A stretch of 45,231 nt of DNA from a virus. Under the pieces are notes generated by a model. The model was given only the letters and a program-made list of their open reading frames with translations. It was not told where the DNA came from and searched no databases. The stretch is from IMG/VR virus record IMGVR_UViG_3300048686_000781, positions 1-45,231 of that record. One strand, 5' to 3'. Made by a program: the position numbers and the translations under genes. Shown here piece by piece: positions 1-45,231 of this stretch. Every line of letters begins with the position of its first letter. Within the stretch, counting starts at the first letter, position 1.

Positions 1-1211
1 GCACATCTAACTATTATCATCAGAGTATTCCTGTTGAGACGCGAAACGAACTCTTCCAGAAGTTTATGGAACAGAATCGCGATTACATTGCGCTCTTGGC
101 TCAGGAGTTTGAACGGAAGAAGTCTGCGGAAGTGTATAAGAAATCTAAGATTACCGACACTGGCGATTTGAATCCCACTAAGCTCTATCGGTATAAGCTC
201 TTGGATGATGTGATCTTCAAGAAGCGCATGAAAGTGTACAAAGGCAAGTCCCATGGCATCGTGTTACTCTTAGATAAAAGCGGATCGATGCAGCGACAGA
301 TCAAAGAGTCTATTGAACAGATTTTGATTCTGGCGATGTTTTGCCGAAAGATTGGTGTGCCGTTTGTTGCGTATGGATTCACGTCGCAGCTGAGTGGAAA
401 TCAATATTCCAAAGCACAATGGAATACGCAGTCTGGTGATTTGATCATGAGTAATGTGAGTCTGCGGGAGATTATCAACTCCGAAGTATCTGCGAAAGAT
501 TTTCGTGAGATCATGGAATATCAATTGTTGTTGGCGTCCCTTCATGAGAAGGGGCATGTTCCTAGGGAAGAAGATCTCCAATCAACTCCTCTGAATGAAG
601 CCTTGGTTGCCATGGACCCGATTTTACAGACCTTTCGGCAGCGGACTCGAGTGGATCTGTTGAATCTGATTATTGTCCAGGATGGTGATACGGATGGCAA
701 TACGATCATCTCTCGCGGTGATCGTGGTTCTGATTATATGCGTGTGTATGGGTCCTCTAAAGACTATCGGTATGTGTTGCGGGATCGGGATAGTTCTATG
801 TCTTGGATGATGGATGCTGGCGCGACGAAGCGCACCTCAACTGCAGTTATTCTCAAATGGTTACAGCATCGAACAGGTGTTTGTGTGTTTGGGTTTTATA
901 TTGTTCCTCCGTGTGACATTGGTCATGCATTCAATTATTATGCTGACAAGTATGGAAACAGTGCTGATCCGATGACGGCACCGAAATTGAAGAAGATGTT
1001 TCGTGAGGATCGCTATCTGGAATCGTACACAGATGGATATACACGATTCTGTTTCATTCTTGTTTCTAAAAATGAAGCAGAAGAACTCAATGATATTCTC
1101 AAGACCCAAGACTACACGAAGACGAAACTGGGGAATGCCTTTGCGCAGATGTTCCGCAGAAAGAATACCAACCGTGTCTTGGCCACGAAATTTATTCCGT
1201 TGATTGCATAA
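1..1211 (+). CDS. VWA-domain protein, CobT-like (5' end outside window)
   Basis: The reading frame is open to the left edge: the codons from base 3 to the ATG at 66 continue the protein, so the true start lies outside the window and 66 is probably internal. A von Willebrand A domain is shown by the MIDAS motif D-K-S-G-S at bases 273-287, preceded by a hydrophobic strand (GIVLLL) and followed by strands such as LLNLIIVQDGDTDG. Homologues occur in marine T4-like phages beside a MoxR/CobS-type AAA+ ATPase, as here, resembling the CobS-CobT and MoxR-VWA chaperone pairs that remodel or metallate protein partners. Its phage role is not established. The domain call is firm; the function is open. Confidence 0.8.
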   Translation, partial: TSNYYHQSIPVETRNELFQKFMEQNRDYIALLAQEFERKKSAEVYKKSKITDTGDLNPTKLYRYKLLDDVIFKKRMKVYKGKSHGIVLLLDKSGSMQRQIKESIEQILILAMFCRKIGVPFVAYGFTSQLSGNQYSKAQWNTQSGDLIMSNVSLREIINSEVSAKDFREIMEYQLLLASLHEKGHVPREEDLQSTPLNEALVAMDPILQTFRQRTRVDLLNLIIVQDGDTDGNTIISRGDRGSDYMRVYGSSKDYRYVLRDRDSSMSWMMDAGATKRTSTAVILKWLQHRTGVCVFGFYIVPPCDIGHAFNYYADKYGNSADPMTAPKLKKMFREDRYLESYTDGYTRFCFILVSKNEAEELNDILKTQDYTKTKLGNAFAQMFRRKNTNRVLATKFIPLIA

Positions 1212-1249
1212 GTTATTGATTTGATTAGGGAACTATACCAAGAAAAAAC

Positions 1250-1278
1250 TTGACTGTGTTGCGTGGGTATAGTATAAT
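1250..1278 (+). promoter_or_regulatory. Sigma70-type promoter upstream of the AAA+ ATPase
   Basis: TTGACT at 1250-1255 and TATAAT at 1273-1278 are separated by exactly 17 bases. It lies in the short gap after the VWA gene, and the ATPase start follows 47 bases after the -10 box with the ribosome site AAAGGAGA between them. The -10 context TATAGTATAATAGT is shared with the promoter near 8309. Confidence 0.8.
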
Positions 1279-1324
1279 AGTAGTATAGAGTGAAAGTGGT
1301 TCTTATCTAACTAAAGGAGAGATT

Positions 1325-2458
1325 ATGAAGACCAATGATCGTGAACGTTTTTTGAGTGAGTTACAGAAGCTTCAGTCTTCGATTGTTACGAAGAAGGAAG
1401 TTGTCGCAATTGCAGAGAAACTTGGGATCGGGTATCCTCGATTCTTCCTCAATGATCCCGCCAATAAGGTTAGTTGGGGGAAGTATAAGGTTCCCGTTGA
1501 TGCAGTCGCGTTGGCGAAACCAGCACCGGTGATTCCTATTCATCCCGCACCGACTATGACAAGTGCCGACTCATTGATTCCTGAACAAGTCGCCAATTTT
1601 GTACCATTTGGACATTTTGCTGATATCAAGACGATCATTGCATCACATCAGTTCTATCCTGTGTTTATTACGGGTCACTCTGGTAATGGCAAGACACTGG
1701 CCATTGAACAAGCCTGTGCGCAACTGAAGCGCAAGTTTGTGATTGTCTCAATGACGCCTGAAACTGACGAAGGTGATTTGTTGGGTAACTTTGTGTTGAT
1801 TGATAACACGATGGTCTGGAAAGATGGTCCCGTGACTCGTGCCGCAAAAGAAGGTGCGGTGTTGTGCTTGGATGAAATTGATTATGGTGCCGCGAATTTG
1901 ACGACACTGCAGCGTGTCTTGGAAGGGAAGCCATTCTTACTCAAGAAGAAGAACGAAGTGGTGGCTCCTGCACCTGGATTTACGATCTTTGCGACGGCGA
2001 ATACCAAGGGTCGTGGGTCGGATGATGGTCGGTATATGTACACCAACGTCCTCAATGAAGCGTTTCTGGAACGTTTCCCGATTACACTAGAACAGGATTG
2101 GGCTCCGAAGAATGTCGAGAAGAAGATTGTTCTGAAGGAGTTTGGATTGTTGGGAATCGACGATGAAGCCTTTGCGACGATGTTGATTGATTGGGCTCAG
2201 ATTATTCGTAAGACGTTTACTGATGGTGGGTGTCAGGATGTGATCTCCACTCGGCGTCTGATGCATATTGCAAGAGCGTATGCTATTTTCAAGGATCGAC
2301 TCAAGGCACTGGAATCGTGTTTGAATCGGTTTGATCACGAAACCAAGACGAGTTTCCTGGATCTGTATACGAAGCTGGATGTCACGGTTGCGCCCGTGGC
2401 GAATACCGATCCAACAGTGGAGACACCAATGACTGAACCGACTCCTGCGATTAACTAA
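1325..2458 (+). CDS. MoxR/CobS-like AAA+ ATPase
   Basis: This 377-aa AAA+ ATPase has Walker A GHSGNGKT at residues 117-124 and Walker B with DEID at 183-186. A sensor-1-like FATANTKGRG segment follows, then an arginine-rich stretch (STRRLMHIARAY) typical of the C-terminal lid. The N-terminal ~90 residues are a small phage-type domain, and the C-terminus is a Pro/Thr-rich tail. The start is supported by AAAGGAGA just upstream and a consensus promoter. MoxR/CobS ATPases act with a VWA partner, and that partner is the gene immediately upstream. In aquatic T4-like phages it is often labelled CobS-like, but there is no sign of cobalamin synthesis here, so a chaperone or remodelling role is more likely. 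Confidence 0.85.
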   Translation: MKTNDRERFLSELQKLQSSIVTKKEVVAIAEKLGIGYPRFFLNDPANKVSWGKYKVPVDAVALAKPAPVIPIHPAPTMTSADSLIPEQVANFVPFGHFADIKTIIASHQFYPVFITGHSGNGKTLAIEQACAQLKRKFVIVSMTPETDEGDLLGNFVLIDNTMVWKDGPVTRAAKEGAVLCLDEIDYGAANLTTLQRVLEGKPFLLKKKNEVVAPAPGFTIFATANTKGRGSDDGRYMYTNVLNEAFLERFPITLEQDWAPKNVEKKIVLKEFGLLGIDDEAFATMLIDWAQIIRKTFTDGGCQDVISTRRLMHIARAYAIFKDRLKALESCLNRFDHETKTSFLDLYTKLDVTVAPVANTDPTVETPMTEPTPAIN

Positions 2459-2466
2459 AAGAACAC

Positions 2467-2543
2467 GGGACGACCCCTTGGATATGGTCTGGTCAACTGT
2501 ATTCTCGCTCCTTTCCCCAGACAACTGGGTTTTGGGTCGTCCC
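2467..2543 (+). other. Structured intergenic element: long-range stem with terminator-like inner hairpin
   Basis: GGGACGACCC (2467-2476) is perfectly complementary to GGGTCGTCCC (2534-2543), giving a 10-bp outer stem. Inside it, CCCAG-ACAA-CTGGG followed by TTTT (2516-2533) forms a small terminator-like hairpin. An alternative pairing, GTCTGG (2487-2492) with CCAGAC (2517-2522), would exclude that hairpin. It fills most of the gap after the ATPase gene. It could be a transcript-end structure, an attenuator or a small RNA. The pairing is seen directly; the role is inferred. Confidence 0.5.
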
Positions 2544-2563
2544 ACCTTCCTATACATACTAGT

Positions 2564-2767
2564 ATGAAACCTGTGCTGACCCCAGTAGAATTTTCTCGAT
2601 TGATTGATAGTTATACACTTATGTGTATCGGCCAGCAATCTGAACTTCATACACTTAAACAACGGGTCATCGATGCGTATACGAATCTTTATTCTCAACT
2701 TCCACAATTAAATGATTCTCTCAAAGGTGGAGATTATGATTCGCGAAATGATACTGAAACAAATTGA
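2564..2767 (+). CDS. Hypothetical protein, 67 aa
   Basis: This short reading frame encodes a 67-aa, largely helical protein (LTPVEFSRLIDSYTL, LHTLKQRVIDAYTNL) with no recognised domain. Its ATG sits in a 12-base palindrome, CATACTAGTATG (2555-2566), and no clear Shine-Dalgarno sequence precedes it. It overlaps the better-supported gene starting at 2736 by 32 bases. It is likely real because the space would otherwise be empty in a packed genome, but it is the weakest call in this area. Confidence 0.45.
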   Translation: MKPVLTPVEFSRLIDSYTLMCIGQQSELHTLKQRVIDAYTNLYSQLPQLNDSLKGGDYDSRNDTETN

Positions 2768-2936
2768 ATACGAATGCATGGAGGGTATACATACCTATCA
2801 CACCTGTATCTATTGTGGTATGAATCCCACTCGTGGTGAACGTTGTGCTGAATGTTGGCGAAAGATTCTCACAATAATGGATGAACGAATAGATCAAGAT
2901 GAAATTGATGAACCTGATGCAGTGGATGGCTGTTGA
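2736..2936 (+). CDS. Small zinc-ribbon-like protein, 66 aa
   Basis: A start at 2736 is preferred over the in-frame ATG at 2712 because AAAGGTGGAG (2723-2732) lies just upstream of 2736. The protein has CIYC and CAEC knuckles 10 residues apart, with two further cysteines or histidines nearby (HTYHTC), suggesting one zinc site. The C-terminus is acidic (DERIDQDEIDEPDAVDGC). No specific family is recognised. It may bind nucleic acid or a protein partner. Confidence 0.6.
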   Translation: MIREMILKQIEYECMEGIHTYHTCIYCGMNPTRGERCAECWRKILTIMDERIDQDEIDEPDAVDGC

Positions 2937-2952
2937 TTATAAAGGAGTGTTT

Positions 2953-3510
2953 ATGATGTGGCAGATGAGAGTGATGATCATGGGATTGGTATTGGGACTC
3001 AGTGGATGTAGTGCGTTGTCTTCTTCAACGACTCCACCAGAATGGGTTGAGAAGGGATCGGGGGTTCTTTCTAAGAATGATCCTAAGAGTCTGTATGGAG
3101 TGGGAACCGTGACGGGTATTCGGAATGTAGGTCTTGCTTGGGAAACTGCGGAGAATCGCGCTCGGGCAGAACTCGTTCGAACAATTTCAACGTCCATGGG
3201 CTATCTGATGCGTGATTATGCAGCCTCAGTTAGTCAGTTGGAAGGACGAACAGTTGATGAACAGTCTATTGAACGAGGCATTCGTACTTTCTCTTCGATG
3301 ACACTGAATGGAGTTCGGATCTATGATCGTCATATGGATCCAACGACACATAGTTATTCAGTGACCGTTCGGTTGAATCTTGATGAGTTTCAACAGACAC
3401 TTCAGGAGATGAAGCAACTAAATCCAAAAGTTCGTGAGTATATTCAGAAGAATGCAGAAAAGATGTTTGAACGTTTGGATCAAGAAGAAGCGAAGCGAGG
3501 TCAACCATGA
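2953..3510 (+). CDS. LPP20-family-like lipoprotein
   Basis: With the start at 2953 (AAAGGAGT at 2941-2948 just upstream) the 185-aa product begins with a lipoprotein signal: a short basic segment, a hydrophobic core (MIMGLVLGL) and the lipobox L-S-G-C, with Cys19 as the lipidated residue. The mature part (PPEWVEKG, YGVGTVTG, AENRARAELVRTIST, then an amphipathic region and YSVTVRLNLDEF) matches the pattern of LPP20/LPP20-like bacterial envelope lipoproteins. Position +2 is serine, which favours the outer membrane in Gram-negatives. It overlaps the next membrane-protein gene by four bases. A phage-coded envelope lipoprotein could act in superinfection exclusion or lysis; that is inference. Confidence 0.7.
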   Translation: MMWQMRVMIMGLVLGLSGCSALSSSTTPPEWVEKGSGVLSKNDPKSLYGVGTVTGIRNVGLAWETAENRARAELVRTISTSMGYLMRDYAASVSQLEGRTVDEQSIERGIRTFSSMTLNGVRIYDRHMDPTTHSYSVTVRLNLDEFQQTLQEMKQLNPKVREYIQKNAEKMFERLDQEEAKRGQP

Positions 3511-3710
3511 ATGATATCATCATCTATGTGATCGGAATTATTGCAATGATGATTATATTGAGTCCCGTTATCATTTTTCTGTTATATCTTTCTGTGCTGA
3601 TTGCGTCAATGTTAGTTTTATTTTTTATCTATGGTGGGATTGGTGCGCCTTGGCATATTCTAAGAAAGTTGACACATTCCAAGCGATCATCAATTCATTA
3701 TAACTTATAA
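3507..3710 (+). CDS. Small membrane protein, 67 aa
   Basis: About 50 of 67 residues are hydrophobic and form two closely spaced membrane segments (about residues 3-24 and 26-48), followed by a basic C-terminal tail (RKLTHSKRSS). The ATG overlaps the stop of the lipoprotein gene in ATGA, suggesting translational coupling and a shared envelope role. No family is recognised. It is not obviously a holin because it lies far from the SleB-type hydrolase, but that cannot be excluded. Confidence 0.65.
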   Translation: MNDIIIYVIGIIAMMIILSPVIIFLLYLSVLIASMLVLFFIYGGIGAPWHILRKLTHSKRSSIHYNL

Positions 3711-3713
3711 ATA
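3706..3713 (+). promoter_or_regulatory. T4-type late promoter motif TATAAATA
   Basis: An exact TATAAATA overlaps the stop codon of the membrane-protein gene and stands 10 bases before the next ATG. In T4 this octamer alone defines late promoters, with initiation about six bases downstream of it. That would leave a very short leader containing AGGATAG. Confidence 0.4.
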
Positions 3714-3723
3714 AGGATAGTGT

Positions 3724-3978
3724 ATGCCAACCTATACCTTTCGTCATAAAGAGTCGGGTGACGTTCTAGAAACATTTCTCACGATGTCTGCACGTGAAAC
3801 GTTTCTCACGGAACATCCTGAGTATGAACAAGTGATTCTTGAAGCTCCAGCGGTTGGTGATCCTGCTGCACTTGGTTATCAAAAGCCTCCCACCGATTTT
3901 ATGAAGTATGTTCGCGACCCGATCATTGCGCGTAACCGTGGGCGCAAGGCTCGAACACAAGCACCACGGGAATTATAA
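3724..3978 (+). CDS. Conserved T4-like phage protein, 84 aa
   Basis: The protein opens with MPTYTFRHKESGDVLE, a beta-hairpin pattern like the FmdB-type zinc ribbon N-terminus but without its cysteines. It continues with an ExFLxxHPEYEQVI helix region and a P-A-A-L-G-Y-Q-K-P-P segment. Similar short proteins are widespread in aquatic T4-like phages, with no assigned function. The start is supported by AAGGATAG a few bases upstream. The C-terminal tail is strongly basic (ARNRGRKARTQAPREL). Confidence 0.6.
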   Translation: MPTYTFRHKESGDVLETFLTMSARETFLTEHPEYEQVILEAPAVGDPAALGYQKPPTDFMKYVRDPIIARNRGRKARTQAPREL

Positions 3979-4050
3979 TGCGTATGAGATATATTCATAT
4001 TATGAGTGAACGACCGTCAACCTCAATCCCAACTCTCCTGTGGAGGTGTC

Positions 4051-4761
4051 ATGGGCAAGAAAAAAGTGTTGATCGAAGTTCCTCAACCACTCTCACTCGT
4101 TTCCATTCAACCACTCACCGAACATCAACAACAAACTTTTCATGCATGGCGTGAAGGACAGCATCTTGTTCTCTCAGGTGATGCTGGCACAGGTAAGACG
4201 TTCATTTCTCTCTATCTCGCACTTAGACAAGTTCTAAAAAAAGATTCAGAATATAATCAAGTCATTATTATCCGATCTATTGTGCCCTCAAGAGAAGTCG
4301 GCTATCTTCCAGGTTCTCTCAAAGAAAAGATCAGCGTTTATGAAGAACCATATAAGTATATCTGTAATCAGCTGTTGAATCGTGGTGATGGCTATGAACT
4401 CTTGAAGAATAAACTTCAACTTAGTTTTCAAACCACCTCATACTTGCGCGGCATGACATTTGAAAATTGCATTGTACTGATTGATGAAATTCAGAATCTA
4501 TCATACGGAGAATTGGCGACGGTCGTAACACGCATTGGTAAGGACTGTCGTTTGATTTTCTGTGGCGACACGAAACAATCTGATCTCTGGAGGCCAGAAG
4601 AACGCAACGGCATTCATCATTTCTTGAGTATTTTGCATCGCATGGAGTCGGTCACCAAAGTAGATTTTGATGTCAATGACGTGGTGCGGTCTGGATTTGT
4701 TAAAGAATTTTTATGCGCGCAAGAATCCTATCGAAAAGAACACGCCTATTGCGCTGCATAA
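4051..4761 (+). CDS. phoH: PhoH-like ATPase
   Basis: The 236-aa protein has Walker A GDAGTGKT at residues 43-50 and Walker B with DEIQ at 145-148. It also has the PhoH-family segments RSIVPSREVGYLPGSLKEK, SYLRGMTFENC and RLIFCGDTKQSD. A start at 4051 is preferred over the GTG at 4006 because GGAGGT lies at 4042-4047 and the upstream residues look non-coding. PhoH-like ATPases are common in T4-like phages; many contain an RNA-helicase-type core, but their phage role is unsettled. It precedes the promoter of the modification operon and is probably the last gene of the upstream unit. Confidence 0.9.
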   Translation: MGKKKVLIEVPQPLSLVSIQPLTEHQQQTFHAWREGQHLVLSGDAGTGKTFISLYLALRQVLKKDSEYNQVIIIRSIVPSREVGYLPGSLKEKISVYEEPYKYICNQLLNRGDGYELLKNKLQLSFQTTSYLRGMTFENCIVLIDEIQNLSYGELATVVTRIGKDCRLIFCGDTKQSDLWRPEERNGIHHFLSILHRMESVTKVDFDVNDVVRSGFVKEFLCAQESYRKEHAYCAA

Positions 4762-4764
4762 AAT

Positions 4765-4793
4765 TTGACATTTGTTTTGTGTTCACGTATAGT
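4765..4793 (+). promoter_or_regulatory. Sigma70-type promoter for the modification operon
   Basis: TTGACA (4765-4770) and TATAGT (4788-4793) are separated by 17 bases, directly between the phoH stop and the dioxygenase start at 4823. A GAGGTG ribosome site follows. The -35 box is a perfect consensus, so host RNA polymerase should use it early. Confidence 0.8.
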
Positions 4794-4822
4794 AGTGATA
4801 TATTTTTCTTGATGAGGTGATT

Positions 4823-6220
4823 ATGAAAGGGATTGATCCAACTCGGTATTGTGAGACGCGTGATGGTGATGTGACCGTATTGACAGCGAGGTTCTGGGAT
4901 AAAAAGGCTGAACAGAAACTCGGTCAGTTTTTGACTGATGCAGATTACGATGTCTTGATAGAAGAGAATTGCGATTTTTACGCTCCCTCTTTTGGCTGCG
5001 GGGATCTTGCCTGTGGAGGTCCCTGCGGCAACAGCGAAGATAATATCATCTTCAAACTTCGCCGAAACGTCTTTACATCCTCAGAGCAACAGGGTGCCTA
5101 TGAAGGATTGGTGGGTGCAGCCCAGCAATCTCAAAATCGTGGTATTGCGGCAGGTCCTAAATCAGAAAAGCTTGATAATCGCGATTGGGTCACTGATCAG
5201 CAGATGGCGATTATGGATCATATTATTGACCGTGTGAATGGGAAGCTCTATGACACCACTGGTGATTTAGACCGTCTCATCAACGATTTCCATAACGCTG
5301 AAACAACAAGAGGATGGGTTTGGTTGCGGTCAAAGATTTCTGATGCAGGGTACAACTACGAATCATTCTTCAAAGATAAGATTGAAGAGTGGAAAGGGAT
5401 GACGCTTGAACAGGCTGCAAAAGATGCCACACTCATCAAGAAAACATTTATCTCGCATACCACTTATGCCAATGGCGTCTTATCGGGGATTGCAGGATTC
5501 TTTGATCGGTATCCTCGTATTCCATATGGTCGTGCCACATCATACACCCAACACAATCGCGAACTGTATGAACAGTGCTACCCATTTATGATCAAGTTGG
5601 CGGACGAATTCAAGCGATTGCTTCCGCGACGATTTGCCGCTCAAGAATCTTGTGCGAATCGTCTCGATTCGCGGTTCCGTGTAGCAGGACATAAGACCCC
5701 ATTTACCACGATCACTGTCAACAAGAACTTCCGAACCGCTGCGCACCGAGACGCAGGTGATCTGAGCGAAGGTTTCTCCAATTTGACGGTTGTCGCAAAA
5801 GAGAAGAACTGGAGTGGTGGGTATTTGGTATTGCCAGAGTTCCGTGTGGCAGTGAATATTCGCCCAGGAGATCTTTTACTCATCAATAATCACCAAGGTA
5901 TTCACGGAAATACCGAAATTCTTCCTCCTAAGGGGAAAAATTTAGACGAAATGGAACGCATTTCATTGGTGTGCTATTTCCGCGAAAAAATGTTGGATCT
6001 TGGTAGTTGGGAATATGAGCATGCTCGTTATGATTTTGTTGAATCTCGAAGGTTGAATAAACAACACCCATTGTGGCGCCCATTGTGGAATGGAGTCTCA
6101 GAAGGGATGTATCATTCTCAAGAATGGTATGAGTTTCTTGAACAGAAACTCGGCGAGGATGTTCTCAAGCAATATCATCCAGAATCGATTCAAACACAAA
6201 CGCTTGAAGGATTCTTTTGA
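4823..6220 (+). CDS. TET/JBP-like Fe(II)/2-oxoglutarate dioxygenase
   Basis: The 465-aa protein carries the iron-binding H-x-D of the double-stranded beta-helix dioxygenases at H308-R309-D310, inside TVNKNFRTAAHRDAGD. The distal histidine is H357 or more likely H361 (HGN), after GGYLVLPEFRVAVNIRPGDLLL. A following arginine (MERISLVCYF) fits the 2-oxoglutarate contact. The HxD context and GGY-P-E/G-V-GDxL pattern resemble the TET/JBP group, which oxidises the methyl of thymine or 5-methylcytosine in DNA. The N-terminal ~290 residues are family-specific and include a Cys-rich CGDLACGGPCG loop. The start at 4823 has GAGGTG upstream and is preferred to the GTG at 4817. It heads an operon of DNA-modification genes. 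The base it oxidises is inferred. Confidence 0.75.
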   Translation: MKGIDPTRYCETRDGDVTVLTARFWDKKAEQKLGQFLTDADYDVLIEENCDFYAPSFGCGDLACGGPCGNSEDNIIFKLRRNVFTSSEQQGAYEGLVGAAQQSQNRGIAAGPKSEKLDNRDWVTDQQMAIMDHIIDRVNGKLYDTTGDLDRLINDFHNAETTRGWVWLRSKISDAGYNYESFFKDKIEEWKGMTLEQAAKDATLIKKTFISHTTYANGVLSGIAGFFDRYPRIPYGRATSYTQHNRELYEQCYPFMIKLADEFKRLLPRRFAAQESCANRLDSRFRVAGHKTPFTTITVNKNFRTAAHRDAGDLSEGFSNLTVVAKEKNWSGGYLVLPEFRVAVNIRPGDLLLINNHQGIHGNTEILPPKGKNLDEMERISLVCYFREKMLDLGSWEYEHARYDFVESRRLNKQHPLWRPLWNGVSEGMYHSQEWYEFLEQKLGEDVLKQYHPESIQTQTLEGFF

Positions 6221-6909
6221 TGTGTGGTGTGATCGGGGTGGTGCTTCACCACCCCACCGTGGAAGATTATTCTTTACTCACCCGCATCTTTCATGAGTCA
6301 AAGATTCGCGGGATGCACGCAACAGGATTTACATACCTTCAGAACGATGTTCTTCATACTGAACGCTATGCAAAACCTGCCACTCAGTGTGTGTTTGATT
6401 TCCCGTCGTATGTGAATGAAGATGGAACTCTGTATCTGATTGGACATTGTCGATACTCAACAAGTGATCTACTATATAATCAACCGATTGTATCAGATCA
6501 ACTATCACTTGTCCATAATGGAGTGGTCTCTCAAGAACTTCCTGAGAACTGGCATGAGTTGTATGGGTACCGCTGTGATACAAAAAATGACACGGAACTC
6601 ATTCTTCGAACAGTTGAAGAGAATGAATCACCGTTATTGAAATGGCGAAGCGCATCAATTTCAGTCTGTGAACTGTACCGCGATCGAACATTTCGGGTCT
6701 ATAGAAATGGAAAGCGACCAGTATATCTCAGCACTCGCCCAAATGGTTTCATAATTACCTCGACTGCAGATATTGCTCGACGAGCGGGATGCGAAACTGC
6801 AGAACCGTGCCCAATGAATTGTTATTTGACTATTACACCTGATATGACCCTCACGAAACAGTATATTGACACAGGCGATCGTGATTTACAAGGAGTAGAA
6901 TATGCGTAA
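6220..6909 (+). CDS. Class II (Ntn) glutamine amidotransferase
   Basis: The ATG at 6220 (overlapping the previous stop in TGATG) makes cysteine residue 2, as required for an N-terminal nucleophile hydrolase once Met is removed: MCGVIGVV. Further family marks are the RGMHATGFTY segment (equivalent to the RGxDxxG motif), GHCRYST (GHxRxAT) and the LVHNG strand. The enzyme would release ammonia from glutamine. At 229 aa it is a stand-alone amidotransferase domain, so it needs a synthetase partner. The next gene, which overlaps it by eight bases, is an amidoligase and is the obvious candidate. The enzyme class is firm and the pathway inferred. Confidence 0.85.
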   Translation: MCGVIGVVLHHPTVEDYSLLTRIFHESKIRGMHATGFTYLQNDVLHTERYAKPATQCVFDFPSYVNEDGTLYLIGHCRYSTSDLLYNQPIVSDQLSLVHNGVVSQELPENWHELYGYRCDTKNDTELILRTVEENESPLLKWRSASISVCELYRDRTFRVYRNGKRPVYLSTRPNGFIITSTADIARRAGCETAEPCPMNCYLTITPDMTLTKQYIDTGDRDLQGVEYA

Positions 6910-7780
6910 GTATTCATCAAATGAGTGGACCTGGGGATATGAGATTGAGTGGGGTGATATTGATCGGCGGCTTACCATCCCAGATCATCTAGGAGCATGG
7001 GAACACGCAGAAACAGACATTGTGAATATTCACGAACCCTACAAGTATGTGGCGTGTGATCCATTGGGACAATCCCCGTATATGGGCGGCGAAGTGAATA
7101 CCAAGCCTACCAAAACTTGGAGCGAACAAACTGATCGCATTATGGAGTTGCATCAGTTCTTTGTCTCACATGGGAACACACCATCATCATCATGCGTAAA
7201 CCATGGGCATCTTCACGTCTATGTGCCAGGTTTGAAGGATGACGTAGAGGCATTGAAACGACTGGTTGCATATATCAAAGATAATCAACATTTGACGATC
7301 CAACGGTGTTATGGGTTTCTTGAGCATTCAGACATGAAGAATTGCGCAGGGGCAAAAATGTATTTGAAATATGATGGCGGTCGCCCGATGCCTGATTATA
7401 TGTGTAACAATATTATCACGCTCACCGACAGCTTTGAACGGTTTATCAAACTGCATGCAGCAGGGAAAGATGGCGTTTCGATGGGACGCCCATTCCGATA
7501 TGCGATCAACACCTATTGTATGAAACATACCGGAACGATTGAATTTCGATGCTTCCGCTCGACGACTCAACGCGACCAGATTGCTTCGCAGTTTCGATTT
7601 GTGGAACGGTTTATTGATGCTGCGTTGAATGGGGGTCCATCAGTAGATGAGATTTTTGCAGCTGATTCATTTTCGTTTCCTCCATTCATTTGGAACCGAG
7701 AGGAGTATGTGGGATGGATTCAGACCAAATATGATAAATCACGAGGTCATAAACAACGCCAGTACCATGATGTTGCGTAA
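6902..7780 (+). CDS. Amidoligase (COOH-NH2 ligase family)
   Basis: The 292-aa protein matches the amidoligase pattern of the glutamine-synthetase/GCS-like ATP-dependent ligases. It has an N-terminal W-G-Y-E-I-E acidic metal-binding motif (E14, E16), a GGEVNTKPT segment, a histidine cluster H101-G-H103-L-H105, and a late T-I-E214-F-R216 motif. Such enzymes join a carboxylate to an amine using ATP and have been described next to class II amidotransferases and GNATs, as seen here. AAGGAG at 6890-6895 supports the ATG at 6902. In this operon it may make an aminoacyl or peptide-like group to be attached to DNA, or amidate one already attached; either is inference. Confidence 0.8.
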   Translation: MRKYSSNEWTWGYEIEWGDIDRRLTIPDHLGAWEHAETDIVNIHEPYKYVACDPLGQSPYMGGEVNTKPTKTWSEQTDRIMELHQFFVSHGNTPSSSCVNHGHLHVYVPGLKDDVEALKRLVAYIKDNQHLTIQRCYGFLEHSDMKNCAGAKMYLKYDGGRPMPDYMCNNIITLTDSFERFIKLHAAGKDGVSMGRPFRYAINTYCMKHTGTIEFRCFRSTTQRDQIASQFRFVERFIDAALNGGPSVDEIFAADSFSFPPFIWNREEYVGWIQTKYDKSRGHKQRQYHDVA

Positions 7781-8297
7781 CTGTACACGAGAAGAGTTTC
7801 AATCAGCCATTACGGATGACCGAAGCGATCAGTTTGCAAAGACGTTTGTGGCGAAAGCGAATATGCAACAGATCTGGGATCAGTGCATCGGTGCTTATTC
7901 TGTTGATGGCGAATTGATGGGAGCAATCATCGTGACGATTAGTAAACGATTGCCCAAAATCGCCAATCTTCAATTGCTCCATACGTTTGCACAACATCGT
8001 CGTAAAGGAGTTGCCGCAGCACTCGTTCGCAACACCTACCATCAGGTTGCAGAAGAGGGAGCCGTGTATTATCGAGTTTCCTCAGAACCTGAGGCAGTTC
8101 CATTTTATACATCATTGGGAATTGGATTTTGGGGTCTTCAAAAATCAGGATGCAGTCTTTCGATTTTCAGAATTGCTGGCGAGATTCATGAGGGGGTGTA
8201 TGATGACAATGACCCGATTATTCGCAAAGCTCTCTATTCTGGAAGAAAGGGATCGCTTGCAACCTCTATTCCTCCATCAATTTCTTTGCCTTTCTAA
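7767..8297 (+). CDS. GNAT-family N-acetyltransferase
   Basis: This 176-aa protein shows the GNAT core: beta strands ELMGAIIVTIS and IANLQLLHTF, then the acetyl-CoA binding motif A, QHRRKGVAAALV (R/Q-x-x-G-x-G/A), and a C-terminal PFYTSLGIGFWG segment. The start at 7767 overlaps the amidoligase stop by 14 bases. The ribosome site is weak, so coupling to the upstream gene is likely. Its neighbours suggest it acylates an amine in the same pathway, perhaps a hypermodified base or its precursor; the substrate cannot be read from sequence. Confidence 0.75.
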   Translation: MMLRNCTREEFQSAITDDRSDQFAKTFVAKANMQQIWDQCIGAYSVDGELMGAIIVTISKRLPKIANLQLLHTFAQHRRKGVAAALVRNTYHQVAEEGAVYYRVSSEPEAVPFYTSLGIGFWGLQKSGCSLSIFRIAGEIHEGVYDDNDPIIRKALYSGRKGSLATSIPPSISLPF

Positions 8298-8314
8298 CTG
8301 AGATATAGTATAAT
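8286..8314 (+). promoter_or_regulatory. Sigma70-type promoter inside the modification operon
   Basis: TTGCCT (8286-8291) and TATAAT (8309-8314) are spaced by 17 bases. The -10 lies in TATAGTATAATAGT, the same 14-mer found at the promoter near 1273. It sits at the 3' end of the GNAT gene and would give a second transcript for the transferase and kinase genes. No strong ribosome site precedes the ATG at 8325. Confidence 0.65.
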
Positions 8315-8324
8315 AGTTATATCA

Positions 8325-9347
8325 ATGATTGATTATCGACTCAAGGAATACCGACGCGAAGCCTTCATCCGCTGGTATGCGTGGTCGCTCCAATATCAGG
8401 ATTGTGACCCAGCAGTGTGGTTGTTCAATTATCTAAATGCGCGTTATGAGCATAATGATGAACAACGGCTTTGGTTTTGTTGGTTGTATGGGAATACCTA
8501 TTATGGTCCTACCGCATGGATCCTGATGAATGAGTTCCCTGACTTTGAGTTGGCGACCGTTGATCGGTTGACGCAGTGGAATGCAGCAAACTATCGACGG
8601 CTTCGTTATCAAACGGACACCAAATGGAACAAAGGGCATTTGCCGGCGATGTTTGAGTCCTATCAGAAGTTCATAGGAAAGAAATCTCAACGTGATGCGA
8701 TCGACCAATATTATGGTGACAATGAACGACAATCGTTCGATCGCATCTGGACTCAGGTAAAGTCTCACTTGTATAAGTTTGGTCGGTATTCTACTTGGTT
8801 TTATTTGCAACATCTTCACCATACTGCAGGGGTGCAGATTGTCCCCACGTCACTGATGTTGGATGATTATGATGGGAGTCGATCTCACCGCAATGGATTA
8901 TTGTTTGCCTTGGGTGAAGAAGAACAGTATGATTCCAAACTCACCACAGCTGAATATCAGCGGTTGGAAGCAGAAGCGCATGCGATATTGACTGAGATGA
9001 AATTTCGTTTCCCACATCTTAGCAAAAGCATTGACTTTTTCACGATGGAAACGTGTTTGTGTAGTTTCAAGAAGATCTTCCGTGAACATCACGGGCGATA
9101 TCTTGGTTATTATCTCGATCGCCAGGCTGAAGAAATTCAGCAGTGTGAACAAGATGGGTGGCACGGAATTGATTGGAATGTCTTATGGCAAGCTCGTCAG
9201 GAAACATTGGACCCGCGATTGACGAGCCAGCAAGGTATCATAAAAGAACGATATACCTCCTTCCTAAGAAGAGGGTCTATCGAATTATTGCATTGGATGT
9301 TTCATGATGAAGAACCTGTGACACAAGGATTGGAGCAATTCCTATGA
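8325..9347 (+). CDS. aGPT-pyrophosphorylase / amino-acid:DNA transferase-like protein
   Basis: The 340-aa protein resembles the alpha-glutamyl/putrescinyl-thymine pyrophosphorylase (amino acid:DNA transferase) group proposed from phage hypermodification loci. Recognisable blocks are WYAWSLQYQDCDPAVW near the N-terminus, RLRYQTDTKWNKGHLPAMF, LMLDDYDGSRSHRNG and FKKIFREHHGRYLGYYLDRQ (around residues 246-265). Members are thought to displace the pyrophosphate of activated 5-hydroxymethyl-dU in DNA by an amine. It is followed, with an ATGA overlap, by the kinase expected to produce that activated base. Assignment rests on motif memory and on this pairing; no catalytic residue can be proved from sequence alone. 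Confidence 0.72.
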   Translation: MIDYRLKEYRREAFIRWYAWSLQYQDCDPAVWLFNYLNARYEHNDEQRLWFCWLYGNTYYGPTAWILMNEFPDFELATVDRLTQWNAANYRRLRYQTDTKWNKGHLPAMFESYQKFIGKKSQRDAIDQYYGDNERQSFDRIWTQVKSHLYKFGRYSTWFYLQHLHHTAGVQIVPTSLMLDDYDGSRSHRNGLLFALGEEEQYDSKLTTAEYQRLEAEAHAILTEMKFRFPHLSKSIDFFTMETCLCSFKKIFREHHGRYLGYYLDRQAEEIQQCEQDGWHGIDWNVLWQARQETLDPRLTSQQGIIKERYTSFLRRGSIELLHWMFHDEEPVTQGLEQFL

Positions 9348-9889
9348 AGAAAATTATTGCAGTTGGTGGAAATCCAGGAAGTGGAAAGACAACGTTGTTT
9401 CGCGCCTTTATGGAGGGGAAGCAATGGGAAAAGGTAGATGCGAATAAATTACTTCCTGCTATGTATTGTCGAGAATTGGACTTGTTTGTTTTGGGGAAGT
9501 ATGAAGAGGGAGAAACATTTGCGGGCACAGATCGGTTGTCTATGGCTGTTCAACCGATGGCGGAAGAATTTGCTCTGAAAACCCAATCGAATATTCTGTT
9601 TGAGGGGGATCGTATTTTCAACCAATCATTTCTAGAATTTGCTGCGAATCTCCCAGACACAACGCTCCATATTATCTATTTGGATGTGCCTAAGTCATTA
9701 TTGCAGGAACGGTATGCTCAACGTGGGTCTAATCAATCTGCAACGTTTCTGAAGGGTCGCGAAACCAAATATCAAAATCTGATGCAAAATTTTGAATTGC
9801 GTCAGTATACTACAATGATGCCAAATACGAATGAAACGGAACAGAATGAGATCCTCTCATATATCCAGAGGATATTGGGGTGCAACTAA
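9344..9889 (+). CDS. P-loop kinase, 5-hydroxymethyl-dU DNA kinase-like
   Basis: A compact 181-aa P-loop kinase with Walker A GNPGSGKT at residues 9-16, a metal-binding FEGDR at 86-90, and a lid-like segment QERYAQRGSNQSATFLKGRETKYQN rich in arginines. The GETFAGTDRLSMAVQP block is characteristic of the phage 5-hmdU DNA kinases proposed and later shown to phosphorylate hydroxymethyluracil in DNA. The ATG overlaps the stop of the transferase-like gene (ATGA), so the two are probably made in fixed ratio. An ordinary nucleotide kinase is a possible alternative, but the neighbouring gene argues for the DNA-base role. Confidence 0.75.
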   Translation: MKKIIAVGGNPGSGKTTLFRAFMEGKQWEKVDANKLLPAMYCRELDLFVLGKYEEGETFAGTDRLSMAVQPMAEEFALKTQSNILFEGDRIFNQSFLEFAANLPDTTLHIIYLDVPKSLLQERYAQRGSNQSATFLKGRETKYQNLMQNFELRQYTTMMPNTNETEQNEILSYIQRILGCN

Positions 9890-10587
9890 TGTTTGCACAA
9901 GATATTTGGCCACATACGACTCAGCTGACAGAGATGACCACACCGCACGGGCGATGGTATATGACATCGACAGGCGCACGATATGCCTCGGTGACTACGA
10001 TGCTTGGGAAAACCTCAAGCGAGGATAAGAAGCGAGGACTGCGTGAATGGCGTCAGCGAGTGGGTGAAGCAGAAGCCAATGCCGTCACATCACGTGCGGC
10101 AGGAGAAGGTACCAGGCTTCACAAATCTCTTGAACAGATTATTACGAATCAATGGACACCATTTCAACAATCACAGGTGTTGCCGAATATCAAAGCACTT
10201 TTGAATCAAATGGTGCCCGTGTTACGAAGTCATGTCACGGCGATTCATGGATCAGAAGTACCACTGTATAGTGATACCTTGAAGGTGGCAGGACGCACCG
10301 ATTGTATTTGTTCGTGGGACGGACATTATACTATTTTAGACTTCAAGCGATCCAATAAACCCAAATATGAAGATGGCATTGAAGATTATTTTCATCAAGC
10401 CACGCTGTATGCGATGATGGCTGAAGAACGATTTGGAATGAAGATTCCTACAATCACGATTCTCATTGGCGTCTCGAACGGTGATGGTCCACAGTTTTGG
10501 CATATGCCAACGAATAAATATAGAATACGAGTACATGAACGAATACACCAATACCATTCCCTAACTATTGGGCATGAAGGTGGGTGA
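9889..10587 (+). CDS. PD-(D/E)XK (RecB/Cas4-like) nuclease
   Basis: The 232-aa protein contains the nuclease core: acidic D138 in GRTD, then D151-F-K153 (the D/E-x-K element in ILDFK), followed by HQATLYAMM, the Q-x-x-x-Y motif of RecB-family nucleases. The N-terminal half has YASVTTMLGKTS and AAGEGTRLHKSLE, typical of phage exonucleases of this group. The start at 9889 overlaps the previous stop as TAATG and has GGGGTG six bases upstream. It may process recombination or replication intermediates, or degrade unmodified DNA; its place behind the modification genes makes the second idea attractive but unproven. Confidence 0.8.
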   Translation: MFAQDIWPHTTQLTEMTTPHGRWYMTSTGARYASVTTMLGKTSSEDKKRGLREWRQRVGEAEANAVTSRAAGEGTRLHKSLEQIITNQWTPFQQSQVLPNIKALLNQMVPVLRSHVTAIHGSEVPLYSDTLKVAGRTDCICSWDGHYTILDFKRSNKPKYEDGIEDYFHQATLYAMMAEERFGMKIPTITILIGVSNGDGPQFWHMPTNKYRIRVHERIHQYHSLTIGHEGG

Positions 10588-10631
10588 GGTTTTGTTTATT
10601 CATGCAACCATATTCAACCAAGGAGGGTGTT

Positions 10632-10736
10632 ATGCAGGGTATTCTCGCAAATTTGACAGATTGGCAGTGGGTAGTCGCGGTTGCGGCTGTCTGTGTTGCT
10701 GTTCATGTTGTCATGCATCATTGGATGGGTTGGTAA
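10632..10736 (+). CDS. 34-aa membrane protein
   Basis: A short reading frame with a very strong ribosome site (AAGGAGGG a few bases before the ATG) encodes 34 residues. It begins MQGILANLTDWQW, followed by one hydrophobic segment of about 15 residues (VVAVAAVCVAVHVVM) and a short HHWMGW end. It is followed at once by a rho-independent terminator, so it is the last gene of the operon. No family is recognised. The strong ribosome site and clean gene-end context make it more than a chance frame. Confidence 0.6.
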   Translation: MQGILANLTDWQWVVAVAAVCVAVHVVMHHWMGW

Positions 10737-10749
10737 TACCATAATGTGA

Positions 10750-10784
10750 TGGGTGGGGAGTTCTTCCCCACCCAGTTTTATCTT
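10750..10784 (+). terminator. Rho-independent terminator ending the modification operon
   Basis: TGGGTGGGGA (10750-10759) pairs with TCCCCACCCA (10765-10774) through ten bases around a five-base loop, followed by GTTTTATCTT. It lies 14 bases after the stop of the 34-aa gene. Confidence 0.85.
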
Positions 10785-10806
10785 ATACTTACTCCACATA
10801 CATTTT

Positions 10807-11433
10807 ATGAAAAGAACACGATCTACAAAGAATCGTCATGTTTCTGCGTTTTTAAAAACGCAATCAAAAATAAGACGAAATATTTTTGTTGGATGTGTAA
10901 TTGCCATTTTCACAATGATGATGTTCGCGATTACACCAACGATTTTAGGATCTGCGATGTTTCAAATTGCAGATTCATATTCGCAAGTCATTGAACGTCC
11001 ATGGGCAGAAGCCCCCAAATATACCAAACAAGAAGAAGTGTGCTTAACACAAGCAGTTTATTATGAAGCAGCGAATCAAACTATGGTGGGAAAAGAAGCA
11101 GTTGCTCTGGTGATTCTCAATCGTGTCGCCAGTAAAGAATATCCACACACAATCTGTGGAGTTGTACATCAATCGATGAAGATCGGCGAAAAACGTATTT
11201 GTCAATTTTCATATCATTGTATGCGTTACTATACACCTAACCCCCAAAAATGGGCTGAATCAAAATTAATTGCGCAAAAAAGTTTGAAAAATTTCTTTGA
11301 TCGCGATATAATATTTCTAGTGGGTCGTTCGCAGTATTTTCATGCGACATATGTTTACCCTCAATGGGCAAAACAAAAGCATCGAATGGCTAAAATTGGA
11401 GATCATGTGTTTTATCGGGAGCGTGAGTTATAA
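10807..11433 (+). CDS. SleB-type cell-wall hydrolase with membrane anchor
   Basis: The 208-aa protein has a basic N-terminus (KRTRSTKNRH), one membrane segment at about residues 26-48, and a SleB/Hydrolase_2 domain: CLTQAVYYEAANQTMVGKEA, VALVILNRVASKEYP, TICGVVHQ and CQFSYHC. The first glutamate (YYEA) is the expected catalytic residue. The domain cleaves peptidoglycan, so this is probably the endolysin or a signal-anchored version of it. The start at 10807 is the first ATG matching the basic N-terminus. No Shine-Dalgarno precedes it, and the upstream terminator leaves only a short space for a promoter (TATACT at 10784-10789 is a weak candidate). Confidence 0.82.
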   Translation: MKRTRSTKNRHVSAFLKTQSKIRRNIFVGCVIAIFTMMMFAITPTILGSAMFQIADSYSQVIERPWAEAPKYTKQEEVCLTQAVYYEAANQTMVGKEAVALVILNRVASKEYPHTICGVVHQSMKIGEKRICQFSYHCMRYYTPNPQKWAESKLIAQKSLKNFFDRDIIFLVGRSQYFHATYVYPQWAKQKHRMAKIGDHVFYREREL

Positions 11434-11461
11434 TTATTTTCTTTCATCCAACGTTTTTTAG

Positions 11462-11490
11462 CAGACATGCTGACACTCCTGGGTTATAAT
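11462..11490 (+). promoter_or_regulatory. Probable sigma70-type promoter upstream of dsbA
   Basis: A perfect TATAAT (11485-11490) is preceded at 17 bases by CAGACA (11462-11467), which matches four of six -35 positions. Transcription from here would give a leader of about 75 bases for dsbA-33-59. Confidence 0.55.
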
Positions 11491-11502
11491 AACAGTGTTA
11501 GA

Positions 11503-11532
11503 GTGGGTGGATGTTTGCGCATCGCGACCCAC
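11503..11532 (+). other. Hairpin in the dsbA leader
   Basis: GTGGGT (11503-11508) pairs with ACCCAC (11527-11532), and inside it GATG (11510-11513) pairs with CATC (11520-11523) around a six-base loop. An AT-rich tract, ATTTATTTATATATTTT, follows. It could act as a weak terminator of SleB read-through or as a leader structure. Confidence 0.4.
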
Positions 11533-11573
11533 ATTTATTTATATATTTTGAGTTTTGTAATGGGAGGTGAATT

Positions 11574-11852
11574 ATGTCAAAGGTTCCTACAGGTATTCCT
11601 AATTTGAGCGGCGAAGAAAAACAGCAACTAGCTGCAGCCCTATCTGAAACATCTAAATCTATGGCAAGAATGACTGGTGAGCGAGAGTATATACGCGAAG
11701 TTGTAAAGAAATTGTCTACAGATCTGAAAATAGAGAAGAAGATCGTATCTCGTCTTGTAAAAATTCATTATCGCCAAAACTTTGATGAAGAGGTCATACA
11801 AAATGACACCATAGAACAATTGTACCAGACTGTCATCAAGAAAGTTTCATAA
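11574..11852 (+). CDS. dsbA: DsbA-like double-stranded DNA binding / late-transcription protein
   Basis: A 92-aa helical protein whose second half (TGEREYIREVVKKLSTDLKI, KKIVSRLVKIHYRQNFDEEV) fits the T4 DsbA pattern. DsbA binds double-stranded DNA and influences late transcription in T4. Support comes mostly from order: dsbA is followed by 33, 59 and 32, as in T4-like genomes. GGGAGGTGA (11562-11570) is a strong ribosome site for this ATG. It overlaps gene 33 in TAATG. Confidence 0.7.
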   Translation: MSKVPTGIPNLSGEEKQQLAAALSETSKSMARMTGEREYIREVVKKLSTDLKIEKKIVSRLVKIHYRQNFDEEVIQNDTIEQLYQTVIKKVS

Positions 11853-12073
11853 TGCCAACTAGAGAAGAAAAAGATTCATTCTTTAAAACGATTGTCGATA
11901 TCTCACAACAACACGATTTCAATTATATTGAATCGATTGTGCATTACTGTGAAGAAATCGATATGGAAATAGAATCAGCGATTCTATTGATCGATGATCG
12001 TCTCAAGGCTCTGATCGCGCAAGACGCAGAAGATTTACATTTAATTCCACGGTTTGGTCGTTTACCTCTATGA
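11852..12073 (+). CDS. 33: gp33-like late transcription co-activator
   Basis: This 73-aa acidic protein carries IESIVHYCEEIDMEIESAIL and ends in LIPRFGRLPL, the layout of gp33 proteins of T4-like phages. In T4, gp33 bridges RNA polymerase and the sliding clamp, with gp55 recognising late promoters of the TATAAATA type. Several such motifs occur in this window, so an active gp33/gp55 system is expected (gp55 lies outside). The start overlaps the dsbA stop, and the stop overlaps gene 59, so the three are one translational unit. Confidence 0.75.
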   Translation: MPTREEKDSFFKTIVDISQQHDFNYIESIVHYCEEIDMEIESAILLIDDRLKALIAQDAEDLHLIPRFGRLPL

Positions 12074-12675
12074 TGACACCGTTTCAGGCGGGTGAAATGT
12101 TTTTGTCATTACGACTTCATTTCACTCGTTCCTCATATGACTACTTCAAATATCATGGAAAAACAAACATTACCCATGAAAAATTTCAACAACGAAGCGA
12201 CAAGTTTTTGTTTGCAAAGTTGACGAGGATATATCAGACTCCCGAGGAATATTGTGATTTGGTGGTATCGAATTGTCTGAAAGATCCGCATTTGTATAGT
12301 CGGATGTTGTTGTCATCTGAAGCGCACGAGCGATATTTGGCATATCGAAAGATTCACGAATCTCTCACATATCAGGTGGATCAAGATTACCATGTTCTGT
12401 TTGATGAAAATTCAGATTTGAACTTTTGGCTTCGTGTTCGTGATGGGTATCCTCCGTTGTTACGAGCTGTCTGGTCACATCGTATCAAAATGGAGACCTT
12501 ATTAGTGATGAATCGTCTATTAAACTTTTTTCCAGTTTGGGAACGAACGATACAGGATACGATTCGTGTACCAGATTTTTTGTTGCTCTGTCGAAAATAT
12601 GACCCATTTGTCAAGGTTGATGTCTCAAAATCAAAAATACTACTGCGTAAAAAGTTGACGCAGCATACGATATAA
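12070..12675 (+). CDS. 59: gp59-like helicase loader
   Basis: The 201-aa protein matches T4 gp59 in length (T4 about 217) and pattern: MTPFQAGEMFLSLRLHFT, SYDYFKYHGKT, DKFLFAKLTR near the N-terminus, then a mid region SYLAYRKIHESLTYQ-like segment, and NRLLNFFPVWERTIQD toward the C-terminus. Gp59 loads the gp41 replicative helicase onto gp32-coated forked DNA. The ATGA overlap with gene 33 suggests coupling. The 3' end contains the promoter of gene 32, the next gene and its functional partner. Confidence 0.9.
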   Translation: MMTPFQAGEMFLSLRLHFTRSSYDYFKYHGKTNITHEKFQQRSDKFLFAKLTRIYQTPEEYCDLVVSNCLKDPHLYSRMLLSSEAHERYLAYRKIHESLTYQVDQDYHVLFDENSDLNFWLRVRDGYPPLLRAVWSHRIKMETLLVMNRLLNFFPVWERTIQDTIRVPDFLLLCRKYDPFVKVDVSKSKILLRKKLTQHTI

Positions 12676-12684
12676 GTATATACT
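12655..12684 (+). promoter_or_regulatory. Sigma70-type promoter for gene 32
   Basis: TTGACG (12655-12660) and TATACT (12679-12684) are spaced by 18 bases, overlapping the gp59 stop codon. The leader that follows is short and AT-rich, which would suit autogenous repression by the single-strand binding protein as in T4, though no pseudoknot was identified. Confidence 0.7.
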
Positions 12685-12739
12685 ATCATTATGATGTTGT
12701 GGATAATATTTACATTAGTTTCTTTTATAGGAGGTTTCT

Positions 12740-13645
12740 ATGTCATTTGCATCACTCAAGCGTAACGATCTTACCAAACTCACCAAAGCCCTTGAAGAAC
12801 TCAGCCGTGGTCAAGGAGAATCCTCTGCCGACGATCTTCGTTTCTGGCAGCCGACTGTCGATAAGGCGGGAAATGGATATGCGGTGATTCGCTTTCTGCC
12901 AGCTCCTGAACAGGATGGCGAGAATGGGTTGCCATGGATTCGGAAGTTCTCTCATGCATTTCAGGGTCCTGGTGGATGGTATATTGAAGAATGTCCGACA
13001 ACGATTAACAAAGATTGTCCTGTGTGTCAGTATAACAATGGCCTCTGGAAGTCGGGTATTGAATCTAATAAGGACATTGTGCGTAAGCAGAAGCGTAAAG
13101 TAGTGTATATCTCTAACATCTACATCATTACTGATTCGGGCATGCCCGAACATGACAAGAAGGTCAAGCTGTATAAGTTTGGCAAGAAGATTTTCGACAA
13201 GATCAATGAAGCCATGAATCCGCAGTTTCAGGATGAGAAGCCCGTGAACCCATTTCATTTGTATGAGGGGGCTAATCTGAAGTTGAAGATTCGGAATGTT
13301 GAAGGATATCGGAACTATGACAAGAGCGAGTTTGATGCTATTGCTCCATTGTTGAACGATGATGCGCAGTTGGAGAAGATTTGGCGATCAGAGTATTCGT
13401 TGGCTGAGTTTACAAATGTGGGGCAGTATAAGGCATTTGAGACGCTTAAATCCAAATTGGATAAGGTCTTAGGTGATAGTGCGATTTCAGCAACACCGAA
13501 GAGTTCCTCAGAATCAATCAAGGCTAAGGTAGTTGCTAAACCGACAATTGAAGATGATTTGCGTCCCGTGAAGACTGCGGCAAGTACTCCGATTGCTGAA
13601 GATGATGATCTGGATTATTTCCAGAAGTTGGCTGACGGCGAATAA
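12740..13645 (+). CDS. 32: gp32-like single-stranded DNA binding protein
   Basis: The 301-aa length equals T4 gp32. The N-terminal basic segment (MSFASLKRNDLTKLTKAL) corresponds to the cooperativity domain. The core has FSHAFQGPGGWYIEECP then CPVC, supplying the His and three Cys of the zinc site, and many aromatic and basic residues for the DNA cleft. The C-terminus is acidic (EDDDLDYFQKLADGE), as needed to recruit gp59 and other partners. The ribosome site AGGAGGT (12729-12735) is very strong. It coats single-stranded DNA in replication and recombination. Confidence 0.95.
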   Translation: MSFASLKRNDLTKLTKALEELSRGQGESSADDLRFWQPTVDKAGNGYAVIRFLPAPEQDGENGLPWIRKFSHAFQGPGGWYIEECPTTINKDCPVCQYNNGLWKSGIESNKDIVRKQKRKVVYISNIYIITDSGMPEHDKKVKLYKFGKKIFDKINEAMNPQFQDEKPVNPFHLYEGANLKLKIRNVEGYRNYDKSEFDAIAPLLNDDAQLEKIWRSEYSLAEFTNVGQYKAFETLKSKLDKVLGDSAISATPKSSSESIKAKVVAKPTIEDDLRPVKTAASTPIAEDDDLDYFQKLADGE

Positions 13646-13655
13646 CCAGTTAGAT

Positions 13656-13681
13656 GCGTGGGGATCTTTGGGTCCCCACGC
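13656..13681 (+). terminator. Hairpin terminator after gene 32
   Basis: GCGTGGGGA (13656-13664) pairs with TCCCCACGC (13673-13681), nine bases around an eight-base loop. It is followed only by TT, so termination may be partial or it may protect the gene 32 mRNA 3' end. Confidence 0.6.
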
Positions 13682-13692
13682 TTAGGTGATCT

Positions 13693-14028
13693 ATGAAATT
13701 TGTTCATCGTCCTCTTATCGTCGATGCGATTCAGTGGTTCAAGAATGGCGATCATCCGTTAGATCGTTGCGATACACTGATGATCAATGGAAAGCCTGTG
13801 CTGAATGATGGCGAGATTGTGCGTCGATTCTACGGGGTTTACTCTGAACATATCGGTCAATGTATGGAATGCGGTAAAGCCTATAACGATCATGGAAAAG
13901 TCAATACAGATAGAGATGTCGCGAAAGTCTGCCCAGGCGATTGGATTGTGCCCACGCTTAATGGATATTATGAACCCATTAAGCCTGAGTTATTTGAGAA
14001 ATTGTATGCGCCTTATGAAGCAGGATAG
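13693..14028 (+). CDS. Conserved phage protein (PGDWI family), 111 aa
   Basis: Starts MKFVHRPLIVDAIQW and contains VCPGDWIVPTLNGYYEPIKPELFEKLYAPYE, the pattern of a common small phage protein of unknown role that often follows replication genes. A CMEC pair in the middle (QCMECGKAYN) may bind zinc with the later VCPG cysteine. AGGTGA precedes the ATG. Its 3' end overlaps the convergent hub/tape-measure-like gene by 16 bases, so the two transcripts meet tail to tail without a visible terminator. Confidence 0.6.
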   Translation: MKFVHRPLIVDAIQWFKNGDHPLDRCDTLMINGKPVLNDGEIVRRFYGVYSEHIGQCMECGKAYNDHGKVNTDRDVAKVCPGDWIVPTLNGYYEPIKPELFEKLYAPYEAG

Positions 14029-15872
14029 CTTTGTTGTTGTCGTCGCAACCAAGTCGATTCAAATGTTCGTGGTTGCGGCATACCTGGCATCACTACGGTT
14101 TGTGGTTGAGTATTATTGACTACATTATTGATGATATTCCCATCTCCGCTCTTCGTCGCCTGAGGAGTTTCTTTGATTCGTGCAGTATCTTTTGACATCT
14201 GATCTAGTTTTCCACCATCAGTTCGTTTGATTGGTCCAACTATTTCAGGTTCAACTTTTTGTAATCCCATTTCTTTTTTATTTTGCCCAACAGTCGCTTT
14301 TTCTTCGTCTAAATTTGAAACTTCTGTTGTGGCGCCAACTGAAATTTGGGTAGGTGTTTCTGGAGTTTTTGGTGGAGTTACTGTAGTTGTTTGTGGCACT
14401 TCTTGTGACGGTGCTTGCGATGCTGCTTGTGGCGCTGCGCCTTCGCCCTTCTTTTCAAGAAAATCCTTTGATGCAGATTCGACCATGTTTTTTAATTCAG
14501 GCATTCTCGTTTCGACCAACGGATCTTTTTCTGGTTCAATTTTATAAGTTTCTGTATAAACATCACGAACAAGTGATGCTACTGTAGCTGGGATAGCAGT
14601 TGCCGCAGATCCAAGTCCTGAAACGGCTTCAAGACCAGCCCCAAACAAATCTCCTTTAACTAAACGACCAACGGCCATTCCTATTCCTAATGCAGCTCCC
14701 AAAAGAGGGACAGATTTTCCGACGGCCCCCATCAATGCTTGGGGTACTTTTCTGGCAATAATCTTAGAAATCTTTGATTTGATACCTTCTTTTGTTGCTG
14801 TCTTGGCAGCAGTTTCTACTGCAACTTTTCCCCCCACTTTAGCTGCTACTTCAGCACCCTCGGTTGTTACTTTCGTTCCTGCTTCAGCAAGAGCGGGAGC
14901 AGCGGCTTGTGCAGTTCTCAATCCAAGTTTTTCTAAGACCTTCCCCCCGACTTTTTTCGCTGCACCATATCCTCTTTTTAATACTCCACCGACTGCTTTT
15001 GCGCCTCCAATTACACCAGCAACAGTAGCAAGCGCACCACCAAACCCACTCCCACCATCTCCATCTGGTTGTTCTGGTGATGGAACTGCAACTCCGTTTA
15101 CACCCACCAATGATGGCCGACTAACGGGCCGTGTTTTTTCAAGAGCCGCCTCTCGTGCAGCATCCGATGCTTCTTCTGCGAGTTTTGCATTTTGTTCTGC
15201 GATCTTTTCTTGTTCTTGTTCTGCATCAACGATCTTCTTTTCGAGATCAACACTTTCAACTTGACTCTTTTTAATATCTAAGAGTGTATTGAGTATTGCT
15301 GATTCTTGAGCGGCTTCTTCTTTTCCAAGAAATTTTGCACCTTTTTCAGTCGTTTTATAAAGACGACCCTCTGTGGTAACTTTAGGAGTTGCCCCCATTG
15401 CTCCTGCAATAGCTTCAACTCGCACGGCGATAACATTAAGAGTCTTGAGAAGTTCGGTAACACCACCTATTGTTTCAGGCGCACTAGTTTGGGTAACAAG
15501 TTGTTCAGCAGTTTGAACTGATTCCAATCCTGCTTCTTTTCGGATGTCTTCCTCAGGACGCCCTAATGCTTTAGCAGTCAAGACCCCAGCCAATTTGCTG
15601 TCGCCTGTTATTGATTTCACAATATTGACAGGATCCAACATCTTCTTGAATGAGGATATCTTTTCTTCTCCTCGTTCGACCAACGACTCTCTTAACGCAG
15701 AAAAAATACCTTTGCCTGGTGTTTCTGCCAACTTCGCAGCCATCTTGTCCGAGACTGTTTTTGGACGAACCGTTTCTTCTGCGATAGACTTTTTAATGTC
15801 TCGCAGCGCAGACAATACTTCTTTTTTTGTACTTTCATCTAGTTTAACGGTCGTTGGTTTTTCTGCAGGCAT
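14013..15872 (-). CDS. Probable tail tape-measure / baseplate hub protein (gp29-like position)
   Basis: A 619-aa protein with a charged helical N-terminus (ESTKKEVLSALRDIKKSIAE), a coiled-coil region rich in Glu/Gln/Ala (about residues 195-245), then two long Ala/Gly-rich hydrophobic stretches (GALATVAGVIGGAKAVGG; LLGAALGIGMAVGRL) and a Pro/Thr-rich, disordered C-terminal third. This layout and size fit T4 gp29 (590 aa), the tape-measure and hub subunit. The same-strand neighbours gp51, gp26 and gp54 are all hub or tube genes. No sequence motif proves gp29 identity. Codon use is like the neighbours. The start lies three bases after the gp51 stop. Confidence 0.5.
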   Translation of the reverse strand: MPAEKPTTVKLDESTKKEVLSALRDIKKSIAEETVRPKTVSDKMAAKLAETPGKGIFSALRESLVERGEEKISSFKKMLDPVNIVKSITGDSKLAGVLTAKALGRPEEDIRKEAGLESVQTAEQLVTQTSAPETIGGVTELLKTLNVIAVRVEAIAGAMGATPKVTTEGRLYKTTEKGAKFLGKEEAAQESAILNTLLDIKKSQVESVDLEKKIVDAEQEQEKIAEQNAKLAEEASDAAREAALEKTRPVSRPSLVGVNGVAVPSPEQPDGDGGSGFGGALATVAGVIGGAKAVGGVLKRGYGAAKKVGGKVLEKLGLRTAQAAAPALAEAGTKVTTEGAEVAAKVGGKVAVETAAKTATKEGIKSKISKIIARKVPQALMGAVGKSVPLLGAALGIGMAVGRLVKGDLFGAGLEAVSGLGSAATAIPATVASLVRDVYTETYKIEPEKDPLVETRMPELKNMVESASKDFLEKKGEGAAPQAASQAPSQEVPQTTTVTPPKTPETPTQISVGATTEVSNLDEEKATVGQNKKEMGLQKVEPEIVGPIKRTDGGKLDQMSKDTARIKETPQATKSGDGNIINNVVNNTQPQTVVMPGMPQPRTFESTWLRRQQQSYPAS

Positions 15873-15875
15873 ATG

Positions 15876-16040
15876 TTATCTCTTCTTTTGAAGTTCTATT
15901 CGTTCATTTTCCTCTTTCACATATTGGGAGACCATGGCAATGTAAACCGCTCGTTCCCATGGTATCATATTTTCAAGTTCCTGAATCGAATATCCATGAT
16001 GTTGGGCCATCGCAAAATTCGTTCGAAAATAGTTTTCCAA
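15876..16040 (-). CDS. 51: gp51-like baseplate hub assembly protein (TTG start)
   Basis: A 54-aa frame lies between gene 26 and the tape-measure-like gene. It begins with TTG (ENYFRTNFAMAQHHGYSIQ) and continues ELENMIPWERAVYIAMVSQY, then VKEENERIELQKKR. The N-F-A-x-x-Q-H-H and E-N-M-I-P-W-E-R patterns match gp51-like proteins of T4-like phages, which follow gene 26 and help hub assembly. An ATG at codon 11 (16010) is the alternative start, but the conserved residues before it favour TTG. There is no clear ribosome site, so coupling to gene 26 translation is likely. Confidence 0.7.
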   Translation of the reverse strand: MENYFRTNFAMAQHHGYSIQELENMIPWERAVYIAMVSQYVKEENERIELQKKR

Positions 16041-16057
16041 TGTATCATAACGAAAGA

Positions 16058-16792
16058 TTAGACGAAAAAATTGTCGATTCCCTTCACCTCAATGGTTTCT
16101 GCGTGATGACAAGACGGACACTTGAACTGAATCGTCAGGATATTTTTTGGTAAGGTATCAAAAAAACGATCCAGTTTTTTCAGTTGTTGTGGAGATAAAG
16201 ATTCAATAAACTCTACGAGTTCCTGCTTCGGAATATCTTTAATATAATGCACACTGCGTTCATCAAAGATACTCTCAATACAATTCATGAGAATATCGAT
16301 GGCATCATCAGCAGTAAAGTTGTTAAGAAGAGCTTTTGAAAATCGAGAGAATAAAGGATACTGCATTATCACACCAACCGTATTGGTCAACATAATGGTT
16401 TTTGTGTGATCAGGAAATGTAGTGGGCTTGAAATTCACTAAATTGATGTCATAGTCTGATTTCACTCCACAGAGCGATTTGGATCCATCATCTTTCTTAA
16501 TCTCGGAATTACATTTATAACGCAGACTAACGACTTCGCCAACCGATCTAGATCGTATCTGTAATAACAAATATTCCACATCAAAAATCGGCAGATCATC
16601 AATTGGTGGTCCCGAGACGATACAGTTTGACAACACTTGCTTGATATTCGCAATAATCGTTTCTGCATCGTCAGACTGCGCAGCGATCAGAAAGAGTTTT
16701 TCTTCCTTTACTAAAAACGAACGATACTGCATTCGTGTTCCAGAAGGCAACACCGTATCATATACAGGCACATCAAGTTTCGGCAATGGCAT
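16058..16792 (-). CDS. 26: gp26-like baseplate hub assembly protein
   Basis: The 244-aa protein begins MPLPKLDVPVYDTVLPSGT, then YRSFLVKEEKLFLIAAQSDD, IANIKQVLSNCI and LPIFDVEYLLLQIRSRSVGE. These are the consecutive blocks of the T4 gp26 baseplate family. Toward the C-terminus are a chemically separate CPSCHH zinc-knuckle-like element and an N-terminal partner cysteine pair. GAGGTGA stands directly before the ATG. Gp26 takes part in building the hub with gp51 and gp29, and both candidates lie downstream on the same strand. Confidence 0.85.
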   Translation of the reverse strand: MPLPKLDVPVYDTVLPSGTRMQYRSFLVKEEKLFLIAAQSDDAETIIANIKQVLSNCIVSGPPIDDLPIFDVEYLLLQIRSRSVGEVVSLRYKCNSEIKKDDGSKSLCGVKSDYDINLVNFKPTTFPDHTKTIMLTNTVGVIMQYPLFSRFSKALLNNFTADDAIDILMNCIESIFDERSVHYIKDIPKQELVEFIESLSPQQLKKLDRFFDTLPKNILTIQFKCPSCHHAETIEVKGIDNFFV

Positions 16793-16806
16793 TTTTCACC
16801 TCACAA

Positions 16807-17631
16807 TTATAGTCCACGAACTTTATTGATAATATTTTGAATCACTCCACCCAATACGCCCGTATCGGTTCGATATGTGTTTCCAGCAAGAGTCTGAGCT
16901 TTTTGCATCTCATTCATCTGAATATCATTGAACTTCTGATCTTCAGGATATTCAATCATATAATCTGATGCTCGTGATTTTGCTTGTTCCATCTCATTCA
17001 TCTGAATATCATTGAACTCTTCATTTTCGGGATATTCAATCATATATTGAGGTTGTGGTAATGAATCGACTGTTGAAAAGACAGGATTTCCGAATTCTAT
17101 AATTTCGTACCGTTCATAGAAGAATGTTACTGAGAGTTTATGTGGTGAATCATCTGACCAAGATGTTGATAATTGATTAATATTCGTTGGAAAAATGTTA
17201 ATCAAATTGAATTGTAATGTTTTGTTTAATCCTTGTTCGTCTCCATCCAACTTGTATTGTGTCACTTTTGCATTACCCATAAACGAGTCGAGATATTCCA
17301 TGTTATTTCGTTCAGGATCAAAGATTCCGTTCATCCAGTATTCAAAAAACATACGAATATGCATATCAGCTGTATCAACAAATGTCATAGTGATATCGGC
17401 ATACATGGTTTGATATGGGGTTTTGTAAATCGGACCAAAAATCTTATTATCAGTGGTCACGATTTGTCGGCCGGGCAATTCTGCGGATTCGCATCTTAAT
17501 GTTAGAATCTCAGGAGTTTTTGTATCAGGCAAAAGAATTGGTGGTAATGAAAAATTGACATCAAAGTGACTGGTTTTCGCAATTCCCCGTTTTTCGATGT
17601 CAGCTAAAAATTGACTAATATTACCTGGCAT
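16807..17631 (-). CDS. 54: gp54-like baseplate tail-tube initiator
   Basis: The 274-aa protein has the tube-protein fold signature of the T4 gp19/gp54 group: HFDVNFSLPP, ILTLRCESAELPGRQI, then PYQTMYADITMTFVDTADM. A further stretch, FEYWMNGIFDPERNNMEYLD, matches tube initiators. As the gene is set among hub genes and gp48 lies just beyond, gp54 is favoured over the major tube protein gp19. The C-terminal quarter contains two copies of a 28-residue unit (YMIEYPE-FNDIQMNEM). The ATG overlaps the upstream gene's stop in TAATG. Confidence 0.7.
   Translation of the reverse strand: MPGNISQFLADIEKRGIAKTSHFDVNFSLPPILLPDTKTPEILTLRCESAELPGRQIVTTDNKIFGPIYKTPYQTMYADITMTFVDTADMHIRMFFEYWMNGIFDPERNNMEYLDSFMGNAKVTQYKLDGDEQGLNKTLQFNLINIFPTNINQLSTSWSDDSPHKLSVTFFYERYEIIEFGNPVFSTVDSLPQPQYMIEYPENEEFNDIQMNEMEQAKSRASDYMIEYPEDQKFNDIQMNEMQKAQTLAGNTYRTDTGVLGGVIQNIINKVRGL
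16906..17046 (-). repeat. 84-base tandem repeat inside gene 54
   Basis: Two copies of a 57-base unit (16906-16962 and 16990-17046) recur with a period of 84 bases, exactly 28 codons. Both encode QMNEM, FNDIQ and YMIEYPE on the minus strand, with a few substitutions. The unit is in frame and lengthens the C-terminal tail of the protein. Confidence 0.85.
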
Positions 17632-18212
17632 TAGATGTTCCTCGCTGATTCGCGTTGGACAAAGCTCGTACTCTTCTTCGCAAACTGTTCATTAGGCAAC
17701 AAACATGCGATATCCCATTCTGCTGCAGGAATCTCTAAAAATCTGGATTCAACCTGGGTATAGAGATACCGTTTGAGGCAGGGTTCGAACTCAGAAATAC
17801 TGGATGCGCCTCGGAGCATATCATAGGAGAGGCGAAATCGAGTTTTTTCATCGTATTGATCGTTGGTTAGATACGCACTGAGCTTGTTCAACAGTCGCAC
17901 ACGGGTTTTGGGAGTCACATAATGCAGATTCAGTCCTAAAAATCCATCAGCATAGCGTTCAATCGGAATGACAAGAGGAAATCGGTCATAATAGGGTAAG
18001 ATATCTTTGAGTTTTGGATCATAGAAGAAGTAATACATGCGACCAATAATCGTCTTGTTGCGTAGATTCTCTTTATCGTTCAATAGAGCTTGCCGAGTTG
18101 GTTTCAGATTCTTAGTTTTCTGTAATAGCCATTGCTGCGCCTGACGAGTGCCAGGAGCGAGGGCTTCTTTGCGGAGAGCCGCTTCAAGTCGCTGAAGAAG
18201 AGTCTGTGCCAT
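17631..18212 (-). CDS. Conserved T4-like virion protein, 193 aa
   Basis: With the start at 18212 the protein begins MAQTLLQRLEAALRKEAL. The core has IIGRMYYFFYDPKLKDILPY, DRFPLVIPIERYADGFLGLN and HYVTPKTRVRLLNKL, a pattern common to structural proteins of aquatic T4-like phages, next to head-completion and hub genes. No precise T4 counterpart is claimed. The longer frame upstream of 18212 overlaps gene 4 and is not needed. An AATAAATA motif stands exactly five bases before this ATG. Confidence 0.7.
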   Translation of the reverse strand: MAQTLLQRLEAALRKEALAPGTRQAQQWLLQKTKNLKPTRQALLNDKENLRNKTIIGRMYYFFYDPKLKDILPYYDRFPLVIPIERYADGFLGLNLHYVTPKTRVRLLNKLSAYLTNDQYDEKTRFRLSYDMLRGASSISEFEPCLKRYLYTQVESRFLEIPAAEWDIACLLPNEQFAKKSTSFVQRESARNI

Positions 18213-18217
18213 AGTAG

Positions 18218-18225
18218 TATTTATT
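18218..18225 (-). promoter_or_regulatory. Late-promoter-like AATAAATA five bases before an ATG (minus strand)
   Basis: On the minus strand AATAAATA is followed by CTACT and then the ATG at 18212. The motif overlaps the stop codon of the gp4 gene. T4-type initiation about six bases downstream would begin the transcript at or next to the start codon. Confidence 0.45.
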
Positions 18226-19132
18226 AGAGCCCAAGTTCGTTTTCGGTGATAATTTTGAATGTCCACCCATGGTCCTGACAGAACTCTTCAGCAGCATGCC
18301 ATTTGGCCTGATTCACCGCATAGGTTTTGGCTTCTTCCAGGAACTTGCGAGTCTGGCGTTTCGGTGCTCGTAACGTCGTCTGTGAGAGCGGTTTGACTTC
18401 CAGAATATAGGTTGTCGAGGACCCATCAGCACGTTTTACCTTCACGACAAAGTCAGGAAAATATCGTCTGGTTCTCTTTGTGGTTGGGTCATAATAAGGA
18501 ATAATCAATTCTTCTGATGACCAATTGACGACATTGTGAGATGCATCTAAAAATCTCATGACCTTATGTTCCCAAGAAGAACGATATATGATATTTGTTA
18601 CATTCCCAGCATATTTTTCAGGATGTTTGGGAATAAACTTTCCGCGATAAAATATAGAACGGCCATTCATACGAATCCTTTCCGTAGTGATTTTAGACAT
18701 ATGATCATAATATTCTTCTGTATGTTTTCTCCCCGTCCATGATGGTGGTGGATGATTTTTGAATCGTTCTAATACTTTATCTGTTCTGGGATATGAGGAT
18801 TTATTTTTTGATCCCTTCGGTCTTCCTTTGTTACTGAGATACTTTTTGCAAGATTCTCTCAATTTGTCTTTTCGTTCAACATTACCATCCCATTGCTTAC
18901 GGGCTGCGTGTTTATGCGCGCATTTTGGGCAATATACTGCATACCCCTTTAATATTCCTCTCCATTTCGTGTGGGTTCCGCACTCGCAAAGATTTTCTCG
19001 TTCTTTGATGTATTGATCATAATAAGACTGAGAATTCGTCTTGTGGATCTTCAAGTGATTTGTAAAGGCTGTATGGTAGGCGAACCCCTCTTTTTGACAT
19101 ATTTTGCAAATCAAGTCAAATTTGGTGTTCAT
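18224..19132 (-). CDS. 4: Zinc-finger/NUMOD3 homing-type module fused to a complete gp4 head-completion protein
   Basis: The 302-aa frame has two parts. Residues 1-154 carry a C2H2-type finger (C9-x2-C12-x13-H26-x3-H30), a second Cys pair set (C49-x-C51, C68-x2-C71), a basic GRPKGSKNK linker and SWTGRKHTEEYYDHMSK, a NUMOD3-like DNA-binding motif of homing endonucleases. Residues 155-302 (148 aa) are a full gp4-like protein (T4 gp4 is 150 aa): KFIPKHPEKY, IIYRSSWEHKVMRFLD, NWSSEELIIPYYDPT, RRYFPDF and YILEVKP, the last two forming a PD-(D/E)XK pair (D227, E245-x-K247). An internal ATG at 18670 with GGAAAGGA upstream could make gp4 alone. The ATG overlaps the stop of the 38-codon gp4 stump as ATGA. 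Confidence 0.8.
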   Translation of the reverse strand: MNTKFDLICKICQKEGFAYHTAFTNHLKIHKTNSQSYYDQYIKERENLCECGTHTKWRGILKGYAVYCPKCAHKHAARKQWDGNVERKDKLRESCKKYLSNKGRPKGSKNKSSYPRTDKVLERFKNHPPPSWTGRKHTEEYYDHMSKITTERIRMNGRSIFYRGKFIPKHPEKYAGNVTNIIYRSSWEHKVMRFLDASHNVVNWSSEELIIPYYDPTTKRTRRYFPDFVVKVKRADGSSTTYILEVKPLSQTTLRAPKRQTRKFLEEAKTYAVNQAKWHAAEEFCQDHGWTFKIITENELGL

Positions 19133-19245
19133 TGCATGACACGCTGTTCCCAAGACGACCGATAGATGATATTGTTGGGATTGCCCTTATACTTCTGGGG
19201 ATGTTTGGGAACAAATCGTCCATGATAGGTTATATAAATACTCAT
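19129..19245 (-). pseudogene. 4: Truncated original 5' end of gene 4
   Basis: Thirty-eight codons, MSIYITYHGRFVPKHPQKYK then GNPNNIIYRSSWEQRVMQ, followed by TGA. This is the expected N-terminus of gp4 and is clearly homologous to residues 164-191 of the fusion protein downstream, where the same segment reads KFIPKHPEKY and IIYRSSWEHKVM. The gene is broken just after the RVM/KVM codons. It keeps its own AATAAATA motif and start, and its stop overlaps the homing-type gene's start, so it may survive as a leader peptide that couples translation. Confidence 0.8.
19233..19240 (+). promoter_or_regulatory. Late promoter motif TATAAATA for gene 48
   Basis: An exact T4 late consensus stands 29 bases before the gp48 ATG. 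That leaves room for a leader carrying the ribosome site GGGGGA. It lies inside the coding region of the gp4 stump on the other strand and is the start of the plus-strand baseplate block. Confidence 0.65.
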
Positions 19246-19250
19246 GCTTC

Positions 19251-19258
19251 TATTTATT
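19251..19258 (-). promoter_or_regulatory. Late-promoter-like AATAAATA before the gp4 stump (minus strand)
   Basis: AATAAATA on the minus strand is followed by GAAGC and the ATG at 19245. The five-base spacing is the same as at 18218 and 25344. It faces away from the gene 48 promoter, only ten bases off. Confidence 0.5.
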
Positions 19259-19269
19259 TTGGGGGATTC

Positions 19270-20364
19270 ATGGCCAATAAATTTTCTGAAGTTTTTCAAT
19301 TTGGTAGGAAAGTTATCGGATCTCCTGCTGGCCGTCGAGTAGTTAAATATACAGCAGTTGGTGCTGCAGCAGTAACAGGATTTATAGCAGGTTCTGCAAC
19401 AGCCGTTGCAAAAGATGAAACAGATCCCAATAATCAATCCACGGGTCCTCTTGCGCCATTAAGTAAATCGTTATTTCATTATGGAGAATGGCGGTATCCC
19501 AGCGATCTTGGGGGAGACCGCACGAGATATCCCTATTATATGAAGTTCAATATTAATATTTCCGAAAAGAGTCAATACCAAAGTCAATTTGGTATACAAA
19601 CACCAGAAGAATCCTCAAAATTTTCTCAAAAAGCATCAACCACAGGTCTTCAGGGTGTCGTTCGTCGAAAGACTCGAAGAACGAATCAAGCTATTCTCAT
19701 ATATATGCCCGACACAATGCAGTGGGGGTTCAATCATCAATGGGAAGGCGAATCACTCACACAAGCCACTGGGATCAAGGCGGGGGCACTAGGGGCAGGA
19801 ATTGTTGGTGCATTCAAGGGTCTAACAGGTACAACGGCTCAAGAGAGGGAAGCGGGAGCTGAGGCATTCAAATCAGCACTCGTCACTGGTTTGTCTCAAA
19901 CAGTAGGACAATCGTTAGGAATGAGTATCAGCGAAGGATTGGCGCAGGCAGCAATTGGAAAAGCTGTCAATCCTAACGAGGAATTATTATATAAAGGTCC
20001 AGGATTCCGGGAATTCCAATTTGAGTTTATGTTTGCTCCACGAAATGCATCAGATGCCAAGACTGCATTAGACATCATTCAAGCCTTCAAATTTCACGCC
20101 GCTCCTGAACTTCCTGGTGGCGATGGCGGTCGTTACTTTATTCCCCCATCGGATTTTGATATTGAGTTCTATAATAATAATGACCTTTTGTGGCAGATTG
20201 GGTCGATTGGACGATGTGTGCTACAGAGTATTACCGTCGATTATGGGGCCGCTGGTCAATTTGCTGCGTTTGCGGATGGGTACCCTAGTCATATTCGGAT
20301 GCAGTTACAATTCAAGGAAATCGATATTGTCACCAAACGACAAATTGCTGAGTCAGGATTCTAA
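19270..20364 (+). CDS. 48: gp48-like baseplate tail-tube cap
   Basis: Starting at 19270 (GGGGGA upstream) the protein is 365 aa, against 364 in T4 gp48. After an N-terminal hydrophobic segment (VGAAAVTGFIAGSATAVA), it shows YMKFNINISEKSQY, ILIYMPDTMQWGFNHQWEGESL, a helical Ala/Gly insert and FREFQFEFMFAPRNASDAKT, the T4 tail-cap pattern, ending VTKRQIAESGF. Gp48 sits on the hub and starts the tube with gp54. The frame upstream of 19270 belongs to the opposite-strand gp4 region and is not used. The stop overlaps the gp53 start in TAATG. Confidence 0.85.
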   Translation: MANKFSEVFQFGRKVIGSPAGRRVVKYTAVGAAAVTGFIAGSATAVAKDETDPNNQSTGPLAPLSKSLFHYGEWRYPSDLGGDRTRYPYYMKFNINISEKSQYQSQFGIQTPEESSKFSQKASTTGLQGVVRRKTRRTNQAILIYMPDTMQWGFNHQWEGESLTQATGIKAGALGAGIVGAFKGLTGTTAQEREAGAEAFKSALVTGLSQTVGQSLGMSISEGLAQAAIGKAVNPNEELLYKGPGFREFQFEFMFAPRNASDAKTALDIIQAFKFHAAPELPGGDGGRYFIPPSDFDIEFYNNNDLLWQIGSIGRCVLQSITVDYGAAGQFAAFADGYPSHIRMQLQFKEIDIVTKRQIAESGF

Positions 20365-20978
20365 TGGCCAAATACTTCGAATATTTCCCCTATATCACTT
20401 ACTCGCTGAATGCATCGGATCTTGCGGCTAATGATATTGTTACGAATATCTTCCGACGAGTCGGATTTCTGGACACGATTAAAAATAATGCCCAGTTATT
20501 TTACCCATACACAATTGCGGAAGGAGATTCTCCAGAAATCATTGCGCATAAGTTGTATGGGGACGTTGATCTATATTGGATTGTGACGTTGTTCAACGAT
20601 ATTCTTGATCCAGTGCTTGATTGGCCGCGAAACTATTTGCAATTTGATCAGTATATCAAAGACACCTATGGATCAGTCGCTATTGCAAAATCTACAACGC
20701 AGATGTATACGAAGATCGTGAGTAAAACCAATAGTGAAGGATTCGAGACGCAGGAAACGTATGAAATTGATCTGGATACCTATAATTCTCTCACTTCGGT
20801 TGTTCCTGAATCCTATGTATTTGACAGTGGCGCCACTGTCACTGTTACAACCACACGACAGATCATCTCAGTCTATGACTATGAACAGAGTCTCAATGAA
20901 GCGAAGCGAAGTATTCGTTTGTTGAAGATTGAATATCTTTCGCTTGTCAAAGGACAGATGGAATCATTGAGCATATAA
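20364..20978 (+). CDS. 53: gp53-like baseplate wedge protein
   Basis: The 204-aa protein (T4 gp53 is 196 aa) opens MAKYFEYFPYITYSL and contains FLDTIKNNAQLFYPYTIAEG, DSPEIIAHKLYGDVDLYWIV and LFNDILDPVLDWP, the characteristic LysM-like gp53 block, then a C-terminal helix YEQSLNEAKRSIRLLKIEY. Gp53 clamps adjacent wedges around the hub. Its start overlaps the gp48 stop, as expected for genes expressed together late. Confidence 0.9.
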   Translation: MAKYFEYFPYITYSLNASDLAANDIVTNIFRRVGFLDTIKNNAQLFYPYTIAEGDSPEIIAHKLYGDVDLYWIVTLFNDILDPVLDWPRNYLQFDQYIKDTYGSVAIAKSTTQMYTKIVSKTNSEGFETQETYEIDLDTYNSLTSVVPESYVFDSGATVTVTTTRQIISVYDYEQSLNEAKRSIRLLKIEYLSLVKGQMESLSI

Positions 20979-20979
20979 C

Positions 20980-22341
20980 ATGACATCCACTGCAGTTCAT
21001 CAATCTGGAATTACTCGTGCCATTGATTTTGAACTAAATGATGCGACAATTGTTGCAGCATCTGGTCGCTCAGTGGATCTGCGCCCATTGATTGAAGAAG
21101 TGAATGTCTATGAAGATTTGTTTAGTCCTTGTATTACTGGCAATCTCATTATTACTGATTCCAATAATCTCATTAATAAACTACCACTGACGGGATTTGA
21201 ATATTTAAGTTTGAGCTTTACAAAACCTTCACAAAAATTGTCATTTAGTAAAATCTTTCGGATTTATAAGATCACGGATCGCAAACAAAATAGTGATCAG
21301 AATGAGTTTTATACGATTCATTTTTGTTCGGAAGAATTCGTGTTGAATGAATCGTTACGGGTATCTAGAATTTATTCTGGTAAATCAATTCGCGATATTG
21401 TTGCGGATATTGCAATTAACTATCTTAAAATTTCTCCGTCAAAGTTTCCATCATCACAATTATTTTCGACTGATGGGATTCATACGATTTCAATTCCAAA
21501 CTGGCGTCCATTATATGCTATCAATTGGGTAAGTCGTATGGCGTTATCAGCGAAGTATCCCGGCGCATCTTACGTCTTTTTTGAAAATCGTGATGGATTC
21601 TTTTTTGCACCAATCGAACAATTGGTTAAAAAAACTCCAATTCAGAAATTGCTAAATTCTAAAATTCGATTGGGATTTGAAACTGACAAAACTACATCAG
21701 ATATTACTTCAGCAAGCGAAGGTGTGAATGAATATGAGTTTCATTCAACCTTTGATATGTTGCGAACTATTTCATCAGGAATGTATGCCAGTACACTGAT
21801 TTCGGTTGATCCACTAAGACAACGTATTACAAATATACAATTAACATCAGATAATGTATTTCCTAAAACTTCACATTTAAATGCATATAATCTGGTTTCA
21901 CAATCTCTGACACGACGGGAACTTCCGATCAATCAGGAGTTTCAATCATTTTATAGAATATACCCAACGACACTAGGACATGATAAGTTAACATATGCAT
22001 CATCGGGAATTCATCCAAATCAGTTAGAACAGTGGTTGTTACAGAGAAATATGTATCTGAGTGGATTACATACAAATCGATTGAATGTTTCTATTCCAGG
22101 TAATATAGCATTAACGGTTGGTGAAACAGTCGATGTTCGATTTCCTTCCATTGAAGCACAAACAAAAGTGCGAGAATTTGATAAACTTTATTCAGGTAAA
22201 TATCTAATCACTGCTTTACGTCATGCGATTAATAAACAAAGTCATTTATGTTATCTTGAAATCTCAAAAGATTCATCTGAAGTGGGATATCCTGTTCTCC
22301 TTCAGACAGACAATACTATGAAGAAGATGAAAATATTATGA
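20980..22341 (+). CDS. 27: gp27-like baseplate hub protein
   Basis: The 453-aa protein is larger than T4 gp27 (391 aa) but has the pattern of hub proteins in aquatic T4-like phages: GRSVDLRPLIEEVNVYEDLF, CITGNLIITDSNNLINKLPL, IFRIYKITDRKQ, and later SIPGNIALTVGETVDVRFPS. Gp27 forms the trimer that carries gp5. The next gene is gp5 and overlaps it by four bases (ATGA), which supports the call. The start lies one base after the gp53 stop. Confidence 0.75.
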   Translation: MTSTAVHQSGITRAIDFELNDATIVAASGRSVDLRPLIEEVNVYEDLFSPCITGNLIITDSNNLINKLPLTGFEYLSLSFTKPSQKLSFSKIFRIYKITDRKQNSDQNEFYTIHFCSEEFVLNESLRVSRIYSGKSIRDIVADIAINYLKISPSKFPSSQLFSTDGIHTISIPNWRPLYAINWVSRMALSAKYPGASYVFFENRDGFFFAPIEQLVKKTPIQKLLNSKIRLGFETDKTTSDITSASEGVNEYEFHSTFDMLRTISSGMYASTLISVDPLRQRITNIQLTSDNVFPKTSHLNAYNLVSQSLTRRELPINQEFQSFYRIYPTTLGHDKLTYASSGIHPNQLEQWLLQRNMYLSGLHTNRLNVSIPGNIALTVGETVDVRFPSIEAQTKVREFDKLYSGKYLITALRHAINKQSHLCYLEISKDSSEVGYPVLLQTDNTMKKMKIL

Positions 22342-24257
22342 ACGCTGAACCAAATTACATGGGATATGATGGGTTTATTTGGTGGATGGGCGTAGTGGAA
22401 GATCGTCAGGATCCGCTGAAACTGGGTCGCTGTCGAGTTCGTATTGTGGGTGCGCATACGGCTGATAAATCTTTAATTCCGACCAACGAGTTGCCGTGGG
22501 CGTATGTGATGTTGCCTGTGACGGATTCTTCCATGTTGATGATCAAAGAAGGCGATTACGTGATTGGATTTTATCTGGATGGTCCGAATGCACAGCATCC
22601 AGTCATCATGGGAATTTTGCCTGGGATCCCCGATCAACAATTGCCTCCAAACGTTGGGTTTACTGATCCTCGTGGTGCATCAGAGCTGACAACATCTCCT
22701 CGCCCACCAGCGTCGTTATCAGTGAGCGGATTACCTGGAGAACCTGTCACGATTACGGAAACGCCCAACGCCTCCCGTTATCCTGCGAATCTCAATGAAC
22801 CCACAATTAGTCGGTTAGCGCGAAATGATTCAGGCAATTCTGCCAATACGATTATTACAACCAAGAAGTCGTTAACGCTGAAGAGTATCCCTGTTGCTGG
22901 TGGTGGAACCTTTAGCGAACCTGATAGTTCCTATGCGGCACAGTATCCGTATAATAGAGTCATTGAAAGCGAAAGTGGTCATGTGATTGAAATTGATGAT
23001 ACACCAGGCAAAGAACGTATTCATATCTACCATCGGTCAGGCACCGCCATTGAAATCAATCCTGATGGCACCTATGTGTCTCGCGTCAATTCTGACAAAT
23101 ATGATGTCATCTTATCTGATAATAATATCTTCGTCAATGGTGATTGTAATCTGACCGTCAATAAAAATCTGAATCTCAAATCTGGTGCCGATCTGAACAT
23201 TGAGGTTGAGAAGAGTGTCAATATCAAAGCTGGTAAGGGCGTCAATATTCAATCGGGTACATCATTATCGATGCAATCTCAGGGTCCAGCGATTCTTCAA
23301 TCGCAGGGATCACTGACATTGTTCTCAACAGGATCAGCCATATTGCAAGGATCGACTTCACAGATTCAACCAGGTTCTGCAGAGCCGATCTCAGGATTAT
23401 TATTGGGTCCTGATGGTGTACCTATCAAGATCAATTCGACGATTGCGACTGTCTCAGGAGTACAGCCGTTGGTTACGCCAAGTCCTTCGCCTGCACCCGA
23501 AGTTCCTATTATGAGCGATGCGGGGAATCAGGATTTGGCGGGGCGTCCTGGGACCAAAGTGGATCCTGCGCATCCTGTTGAACGATATACCGATCCTGTG
23601 GAAACACCCACCGATCTACCGCCGCCAACCGTAGCCAATACAGCCAGCAATACGGTGTCCACGGTCGTCTCATCGGGCGATGTGATGGTCCGAGCGATGA
23701 ATCGCGCCAAGATTCAGGATTCAAATCAACGTGCCATGATTTGGGCACAGACGTATCACGAATCAGGAGGATTTAAGAAAACCATTGAGTCAACCGCTTA
23801 TCGTCGCGAGACACTGTTGAAGATTTTCCCCTCTTACTTCAATACCAGTAATGTGGATCAATATGTCGGCGATGGCGGGGTGAAATGGCCCAGTCGTGCA
23901 TATGGTAAACGCATGGGGAATGGTGATGAATCGACTGGTGATGGGTACACCTATCGTGGACGTGGATTTATTCAGTTGACAGGAAAAGCGAACTATCTCA
24001 AAGCAGGACGTGCATTCAATCAGGATTTTGTCAATTATCCTGATGCGATGCGCACTCCAGACTTAGCCGCTGATGTGGCTATTTGGTATTTCCAGAGGGG
24101 TGGTCGCGGAACGGGATATAAAGGTAGTTATACCGATGTTACAACCGTGACCAAGTTTGTCAATGGTGGTACTATTGGATTAGCAGAACGCGCCCAGTTA
24201 TTTGAAAAAGCCAAAACAAAACCCGAAGTTATCACCTATAATTCGTCACTGATATGA
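22338..24257 (+). CDS. 5: gp5-like hub spike protein with C-terminal GH19 lysozyme domain
   Basis: The 639-aa protein has an N-terminal OB-fold (GFIWWMGVVEDRQDPLKLGR, CRVRIVGAH, about residues 10-110), a linker, and a beta-helix-like region (DNNIFVNGDCNLTVNKNLNL and SGADLNIEVEKSVNIKAGKG, about residues 255-350). A glycoside-hydrolase-19 domain covers about residues 455-639, with YHESGG (catalytic E475) and YRGRGFIQLTG from residue 539. It punctures the outer membrane and cuts peptidoglycan on infection. T4 gp5 has its lysozyme between OB and helix and from a different family, so the domain order here differs. Confidence 0.85.
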   Translation: MNAEPNYMGYDGFIWWMGVVEDRQDPLKLGRCRVRIVGAHTADKSLIPTNELPWAYVMLPVTDSSMLMIKEGDYVIGFYLDGPNAQHPVIMGILPGIPDQQLPPNVGFTDPRGASELTTSPRPPASLSVSGLPGEPVTITETPNASRYPANLNEPTISRLARNDSGNSANTIITTKKSLTLKSIPVAGGGTFSEPDSSYAAQYPYNRVIESESGHVIEIDDTPGKERIHIYHRSGTAIEINPDGTYVSRVNSDKYDVILSDNNIFVNGDCNLTVNKNLNLKSGADLNIEVEKSVNIKAGKGVNIQSGTSLSMQSQGPAILQSQGSLTLFSTGSAILQGSTSQIQPGSAEPISGLLLGPDGVPIKINSTIATVSGVQPLVTPSPSPAPEVPIMSDAGNQDLAGRPGTKVDPAHPVERYTDPVETPTDLPPPTVANTASNTVSTVVSSGDVMVRAMNRAKIQDSNQRAMIWAQTYHESGGFKKTIESTAYRRETLLKIFPSYFNTSNVDQYVGDGGVKWPSRAYGKRMGNGDESTGDGYTYRGRGFIQLTGKANYLKAGRAFNQDFVNYPDAMRTPDLAADVAIWYFQRGGRGTGYKGSYTDVTTVTKFVNGGTIGLAERAQLFEKAKTKPEVITYNSSLI

Positions 24258-24550
24258 GTCAACCAGCTGCACGATTGGGCGATATGTGTACGGGACATGA
24301 TTGTTATCCCCCACGTCCATCAATTAGTGCATCATCAGACACCTTTATTGATGGCATTCCCGCTTTGCGTGTTGGAGATAAATATGAACAGCATTGCTGT
24401 ACCACCCTGCCTTCATCTTGTCATGAGGGGACTGTTATAGTAGGATCGGGCACAACTTTTATTAATGGTATGGCTGCAGCGCGAGTAGGCGATGCATTGG
24501 ATTGCGGATCGACGATTGCTGTAGGATCCTCGTCTACATTTATAGGATAA
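24254..24550 (+). CDS. PAAR-repeat spike tip protein
   Basis: A 98-aa protein beginning MSQPAARLGDMCTGHDCYPP, with repeated S-S-D-T-F-I-D-G-I-P-A-A/L-R-V-G-D units and conserved His and Cys residues (HCC, SCH, DCGS) that hold the metal in PAAR tips. PAAR proteins cap the gp5-type spike of contractile tails and sharpen it. The ATGA overlap with gene 5 agrees with direct assembly of the two. Confidence 0.9.
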   Translation: MSQPAARLGDMCTGHDCYPPRPSISASSDTFIDGIPALRVGDKYEQHCCTTLPSSCHEGTVIVGSGTTFINGMAAARVGDALDCGSTIAVGSSSTFIG

Positions 24551-24553
24551 GTT

Positions 24554-25345
24554 ATGTCTTTTGGGATTCCCACAGATATTCCTTCAATTCCAGGTCTCTC
24601 CGATGTTGCAACCACTCCAATTACTGGGGTTTCAGAATCAGCTAAATCTGCTATTACAGATTTAACATCTAAAGCTCGTAGTGAATTGTTTACAAATCCA
24701 TTGCAAGGACCTACTAATTCGGTTTCGAACGCAATAACAACTGTTCAAACAAAACTTACGCTTATTGCTTCAGGAAATGTTACGAATAATTTAATCTCTT
24801 CAGGAGATGCAACAACCTTTTTATCAGGAACTGGGTTAAGTGATCTTCAAACAAGTCTTTCGTCGTTTGTTGCGCATACTGATAGGCTTTCAGGCGTTCT
24901 TCAAGGATCTGGAGTTAGTGTACCTGGAATGGAGCAAATTGTAACAATTGGCAAAATGATGAATAATATGGCCAATCTGATTGATGGGTCAAAGGGATGT
25001 CTAAATGTGATTGGTGCTGCAACAGGACTCTTTTCTCAAGATCAGATTAACGGAATGGCTGGATCATTAAGTTCAATTGTACAGCGAATTGATAATGAAG
25101 TTATTAGTATTTCAGAAATTACTGATGTGGTAATTAACACTAAAAATCAAATTAATGCAATAGTCAATAAAGATACGAACTTTTTAGGTCAATGTGTTGA
25201 ACAGTTGAAGGCTTCATCTTTTGGATTTGCGATTAGTACCGCCATGAGCGATCCGTGTACCAAGTTTATTCTAGAAAGGACTGGTACCCCCAGTTTTCTA
25301 AGTAAATTGCAATTGCCACCGACGCCATCGATTGGAGCGCGGTAA
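24554..25345 (+). CDS. Putative virion protein, 263 aa
   Basis: Not recognised. The sequence is Ser/Thr/Gly-rich with helical, low-complexity character (SAKSAITDLTSKARSELF, IVTIGKMMNNMANLIDGSKG, IDNEVISISEITDVVINTKN) and no Trp. It lies between the PAAR tip and gp25 and is three bases after the PAAR stop, so it is probably a tail or baseplate-associated protein. Its last 20 codons run up to the AATAAATA motif of gene 25. Confidence 0.6.
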   Translation: MSFGIPTDIPSIPGLSDVATTPITGVSESAKSAITDLTSKARSELFTNPLQGPTNSVSNAITTVQTKLTLIASGNVTNNLISSGDATTFLSGTGLSDLQTSLSSFVAHTDRLSGVLQGSGVSVPGMEQIVTIGKMMNNMANLIDGSKGCLNVIGAATGLFSQDQINGMAGSLSSIVQRIDNEVISISEITDVVINTKNQINAIVNKDTNFLGQCVEQLKASSFGFAISTAMSDPCTKFILERTGTPSFLSKLQLPPTPSIGAR

Positions 25346-25351
25346 TAAATA
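25344..25351 (+). promoter_or_regulatory. Late-promoter-like AATAAATA five bases before the gene 25 ATG
   Basis: AATAAATA, CATAT, then ATG at 25357: the same motif and five-base spacing as at the two minus-strand sites. The motif overlaps the stop codon (TAA) of the upstream gene. No Shine-Dalgarno is visible between them. Confidence 0.5.
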
Positions 25352-25356
25352 CATAT

Positions 25357-25737
25357 ATGGCTATCTATCAAGATTTAGATCTCAATTTTGGTATTCATCC
25401 TATTAAAAAGGATGTAGTAACAACTCAAGATGCGAATGCGATTGTTCGATCAGTGTATAATCTGTTGCTCACGAATCACTATGAACGTCCATTTCGTCCA
25501 GAATTGGGATCAAATATTCGTCAGATGCTCTTTGAGAATATTACTCCATCAACTGCTCAGACCATTCGACGATTTATTGAAGAAACAATTAGGAACTTTG
25601 AGCCACGGGTGACCGTTAACCGTATCGATGTGATCCCAAATGATGATCAAAATGCTTACGAAGTCCGATTAGAGTTTTTTATTGATATTCAACCGACCCC
25701 CTTTACTGCCACTTTTTTGTTGGAACGTATACGATAG
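25357..25737 (+). CDS. 25: gp25-like baseplate wedge protein
   Basis: The 126-aa protein (T4 gp25 is 132 aa) has the gpW/gp25 family pattern: DLDLNFGIHPIKKDVVTTQD, IVRSVYNLLLTNHYERPFRP, GSNIRQMLFENI and the conserved E-P-R in FEPRVTVNRIDV. This family resembles type VI secretion TssE and joins sheath to baseplate. No ribosome site is visible; the start is preceded by AATAAATA and five bases. Gene 6 follows at 11 bases. Confidence 0.95.
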   Translation: MAIYQDLDLNFGIHPIKKDVVTTQDANAIVRSVYNLLLTNHYERPFRPELGSNIRQMLFENITPSTAQTIRRFIEETIRNFEPRVTVNRIDVIPNDDQNAYEVRLEFFIDIQPTPFTATFLLERIR

Positions 25738-25747
25738 TTGAGGAGTT

Positions 25748-27784
25748 ATGCCTGAAAAACTGAAAATCACCGAACTGGATTTTGAGTCGATCAAAAGTAA
25801 TCTGAAGGATTTTTTGCGTAATCAAAACACCTTCAAGGATTACGACTTTGAAGGCTCGGGTCTGTCTGTGTTGATTGATCTTCTCGCGTATAATACCCAT
25901 TATAATGCGTATTATATGAATATGGTGGCGAATGAGATGTTCCTGGATACCGCGATTGTCCGCGATTCGGTGCTGTCCCATGCCAAGGCACTCAACTATA
26001 CCCCATCTTCGGCTCGCGCTGCGACTGCTATTGTAGATGTCGTAGTGACTCCTCCTGGGGGTAATACGCAATCCGCTTTAACGTTACAACGATTTCATCC
26101 GTTTCAATCTGAATCGGTAGATGGTGTCAACTATACTTTTACGACTACTGAAGCCAAAACTGTTCTGAAAGAGAATGGTGTTTTTACATTTTCGTCAATT
26201 GAACTCAAACAGGGCACCCCACAGACGTATCGTCAGACCTATAATGATGTAACCAATCCCAAACATGAGTTTACATTACCCGATAGTTCCATTGATACAA
26301 CTACTCTTCAGATTCTTGTACAAGAATCTAGTACGAATATTACATCAAAGGTCTTTACGCTCTCGTCAGATGCCACAGTTGCGAATTCCACTAGTCAAGT
26401 ATTTTTTCTAGACACTACGACGAACAACCAATATAAGATTCGTTTTGGTGATGGAACGATTGGCACAGCCTTATCTAACGGGAATATTGTGATTAGTTCG
26501 TATTTGGCAACAGATGGCGATGTTGCGAACTATGCAAATAGTTTCTCCACGGGTACGATTGCAGGATTCTCTACTGTTCTCGTGACACCAATCTCGGCTG
26601 CGTCTGGTGGCGCAAGTCAAGAAGATTTGACTTCAATCAAATATCGCGCACCACTAGCCTACACCTCGCAGAATCGCATGGTCACGTCGCTGGACTATGA
26701 AACAATAATTCGCAATAAATATCCAGCATTTCAAAGTTTAGCTGTGTGGGGTGGCGAACAACAAGATCCTCCCGTATATGGAAAAGTCTTCTTGTCATAT
26801 TTACTCAGAGAGAATGTGGTTATTAATGAAACAGAAAAACAAAGAATTTTGAATGAGATTGTCATTCCGAATTCTATGATTACGGTGACCCCACAATTCA
26901 TTGATCCTGATTTTGTATATTTGTTGTTTGAAGTATTTATTGATTATACTAACAAAGTAACAACTCAAACAGCAGGGGAAATAGAAGCATTATCGCGAAC
27001 AGCAATTCAGACTTATATGGGATCTGAGTTTAATAAGTTCGGTGGCGTCCTAGTTCCTTCTCGTTTAGAACGTACTGTAGATGATGTATCACCGGCGATT
27101 ATTGGAAATCATATTATGATTCGTCTTCAAAAACGATTTACTCCATTATTGAATACACTGAAGACATATACAATTGATTTTGGATTCCCAATACATCGTG
27201 GCGGTTTAACAGATATCTCAACATCAACGGGATTTTATATCTTTGATTCAACAGAAACACAGAGACTTGCTTTTATTGATGAGGAACCTAATTCATTTAC
27301 GGGTGTTGATGATATTTTGATTGATAATCCTGGTTTTGGTTATATTGAAACACCAACAATTATTATTACGGGTGATGGCGTAGGCGCGACAGCTCAAGCA
27401 ACAATCGTCAATGGGCAAATTACAAAAATTGAATTATTGTCTCGCGGTCAAGGATATACTCGTGCTCTCGTGTTAATTGAAGGTGGCGGTGGATCTGGTG
27501 CTACGGCTACTGCTGTGATTGTGGCTCGCTATGGAACGCTGCGAACCTTCTACTATAATGATTTGGCTCAAAAAGTCATTATCAATGCAAATGCAGGAAC
27601 AATTGATCATAATCTCGGACGATTAACTTTACCTAATCTGAAAATTATAAGCGTTGATGCTCCCGATGGATTAATTCGTATTAATGCTGAGTCAGAAGAG
27701 GGTGTATTGACTGCAACAAAAAATCAAATTTTGCGTTTAGATACAACCGATTCTACAGCATTACAAATTACAGCAGTGTTATAA
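25748..27784 (+). CDS. 6: gp6-like baseplate wedge protein
   Basis: The 678-aa protein (T4 gp6 is 660 aa) starts with the family blocks LKITELDFESIKSNLKDFLR, YDFEGSGLSVLIDLLAYNTH, YNAYYMNMVANEMFLDTA. GASQEDLTSIKYRAPLAYTS and QNRMVTSLDYETIIRNKYPA follow further on. Gp6 forms the iris-like ring of wedges. Near the C-terminus (about residues 530-595) there is a Gly-rich repeat, GFGYIETPTIIITG then GATAQATIVNGQI and GGGGSGATATAV, shared with gp7, gp8 and gp10 below. GAGGAG precedes the start. Confidence 0.93.
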   Translation: MPEKLKITELDFESIKSNLKDFLRNQNTFKDYDFEGSGLSVLIDLLAYNTHYNAYYMNMVANEMFLDTAIVRDSVLSHAKALNYTPSSARAATAIVDVVVTPPGGNTQSALTLQRFHPFQSESVDGVNYTFTTTEAKTVLKENGVFTFSSIELKQGTPQTYRQTYNDVTNPKHEFTLPDSSIDTTTLQILVQESSTNITSKVFTLSSDATVANSTSQVFFLDTTTNNQYKIRFGDGTIGTALSNGNIVISSYLATDGDVANYANSFSTGTIAGFSTVLVTPISAASGGASQEDLTSIKYRAPLAYTSQNRMVTSLDYETIIRNKYPAFQSLAVWGGEQQDPPVYGKVFLSYLLRENVVINETEKQRILNEIVIPNSMITVTPQFIDPDFVYLLFEVFIDYTNKVTTQTAGEIEALSRTAIQTYMGSEFNKFGGVLVPSRLERTVDDVSPAIIGNHIMIRLQKRFTPLLNTLKTYTIDFGFPIHRGGLTDISTSTGFYIFDSTETQRLAFIDEEPNSFTGVDDILIDNPGFGYIETPTIIITGDGVGATAQATIVNGQITKIELLSRGQGYTRALVLIEGGGGSGATATAVIVARYGTLRTFYYNDLAQKVIINANAGTIDHNLGRLTLPNLKIISVDAPDGLIRINAESEEGVLTATKNQILRLDTTDSTALQITAVL

Positions 27785-27787
27785 TTA

Positions 27788-30349
27788 ATGAGTCACGGCG
27801 CACTATTATCCAGTTTGGTTCGGTATCAACTGCCCGAATTTATTCGTGCAGATTATGATACTTTTGTCGCATTTGTTGAAGCCTATTATGCTTATTTGGA
27901 ACAGACGAATAAAGCCACTGACTTTGGCAAACATCTACTTCAATATGACGATGTGGATCGCACATTAACTGAATTTGAAGAATACTTTGTTCGCACATTT
28001 CTTCCGTTAATTCCCAGCGATTTAATTGATGATAAATCGGCATTAATCAAAGTCGCCAAACAGTTCTACGCATCCAAAGGCACTGAAAAATCTTTCAAAT
28101 TTTTCTTCCGCGCACTCTATGGCGAAGAAATTGATGTCACTTATCCAAAAGATTTTATTCTTCGTGCGTCGGATGGTCATTATCAAAAACGAATTTCGTT
28201 ACGATGCGAGCATGAATATTATTCGTCTGCTGAAGGTGATGGCCTTACACAAACATTCCGATTAATTGAAACAATTGCAACCGCATCAGATTTAGAAGTG
28301 TATATTGATGATGTTCTTCAAACAACAGGATACACCTTCTCTCTCAATAATCCGACTTGCACATTTACTACTGCGCCGACAAATGGATCAGTGATTAAGT
28401 TTGTGTATTTCTCTAATCAATTATTAGATGCGATTAATAGTGGAGAAAAATTTCTTGAAGTGATTGGATCCACTAGTGGGGCAACTGCATTAATTGAAGA
28501 GGCCAATGAAACTTATATTGGCGGCGAACGTATTACCGAATTTTTCATTACTCAGACTTCAACAGCCAATTTTGTACAGGGTGAATTGATTACGTCTCGT
28601 TATTATTACACCGAAACACAGTATTTGACATTATCATTTACTTTGTTGTCTATTCTTGGTTCTATTACCGTGGTTGACGGAGGAGCCAGTTATAACGTGG
28701 GCGATCCTGTCTTAGTGGTGGGTGGTGGTACTACTGATACCGCAAATGCAGTTGTTGAAAGTATCTACACTTCAATTATCACCCAGATTCTTATTTTGAA
28801 GGGTGGTGCTGGATTCCGAGAAGGAGATCTTGTCAATATTCTTTCTACGCCGAATACTGGATTGACGATGGCGGTTAGTGGCGTTGATGACAGCGAAACC
28901 TATCATTCTAATACAATCTATATCAATAGAGATATTATCTCTCTTTATGAAAATGTGGCGGTGAGTGCGGCAGATTATGGATTTCCTGTTGCTGGGGCGG
29001 AAGATGAAAATACCCGAATTATTGACGCATTGAGTGATGGTTCTGTCACGGGATTAGGACCTGTCACTAACGTACAGATTCTCAGTAGCACCGTTGAATT
29101 TTCTTCCTTGCCTGTTCTAGATATTGAATCACCGATTTTTACATTTACAGCTAACACGGCATCATCCAATACAGCCAATGGGGTTCTCAGAGTTGTTGAT
29201 TTGGGTATTTTGGGACGCATGAATGTGATATCAGGGGGAACTGGATATGTTCCTGGTGATGAAATAATCTTTACAAATATCACATCAAATACTACAGGAT
29301 ATGGTCAGGGATGGGGCGCAGCAGCCGAAGTGACTTCCGTTTATTTGGCAAATAATGGTATTGAGACTGTAAAGTTTCAGCCTGCTCGTATTGATGGAAC
29401 AGTCAGTACAAGTGTATCAGATATCGTGGTTACAGGAAATGGAACAAATTTTCTTGGTGAATTAATTGTTGGGGATCGTATTGAAATTAATAATGAATCC
29501 CGTTATATTAATACGATTACCAGTAATACCTCACTGAATGTCAATGTCGCTTGGACTAAAACATCAACGGGTCGTAAATTAGGATTATATGGTAGAACCT
29601 TTGTGGGGGGAGAACGATATCGTCAAGATTATCTTCCTACTGTAACAATTTCGTCTGCAAACGGAAGTGCGACTGGTGCAAATATCGTCGTCGAGGCTAT
29701 CTATAGTGACGGAGAAGAATTATTGGCGGATTCGCCGTTTGATCCAGGACAAATTCGTTCAATTCTCATCACTCATCGCGGATCGGGTTATACCAGCACC
29801 CCACTCATCGATTTAACAGGTAAGGGTAATGGTCTTGCCACTGCAATTGCGGAACTCTATGCGTCACGATTCACATATCCAGGTAAGTTTTTAACAACAG
29901 ATTCGTTATTGAGTTCAGATCGACGACTGCAAAATCGCGATTATTATCAAAATTTTTCTTATGTAATTGAATCTCGTGTTGGATTCCCGCGTTATAAACA
30001 GATTTTGTTGGATCTTCTTCATCCATCGGGTATGAAGGTCTTCTCTGAATATATTATTGATGAAGAGATGATAGCGATTTCATCAATTGTTGAAACTGAT
30101 GCATTAACACTAGAAAGAACATTAGACGGTACAGTTAATGTTGGTAATGGATCAGTCATTGTCACGGGAACGAATACCACATTCAATGTCGCAAATAGTC
30201 TAGGATATCTGATTCCTGGGGGCACTATTATCGTTAATAATGAGGCGAGAACTGTAAATACGATTATAAATAATACTAGTCTAACAGTGCTATCAACATT
30301 TGATTATACAGCAAATGATCAGACTTATATCGGTATCGTAAACGCTTAA
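27788..30349 (+). CDS. 7: Baseplate wedge protein (gp7 position)
   Basis: The 853-aa protein begins with a helical region, VRYQLPEFIRADYDTFVAFV, EAYYAYLEQTNKATDFGKHL, then DDKSALIKVAKQFYASKG and SFKFFFRALYGEEIDVTYP, the pattern of large wedge proteins between gp6 and gp8 in aquatic T4-like phages. Most of the rest is beta-rich with several G-x-G-Y repeats. Two similar segments, one at about residues 535-595 and one at the C-terminus, share DGTVS/N, VTGNGTNF/VTGTNTTF and NNESRYINTI/NNEARTVNTI. Direct similarity to T4 gp7 is not claimed; the name follows position. No Shine-Dalgarno is seen before the ATG. Confidence 0.65.
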   Translation: MSHGALLSSLVRYQLPEFIRADYDTFVAFVEAYYAYLEQTNKATDFGKHLLQYDDVDRTLTEFEEYFVRTFLPLIPSDLIDDKSALIKVAKQFYASKGTEKSFKFFFRALYGEEIDVTYPKDFILRASDGHYQKRISLRCEHEYYSSAEGDGLTQTFRLIETIATASDLEVYIDDVLQTTGYTFSLNNPTCTFTTAPTNGSVIKFVYFSNQLLDAINSGEKFLEVIGSTSGATALIEEANETYIGGERITEFFITQTSTANFVQGELITSRYYYTETQYLTLSFTLLSILGSITVVDGGASYNVGDPVLVVGGGTTDTANAVVESIYTSIITQILILKGGAGFREGDLVNILSTPNTGLTMAVSGVDDSETYHSNTIYINRDIISLYENVAVSAADYGFPVAGAEDENTRIIDALSDGSVTGLGPVTNVQILSSTVEFSSLPVLDIESPIFTFTANTASSNTANGVLRVVDLGILGRMNVISGGTGYVPGDEIIFTNITSNTTGYGQGWGAAAEVTSVYLANNGIETVKFQPARIDGTVSTSVSDIVVTGNGTNFLGELIVGDRIEINNESRYINTITSNTSLNVNVAWTKTSTGRKLGLYGRTFVGGERYRQDYLPTVTISSANGSATGANIVVEAIYSDGEELLADSPFDPGQIRSILITHRGSGYTSTPLIDLTGKGNGLATAIAELYASRFTYPGKFLTTDSLLSSDRRLQNRDYYQNFSYVIESRVGFPRYKQILLDLLHPSGMKVFSEYIIDEEMIAISSIVETDALTLERTLDGTVNVGNGSVIVTGTNTTFNVANSLGYLIPGGTIIVNNEARTVNTIINNTSLTVLSTFDYTANDQTYIGIVNA

Positions 30350-30352
30350 TCT

Positions 30353-31675
30353 ATGCCAAATTTAACCTATCAGACTCTTGGTTATCATCACTCGGTTCAG
30401 TTCGCTGAAGGATTCTCTGAACCTGAAGCGACTGTTGGGTATGTCATTCTCGGAAAATCGTCTCAGTGGAATGCAAATGACACACCTCCAACTATTGTTG
30501 ATACCGAATATTCAACCTTTGATATAATGAATGCATCTTTTGGAGGCAAGAAAATTGTCGGAAATGATGTGTCATTAGTGATTCCTAGAAAAAACTGGTC
30601 AGCAAATACTATTTACACTTCCTATAATGATCGAGCAAATTCGATATTTTCAACAGCAAATGGCCAGTATGTCTATACTTCAGATGGAGTCGTCTATCGT
30701 TGTTTGAATAACGCAAATAATTCTCCTTCAACTGTTGAACCTTCGGGTGATTATAGTATTGACAATGGGTTTATTGAAACAGCGGATGGATATGTGTGGA
30801 AGTATGAATATGCCATTGTGTCATCCAATAAGTTTATTACGACAGATTGGATTCCCGCACCAACCTTCCAAACAGTTACCTATTATGGGTCATCAAATAA
30901 TGTAATTGACGGGGCAGTCTCTCAATTGATCGTTGAATCGGGTGGAACAGGATATGGTAATACTAACACTACGATTACTATCGTAGGAAATGGTGCGGGG
31001 GCCACAGCAAATGCAATTGTATCAAATGGGGTTCTTCAATCATGTAACCTGTTGACGGTCGGTTCAGGATACACCTATCAGAATTGTACTGTTGAAGTAA
31101 CAGGAAGCGGATCAGGAGCGAATGTTCGCCCCGTTCTGTCGCCATATGGCGGACATGCCTTTAATCCCGCGAGAGAATTGAGTTCTAATACTGTTATGAT
31201 TTCTATGAAAATAGGAAGCGGGGACTCTACCGAAGGCGGAAAAATCAGCGCCAATAATGATTTTCGCCAAATTGGATTATTACTTGGCCCATATAAATAT
31301 AATACGAATACAGAGATTTCATCAGCAAATGCAAATGCTTCTGTTTTGCTTGCAACTACGATTTTGGTTACAACGGGATCAGATTTTAATCGCGATGAAA
31401 TTGTTTATCAAGGTACTGATCTTGCGAATGCGACATACAGTGCGGTTGTAACTGATTATTTTGTAAACGATATCTTTGTGACTGAACAAAGCGGAACTAT
31501 TCAACTTGGTGGAGTCTTGAAGGGAAATACGACAGCGGTGACACGAACTGTTGTAAATGCGACCCCACCAGAATTAGATCCTCGCAGTGGATCGCTTGTA
31601 TATGTTGAAAATCGTTCACCCATCACTCGGGCAATAGACCAGGCAGAAAACATAAAATTTGTCATTTCATTCTAG
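30353..31675 (+). CDS. 8: gp8-like baseplate wedge protein
   Basis: The 440-aa protein (T4 gp8 is 334 aa) has the gp8 pattern: YVILGKSSQWNANDTPPTIV, DVSLVIPRKNWSANTIYTSY, VYTSDGVVYRCLNNANNSPS, TADGYVWKYEYAI. It is longer than T4 gp8 because of a Gly-rich insert of about 70 residues (about 198-265), SGGTGYGNTNTTITIVGNGA then GSGYTYQNCTVEVTGSGSGA, the same kind of module as in gp6, gp7 and gp10. Gp8 forms a dimer in each wedge. Confidence 0.85.
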   Translation: MPNLTYQTLGYHHSVQFAEGFSEPEATVGYVILGKSSQWNANDTPPTIVDTEYSTFDIMNASFGGKKIVGNDVSLVIPRKNWSANTIYTSYNDRANSIFSTANGQYVYTSDGVVYRCLNNANNSPSTVEPSGDYSIDNGFIETADGYVWKYEYAIVSSNKFITTDWIPAPTFQTVTYYGSSNNVIDGAVSQLIVESGGTGYGNTNTTITIVGNGAGATANAIVSNGVLQSCNLLTVGSGYTYQNCTVEVTGSGSGANVRPVLSPYGGHAFNPARELSSNTVMISMKIGSGDSTEGGKISANNDFRQIGLLLGPYKYNTNTEISSANANASVLLATTILVTTGSDFNRDEIVYQGTDLANATYSAVVTDYFVNDIFVTEQSGTIQLGGVLKGNTTAVTRTVVNATPPELDPRSGSLVYVENRSPITRAIDQAENIKFVISF

Positions 31676-31685
31676 GTAAATATCT

Positions 31686-34600
31686 ATGGCACTTGATCTG
31701 TCCCAAAATCCATACTTTGACGATTACGATGAAACAAAAGATTTCTATCGATTGTTGTTTCGTCCTGGTTACGCAGTTCAGGCTCGTGAACTGACGCAGA
31801 TTCAAACTGGTCTTCAAAAGCAGATTGATCGCTTTGGATCATATGTGTTCAAGAATGGATCGATGGTATTAGATGGGCAGACGACCATTGAAACAGAACA
31901 TATCAAGTATCTAAAATTAGAACTGACAAATTTTTCCAGCGAAACTATTGATGTTACCGATTTTCTGAATACTTTTATTGTTGATACGACTAGTCGCGGA
32001 GTTCGCGCTTATGTTATTGCAGTAGACGATGGTGCTGATGGTAATTCGCCAACATTGATGGTAAAATATGTGTCTGGCGCTGAGTTTATTGATGGGGAGA
32101 ACTTACAAACCGAAGATGCCCTGTATACTGCTACAACAATTGCCGTATCTTCAAGCGGTAATGGGTCAATTTGTTCTATTGGCGATGGTATTTTTTATGT
32201 GAACGGATTCTTCGCTCGCGTGGGCGCACAGACAATCATTTTAGAACGGTATACAACAACTCCATCATATCGTATTGGATTAGAAATAGGAGAAACTGTT
32301 ACCGATGAGAGTCAGGACACTACATTACTAGATCCTGCTCTTGGATCATCGAACTATCAAGCGCCAGGAGCCACTCGATACAAAGTTACATTGACGTTCA
32401 CTAAACGTAGTCTAACGAGTACCGATGATTCTTCATTTATTGAATTATTGCGTGTAGAAAATGGTGAGTTACTCAAAAAGATTTCTTATCCTCAGAATTC
32501 AGAACTTGAAAACACGCTGGCTCGTCGAACCTATGATGAATCTGGTAACTATCTTGTTCGACCTTTTCAAATTGCCCTTACTGATCATAACACATATGCC
32601 AATGCATTCAATGTGGTTATGGAAGCTGGCAAAGCCTATGTATTAGGATACGAGTTTGAGACGATTGCTCCGACCACAATTCAAAATGAACGCGCTCGTG
32701 ATGTGGCTAACGTCTACAATTATCCGTTGACAGTCGATTATCAGAACTATGTCGATGTCACAAAACTATCGGGTCCAATTGCGTTAGATACGTTAGCTCC
32801 ATTAACCATTCATTGCGTCAATACTGCATCTATTGTTACAACAAGTCCAACAACTGCATCAGCAACAAATATCGGAACTCTTCGTATCCGTGCTATTGAT
32901 TATCAATCGGGAGCAAATGCAACTTCTATTAGTACGGGAATTTGGCGTACCTATGTGATGGATGCAAACGTTGCGTCTCGTTCAGCGAACTGTGGCGGAA
33001 CAGGAACAGCCAATACCATTCAATTAGATTCAAACGCATCAAGCGTTACTGATGCCTATGCTGGCGTCAAAATTCGAATCGTAACGCATGACGGAACATC
33101 ATACAGCGAAGTTCGTCAAATTACCGCATATGATGGATCAACAAAAGTTGCAACGGTATCAAGAAATTTCTCTTTTGGAGTACCAACAACAGCGACGATC
33201 TTCTCGCTCGATTATGAATTCAAAGATTCAGAATCGTTTGTATATGGATCCAGCAATGTCATTACAACGTCAATGGATATATCAAGCGAAAGCAAACTCT
33301 CATCGCTTGTTGATACCTATCAGGGTGCATATATTACCGATACAGATTTCAATCGGTCTATTCTTCAGTTCCCAAACTTTGCGATTGGCGATTCTGCTGT
33401 TGTAAATGGCATCCCGATCACTAATAGTGAATATTATGGTCGTAAACTCTACACACAGTCTTTTAGTTCAAATGTAATTAGTTTTACGACAGCATCTGGT
33501 ATCACCTCTGCGGTCAACGGTTCTCCATTGAGTACTGCTGATGCGATTGATAATATTCTAGTAGTCACAACAAGTGCTGGTACATTAGCAAATAATCAGG
33601 TGATCAACTTTGCTGCTGCGGCCAATACCGTGGCGGTTGCAACGGCTGGTAATACCTCAACCTATACGATCACTGTTCCCGATGCGGGATCTCAGAGTGC
33701 TAAAGTATATGTCAAAGTCAAACTGCCGTATTCACATACATTAGGCAGTCTGCGCAAATCTAAGCAGGTTCAAACAGCCAATACTACAATTATCGATACA
33801 AGCGCACCCACTAGCGTCTCATCAGGAATTACTTGGTATAAGCAATCGGGTACTCAAGGCGCGCAAGTGGTGTTCTCATCTACAGCGATTGGTGATCTTC
33901 AAACTCCGAATAGGGCACAATCAGTCTATACTGCTGATGTGATCTCTCTGGCTGGCGTCTATGATTTTGGTTCCAATACGGCCACAACAGCGAATTTGCC
34001 TTATGCGACAAATTTGACATCCAGTTATTCTCTCAATAATGGACAGAGCGATAACAGTTATGATCATGGTTCTATTACCTTATTGCCTAATCGTCGTGGA
34101 CCATCGGGCAACACAGCAGTCTATCTCAACTATTATGAACACACGGGATCCGGCTATTTGACGGTGGATTCGTATATTGATGCTGGAGTGTCGTATTCGG
34201 ACATTCCAACCTATACCTCACCACAATCTGCCCAAGTGTATTATCTACGGGATTGTGTGGATTTCCGTCCTCGTCGCAAGAATGGCGATACGGCAGGATT
34301 GTTTGATGAGACGATCCTCGGCACTTCAGGCACTAACTTCGAAACTGATTTCTGTTACTATTTGCCTCGTATCGATAAAGTGATCTTGACGAAAGATCGA
34401 ACCTTTGAAGTGATTCGCGGCGTGTCTACATTGAATCCATTGCCTCCAGCGGATCAATCGAATGCGATGACGTTGTATACATTGGCTCTGCCAGCCTACA
34501 CCGATGATCCAGCAAATATTCGCATCAAGTATATTGATAATCGTCGGTATACGATGCGAGATATCGGGGTATTAGAAAAGCGTATTTCTAATCTTGAATA

Positions 34601-37600
34601 TTATACATCGCTCAATTTATTAGAACAAGACGCAAAAAATCAACAAATTATTGATGACGAGACAGGATTGAACCGATTCAAAAATGGGATTCTCGTTGAT
34701 CCCTTTAAAGGTCATAATATCGGTGATGTGACAAAGACAGATTATATCTGTGCGATTGATCAACAGAATCAGGAATTGAGACCGCCATTCTTAATTGAAA
34801 ATTACCCATTGACAATCAATGAGGGAAATTCTAACAATTATGAACGGAATGGATCGATTGTCACGATTAGTTATGTTGAAACAGCATTTGTGGAGCAACC
34901 ACTAGCATCAACCTTTATTAATGTCAATCCATTCAACACTGTATCCTTTATTGGACAATTGAAATTAGATCCTTCTTCAGATACGTGGGTGGACACGAAT
35001 CAACGTCCCGATGTGCTGGTTAATACCGAAGGCGATAATGATGCGTGGGCAATACTTGCGCAAGTGGCAGAACGAGAAGCCCCCAGTATTTTTGGAACGG
35101 TCTGGAACAACTGGCAGACGCAGTGGACTGGTATTTCTAATGTGCGCGATCAAGTGATCAATCCTCAATGGCGTGGCTGGTTGGGTGGATTAGGACGTGT
35201 CGTTTGGGTTACTGATAACATCATTCAGAATACACTGGCGGATGTGACGCAGCATCAAGGTCGCACCGGTATTCAGACCACATTCTCTACTGATGTGATT
35301 ACACGATCATTGGGTAATCGGGTGGTGGACACTTCAGTGGTTCCGTATATCCGAGAAAGTGGTATTTTGTTTGTTGGATCAGCCTTCAGACCAAATACCG
35401 CGATGTATGGATTCTTTGATAATACATCAGTGCAATCCTATCTCAATCGATCAAATATCATTGAACTTTCTGGAAATACTGCGAACTATATTGACACGTA
35501 TCAGAACGGTGAAACTGTTCGCGTCTATGATCCTGCGACAAGCAGCAATCTTGCTACAGCAATTGTGGTCACAAATCGTCATAATGCAACGACCACAAAC
35601 GTTTCAGTCATCAATATTTCTGCTGGAGATGATGCGAATATTGGTAATGTACGAATTGTTAATTCAAATGCTACCTTCTTGATCGGAGAAACGTCGGGTT
35701 CTAATACCCGAATCGCCGGATACCATCATTATTCTGGTGCAGTATATGCTGGTTCGTCAAATACCGTTACGATCTCAAATGATGTCTTGTCATCGAATAC
35801 AGCATCATCTTACGCAACGAAAACAATTTATATTACATCAGGAACTGGTTCGGGACAATCTAAAACAATTTCATCGTATAATACATCATCAAAGTTGATT
35901 ACCGTTTCGGGCACTTGGTCAACAAATCCCGATAATACTTCAACCTATTCAATTGGAACGTTGACGACTGATCCTCGAGGTGAAATATCTGGCGTCTTTA
36001 GTTTGCCCAGCAATGATAGTGTTCGTTTCAGAACGGGTGAACGCATCTTCCGTTTAGTCGATGTTCAAACAGGAGATTTGACCAGTTCGACAACGAATGG
36101 TGATGCTCGGTATTTTGCACAAGGATTACTTCAGACGACGGAACAGACGATTTTGTCAACTCGGGCACCTGTGATTCGTCGAACCAGTTTGACGGAAGAA
36201 CGTGATTTAGTTTCAACCGTTGTTCAACGATCCCAAGTCATTGGTCAAGCTGTTGTAGGATATTGGGATCCGTTGGCGCAAACATTCTTGGTTGATCAGA
36301 ATCAATATCAGAATGGCGTTCAAGTTACCTCATTGCGATTAGTCTTCAAGAGTAAGGATGAGAATATTCCTGTGCAAGTTCAGTTGCGTCCTGTGGTGAA
36401 TGGTTATCCACACTCTTCGCAGATTGTACCATTCTCAGATGTGACGTTGAATCCTGAAGACGTAAGAATTGTGTCACAGAGTACATTATCTACTCGGTTA
36501 GCAGACACTACACTTACTCCACCATTACAAGATGCAGCATTCTATACTGAAGTGCGGTTTACTGCGCCAGTCACACTTCAAACGGGTCAAGAATATGCAA
36601 TCGTACTAATTGCAAATAGTACTAATTATGAAGTATACCTGGCGCAAGTCGGTCAAAATATTCTCGGTACGGATCGGTTGATTTCTTCTCAGCCGTATCT
36701 GGGTTCATTCTTCAAATCTCAAAATGCATCTACTTGGACTGCATCTCAAGATCAAGATTTGATGTTCCGATTGATGCGAGCAAATTATGATGTTGTTACA
36801 GCAAATGTGGAATTTGTTGTCACTCCATCAGATGCCCCATCAGCCAATGTTCCAATGGATACTTTCTATATTACCTCCAGTAATCTTGTGTTGCCGAATA
36901 CCAGTCTCTCTTCGTATTATGCGACAACCTTAGCCTCTGGCGGTAATCAAGAAGTCTATCGTCCTTTTGATATTGAAAACAATAGCTTCTTTGAAGATAC
37001 ATTGGGTCGTCGTGTCATTACCAATGATAATGAATCATTCAAAGTGCGAATGTATTTGAATAGTAATAATAGAGAGATCTCTCCGCTGGTGGATATGGAA
37101 CGATTGAGTGTGTTAGCAATAGAAAATCGTGTAAATACACTTGGTCTAGCTAACAGTGACATCTCAATCACCAGCAGTACATCAACCTTTGCCAACTCTA
37201 ATGTCTCAATTACGATTAGTGGTGGTGGCGGATCTGGTGCGAATGCGTATGCAGTTATCACAAGCAATACGCTTTCATCAATTGTAGTTGATGCTGCGGG
37301 GTCTGGATATACTGGAACACCAACCATTACCATTACTGGTGGCGGTGGAACTGCGACGGCTGCGATTGTAGGCGAAACATCTTCATCTGGTGGCCCAGGA
37401 TATGCACGATATATCACTCGTAAAGTAGTGTTGTCAGATGATATGGATGCGGGTGATTTGAGAGTGTATTTGACAGCCTATAAACCTACTGAAGCGAACA
37501 TCTATGTCTATTATAAACTGTTATCATCTGATGATGCGAACGATTTTGATGGTCAGACATATCAGTTGATGACCTGTATTCAGGGGTATAATAATGTGTC

Positions 37601-37793
37601 GTTGAACTCAACAGACCTCAAGGAGTTCGTCTTTGCCCCAGGAACGGCGAATATTCCGTCTAATCAGATTTCCTATAATAGTTTTACGAATTTCCGTTAC
37701 TTTGCGATCAAGATTGTGATGACATCTACAAATACAACACGAGCGCCAAGAATTAAAAATTTCCGTACTATTGCAATTCCATCATTATCATGA
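31686..37793 (+). CDS. 10: Giant gp10-like baseplate wedge / fibre-connector protein (DUF4815-type)
   Basis: The 2035-aa protein begins MALDLSQNPYFDDYDETKDF then YRLLFRPGYAVQARELTQIQ and GLQKQIDRFGSYVFKNGSMV, the DUF4815-type N-terminus of large baseplate proteins in aquatic T4-like phages, where it stands in for gp10. Other marks are DCVDFRPRRK, YTMRDIGVLEKRISNLEYYT and QTFLVDQNQYQNGVQVTSLR. Most of the chain is beta-rich Ser/Thr/Asn repeats. A Gly-rich module near residues 1838-1895 (GGGGSGANAYAV, GSGYTGTPTITITGGGG) is shared with gp6-gp8. T4 gp10 is only 602 aa. It likely links wedges to fibres. GGTAAATA lies three bases before the ATG. Confidence 0.75.
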   Translation: MALDLSQNPYFDDYDETKDFYRLLFRPGYAVQARELTQIQTGLQKQIDRFGSYVFKNGSMVLDGQTTIETEHIKYLKLELTNFSSETIDVTDFLNTFIVDTTSRGVRAYVIAVDDGADGNSPTLMVKYVSGAEFIDGENLQTEDALYTATTIAVSSSGNGSICSIGDGIFYVNGFFARVGAQTIILERYTTTPSYRIGLEIGETVTDESQDTTLLDPALGSSNYQAPGATRYKVTLTFTKRSLTSTDDSSFIELLRVENGELLKKISYPQNSELENTLARRTYDESGNYLVRPFQIALTDHNTYANAFNVVMEAGKAYVLGYEFETIAPTTIQNERARDVANVYNYPLTVDYQNYVDVTKLSGPIALDTLAPLTIHCVNTASIVTTSPTTASATNIGTLRIRAIDYQSGANATSISTGIWRTYVMDANVASRSANCGGTGTANTIQLDSNASSVTDAYAGVKIRIVTHDGTSYSEVRQITAYDGSTKVATVSRNFSFGVPTTATIFSLDYEFKDSESFVYGSSNVITTSMDISSESKLSSLVDTYQGAYITDTDFNRSILQFPNFAIGDSAVVNGIPITNSEYYGRKLYTQSFSSNVISFTTASGITSAVNGSPLSTADAIDNILVVTTSAGTLANNQVINFAAAANTVAVATAGNTSTYTITVPDAGSQSAKVYVKVKLPYSHTLGSLRKSKQVQTANTTIIDTSAPTSVSSGITWYKQSGTQGAQVVFSSTAIGDLQTPNRAQSVYTADVISLAGVYDFGSNTATTANLPYATNLTSSYSLNNGQSDNSYDHGSITLLPNRRGPSGNTAVYLNYYEHTGSGYLTVDSYIDAGVSYSDIPTYTSPQSAQVYYLRDCVDFRPRRKNGDTAGLFDETILGTSGTNFETDFCYYLPRIDKVILTKDRTFEVIRGVSTLNPLPPADQSNAMTLYTLALPAYTDDPANIRIKYIDNRRYTMRDIGVLEKRISNLEYYTSLNLLEQDAKNQQIIDDETGLNRFKNGILVDPFKGHNIGDVTKTDYICAIDQQNQELRPPFLIENYPLTINEGNSNNYERNGSIVTISYVETAFVEQPLASTFINVNPFNTVSFIGQLKLDPSSDTWVDTNQRPDVLVNTEGDNDAWAILAQVAEREAPSIFGTVWNNWQTQWTGISNVRDQVINPQWRGWLGGLGRVVWVTDNIIQNTLADVTQHQGRTGIQTTFSTDVITRSLGNRVVDTSVVPYIRESGILFVGSAFRPNTAMYGFFDNTSVQSYLNRSNIIELSGNTANYIDTYQNGETVRVYDPATSSNLATAIVVTNRHNATTTNVSVINISAGDDANIGNVRIVNSNATFLIGETSGSNTRIAGYHHYSGAVYAGSSNTVTISNDVLSSNTASSYATKTIYITSGTGSGQSKTISSYNTSSKLITVSGTWSTNPDNTSTYSIGTLTTDPRGEISGVFSLPSNDSVRFRTGERIFRLVDVQTGDLTSSTTNGDARYFAQGLLQTTEQTILSTRAPVIRRTSLTEERDLVSTVVQRSQVIGQAVVGYWDPLAQTFLVDQNQYQNGVQVTSLRLVFKSKDENIPVQVQLRPVVNGYPHSSQIVPFSDVTLNPEDVRIVSQSTLSTRLADTTLTPPLQDAAFYTEVRFTAPVTLQTGQEYAIVLIANSTNYEVYLAQVGQNILGTDRLISSQPYLGSFFKSQNASTWTASQDQDLMFRLMRANYDVVTANVEFVVTPSDAPSANVPMDTFYITSSNLVLPNTSLSSYYATTLASGGNQEVYRPFDIENNSFFEDTLGRRVITNDNESFKVRMYLNSNNREISPLVDMERLSVLAIENRVNTLGLANSDISITSSTSTFANSNVSITISGGGGSGANAYAVITSNTLSSIVVDAAGSGYTGTPTITITGGGGTATAAIVGETSSSGGPGYARYITRKVVLSDDMDAGDLRVYLTAYKPTEANIYVYYKLLSSDDANDFDGQTYQLMTCIQGYNNVSLNSTDLKEFVFAPGTANIPSNQISYNSFTNFRYFAIKIVMTSTNTTRAPRIKNFRTIAIPSLS

Positions 37794-38029
37794 ACCAAAT
37801 AAAGATTACTAACACAGAGTTTGTACGCGATATGAATTCACAAGCAGTACTAAATACAGATGTCTCTGGGTTACAACAATTTGAGTTAGCGCGAAAGCGA
37901 TTGAAGACTGAACGAGCAGAACGATCCGAAACTAAAGATCGTCTACAACAACTTGAACAAAGCATGTCTGAATTGAAAATGATGATCGCGGAACTCATCG
38001 CCCTCAAAGGAACTCATGGCAATCGATAA
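37790..38029 (+). CDS. Small coiled-coil protein, 79 aa
   Basis: After a short N-terminal segment (MNQIKITNTEFVRDMNSQAV) the protein is one helix with heptad character and high charge (RKRLKTERAERSETKDRLQQ, LEQSMSELKMMIAELIALK). It overlaps the giant wedge gene in ATGA and the next gene by 14 bases. Short coiled-coil proteins at this place in related phages probably act in fibre or baseplate assembly. No family name can be given. Confidence 0.65.
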   Translation: MNQIKITNTEFVRDMNSQAVLNTDVSGLQQFELARKRLKTERAERSETKDRLQQLEQSMSELKMMIAELIALKGTHGNR

Positions 38030-38771
38030 TATTACCAAGGCCAATACGTTCGGGCAATGGCTTTCGACCACACAATCATTGGTGGCTGTTGCGAATGCGT
38101 TGACGGATGGTCCCACTTTTACGGCAAATACTGTACTAAGTCTGACTCATAGTGGTGAAACACTTAATGTCGCGAATACTGCAGTATTTACGGGAAATGT
38201 TGCAATTACTGGTAGTGGTTGGGGACTGAATGTCTCTAATAGTGTCTATGTAGGTGGAGATTTACTCGTTGGTGGGAATGTTACTCTTGATGCAATTGGA
38301 TTTGATGATTTAACTGTTTCGGGTAATGCATCAATTGTTGGATCTACTACAATTGGTGGTGATACCGCTCTCGGTGGATTGTTAACAGTTGATGATACGG
38401 CGACATTTAATGGTGTCGTTGCGATTACTGGTAGTGGTTGGGGACTGAATGTCTCTAACAGTGTCTATGTGGGCGGTAATCTCTTAGTCGGTGGAACGGT
38501 AACGCTGGATGCAATTGGATTCAATGATCTTTCTGTTGCTGGTAATGCAGCAATTACTGGTAATGAGACTATTGGAGGAACTCTTTCTGTCACTGGTATC
38601 TCCACGGTGACCAATGTCTTTTTCAGTACAGCATTCGCGAACACAGGATCCATTCAAGTTTATGATGCAACTGTGTTAAATACAGCGACGGTTAATATTT
38701 TGAGTGGCAACTCAGTCAATCAATTTGATCCTGCTGGTACAGGTGTGGCTATGGCAATTGCGCTCGGATGA
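38016..38771 (+). CDS. Repeat-containing fibre-like structural protein, 251 aa
   Basis: The protein has a short N-terminal domain (AIDNITKANTFGQWLSTTQS) that resembles the base-attachment ends of phage fibres, then beta-repeat sequence. Two 73-residue copies share VAITGSGWGLNVSNSVYVGG then LLVGG and VTLDAIGF. The pattern suggests a trimeric beta-solenoid shaft. There is no evident receptor-binding tip. It overlaps the preceding coiled-coil gene by 14 bases. Confidence 0.7.
   Translation: MAIDNITKANTFGQWLSTTQSLVAVANALTDGPTFTANTVLSLTHSGETLNVANTAVFTGNVAITGSGWGLNVSNSVYVGGDLLVGGNVTLDAIGFDDLTVSGNASIVGSTTIGGDTALGGLLTVDDTATFNGVVAITGSGWGLNVSNSVYVGGNLLVGGTVTLDAIGFNDLSVAGNAAITGNETIGGTLSVTGISTVTNVFFSTAFANTGSIQVYDATVLNTATVNILSGNSVNQFDPAGTGVAMAIALG
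38199..38636 (+). repeat. 219-base direct tandem repeat (73 codons)
   Basis: Two copies begin at 38199 and 38418. The first ~60 bases (ITGSGWGLNVSNSVYVGG) differ at only a few positions, and similarity weakens toward the end of the second copy. The period of 219 bases keeps frame. It is a recent in-frame shaft duplication. Confidence 0.8.
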
Positions 38772-38774
38772 TAA

Positions 38775-38782
38775 TATAAATA
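38775..38782 (+). promoter_or_regulatory. Late promoter motif TATAAATA before the fibre region
   Basis: An exact TATAAATA lies four bases after the preceding stop and 18 bases before the next ATG, with the ribosome site AAAGGA between. This is a well-placed T4-type late promoter at the start of the fibre block. Confidence 0.65.
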
Positions 38783-38800
38783 CGGAATAAAGGATAGTAT

Positions 38801-39127
38801 ATGGCTAATACTTTTAAATCAAATTTGAGTGCGAATCTTGTGACGACTGGGAATACAGTCTATACCTGTCCCTCAGCAACACAAACAACACTCATTGGAT
38901 TGTCAGTGGCGAACAAAGGCGCATCCACAATCACCGCGAATGCGTATATTACTCGATCTGCGGTGGATTATGCGTTGATCGCGAGCGCACCGATTCTGTC
39001 GGGATCGACGCTGGTGATTGTCGGTGGCGATCAAAAGGTCGTGTTACAAGCGAGTGATGTATTGAAGGTCGTTGCATCGGCCAATGGTGTCGCTGATTGC
39101 GTGGCCTCACTCTTAGAGATTACATAA
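38801..39127 (+). CDS. Small structural protein, 108 aa
   Basis: A beta-rich protein, MANTFKSNLSANLVTTGNTV then TLIGLSVANKGASTITANAY and LVIVGGDQKVVLQASDVLKV, resembling small virion or fibre-associated proteins of phages that bear a single immunoglobulin-like or jelly-roll domain. It has its own late promoter motif and a good ribosome site (AAAGGA). No exact family is recognised. Confidence 0.65.
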   Translation: MANTFKSNLSANLVTTGNTVYTCPSATQTTLIGLSVANKGASTITANAYITRSAVDYALIASAPILSGSTLVIVGGDQKVVLQASDVLKVVASANGVADCVASLLEIT

Positions 39128-39137
39128 CGAGGTTACT

Positions 39138-40337
39138 GTGGGATATCTCGGAAGTACCTATTCAACATTTGATCCAACCAGAACAATTGGCGCACCGCGA
39201 GATGCTGATCGCTTCTCAGGCAATGGGTCAACAACTGCGTTTACTCTGACTCGTTCAGTTGATTCTCCAACTGACATTGAAGTCTTTGTGGGAAATGTGC
39301 GTCAGGAACCACTGACTTCCTATAGTGTGTCGGGAACCACTCTAACATTTACAGGAGCTCCTGGATCGGGCACGAATAACATCTATGTAATCTATCGTGC
39401 ATTCAACAGCAACATTACGGTCACACTGCCCGATGGCGCAGTGTCCTCAGCTAAACTGGCTAATAACATTCGGTTGTTTACGGTTGATAACTACACTGCC
39501 AATGGTTCAGCCACGAGCTTTGCGTTGTCGGAGACGCCAGCCAGTGCCAATACGTTGATGGTGGCAGTGAACGGAATTCTGCAGAGTGCGCCGAATAACT
39601 ATACGGTGTCGGGTTCCACGATTACCTTTACCAGTGCGCCAGCAGTCAATGCGAATGTGACTATTCGCCATTTGGGATTCCGAACCACCACAACGATTAC
39701 AGCCTTAGCAGCGAATAGCACCATTACGCAGCCTGTTCTGAGTGGTAGCGTGACAGGAACCTATACTTTGGCTGGAACACCGACGATTAGTTCGCCGACA
39801 CTGAGTGGCACAGTTGCGGGCACGTATACACTAGGTGGAACACCGACGATCCGAGTCGCTTCAGGCACAGCGGGAGCACCTTCGTTAGCGAATACTAATG
39901 ATACTTTGACAGGAATCTTCTTCCCAGCTGCGAATACGATTGCGTTTTCCACAGCAAGCACCGAGCGTATGCGTCTCGACTCCTCTGGTAATTTGCAATT
40001 CAACTCTGGCTATGGCTCTGCTGCTACTGCTTATGGTTGTCGTGCTTGGGTGAACTTCAACGGTACGGGTACTGTGGCTATTCGTGCGAGTGGTAATGTG
40101 TCTTCTATTACTGATAATGGAACAGGTGAATATACAGTTAACTTCACCAACGCAATGCCTGATGCAAATTATTCGGCAATAGTAACAGGTGGTCCCGATA
40201 ATAATAGTGTCGGAGGCGTTTTTGGCGAAGCCGCTTGTTATAACACCATAAGTACTTCAGCAGTTCGTATCGCCTTTATTCACCACGCAGGTTCTAAAGT
40301 TGATGACCCTTATTGCTTTGTAACAATCTTCCGCTAA
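39138..40337 (+). CDS. Tail fibre protein, 399 aa (GTG start)
   Basis: The GTG start at 39138 has GAGGT upstream, and the paralogue at 42933 also begins GTG with MGYLG. The N-terminal ~180 residues hold two copies of a fibre domain (FSGNGSTTAFTLTRS to GTNNIYVIY, and YTANGSATSFALSETP to VTIRHLGF). A shaft with TPTISSPTLSGT follows, then a tip STERMRLDSSGNLQFNSGYG and CRAWVNFNGTGTVAIRASGN that recurs in the fibre at 44287. It is likely a receptor-binding or side fibre. The next small gene is a companion that is also duplicated. Confidence 0.8.
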   Translation: MGYLGSTYSTFDPTRTIGAPRDADRFSGNGSTTAFTLTRSVDSPTDIEVFVGNVRQEPLTSYSVSGTTLTFTGAPGSGTNNIYVIYRAFNSNITVTLPDGAVSSAKLANNIRLFTVDNYTANGSATSFALSETPASANTLMVAVNGILQSAPNNYTVSGSTITFTSAPAVNANVTIRHLGFRTTTTITALAANSTITQPVLSGSVTGTYTLAGTPTISSPTLSGTVAGTYTLGGTPTIRVASGTAGAPSLANTNDTLTGIFFPAANTIAFSTASTERMRLDSSGNLQFNSGYGSAATAYGCRAWVNFNGTGTVAIRASGNVSSITDNGTGEYTVNFTNAMPDANYSAIVTGGPDNNSVGGVFGEAACYNTISTSAVRIAFIHHAGSKVDDPYCFVTIFR

Positions 40338-40346
40338 AGGACAATT

Positions 40347-40592
40347 ATGAATTCACGAATCATTTATCCAACTGACGATGGAGTGTCCGTCATTGTTCCA
40401 GCACCTGAGTGTGGTTTAACCATTGAGGAAATTGCCGCCAAGGATGTGCCAGTAGGCAAGCCCTATAAAATCGTCGATGTGGCAGACATTCCAACAGACC
40501 GTACATTTCGTGCAGCATGGGAAACAGAGATTACTGATCCAGATGGTCACGGTATCGGCCACGAGGCATGGTTTGCTGCACAAGAGTCATAA
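40347..40592 (+). CDS. Small fibre-associated protein, 81 aa (copy 1)
   Basis: Begins MNSRIIYPTDDGVSVIVPAP and continues CGLTIEEIAAKDVPVGKPYK, IVDVADIPTDRTFRAAWETE, ending HGIGHEAWFAAQES. A second copy at 44946 is almost identical and follows another fibre with the same tip. The constant pairing with the fibre tip suggests an assembly chaperone or tip-binding protein; that is inference. The ribosome site AAAGGA lies upstream. Confidence 0.7.
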   Translation: MNSRIIYPTDDGVSVIVPAPECGLTIEEIAAKDVPVGKPYKIVDVADIPTDRTFRAAWETEITDPDGHGIGHEAWFAAQES

Positions 40593-40629
40593 CAGTTTCT
40601 GAACGCTAACTAAATATTGATACAAGGGG
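40503..40629 (+). repeat. 127-bp direct repeat, copy 1
   Basis: Bases 40503-40629 are identical to 45105-45231, at an offset of 4602. The repeat covers the last 29 codons of the 81-aa gene and the 37 bases after its stop, including a CTAAATA motif and an AAGGGG ribosome site. Copy 2 reaches the window edge, so the repeat may be longer. Confidence 0.95.
40610..40616 (+). promoter_or_regulatory. Late-promoter-like CTAAATA in the repeat
   Basis: CTAAATA, a variant of the T4 late motif also noted in aquatic T4-like phages, lies 18 bases before the ATG at 40635 with AAGGGG between. It is carried by the 127-bp repeat and so also occurs at 45212-45218. Confidence 0.4.
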
Positions 40630-40634
40630 TTAAA

Positions 40635-40883
40635 ATGATTACGATTAATATGTCCAAAGCAGTCAAGATTAAACAAGATCAAATTCGTGCTGAACGCAAA
40701 CCATTGCTTGATGAACTTGATGTGAAATTTATGCGAGCCGTGGAATCTGGAAATGCTACGCTACAAGCTGAGATTGCTGCTAAGAAACAAGCCTTGCGGG
40801 ATTGTACACAAGATCCAGCCGTGGTGAATGCAACCACGCCTGAGGAACTGAAGGCTGCACGACCAGCAGCATTGGCTTCGTAA
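40635..40883 (+). CDS. Small tail-assembly-like protein, 82 aa
   Basis: The start at 40635 (AAGGGG a few bases upstream) gives MITINMSKAVKIKQDQIRAE then RKPLLDELDVKFMRAVESGN, IAAKKQALRDCTQD and TPEELKAARP. The helical, charged pattern is like small chaperone-type proteins found beside tail fibres in many phages. It uses the ribosome site inside the 127-bp repeat; a second copy may follow outside the right edge. Confidence 0.65.
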   Translation: MITINMSKAVKIKQDQIRAERKPLLDELDVKFMRAVESGNATLQAEIAAKKQALRDCTQDPAVVNATTPEELKAARPAALAS

Positions 40884-40904
40884 CACAAGAGTAGGATTGC
40901 TCGT

Positions 40905-41471
40905 ATGCCGATTCAAGATCCCGTTATTGTTGCGAATACCTCGATTACGACGCCGACGATTAGTTCACCGACCATTAGCGGCACACCTGTGATGAGTGCG
41001 AGTGTAATTACTTCAGGGACAGCGAATACATCATTGTCAGGAACCGCAATTGACTTTACAGGTATTCCGTCGTGGGTGAAGCGAGTGACGGTGATGCTCA
41101 ATGGAGTGAGTACAAGCGGTTCAAACATATTGTTATGTCAGTTAGGAACATCTTCGGGCGTTGTTATCAGTGGATATGTTGGTTCTGGTGGGGTAACAGG
41201 AATTTCAAATACCGCAGGAACCAGAACTGACGGGATTCCTTTGGAAGGTACAGGTTCAGCATCGTTCGCTATATCTGGATCTCTTATTCTCACTTTACTA
41301 TCATCAAATACTTGGGTGGGATCGGGAACCTACGGAACGTCTGGAAGTAATTATTGTTTTTTTGGAGGGGGTTCTATTGCTCTGGGAGGAACATTGGATA
41401 GGGTTCGCATTACATCTGGCGGATCAACTGATACCTTTGACGCAGGTTCTATCAATATTCTCTACGAATAA
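40905..41471 (+). CDS. Short tail fibre protein, 188 aa
   Basis: The N-terminal ~50 residues form a shaft (TPTISSPTISGTPVMSASVI). They are followed by a domain beginning GTAIDFTGIPSWVKRVTVML and NGVSTSGSNILLCQLG, a common receptor-binding-type domain of phage fibres, and it ends RITSGGSTDTFDAGSINILY. Part of the shaft DNA (CCGACGATTAGTTC) also occurs in the fibre at 39780, a likely recombination point. It is followed at 12 bases by an XkdW-like small gene. Confidence 0.75.
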   Translation: MPIQDPVIVANTSITTPTISSPTISGTPVMSASVITSGTANTSLSGTAIDFTGIPSWVKRVTVMLNGVSTSGSNILLCQLGTSSGVVISGYVGSGGVTGISNTAGTRTDGIPLEGTGSASFAISGSLILTLLSSNTWVGSGTYGTSGSNYCFFGGGSIALGGTLDRVRITSGGSTDTFDAGSINILYE

Positions 41472-41482
41472 GGATTTCTACA

Positions 41483-41734
41483 ATGACACGCACAGAAATT
41501 AATGTTCAAACAGGTGAACAGAGAATTATTGAAGTGAGTCCAGAAGAAATTGCTGCACTTCAAGCCGCTGAAGAAGCTCGTCTGGCAGCGATTTCGTATA
41601 CCGAGAAACGTCGTGCTGAATATCCCGATTTCCGTGACTATCTTGATGGTCTCGTCAAAAACGATCAAGCCCAGATCAATAAATATCTCGCAGACTGCGC
41701 TGCAGTCAAAGCCAAGTATCCCAAGCCTGAGTAG
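41483..41734 (+). CDS. XkdW-like small tail-assembly protein, 83 aa
   Basis: Begins MTRTEINVQTGEQRIIEVSP and has EEIAALQAAEEARL, then YTEKRRAEYPDFRDYLDGL and AAVKAKYPKP, which fit the XkdW-like pattern (Y-x-x-x-R-x-x-E-Y-P ... K-x-K-Y-P) of small proteins beside fibre genes. The 94-aa product at 43993 has the same end (KDYPSFADQFDLLY, KTKYPKS). AAGGA precedes the ATG. A chaperone role is inferred. Confidence 0.65.
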   Translation: MTRTEINVQTGEQRIIEVSPEEIAALQAAEEARLAAISYTEKRRAEYPDFRDYLDGLVKNDQAQINKYLADCAAVKAKYPKPE

Positions 41735-41745
41735 GAGCTGTCTTC

Positions 41746-42735
41746 ATGGCGTTAACACAAGTCACTGGATCCCTCATCGCGAATACCACAATTGATACTC
41801 CGAATCTCACGGCTGCGTCGCAGTATATGGGATTCAAGAACCGCATCATCAACGGCGCGATGGGTATCTGGCAACGAGGTACTTCTTTTACTGGAATAAA
41901 TAATGTCCCTACATACAGCGCAGATCGTTGGGCGGGGTTTGTTTCAGCGGTTGTATCTGGAGAACAGATCGTACAAAGCGCAAGCGTTCCTTCTGGTACG
42001 GGGTTTTTATACTCCGCTGCATTTGGTAGGACTGCCGCAAATACAAATACTAATTCAATATGGTTTAACCAGCTTATTGAATCAAACAATATGCGCGACT
42101 TAGCCGGTCAAACCGTTACTTTGTCATTTTGGGCTAAAACAGGCGCTAACTATTCTGGCGGGGCAATGACTGTAGGGATTGCTTCTGGCACTACAGCAGA
42201 TCAATCTATATCAACATACAGTGCTGGACCTGCTACGGGATATACAGGATATGCGGCGGTTATAAACACTACGCAGTCTTTAACTACTACATGGACGCAG
42301 TATTCGTTTACTGGAACAGTCGGTTCAACCGCATTAGAACTCGCAGTTTCTTTTGCATACACACCCACTGGAACAGCAGGAGCCGACGACAACATCTACA
42401 TCACCGGAGTCCAGCTAGAAAAAGGCTCTACAGCCACGAGCTTTGATTACAGACCGTATGGGACTGAGTTGATGCTGTGCCAGAGGTATTATCAAGCGGG
42501 GAAAATGTATTACGGCGGGTATGTTGCGGCGGCCGTGGGCCTTGCAACTTATAGCACTCTTCCAGTCCCTATGAGGGCTTCCCCTACGATTACAAATTCA
42601 GGCCAAACAAACGTGGGATGCTCTGGTTCGGCTGTTGCGGCAGTAGACTTTGCAACGTTGCAATTAACTGCTACTGGAAGTTCTGGTCCGGGCTTTGCCT
42701 CTGGTTCAAATTACACAGCATCTGCGGAGTTGTAA
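41746..42735 (+). CDS. Tail fibre protein with carbohydrate-binding-like domain, 329 aa
   Basis: After a short shaft (MALTQVTGSLIANTTIDTPN), it has the block FKNRIINGAMGIWQRGTSFT, YSADRWAGF, LAGQTVTLSFWAKTGANYSG, TWTQYSFTGTVGSTALELAV and YITGVQLEKGSTATSFDYRP. This beta-sandwich pattern is typical of phage fibre tips and of carbohydrate-binding modules. The C-terminal ~90 residues (MYYGGYVAAAVGLATYSTLP) probably form the tip. The next gene follows the stop with no gap. Confidence 0.8.
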   Translation: MALTQVTGSLIANTTIDTPNLTAASQYMGFKNRIINGAMGIWQRGTSFTGINNVPTYSADRWAGFVSAVVSGEQIVQSASVPSGTGFLYSAAFGRTAANTNTNSIWFNQLIESNNMRDLAGQTVTLSFWAKTGANYSGGAMTVGIASGTTADQSISTYSAGPATGYTGYAAVINTTQSLTTTWTQYSFTGTVGSTALELAVSFAYTPTGTAGADDNIYITGVQLEKGSTATSFDYRPYGTELMLCQRYYQAGKMYYGGYVAAAVGLATYSTLPVPMRASPTITNSGQTNVGCSGSAVAAVDFATLQLTATGSSGPGFASGSNYTASAEL

Positions 42736-42933
42736 ATGTATAAACAGTACAAAGACGTTATGACAAATGCTGTGGTAACACACGCAATTCTTCGCACAAC
42801 TGACAACGCCTTCATCCCATTTGACCCCGCCAACACAGACTACCAAGCCTATTTGAAGTGGCTGGAAGAAGGCAACACGCCAGAATCAGTTACCATGACG
42901 TCACTAAATAGTACAGAGAGGGAGACGATCTAG
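42736..42933 (+). CDS. Small fibre-associated protein, 65 aa
   Basis: Starts directly after the fibre stop codon (TAAATG) with MYKQYKDVMTNAVVTHAILR then FIPFDPANTDYQAYLKWLEE, a pattern often found in small proteins paired with phage fibres of this kind. The stop TAG overlaps the next GTG start by one base. A role in fibre folding is inferred. Confidence 0.65.
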   Translation: MYKQYKDVMTNAVVTHAILRTTDNAFIPFDPANTDYQAYLKWLEEGNTPESVTMTSLNSTERETI

Positions 42934-43355
42934 TGGGTTATCTTGGGAATCAAATACTGGGTGGCAATCAGCAGGTCGAATATTTCTCGGGAACGGGAGC
43001 CCAGACACAGTTTGCGCTGTCTTATTCTACGGGCACTGAAGCCTCTGTTATTGTCTGTATTTCTGGTGTCAAACAGCAAGCTAGTACCTATTCTCTGTCT
43101 AATGGCAATCTCAATTTTACAACAGCACCACCCAGTGGGACGAATAACATTGAGGTGACCTATTTGGGTTTTGCTGTGCTGGCCACGCCCTATCTCAGTG
43201 CCGATCTGTATGGGATTATTCGAATCAATGCCAATGTCATTACTCAGAATTGTACCATTACCACGGGCTATAATGGCTCCAGTGCAGGACCGTTGACGAT
43301 TGCGAATAATGTCACGGTGACCGTCGCGAATAATAGTGTCTGGCGAATCTTTTAG
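42933..43355 (+). CDS. Short fibre protein, paralogue of the 39138 N-terminus (GTG start)
   Basis: The 140-aa protein begins MGYLGNQILGGNQQVEYFSG and holds one FSGTGAQTQFALS domain, then NGNLNFTTAPPSGTNNIEVT, clearly related to the N-terminal domain of the fibre at 39138. It ends with a short Asn/Thr-rich tail. It starts with GTG like its paralogue; TAGTG joins it to the preceding gene. It may be an adaptor that lacks a tip. Confidence 0.7.
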   Translation: MGYLGNQILGGNQQVEYFSGTGAQTQFALSYSTGTEASVIVCISGVKQQASTYSLSNGNLNFTTAPPSGTNNIEVTYLGFAVLATPYLSADLYGIIRINANVITQNCTITTGYNGSSAGPLTIANNVTVTVANNSVWRIF

Positions 43356-43366
43356 GAGCATATAGG

Positions 43367-43996
43367 ATGCCGAGCAAACTTATTGTTGATAATTTTGAGA
43401 ATAGTAGTGGCGTAGTTCTGTCGTATCCTGCTGCGAATACCACGCTGGTGGGAACGGATAGCACTCAGACGCTGACGAATAAAAGTATTGTCGCATCGCA
43501 ACTCACGGGCACGATTGCCGCAGCGCGAATGCCAGCGGGGAGTGTGTTGCAGGTAGTCAATTACACGACTGGGGCAGTGGCAACGGGCACCGGCACGATC
43601 CCATCTGATGACACGATCCCGCAAAATACTGAGGGTGACCAGTATATGTCGCTGGCTATTACGCCCATCTCCGCAACCAGCAAATTGGTGATTGATGTTG
43701 TGGGACAATTTGCAAATGCTGCGGGTGGTGGTCGGTTTATGATGGCGTTATTTCAAGACACTACCGCAAACGCCTTAGCTGCGTCTACGCAAGGATTCGT
43801 TGATGCAGGAAAGCCGTTGATGCTGTCGCTCATACACTACATGACAGCAGGCACAACCAGTTCTACAACATTTAAAGTTCGCGCCGGAACATTGTCTGCG
43901 TCACCTGGAACGACAACATTCAACGGGACAGGCGGCGGACGGTTGTTGGGAGGCGTCTCATCGTCCTCCATTACCATTTGGGAGATTGCGGCATGA
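43367..43996 (+). CDS. Tail fibre protein, 209 aa
   Basis: A fibre with N-terminal MPSKLIVDNFENSSGVVLSY, the shaft-like TDSTQTLTNKSIVASQLTGT, and a tip beginning VLQVVNYTTGAVATGTGTIP, DTIPQNTEGDQYMSLAITPI, and ending SSSITIWEIAA. The ITPISATSKLVIDV pattern is a widespread fibre-tip domain. The stop overlaps the start of the following XkdW-like gene. Confidence 0.75.
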   Translation: MPSKLIVDNFENSSGVVLSYPAANTTLVGTDSTQTLTNKSIVASQLTGTIAAARMPAGSVLQVVNYTTGAVATGTGTIPSDDTIPQNTEGDQYMSLAITPISATSKLVIDVVGQFANAAGGGRFMMALFQDTTANALAASTQGFVDAGKPLMLSLIHYMTAGTTSSTTFKVRAGTLSASPGTTTFNGTGGGRLLGGVSSSSITIWEIAA

Positions 43997-44277
43997 TGCG
44001 CGATCAAGCAATTCGGAATACGCATCCATCAGTGCGAATGATTAATGAAGAGCGTTGGGCTTTTGATGCGGCTGGCAATCCTGTCGCTATCGACGAATCT
44101 CTCGTCGCCGCAGAAGTCGCTCGTCTGCACGCGGAGTATGCCGCCACACAATACCAGCGTGATCGTGCCAAAGACTATCCGTCCTTCGCCGATCAATTCG
44201 ATCTGCTCTATCATGGCGGCTATGATGCGTGGAAGGCAGTGATTCAGGATATCAAAACCAAATACCCTAAATCGTAA
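43993..44277 (+). CDS. XkdW-like small tail-assembly protein, 94 aa
   Basis: The ATG at 43993 overlaps the fibre stop (ATGA). The protein reads MMRDQAIRNTHPSVRMINEE then AFDAAGNPVAIDES and RAKDYPSFADQFDLLYHGGY, ending IKTKYPKS. The end resembles the 83-aa product at 41483. These two and the duplicated 81-aa proteins show a regular fibre then small-protein order. An in-frame upstream start at 43978 overlaps the fibre and is not needed. Confidence 0.65.
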   Translation: MMRDQAIRNTHPSVRMINEERWAFDAAGNPVAIDESLVAAEVARLHAEYAATQYQRDRAKDYPSFADQFDLLYHGGYDAWKAVIQDIKTKYPKS

Positions 44278-44286
44278 GGATACGGC

Positions 44287-44922
44287 ATGGCAGGAACTGT
44301 TGCAGTTAGTCAGATTCAGTTTGATAATGGTGCGGGAAATACCGTCACCATGATGGCTCCATCCTCCAATCAAACGTACACCTTTACGTTACCATCAGCC
44401 AATACGGGCGCACTGTTGGTCGCGAATAATATCGTGCAACTGGCTGCGGGATCCGCAGGGGGACCATCCGTGACAGCGAATACGGATACGGCGAGTGGAT
44501 TGTTCTTTCCTGCTGCGTCAACAGTGGCATTCTCCACTGCGAGTACCGAGCGTATGCGTCTCGACTCCTCTGGTAATTTGCAATTCAACTCAGGATACGG
44601 CTCTGTTGCTACAGCCTACGGTTGCCGTGCTTGGGTCAATTTCAATGGCACGGGTACGGTAGCTATTCGATCATCTGGGAATATCACTTCAATTACTGAT
44701 AACGGTGGAACGGGATCATATCGAGTCAATATCACGAATGCACTGGTCGATGCCAATTATGGCGTCGTTGGAACCTCCACGCTAGGCGATGCCGTCAATG
44801 CCGGCGATACTGGACGTCCTATCTCCATTCGCTCTCTGACGACGAGTAACTGTGAAGTTCGTATCACAGATGGTGGTACAGGTGTAGATTGTTTGTATGT
44901 CAGCGTGGTAATTTTTCGTTAA
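44287..44922 (+). CDS. Tail fibre protein, 211 aa, tip shared with the 39138 fibre
   Basis: Begins MAGTVAVSQIQFDNGAGNTV then MMAPSSNQTYTFTLPSANTG, an attachment part that differs from the 39138 fibre. From about residue 76 it carries AFSTASTERMRLDSSGNLQF and CRAWVNFNGTGTVAIRSSGN, almost the same as that fibre's tip, with a diverged end (DANYGVVGTSTLGDAVNAGD). The DNA of the shared start is nearly identical, indicating recent exchange. AAGGA lies upstream of the ATG. Confidence 0.78.
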   Translation: MAGTVAVSQIQFDNGAGNTVTMMAPSSNQTYTFTLPSANTGALLVANNIVQLAAGSAGGPSVTANTDTASGLFFPAASTVAFSTASTERMRLDSSGNLQFNSGYGSVATAYGCRAWVNFNGTGTVAIRSSGNITSITDNGGTGSYRVNITNALVDANYGVVGTSTLGDAVNAGDTGRPISIRSLTTSNCEVRITDGGTGVDCLYVSVVIFR

Positions 44923-44945
44923 TCGCATTATAGGAAAATCATCAT

Positions 44946-45194
44946 ATGAATTCACGAATCATTTATCAAAACGACGAAGGTGGTGTGGACATAATCATTC
45001 CAGCCAAAGAGTGCGGTCTAACCATTGAAGAGATCGCCGCCAAGGATGTTCCTGCAGGCAAGCCCTATAAAATCGTCGATGTGGCAGACATTCCCTCAGA
45101 CCGCACATTTCGTGCAGCATGGGAAACAGAGATTACTGATCCAGATGGTCACGGTATCGGCCACGAGGCATGGTTTGCTGCACAAGAGTCATAA
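44946..45194 (+). CDS. Small fibre-associated protein, 82 aa (copy 2)
   Basis: A second copy of the 81-aa gene at 40347: MNSRIIYQNDEGGVDIIIPA then CGLTIEEIAAKDVPAGKPYK, IVDVADIPSDRTFRAAWETE, ending HGIGHEAWFAAQES. The 5' part differs at several positions while the last 29 codons are identical at the DNA level. It again follows a fibre with the CRAWVNFNGTG tip, so fibre tip and small gene travel as a unit. Confidence 0.72.
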   Translation: MNSRIIYQNDEGGVDIIIPAKECGLTIEEIAAKDVPAGKPYKIVDVADIPSDRTFRAAWETEITDPDGHGIGHEAWFAAQES

Positions 45195-45231
45195 CAGTTT
45201 CTGAACGCTAACTAAATATTGATACAAGGGG
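45105..45231 (+). repeat. 127-bp direct repeat, copy 2 (reaches window edge)
   Basis: Identical to 40503-40629. It includes the end of the 81/82-aa gene, the CTAAATA motif at 45212-45218 and AAGGGG at the very end of the window. A second copy of the gene at 40635 is predicted just outside. Confidence 0.95.

Follow-up and report, generated by a model that had tools for sequence, protein, structure and literature searches.

A zinc-finger module fused to a mosaic gp4 in a split gene 4 of a T4-like phage: a candidate homing element with no nuclease of its own

The arrangement of gene 4 described here raises the question of how a T4-like phage came to carry the beginning of this gene twice, with a zinc-binding module between the two copies, and of what the resulting fusion protein might do. 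Benler et al. (2020, as reported in PMC7824862) described gp4 of T4-like phages as a non-specific DNase that morphogenesis requires, and a PD-(D/E)XK fold was predicted for it (PMC1189080). Splitting of genes by homing endonucleases and co-conversion of the flanking DNA are established in T4-like phages (PMC2988022). The window, i.e. the whole stretch of 45,231 nucleotides that was analysed (IMG/VR record IMGVR_UViG_3300048686_000781), is a fragment of a T4-like phage in which gp2, a tail tube protein, and T4-type baseplate and tail proteins surround the site. Elsewhere in the window, two nearly identical ORFs of 81-82 amino acids (40347-40592 and 44946-45194) each lie behind a similar tail-fibre-like gene (39138-40337; 44287-44922), suggesting that a fibre module was duplicated.

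17631..18212, minus strand: gp2, the DNA end protector, the downstream gene (context; phrog_429, E 3.8e-50)
19129..19245, minus strand: stump, native 5' end of gp4, probably a displaced remnant of the target gene (phrog_218; DNA of the relatives L101-L104)
19231..19233, minus strand: position of the ancestral gp4 start codon (by alignment, ATG in L101-L104 and ATA here)

On the minus strand, gene 4 opens with a stump of 38 codons (19245-19129) closed by TGA, the product of which (MSIYITYHGRFVPKHPQKYKGNPNNIIYRSSWEQRVMQ, then the stop) matches the "head closure" family phrog_218 with an E value of 1.3e-11, the N-terminus of phrog_218 (gp4) being the sole region matched. The fusion ORF of 302 codons (19132-18224, minus strand) starts at an ATG inside CAATGA, where the last A of the stump codon CAA joins the TG of the TGA in an ATGA overlap. 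A complete gp4 occupies its residues 161-302; in the profile search, residues 161-300 fall on positions 3-141 of the 148 in phrog_218 (E 4.4e-56), which amounts to a full-length gp4, and residues 199-297 match the Pfam TnsA-like N domain (E 3e-23). The two gp4 copies form an ungapped direct repeat of 103 nt with 71% identity, 578 nt apart, and at the protein level the stump and the second copy are 69% identical over 32 columns; by this repeat, both gp4 starts are true homologues. An earlier note, made from the sequence of the window, had claimed a gp4 stump ending in TGA, a module opening in an ATGA overlap, a full gp4 in frame behind it, and two copies that differ clearly in DNA while keeping shared blocks, and our findings agree with it on each of these points. 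It had also called the second copy recoded. The copies do differ, but 16 of the 22 codons for residues common to both are identical, so that silent change was overstated and "diverged" is the safer word.

The present stump frame starts at an ATG (19245) that lies 12 nt upstream of the ancestral start, and no Shine-Dalgarno sequence was found at this ATG. Loss of the ancestral start codon, together with the missing ribosome site, weakens the idea of translational coupling; both would fit a fragment whose only use, if it has any, lies in recombination. The first stump codons overlap a T4 late-promoter-like sequence, TATAAATA on the plus strand (TATTTATA on the minus strand, about 19234-19241), which faces the divergent tail-tube-cap gene. 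A group I or group II intron was rejected, since a search of 17600-20400 against Rfam gave no match at E<=1.

A scan based on gp2 yielded four relatives, L101-L104 (gp2 79% identical), all with the same gp4 sequence. Their gp4 is intact and ordinary, and its start coincides with that of the stump. The stump and the DNA upstream of it are 76% identical to this intact gp4; the homology ends at window position 19134 and resumes at 18466, inside the second copy, at the RYFPDF codons. What lies between these positions is the module and a diverged gp4 5' half. The empty state of the window site is seen only in relatives with 73-76% DNA identity.

18449..18652, minus strand: diverged gp4 5' half, fusion residues 161-228, in place of the native segment (RFLD..RYFPDF 50% identical to L101; GC 35.5%)
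18224..18448, minus strand: native gp4 3' half, fusion residues 229-302 and stop (81% amino acid identity to L101; DNA homology)

Amino acid identity to L101 is 79% in the stump, 73% in the N part of copy 2, 47-50% in the middle (RFLD..RYFPDF) and 81-82% in the 3' part. Among 87 gp4s, L101 comes 1st in the comparison of the 3' part and 60th in that of the middle segment, which resembles L101 no more than it does other relatives; the N part of copy 2 is second-closest to L101 (of 87). In gp4 pairs with a 3' identity of 76-86% (n=126), the middle is never below 61% identical (median, 79%), and a 31-point drop between 5' and 3' identity occurs in none of 3,741 gp4 pairs. The GC content is 35.5% in the diverged 5' half and 48% in the 3' half. 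In a tree of the 5' half, an AU test did not reject a clade of window and L101 (p 0.53), with 68 columns only. Taken together, the mosaic identities, the pair survey and the GC contrast indicate that the native 5' end was left behind as the stump and that the working gene bears another 5' half, for which a foreign origin is suggested. A displaced fragment of the target and a complete target that is a chimera of old and new sequence, as in end-replacing elements of the WHO type, are present here as the stump and the mosaic gp4. The proposals of an invasion inside gp4 and of a replaced 5' part, also made in the earlier note, thus gain support from the intact gp4 of L101-L104, from DNA homology flanking the insert on both sides, and from the homology boundaries and mosaic identities.

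The same module was also looked for in other gene 4 loci, as had been recommended, and neither a stump nor a fused module turned up in any of about 195 loci (three scans; some contigs counted twice). Nor does gp4 in any of these loci have such an N-terminal extension, or the stump occur as a separate conserved gene, either of which would be fatal to the idea of a fractured gene 4. The stump/module arrangement was absent among the matches listed from about 2,500 matching phage records, and no fused or fractured gp4 was found in the genome contigs searched. In a module-weighted query of the phage collection, no record reached 80% coverage; an earlier query gave one record at a coverage of at least 80%, which lies outside the matches listed. 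In Synechococcus phages MA01, MA10, ME01 and MC09 (H1-H4) and in L039, gp4 homology seemed to reach into the module, but this was dismissed as chance; as read, MA01 and L039 have stop codons throughout the extension frame, and their annotated gp4 is ordinary. Klebsiella phage CPRSA was dismissed as a second case, as it has only an ordinary gp4 open frame. Homing genes next to gp4 in Straboviridae (Cronobacter phage Pet-CM3-4, Erwinia phage COW86c, Providencia phage PSTRCR_121 and Morganella phage Rgz1) were likewise set aside, being of the HNH type and unrelated, with gp4 unsplit. HNH/NUMOD3 homing genes overlap the start of an intact gp4 in L133 (1421-2074) and L135 (1361-2032). Together with these genes, a second HNH gene that PSTRCR_121 carries after gp2 gives the region of gp4 and gp2 in Straboviridae the look of a hot spot for homing.

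18665..19132, minus strand: predicted DNA-binding module, fusion residues 1-156 (alignment with zinc-finger parts of free-standing phage endonucleases)
19043..19108, minus strand: C2H2-type zinc finger, residues 9-30 (C9, C12, H26, H30; invariant alignment columns)
18920..18988, minus strand: four-cysteine zinc ribbon, residues 49-71 (C49, C51, C68, C71; ligand alignment; weak Pfam Zn_ribbon match, E 0.005)
18671..18814, minus strand: basic linker and helix, residues 107-154 (GRPKGSKNK ... SWTGRKHTEEYYDHMSKI; NUMOD3-like by eye only)

The module is 22-38% identical to the zinc-finger parts of free-standing phage endonucleases. It is not decayed, as it retains 156 open codons and all eight zinc ligands. 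Of the previous description as a zinc-finger/NUMOD3 module, the zinc-finger part holds, all ligands being present, but NUMOD3 has no Pfam match in the module even at E<=10, and the resemblance of SWTGRKHTEEYYDHMSKI to it was judged by eye only. The structure model of the module is of low confidence (pLDDT about 60 outside the first finger), including the basic region. Searches of the module with Pfam and PHROGs found no nuclease domain; rather than forming a separate gene with its own nuclease domain, as a free-standing homing gene does, it is fused to gp4. Matches to the module in plasmids and in Arthrobacter, Enterobacter and Xanthomonas phages were dismissed as chance-level, and a wider module profile (A2) offered no conserved stretch that could serve to find other loci.

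18392..18571, minus strand: PD-(D/E)XK catalytic residues E188, D227, E245 and K247 (conserved across gp4 and homing-type proteins)
18668..18680, minus strand: candidate internal start for free gp4, AAGGA (18680-18676) and ATG (18670-18668), yielding MNGRSIFYRGKF... (duplex energy)

In an alignment of gp4 and homing-type proteins, E188, D227 and E245 are invariant and K247 is near-invariant. The gp4 part of the structure model has a pLDDT mostly above 90 over residues 171-300, and the best Foldseek matches of the fusion model are TnsA structures (1f1z/1t0f; E 4e-4 to 1.5e-3); a sequence search of the PDB gave no match. The Pfam result for the fusion shows a TnsA-like nuclease and contains no intein, LAGLIDADG or Vsr domain. 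As had been claimed, the PD...E-x-K of gp4 is the only nuclease motif by Pfam, PHROGs and structure comparison. Judged by its sequence, the fusion of a gp4 DNase and a putative DNA-binding module has all the parts of a site-specific nuclease. Conservation and gene context, with gp2 adjoining, suggest that this gp4 still serves in head completion, and free gp4 may be made from the internal ATG at 18670. The AAGGA site there (duplex energy -5.4) is typical for the phage (gene-start median -5.2), but background ATGs, with a median of -2.65, are fairly often as strong.

The nearest kin of the module are the N-terminal parts of free-standing phage endonucleases, which fall into two groups. In one (L084-L100 and L132), the protein mostly ends in a Vsr/DUF559-like nuclease. 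In the other (Vibrio phage pv27 (WNO23722), L138, L155, L139, L140 and L151; phrog_15137/15427), it ends in a gp4-like nuclease with the motifs RS-x-(Y/W)E, PDF and E-(V/I)-K. Proteins of this second group match phrog_218 (pv27, E 3.5e-7; L138, E 1.4e-10), and their nuclease matches ordinary gp4s without any fusion in a profile comparison (96.9%, E 1.8e-10). An HHalign comparison of the fusion with the profile of these ZnF/gp4-like endonucleases is colinear from the finger to the nuclease (253 columns, 99.1%, E 5.4e-19). The L155 endonuclease (2998-3912) is inserted precisely where a conserved phage gene has its start codon, and the corresponding site in L242 (2300-2560) is empty, with flanks 85-88% identical to those of L155 on both sides; L243-L246 are also empty. 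By this comparison of occupied and empty sites, the ZnF/gp4-like endonucleases appear to be mobile. The suggestion in the earlier note that gp4 could serve as the cutting domain is thereby backed by mobile endonucleases with the same module and a catalytic domain homologous to gp4. Upstream of the same gene, L279 has a frameshifted copy of the L155-type endonuclease. A gp41-like helicase gene in L157 (2141-5236; also in L158 and L159) appears by eye to be split by a zinc-finger and Vsr-like endonuclease, with an apparent intein start in the downstream helicase half, an arrangement like that of a Dassa-type fractured gene. In L098 (2513-3424), the module is almost the same as in L092, but NUMOD1-like repeats take the place of the Vsr-like nuclease behind it, from which C-terminal parts appear to have been swapped within the zinc-finger family.

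We propose that gene 4 was invaded by a homing-type element, with codon 37 of today's stump as the last one before the insertion. Two parts would make up this element, the zinc-finger/zinc-ribbon module and a diverged gp4 5' half that runs on in frame into the 3' half of the resident gp4, and the native 5' end would have stayed behind as the stump. The nuclease of gp4 itself is the most likely cutting domain, aimed at uninterrupted gp4 genes, because the 302-residue product shares its layout with the mobile ZnF/gp4-like endonucleases. The order of events that we infer is as follows. In a mixed infection, the fusion would cut the uninterrupted gp4 of a co-infecting phage near the insertion point (after ...RVM); repair would then copy the module and the diverged 5' half, for which the stump and the 3' half of gp4 would supply the homology arms, and the recipient's old 5' end would become a new stump. 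The diverged 5' half would leave gp4 both functional and uncut. The insertion with replacement of the 5' end is very probable, and the explanation as a whole, with gp4 as the cutter, seems to us somewhat on the probable side. A narrower claim is offered tentatively, as falling a little short of probable: the element has no nuclease of its own and brings nothing but a module for DNA binding and a 5' half immune to cleavage, making the invaded gp4, an essential packaging nuclease, its homing endonuclease. Target, immunity and cutting domain might then be one and the same gene. The strongest independent support for such a function comes by analogy, in that the same two-part protein appears to have been built elsewhere as a mobile gene.

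Several facts count against this explanation. It relies on one metagenomic contig, with no second instance in the about 195 loci or the phage collection, and the activity of the module, with its low identity to homologues and its low-confidence model, is predicted only. A single contig might also point to an assembly chimera or a sequencing artefact; however, the copies are only 71% identical, no repeat is long enough for misassembly, native flanks lie on either side of the insert, and both frames are open with the fusion in frame, which makes an artefact scarcely credible. Further facts that count against our explanation, i.e. that the 5'-half tree leaves room for a clade of window and L101, that the N part of copy 2 is second-closest to L101, and that most silent sites in shared residues are the same in both copies, are those that favor a local duplication of the gp4 5' end, with fast divergence of the second copy and insertion of the module there, without import or homing. 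On the first two of these, fast divergence of a local duplicate is a possible source of the 5' half. Such a history nonetheless has to account for an L101 that ranks 60th of 87 for the middle but 1st for the 3' part, and for the GC contrast between the two halves, and we consider it improbable.

The fusion might also be the by-product of a dead or dying homing gene, in which a zinc-finger endonuclease invaded gene 4 and lost its own nuclease by deletion or by recombination into gp4; free gp4 would be made from the ATG at 18670, and the module would be idle. The plausible internal start, the lost start codon of the stump, and the existence of module relatives with separate Vsr/DUF559 or gp4-like nuclease domains are consistent with this. 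Decay does not, however, readily explain why all zinc ligands and an open frame of 156 codons were retained, why the joint lies in frame at the first codons of a gp4 that is preserved complete, or why the remaining protein still has the full layout of the mobile family; moreover, the mosaic 5' half requires a separate explanation. On these grounds a dead homing gene appears unlikely, if not to the same degree as a virion-related role of the module, which is quite improbable. In the latter case, the module would be a new DNA-binding arm that steers the gp4 nuclease in packaging or head completion, and the stump would be accidental. An in-frame fusion, and a DNase activity needed for morphogenesis (Benler et al. 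2020, as quoted in PMC7824862), would suit such an arm, but it is absent from all other gp4s (about 195), the relatives of the module are mobile endonucleases, and both the stump and the mosaic are left unexplained.

If the proposed homing element is real, then end-replacing homing, as in the WHO elements of yeast, occurs in phages too and can act on a gene's 5' end. It would also be a natural case of a non-specific nuclease made site-specific through fused zinc-binding modules, and would point to a likely source for the gp4-like nuclease domains seen in some phage endonucleases. How a structural gene gives rise to a homing endonuclease would become directly testable. Loss of the nuclease would then mean loss of an essential gene, a simple escape from decay for a selfish element.

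Among known systems, the WHO elements of Torulaspora and Lachancea yeasts show that replacing one end of an essential gene is a workable way of homing (Coughlan et al. 2020, PMC7282813). The likeness is one of arrangement: one end of the gene is swapped for a resistant version, the old end persists as a displaced recombination arm, and the target is a mosaic chimera. Zinc fingers occur in the protein in both. WHO replaces the 3' end of FBA1 and has a separate, intein-type nuclease gene. In the window it is the 5' end that was exchanged, the target carries the module as a fused part, and the sole nuclease is the one that the target itself encodes, with a TnsA-like and not an intein-derived domain in Pfam. 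Fractured genes with EDxHD/Vsr-type homing endonucleases (Dassa et al. 2009, as cited in PMC12350094) and the nrdA gene split by mobE in Aeh1 (PMC2988022) likewise have a homing gene inside an essential T4-like gene, with related zinc modules in L084-L100, L132 and L157-L159, and in T4 the start codon of mobE overlaps an upstream stop (UAAUGA), as that of the fusion does here. In those cases, the pieces are complementary halves of one protein and the endonuclease between them has its own nuclease domain, whereas the downstream piece in the window is an entire gp4 in which the stump segment recurs, with no Vsr domain. The HNH genes at gp4 of Pet-CM3-4, COW86c, PSTRCR_121 and Rgz1 also overlap the 5' end or start of gp4, but they encode an unrelated nuclease in a separate frame, and gp4 is neither split nor duplicated. 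F-CphI of cyanophage S-PM2 is a homing endonuclease with the domain of a T4 DNA-processing nuclease (Endo VII, gp49; PMC6083498); it is a separate gene, while here the domain is that of a working gp4 and the putative target is gp4 itself. Closest of all in protein layout are the ZnF/gp4-like endonucleases (pv27, L138, L155 and L151), with the same domain order, a homologous zinc module, nuclease and catalytic residues, and apparent mobility at gene 5' ends. They are separate genes beside intact targets and lack the N-terminus of gp4, whereas in the window the nuclease is a real gp4 and the target is split.
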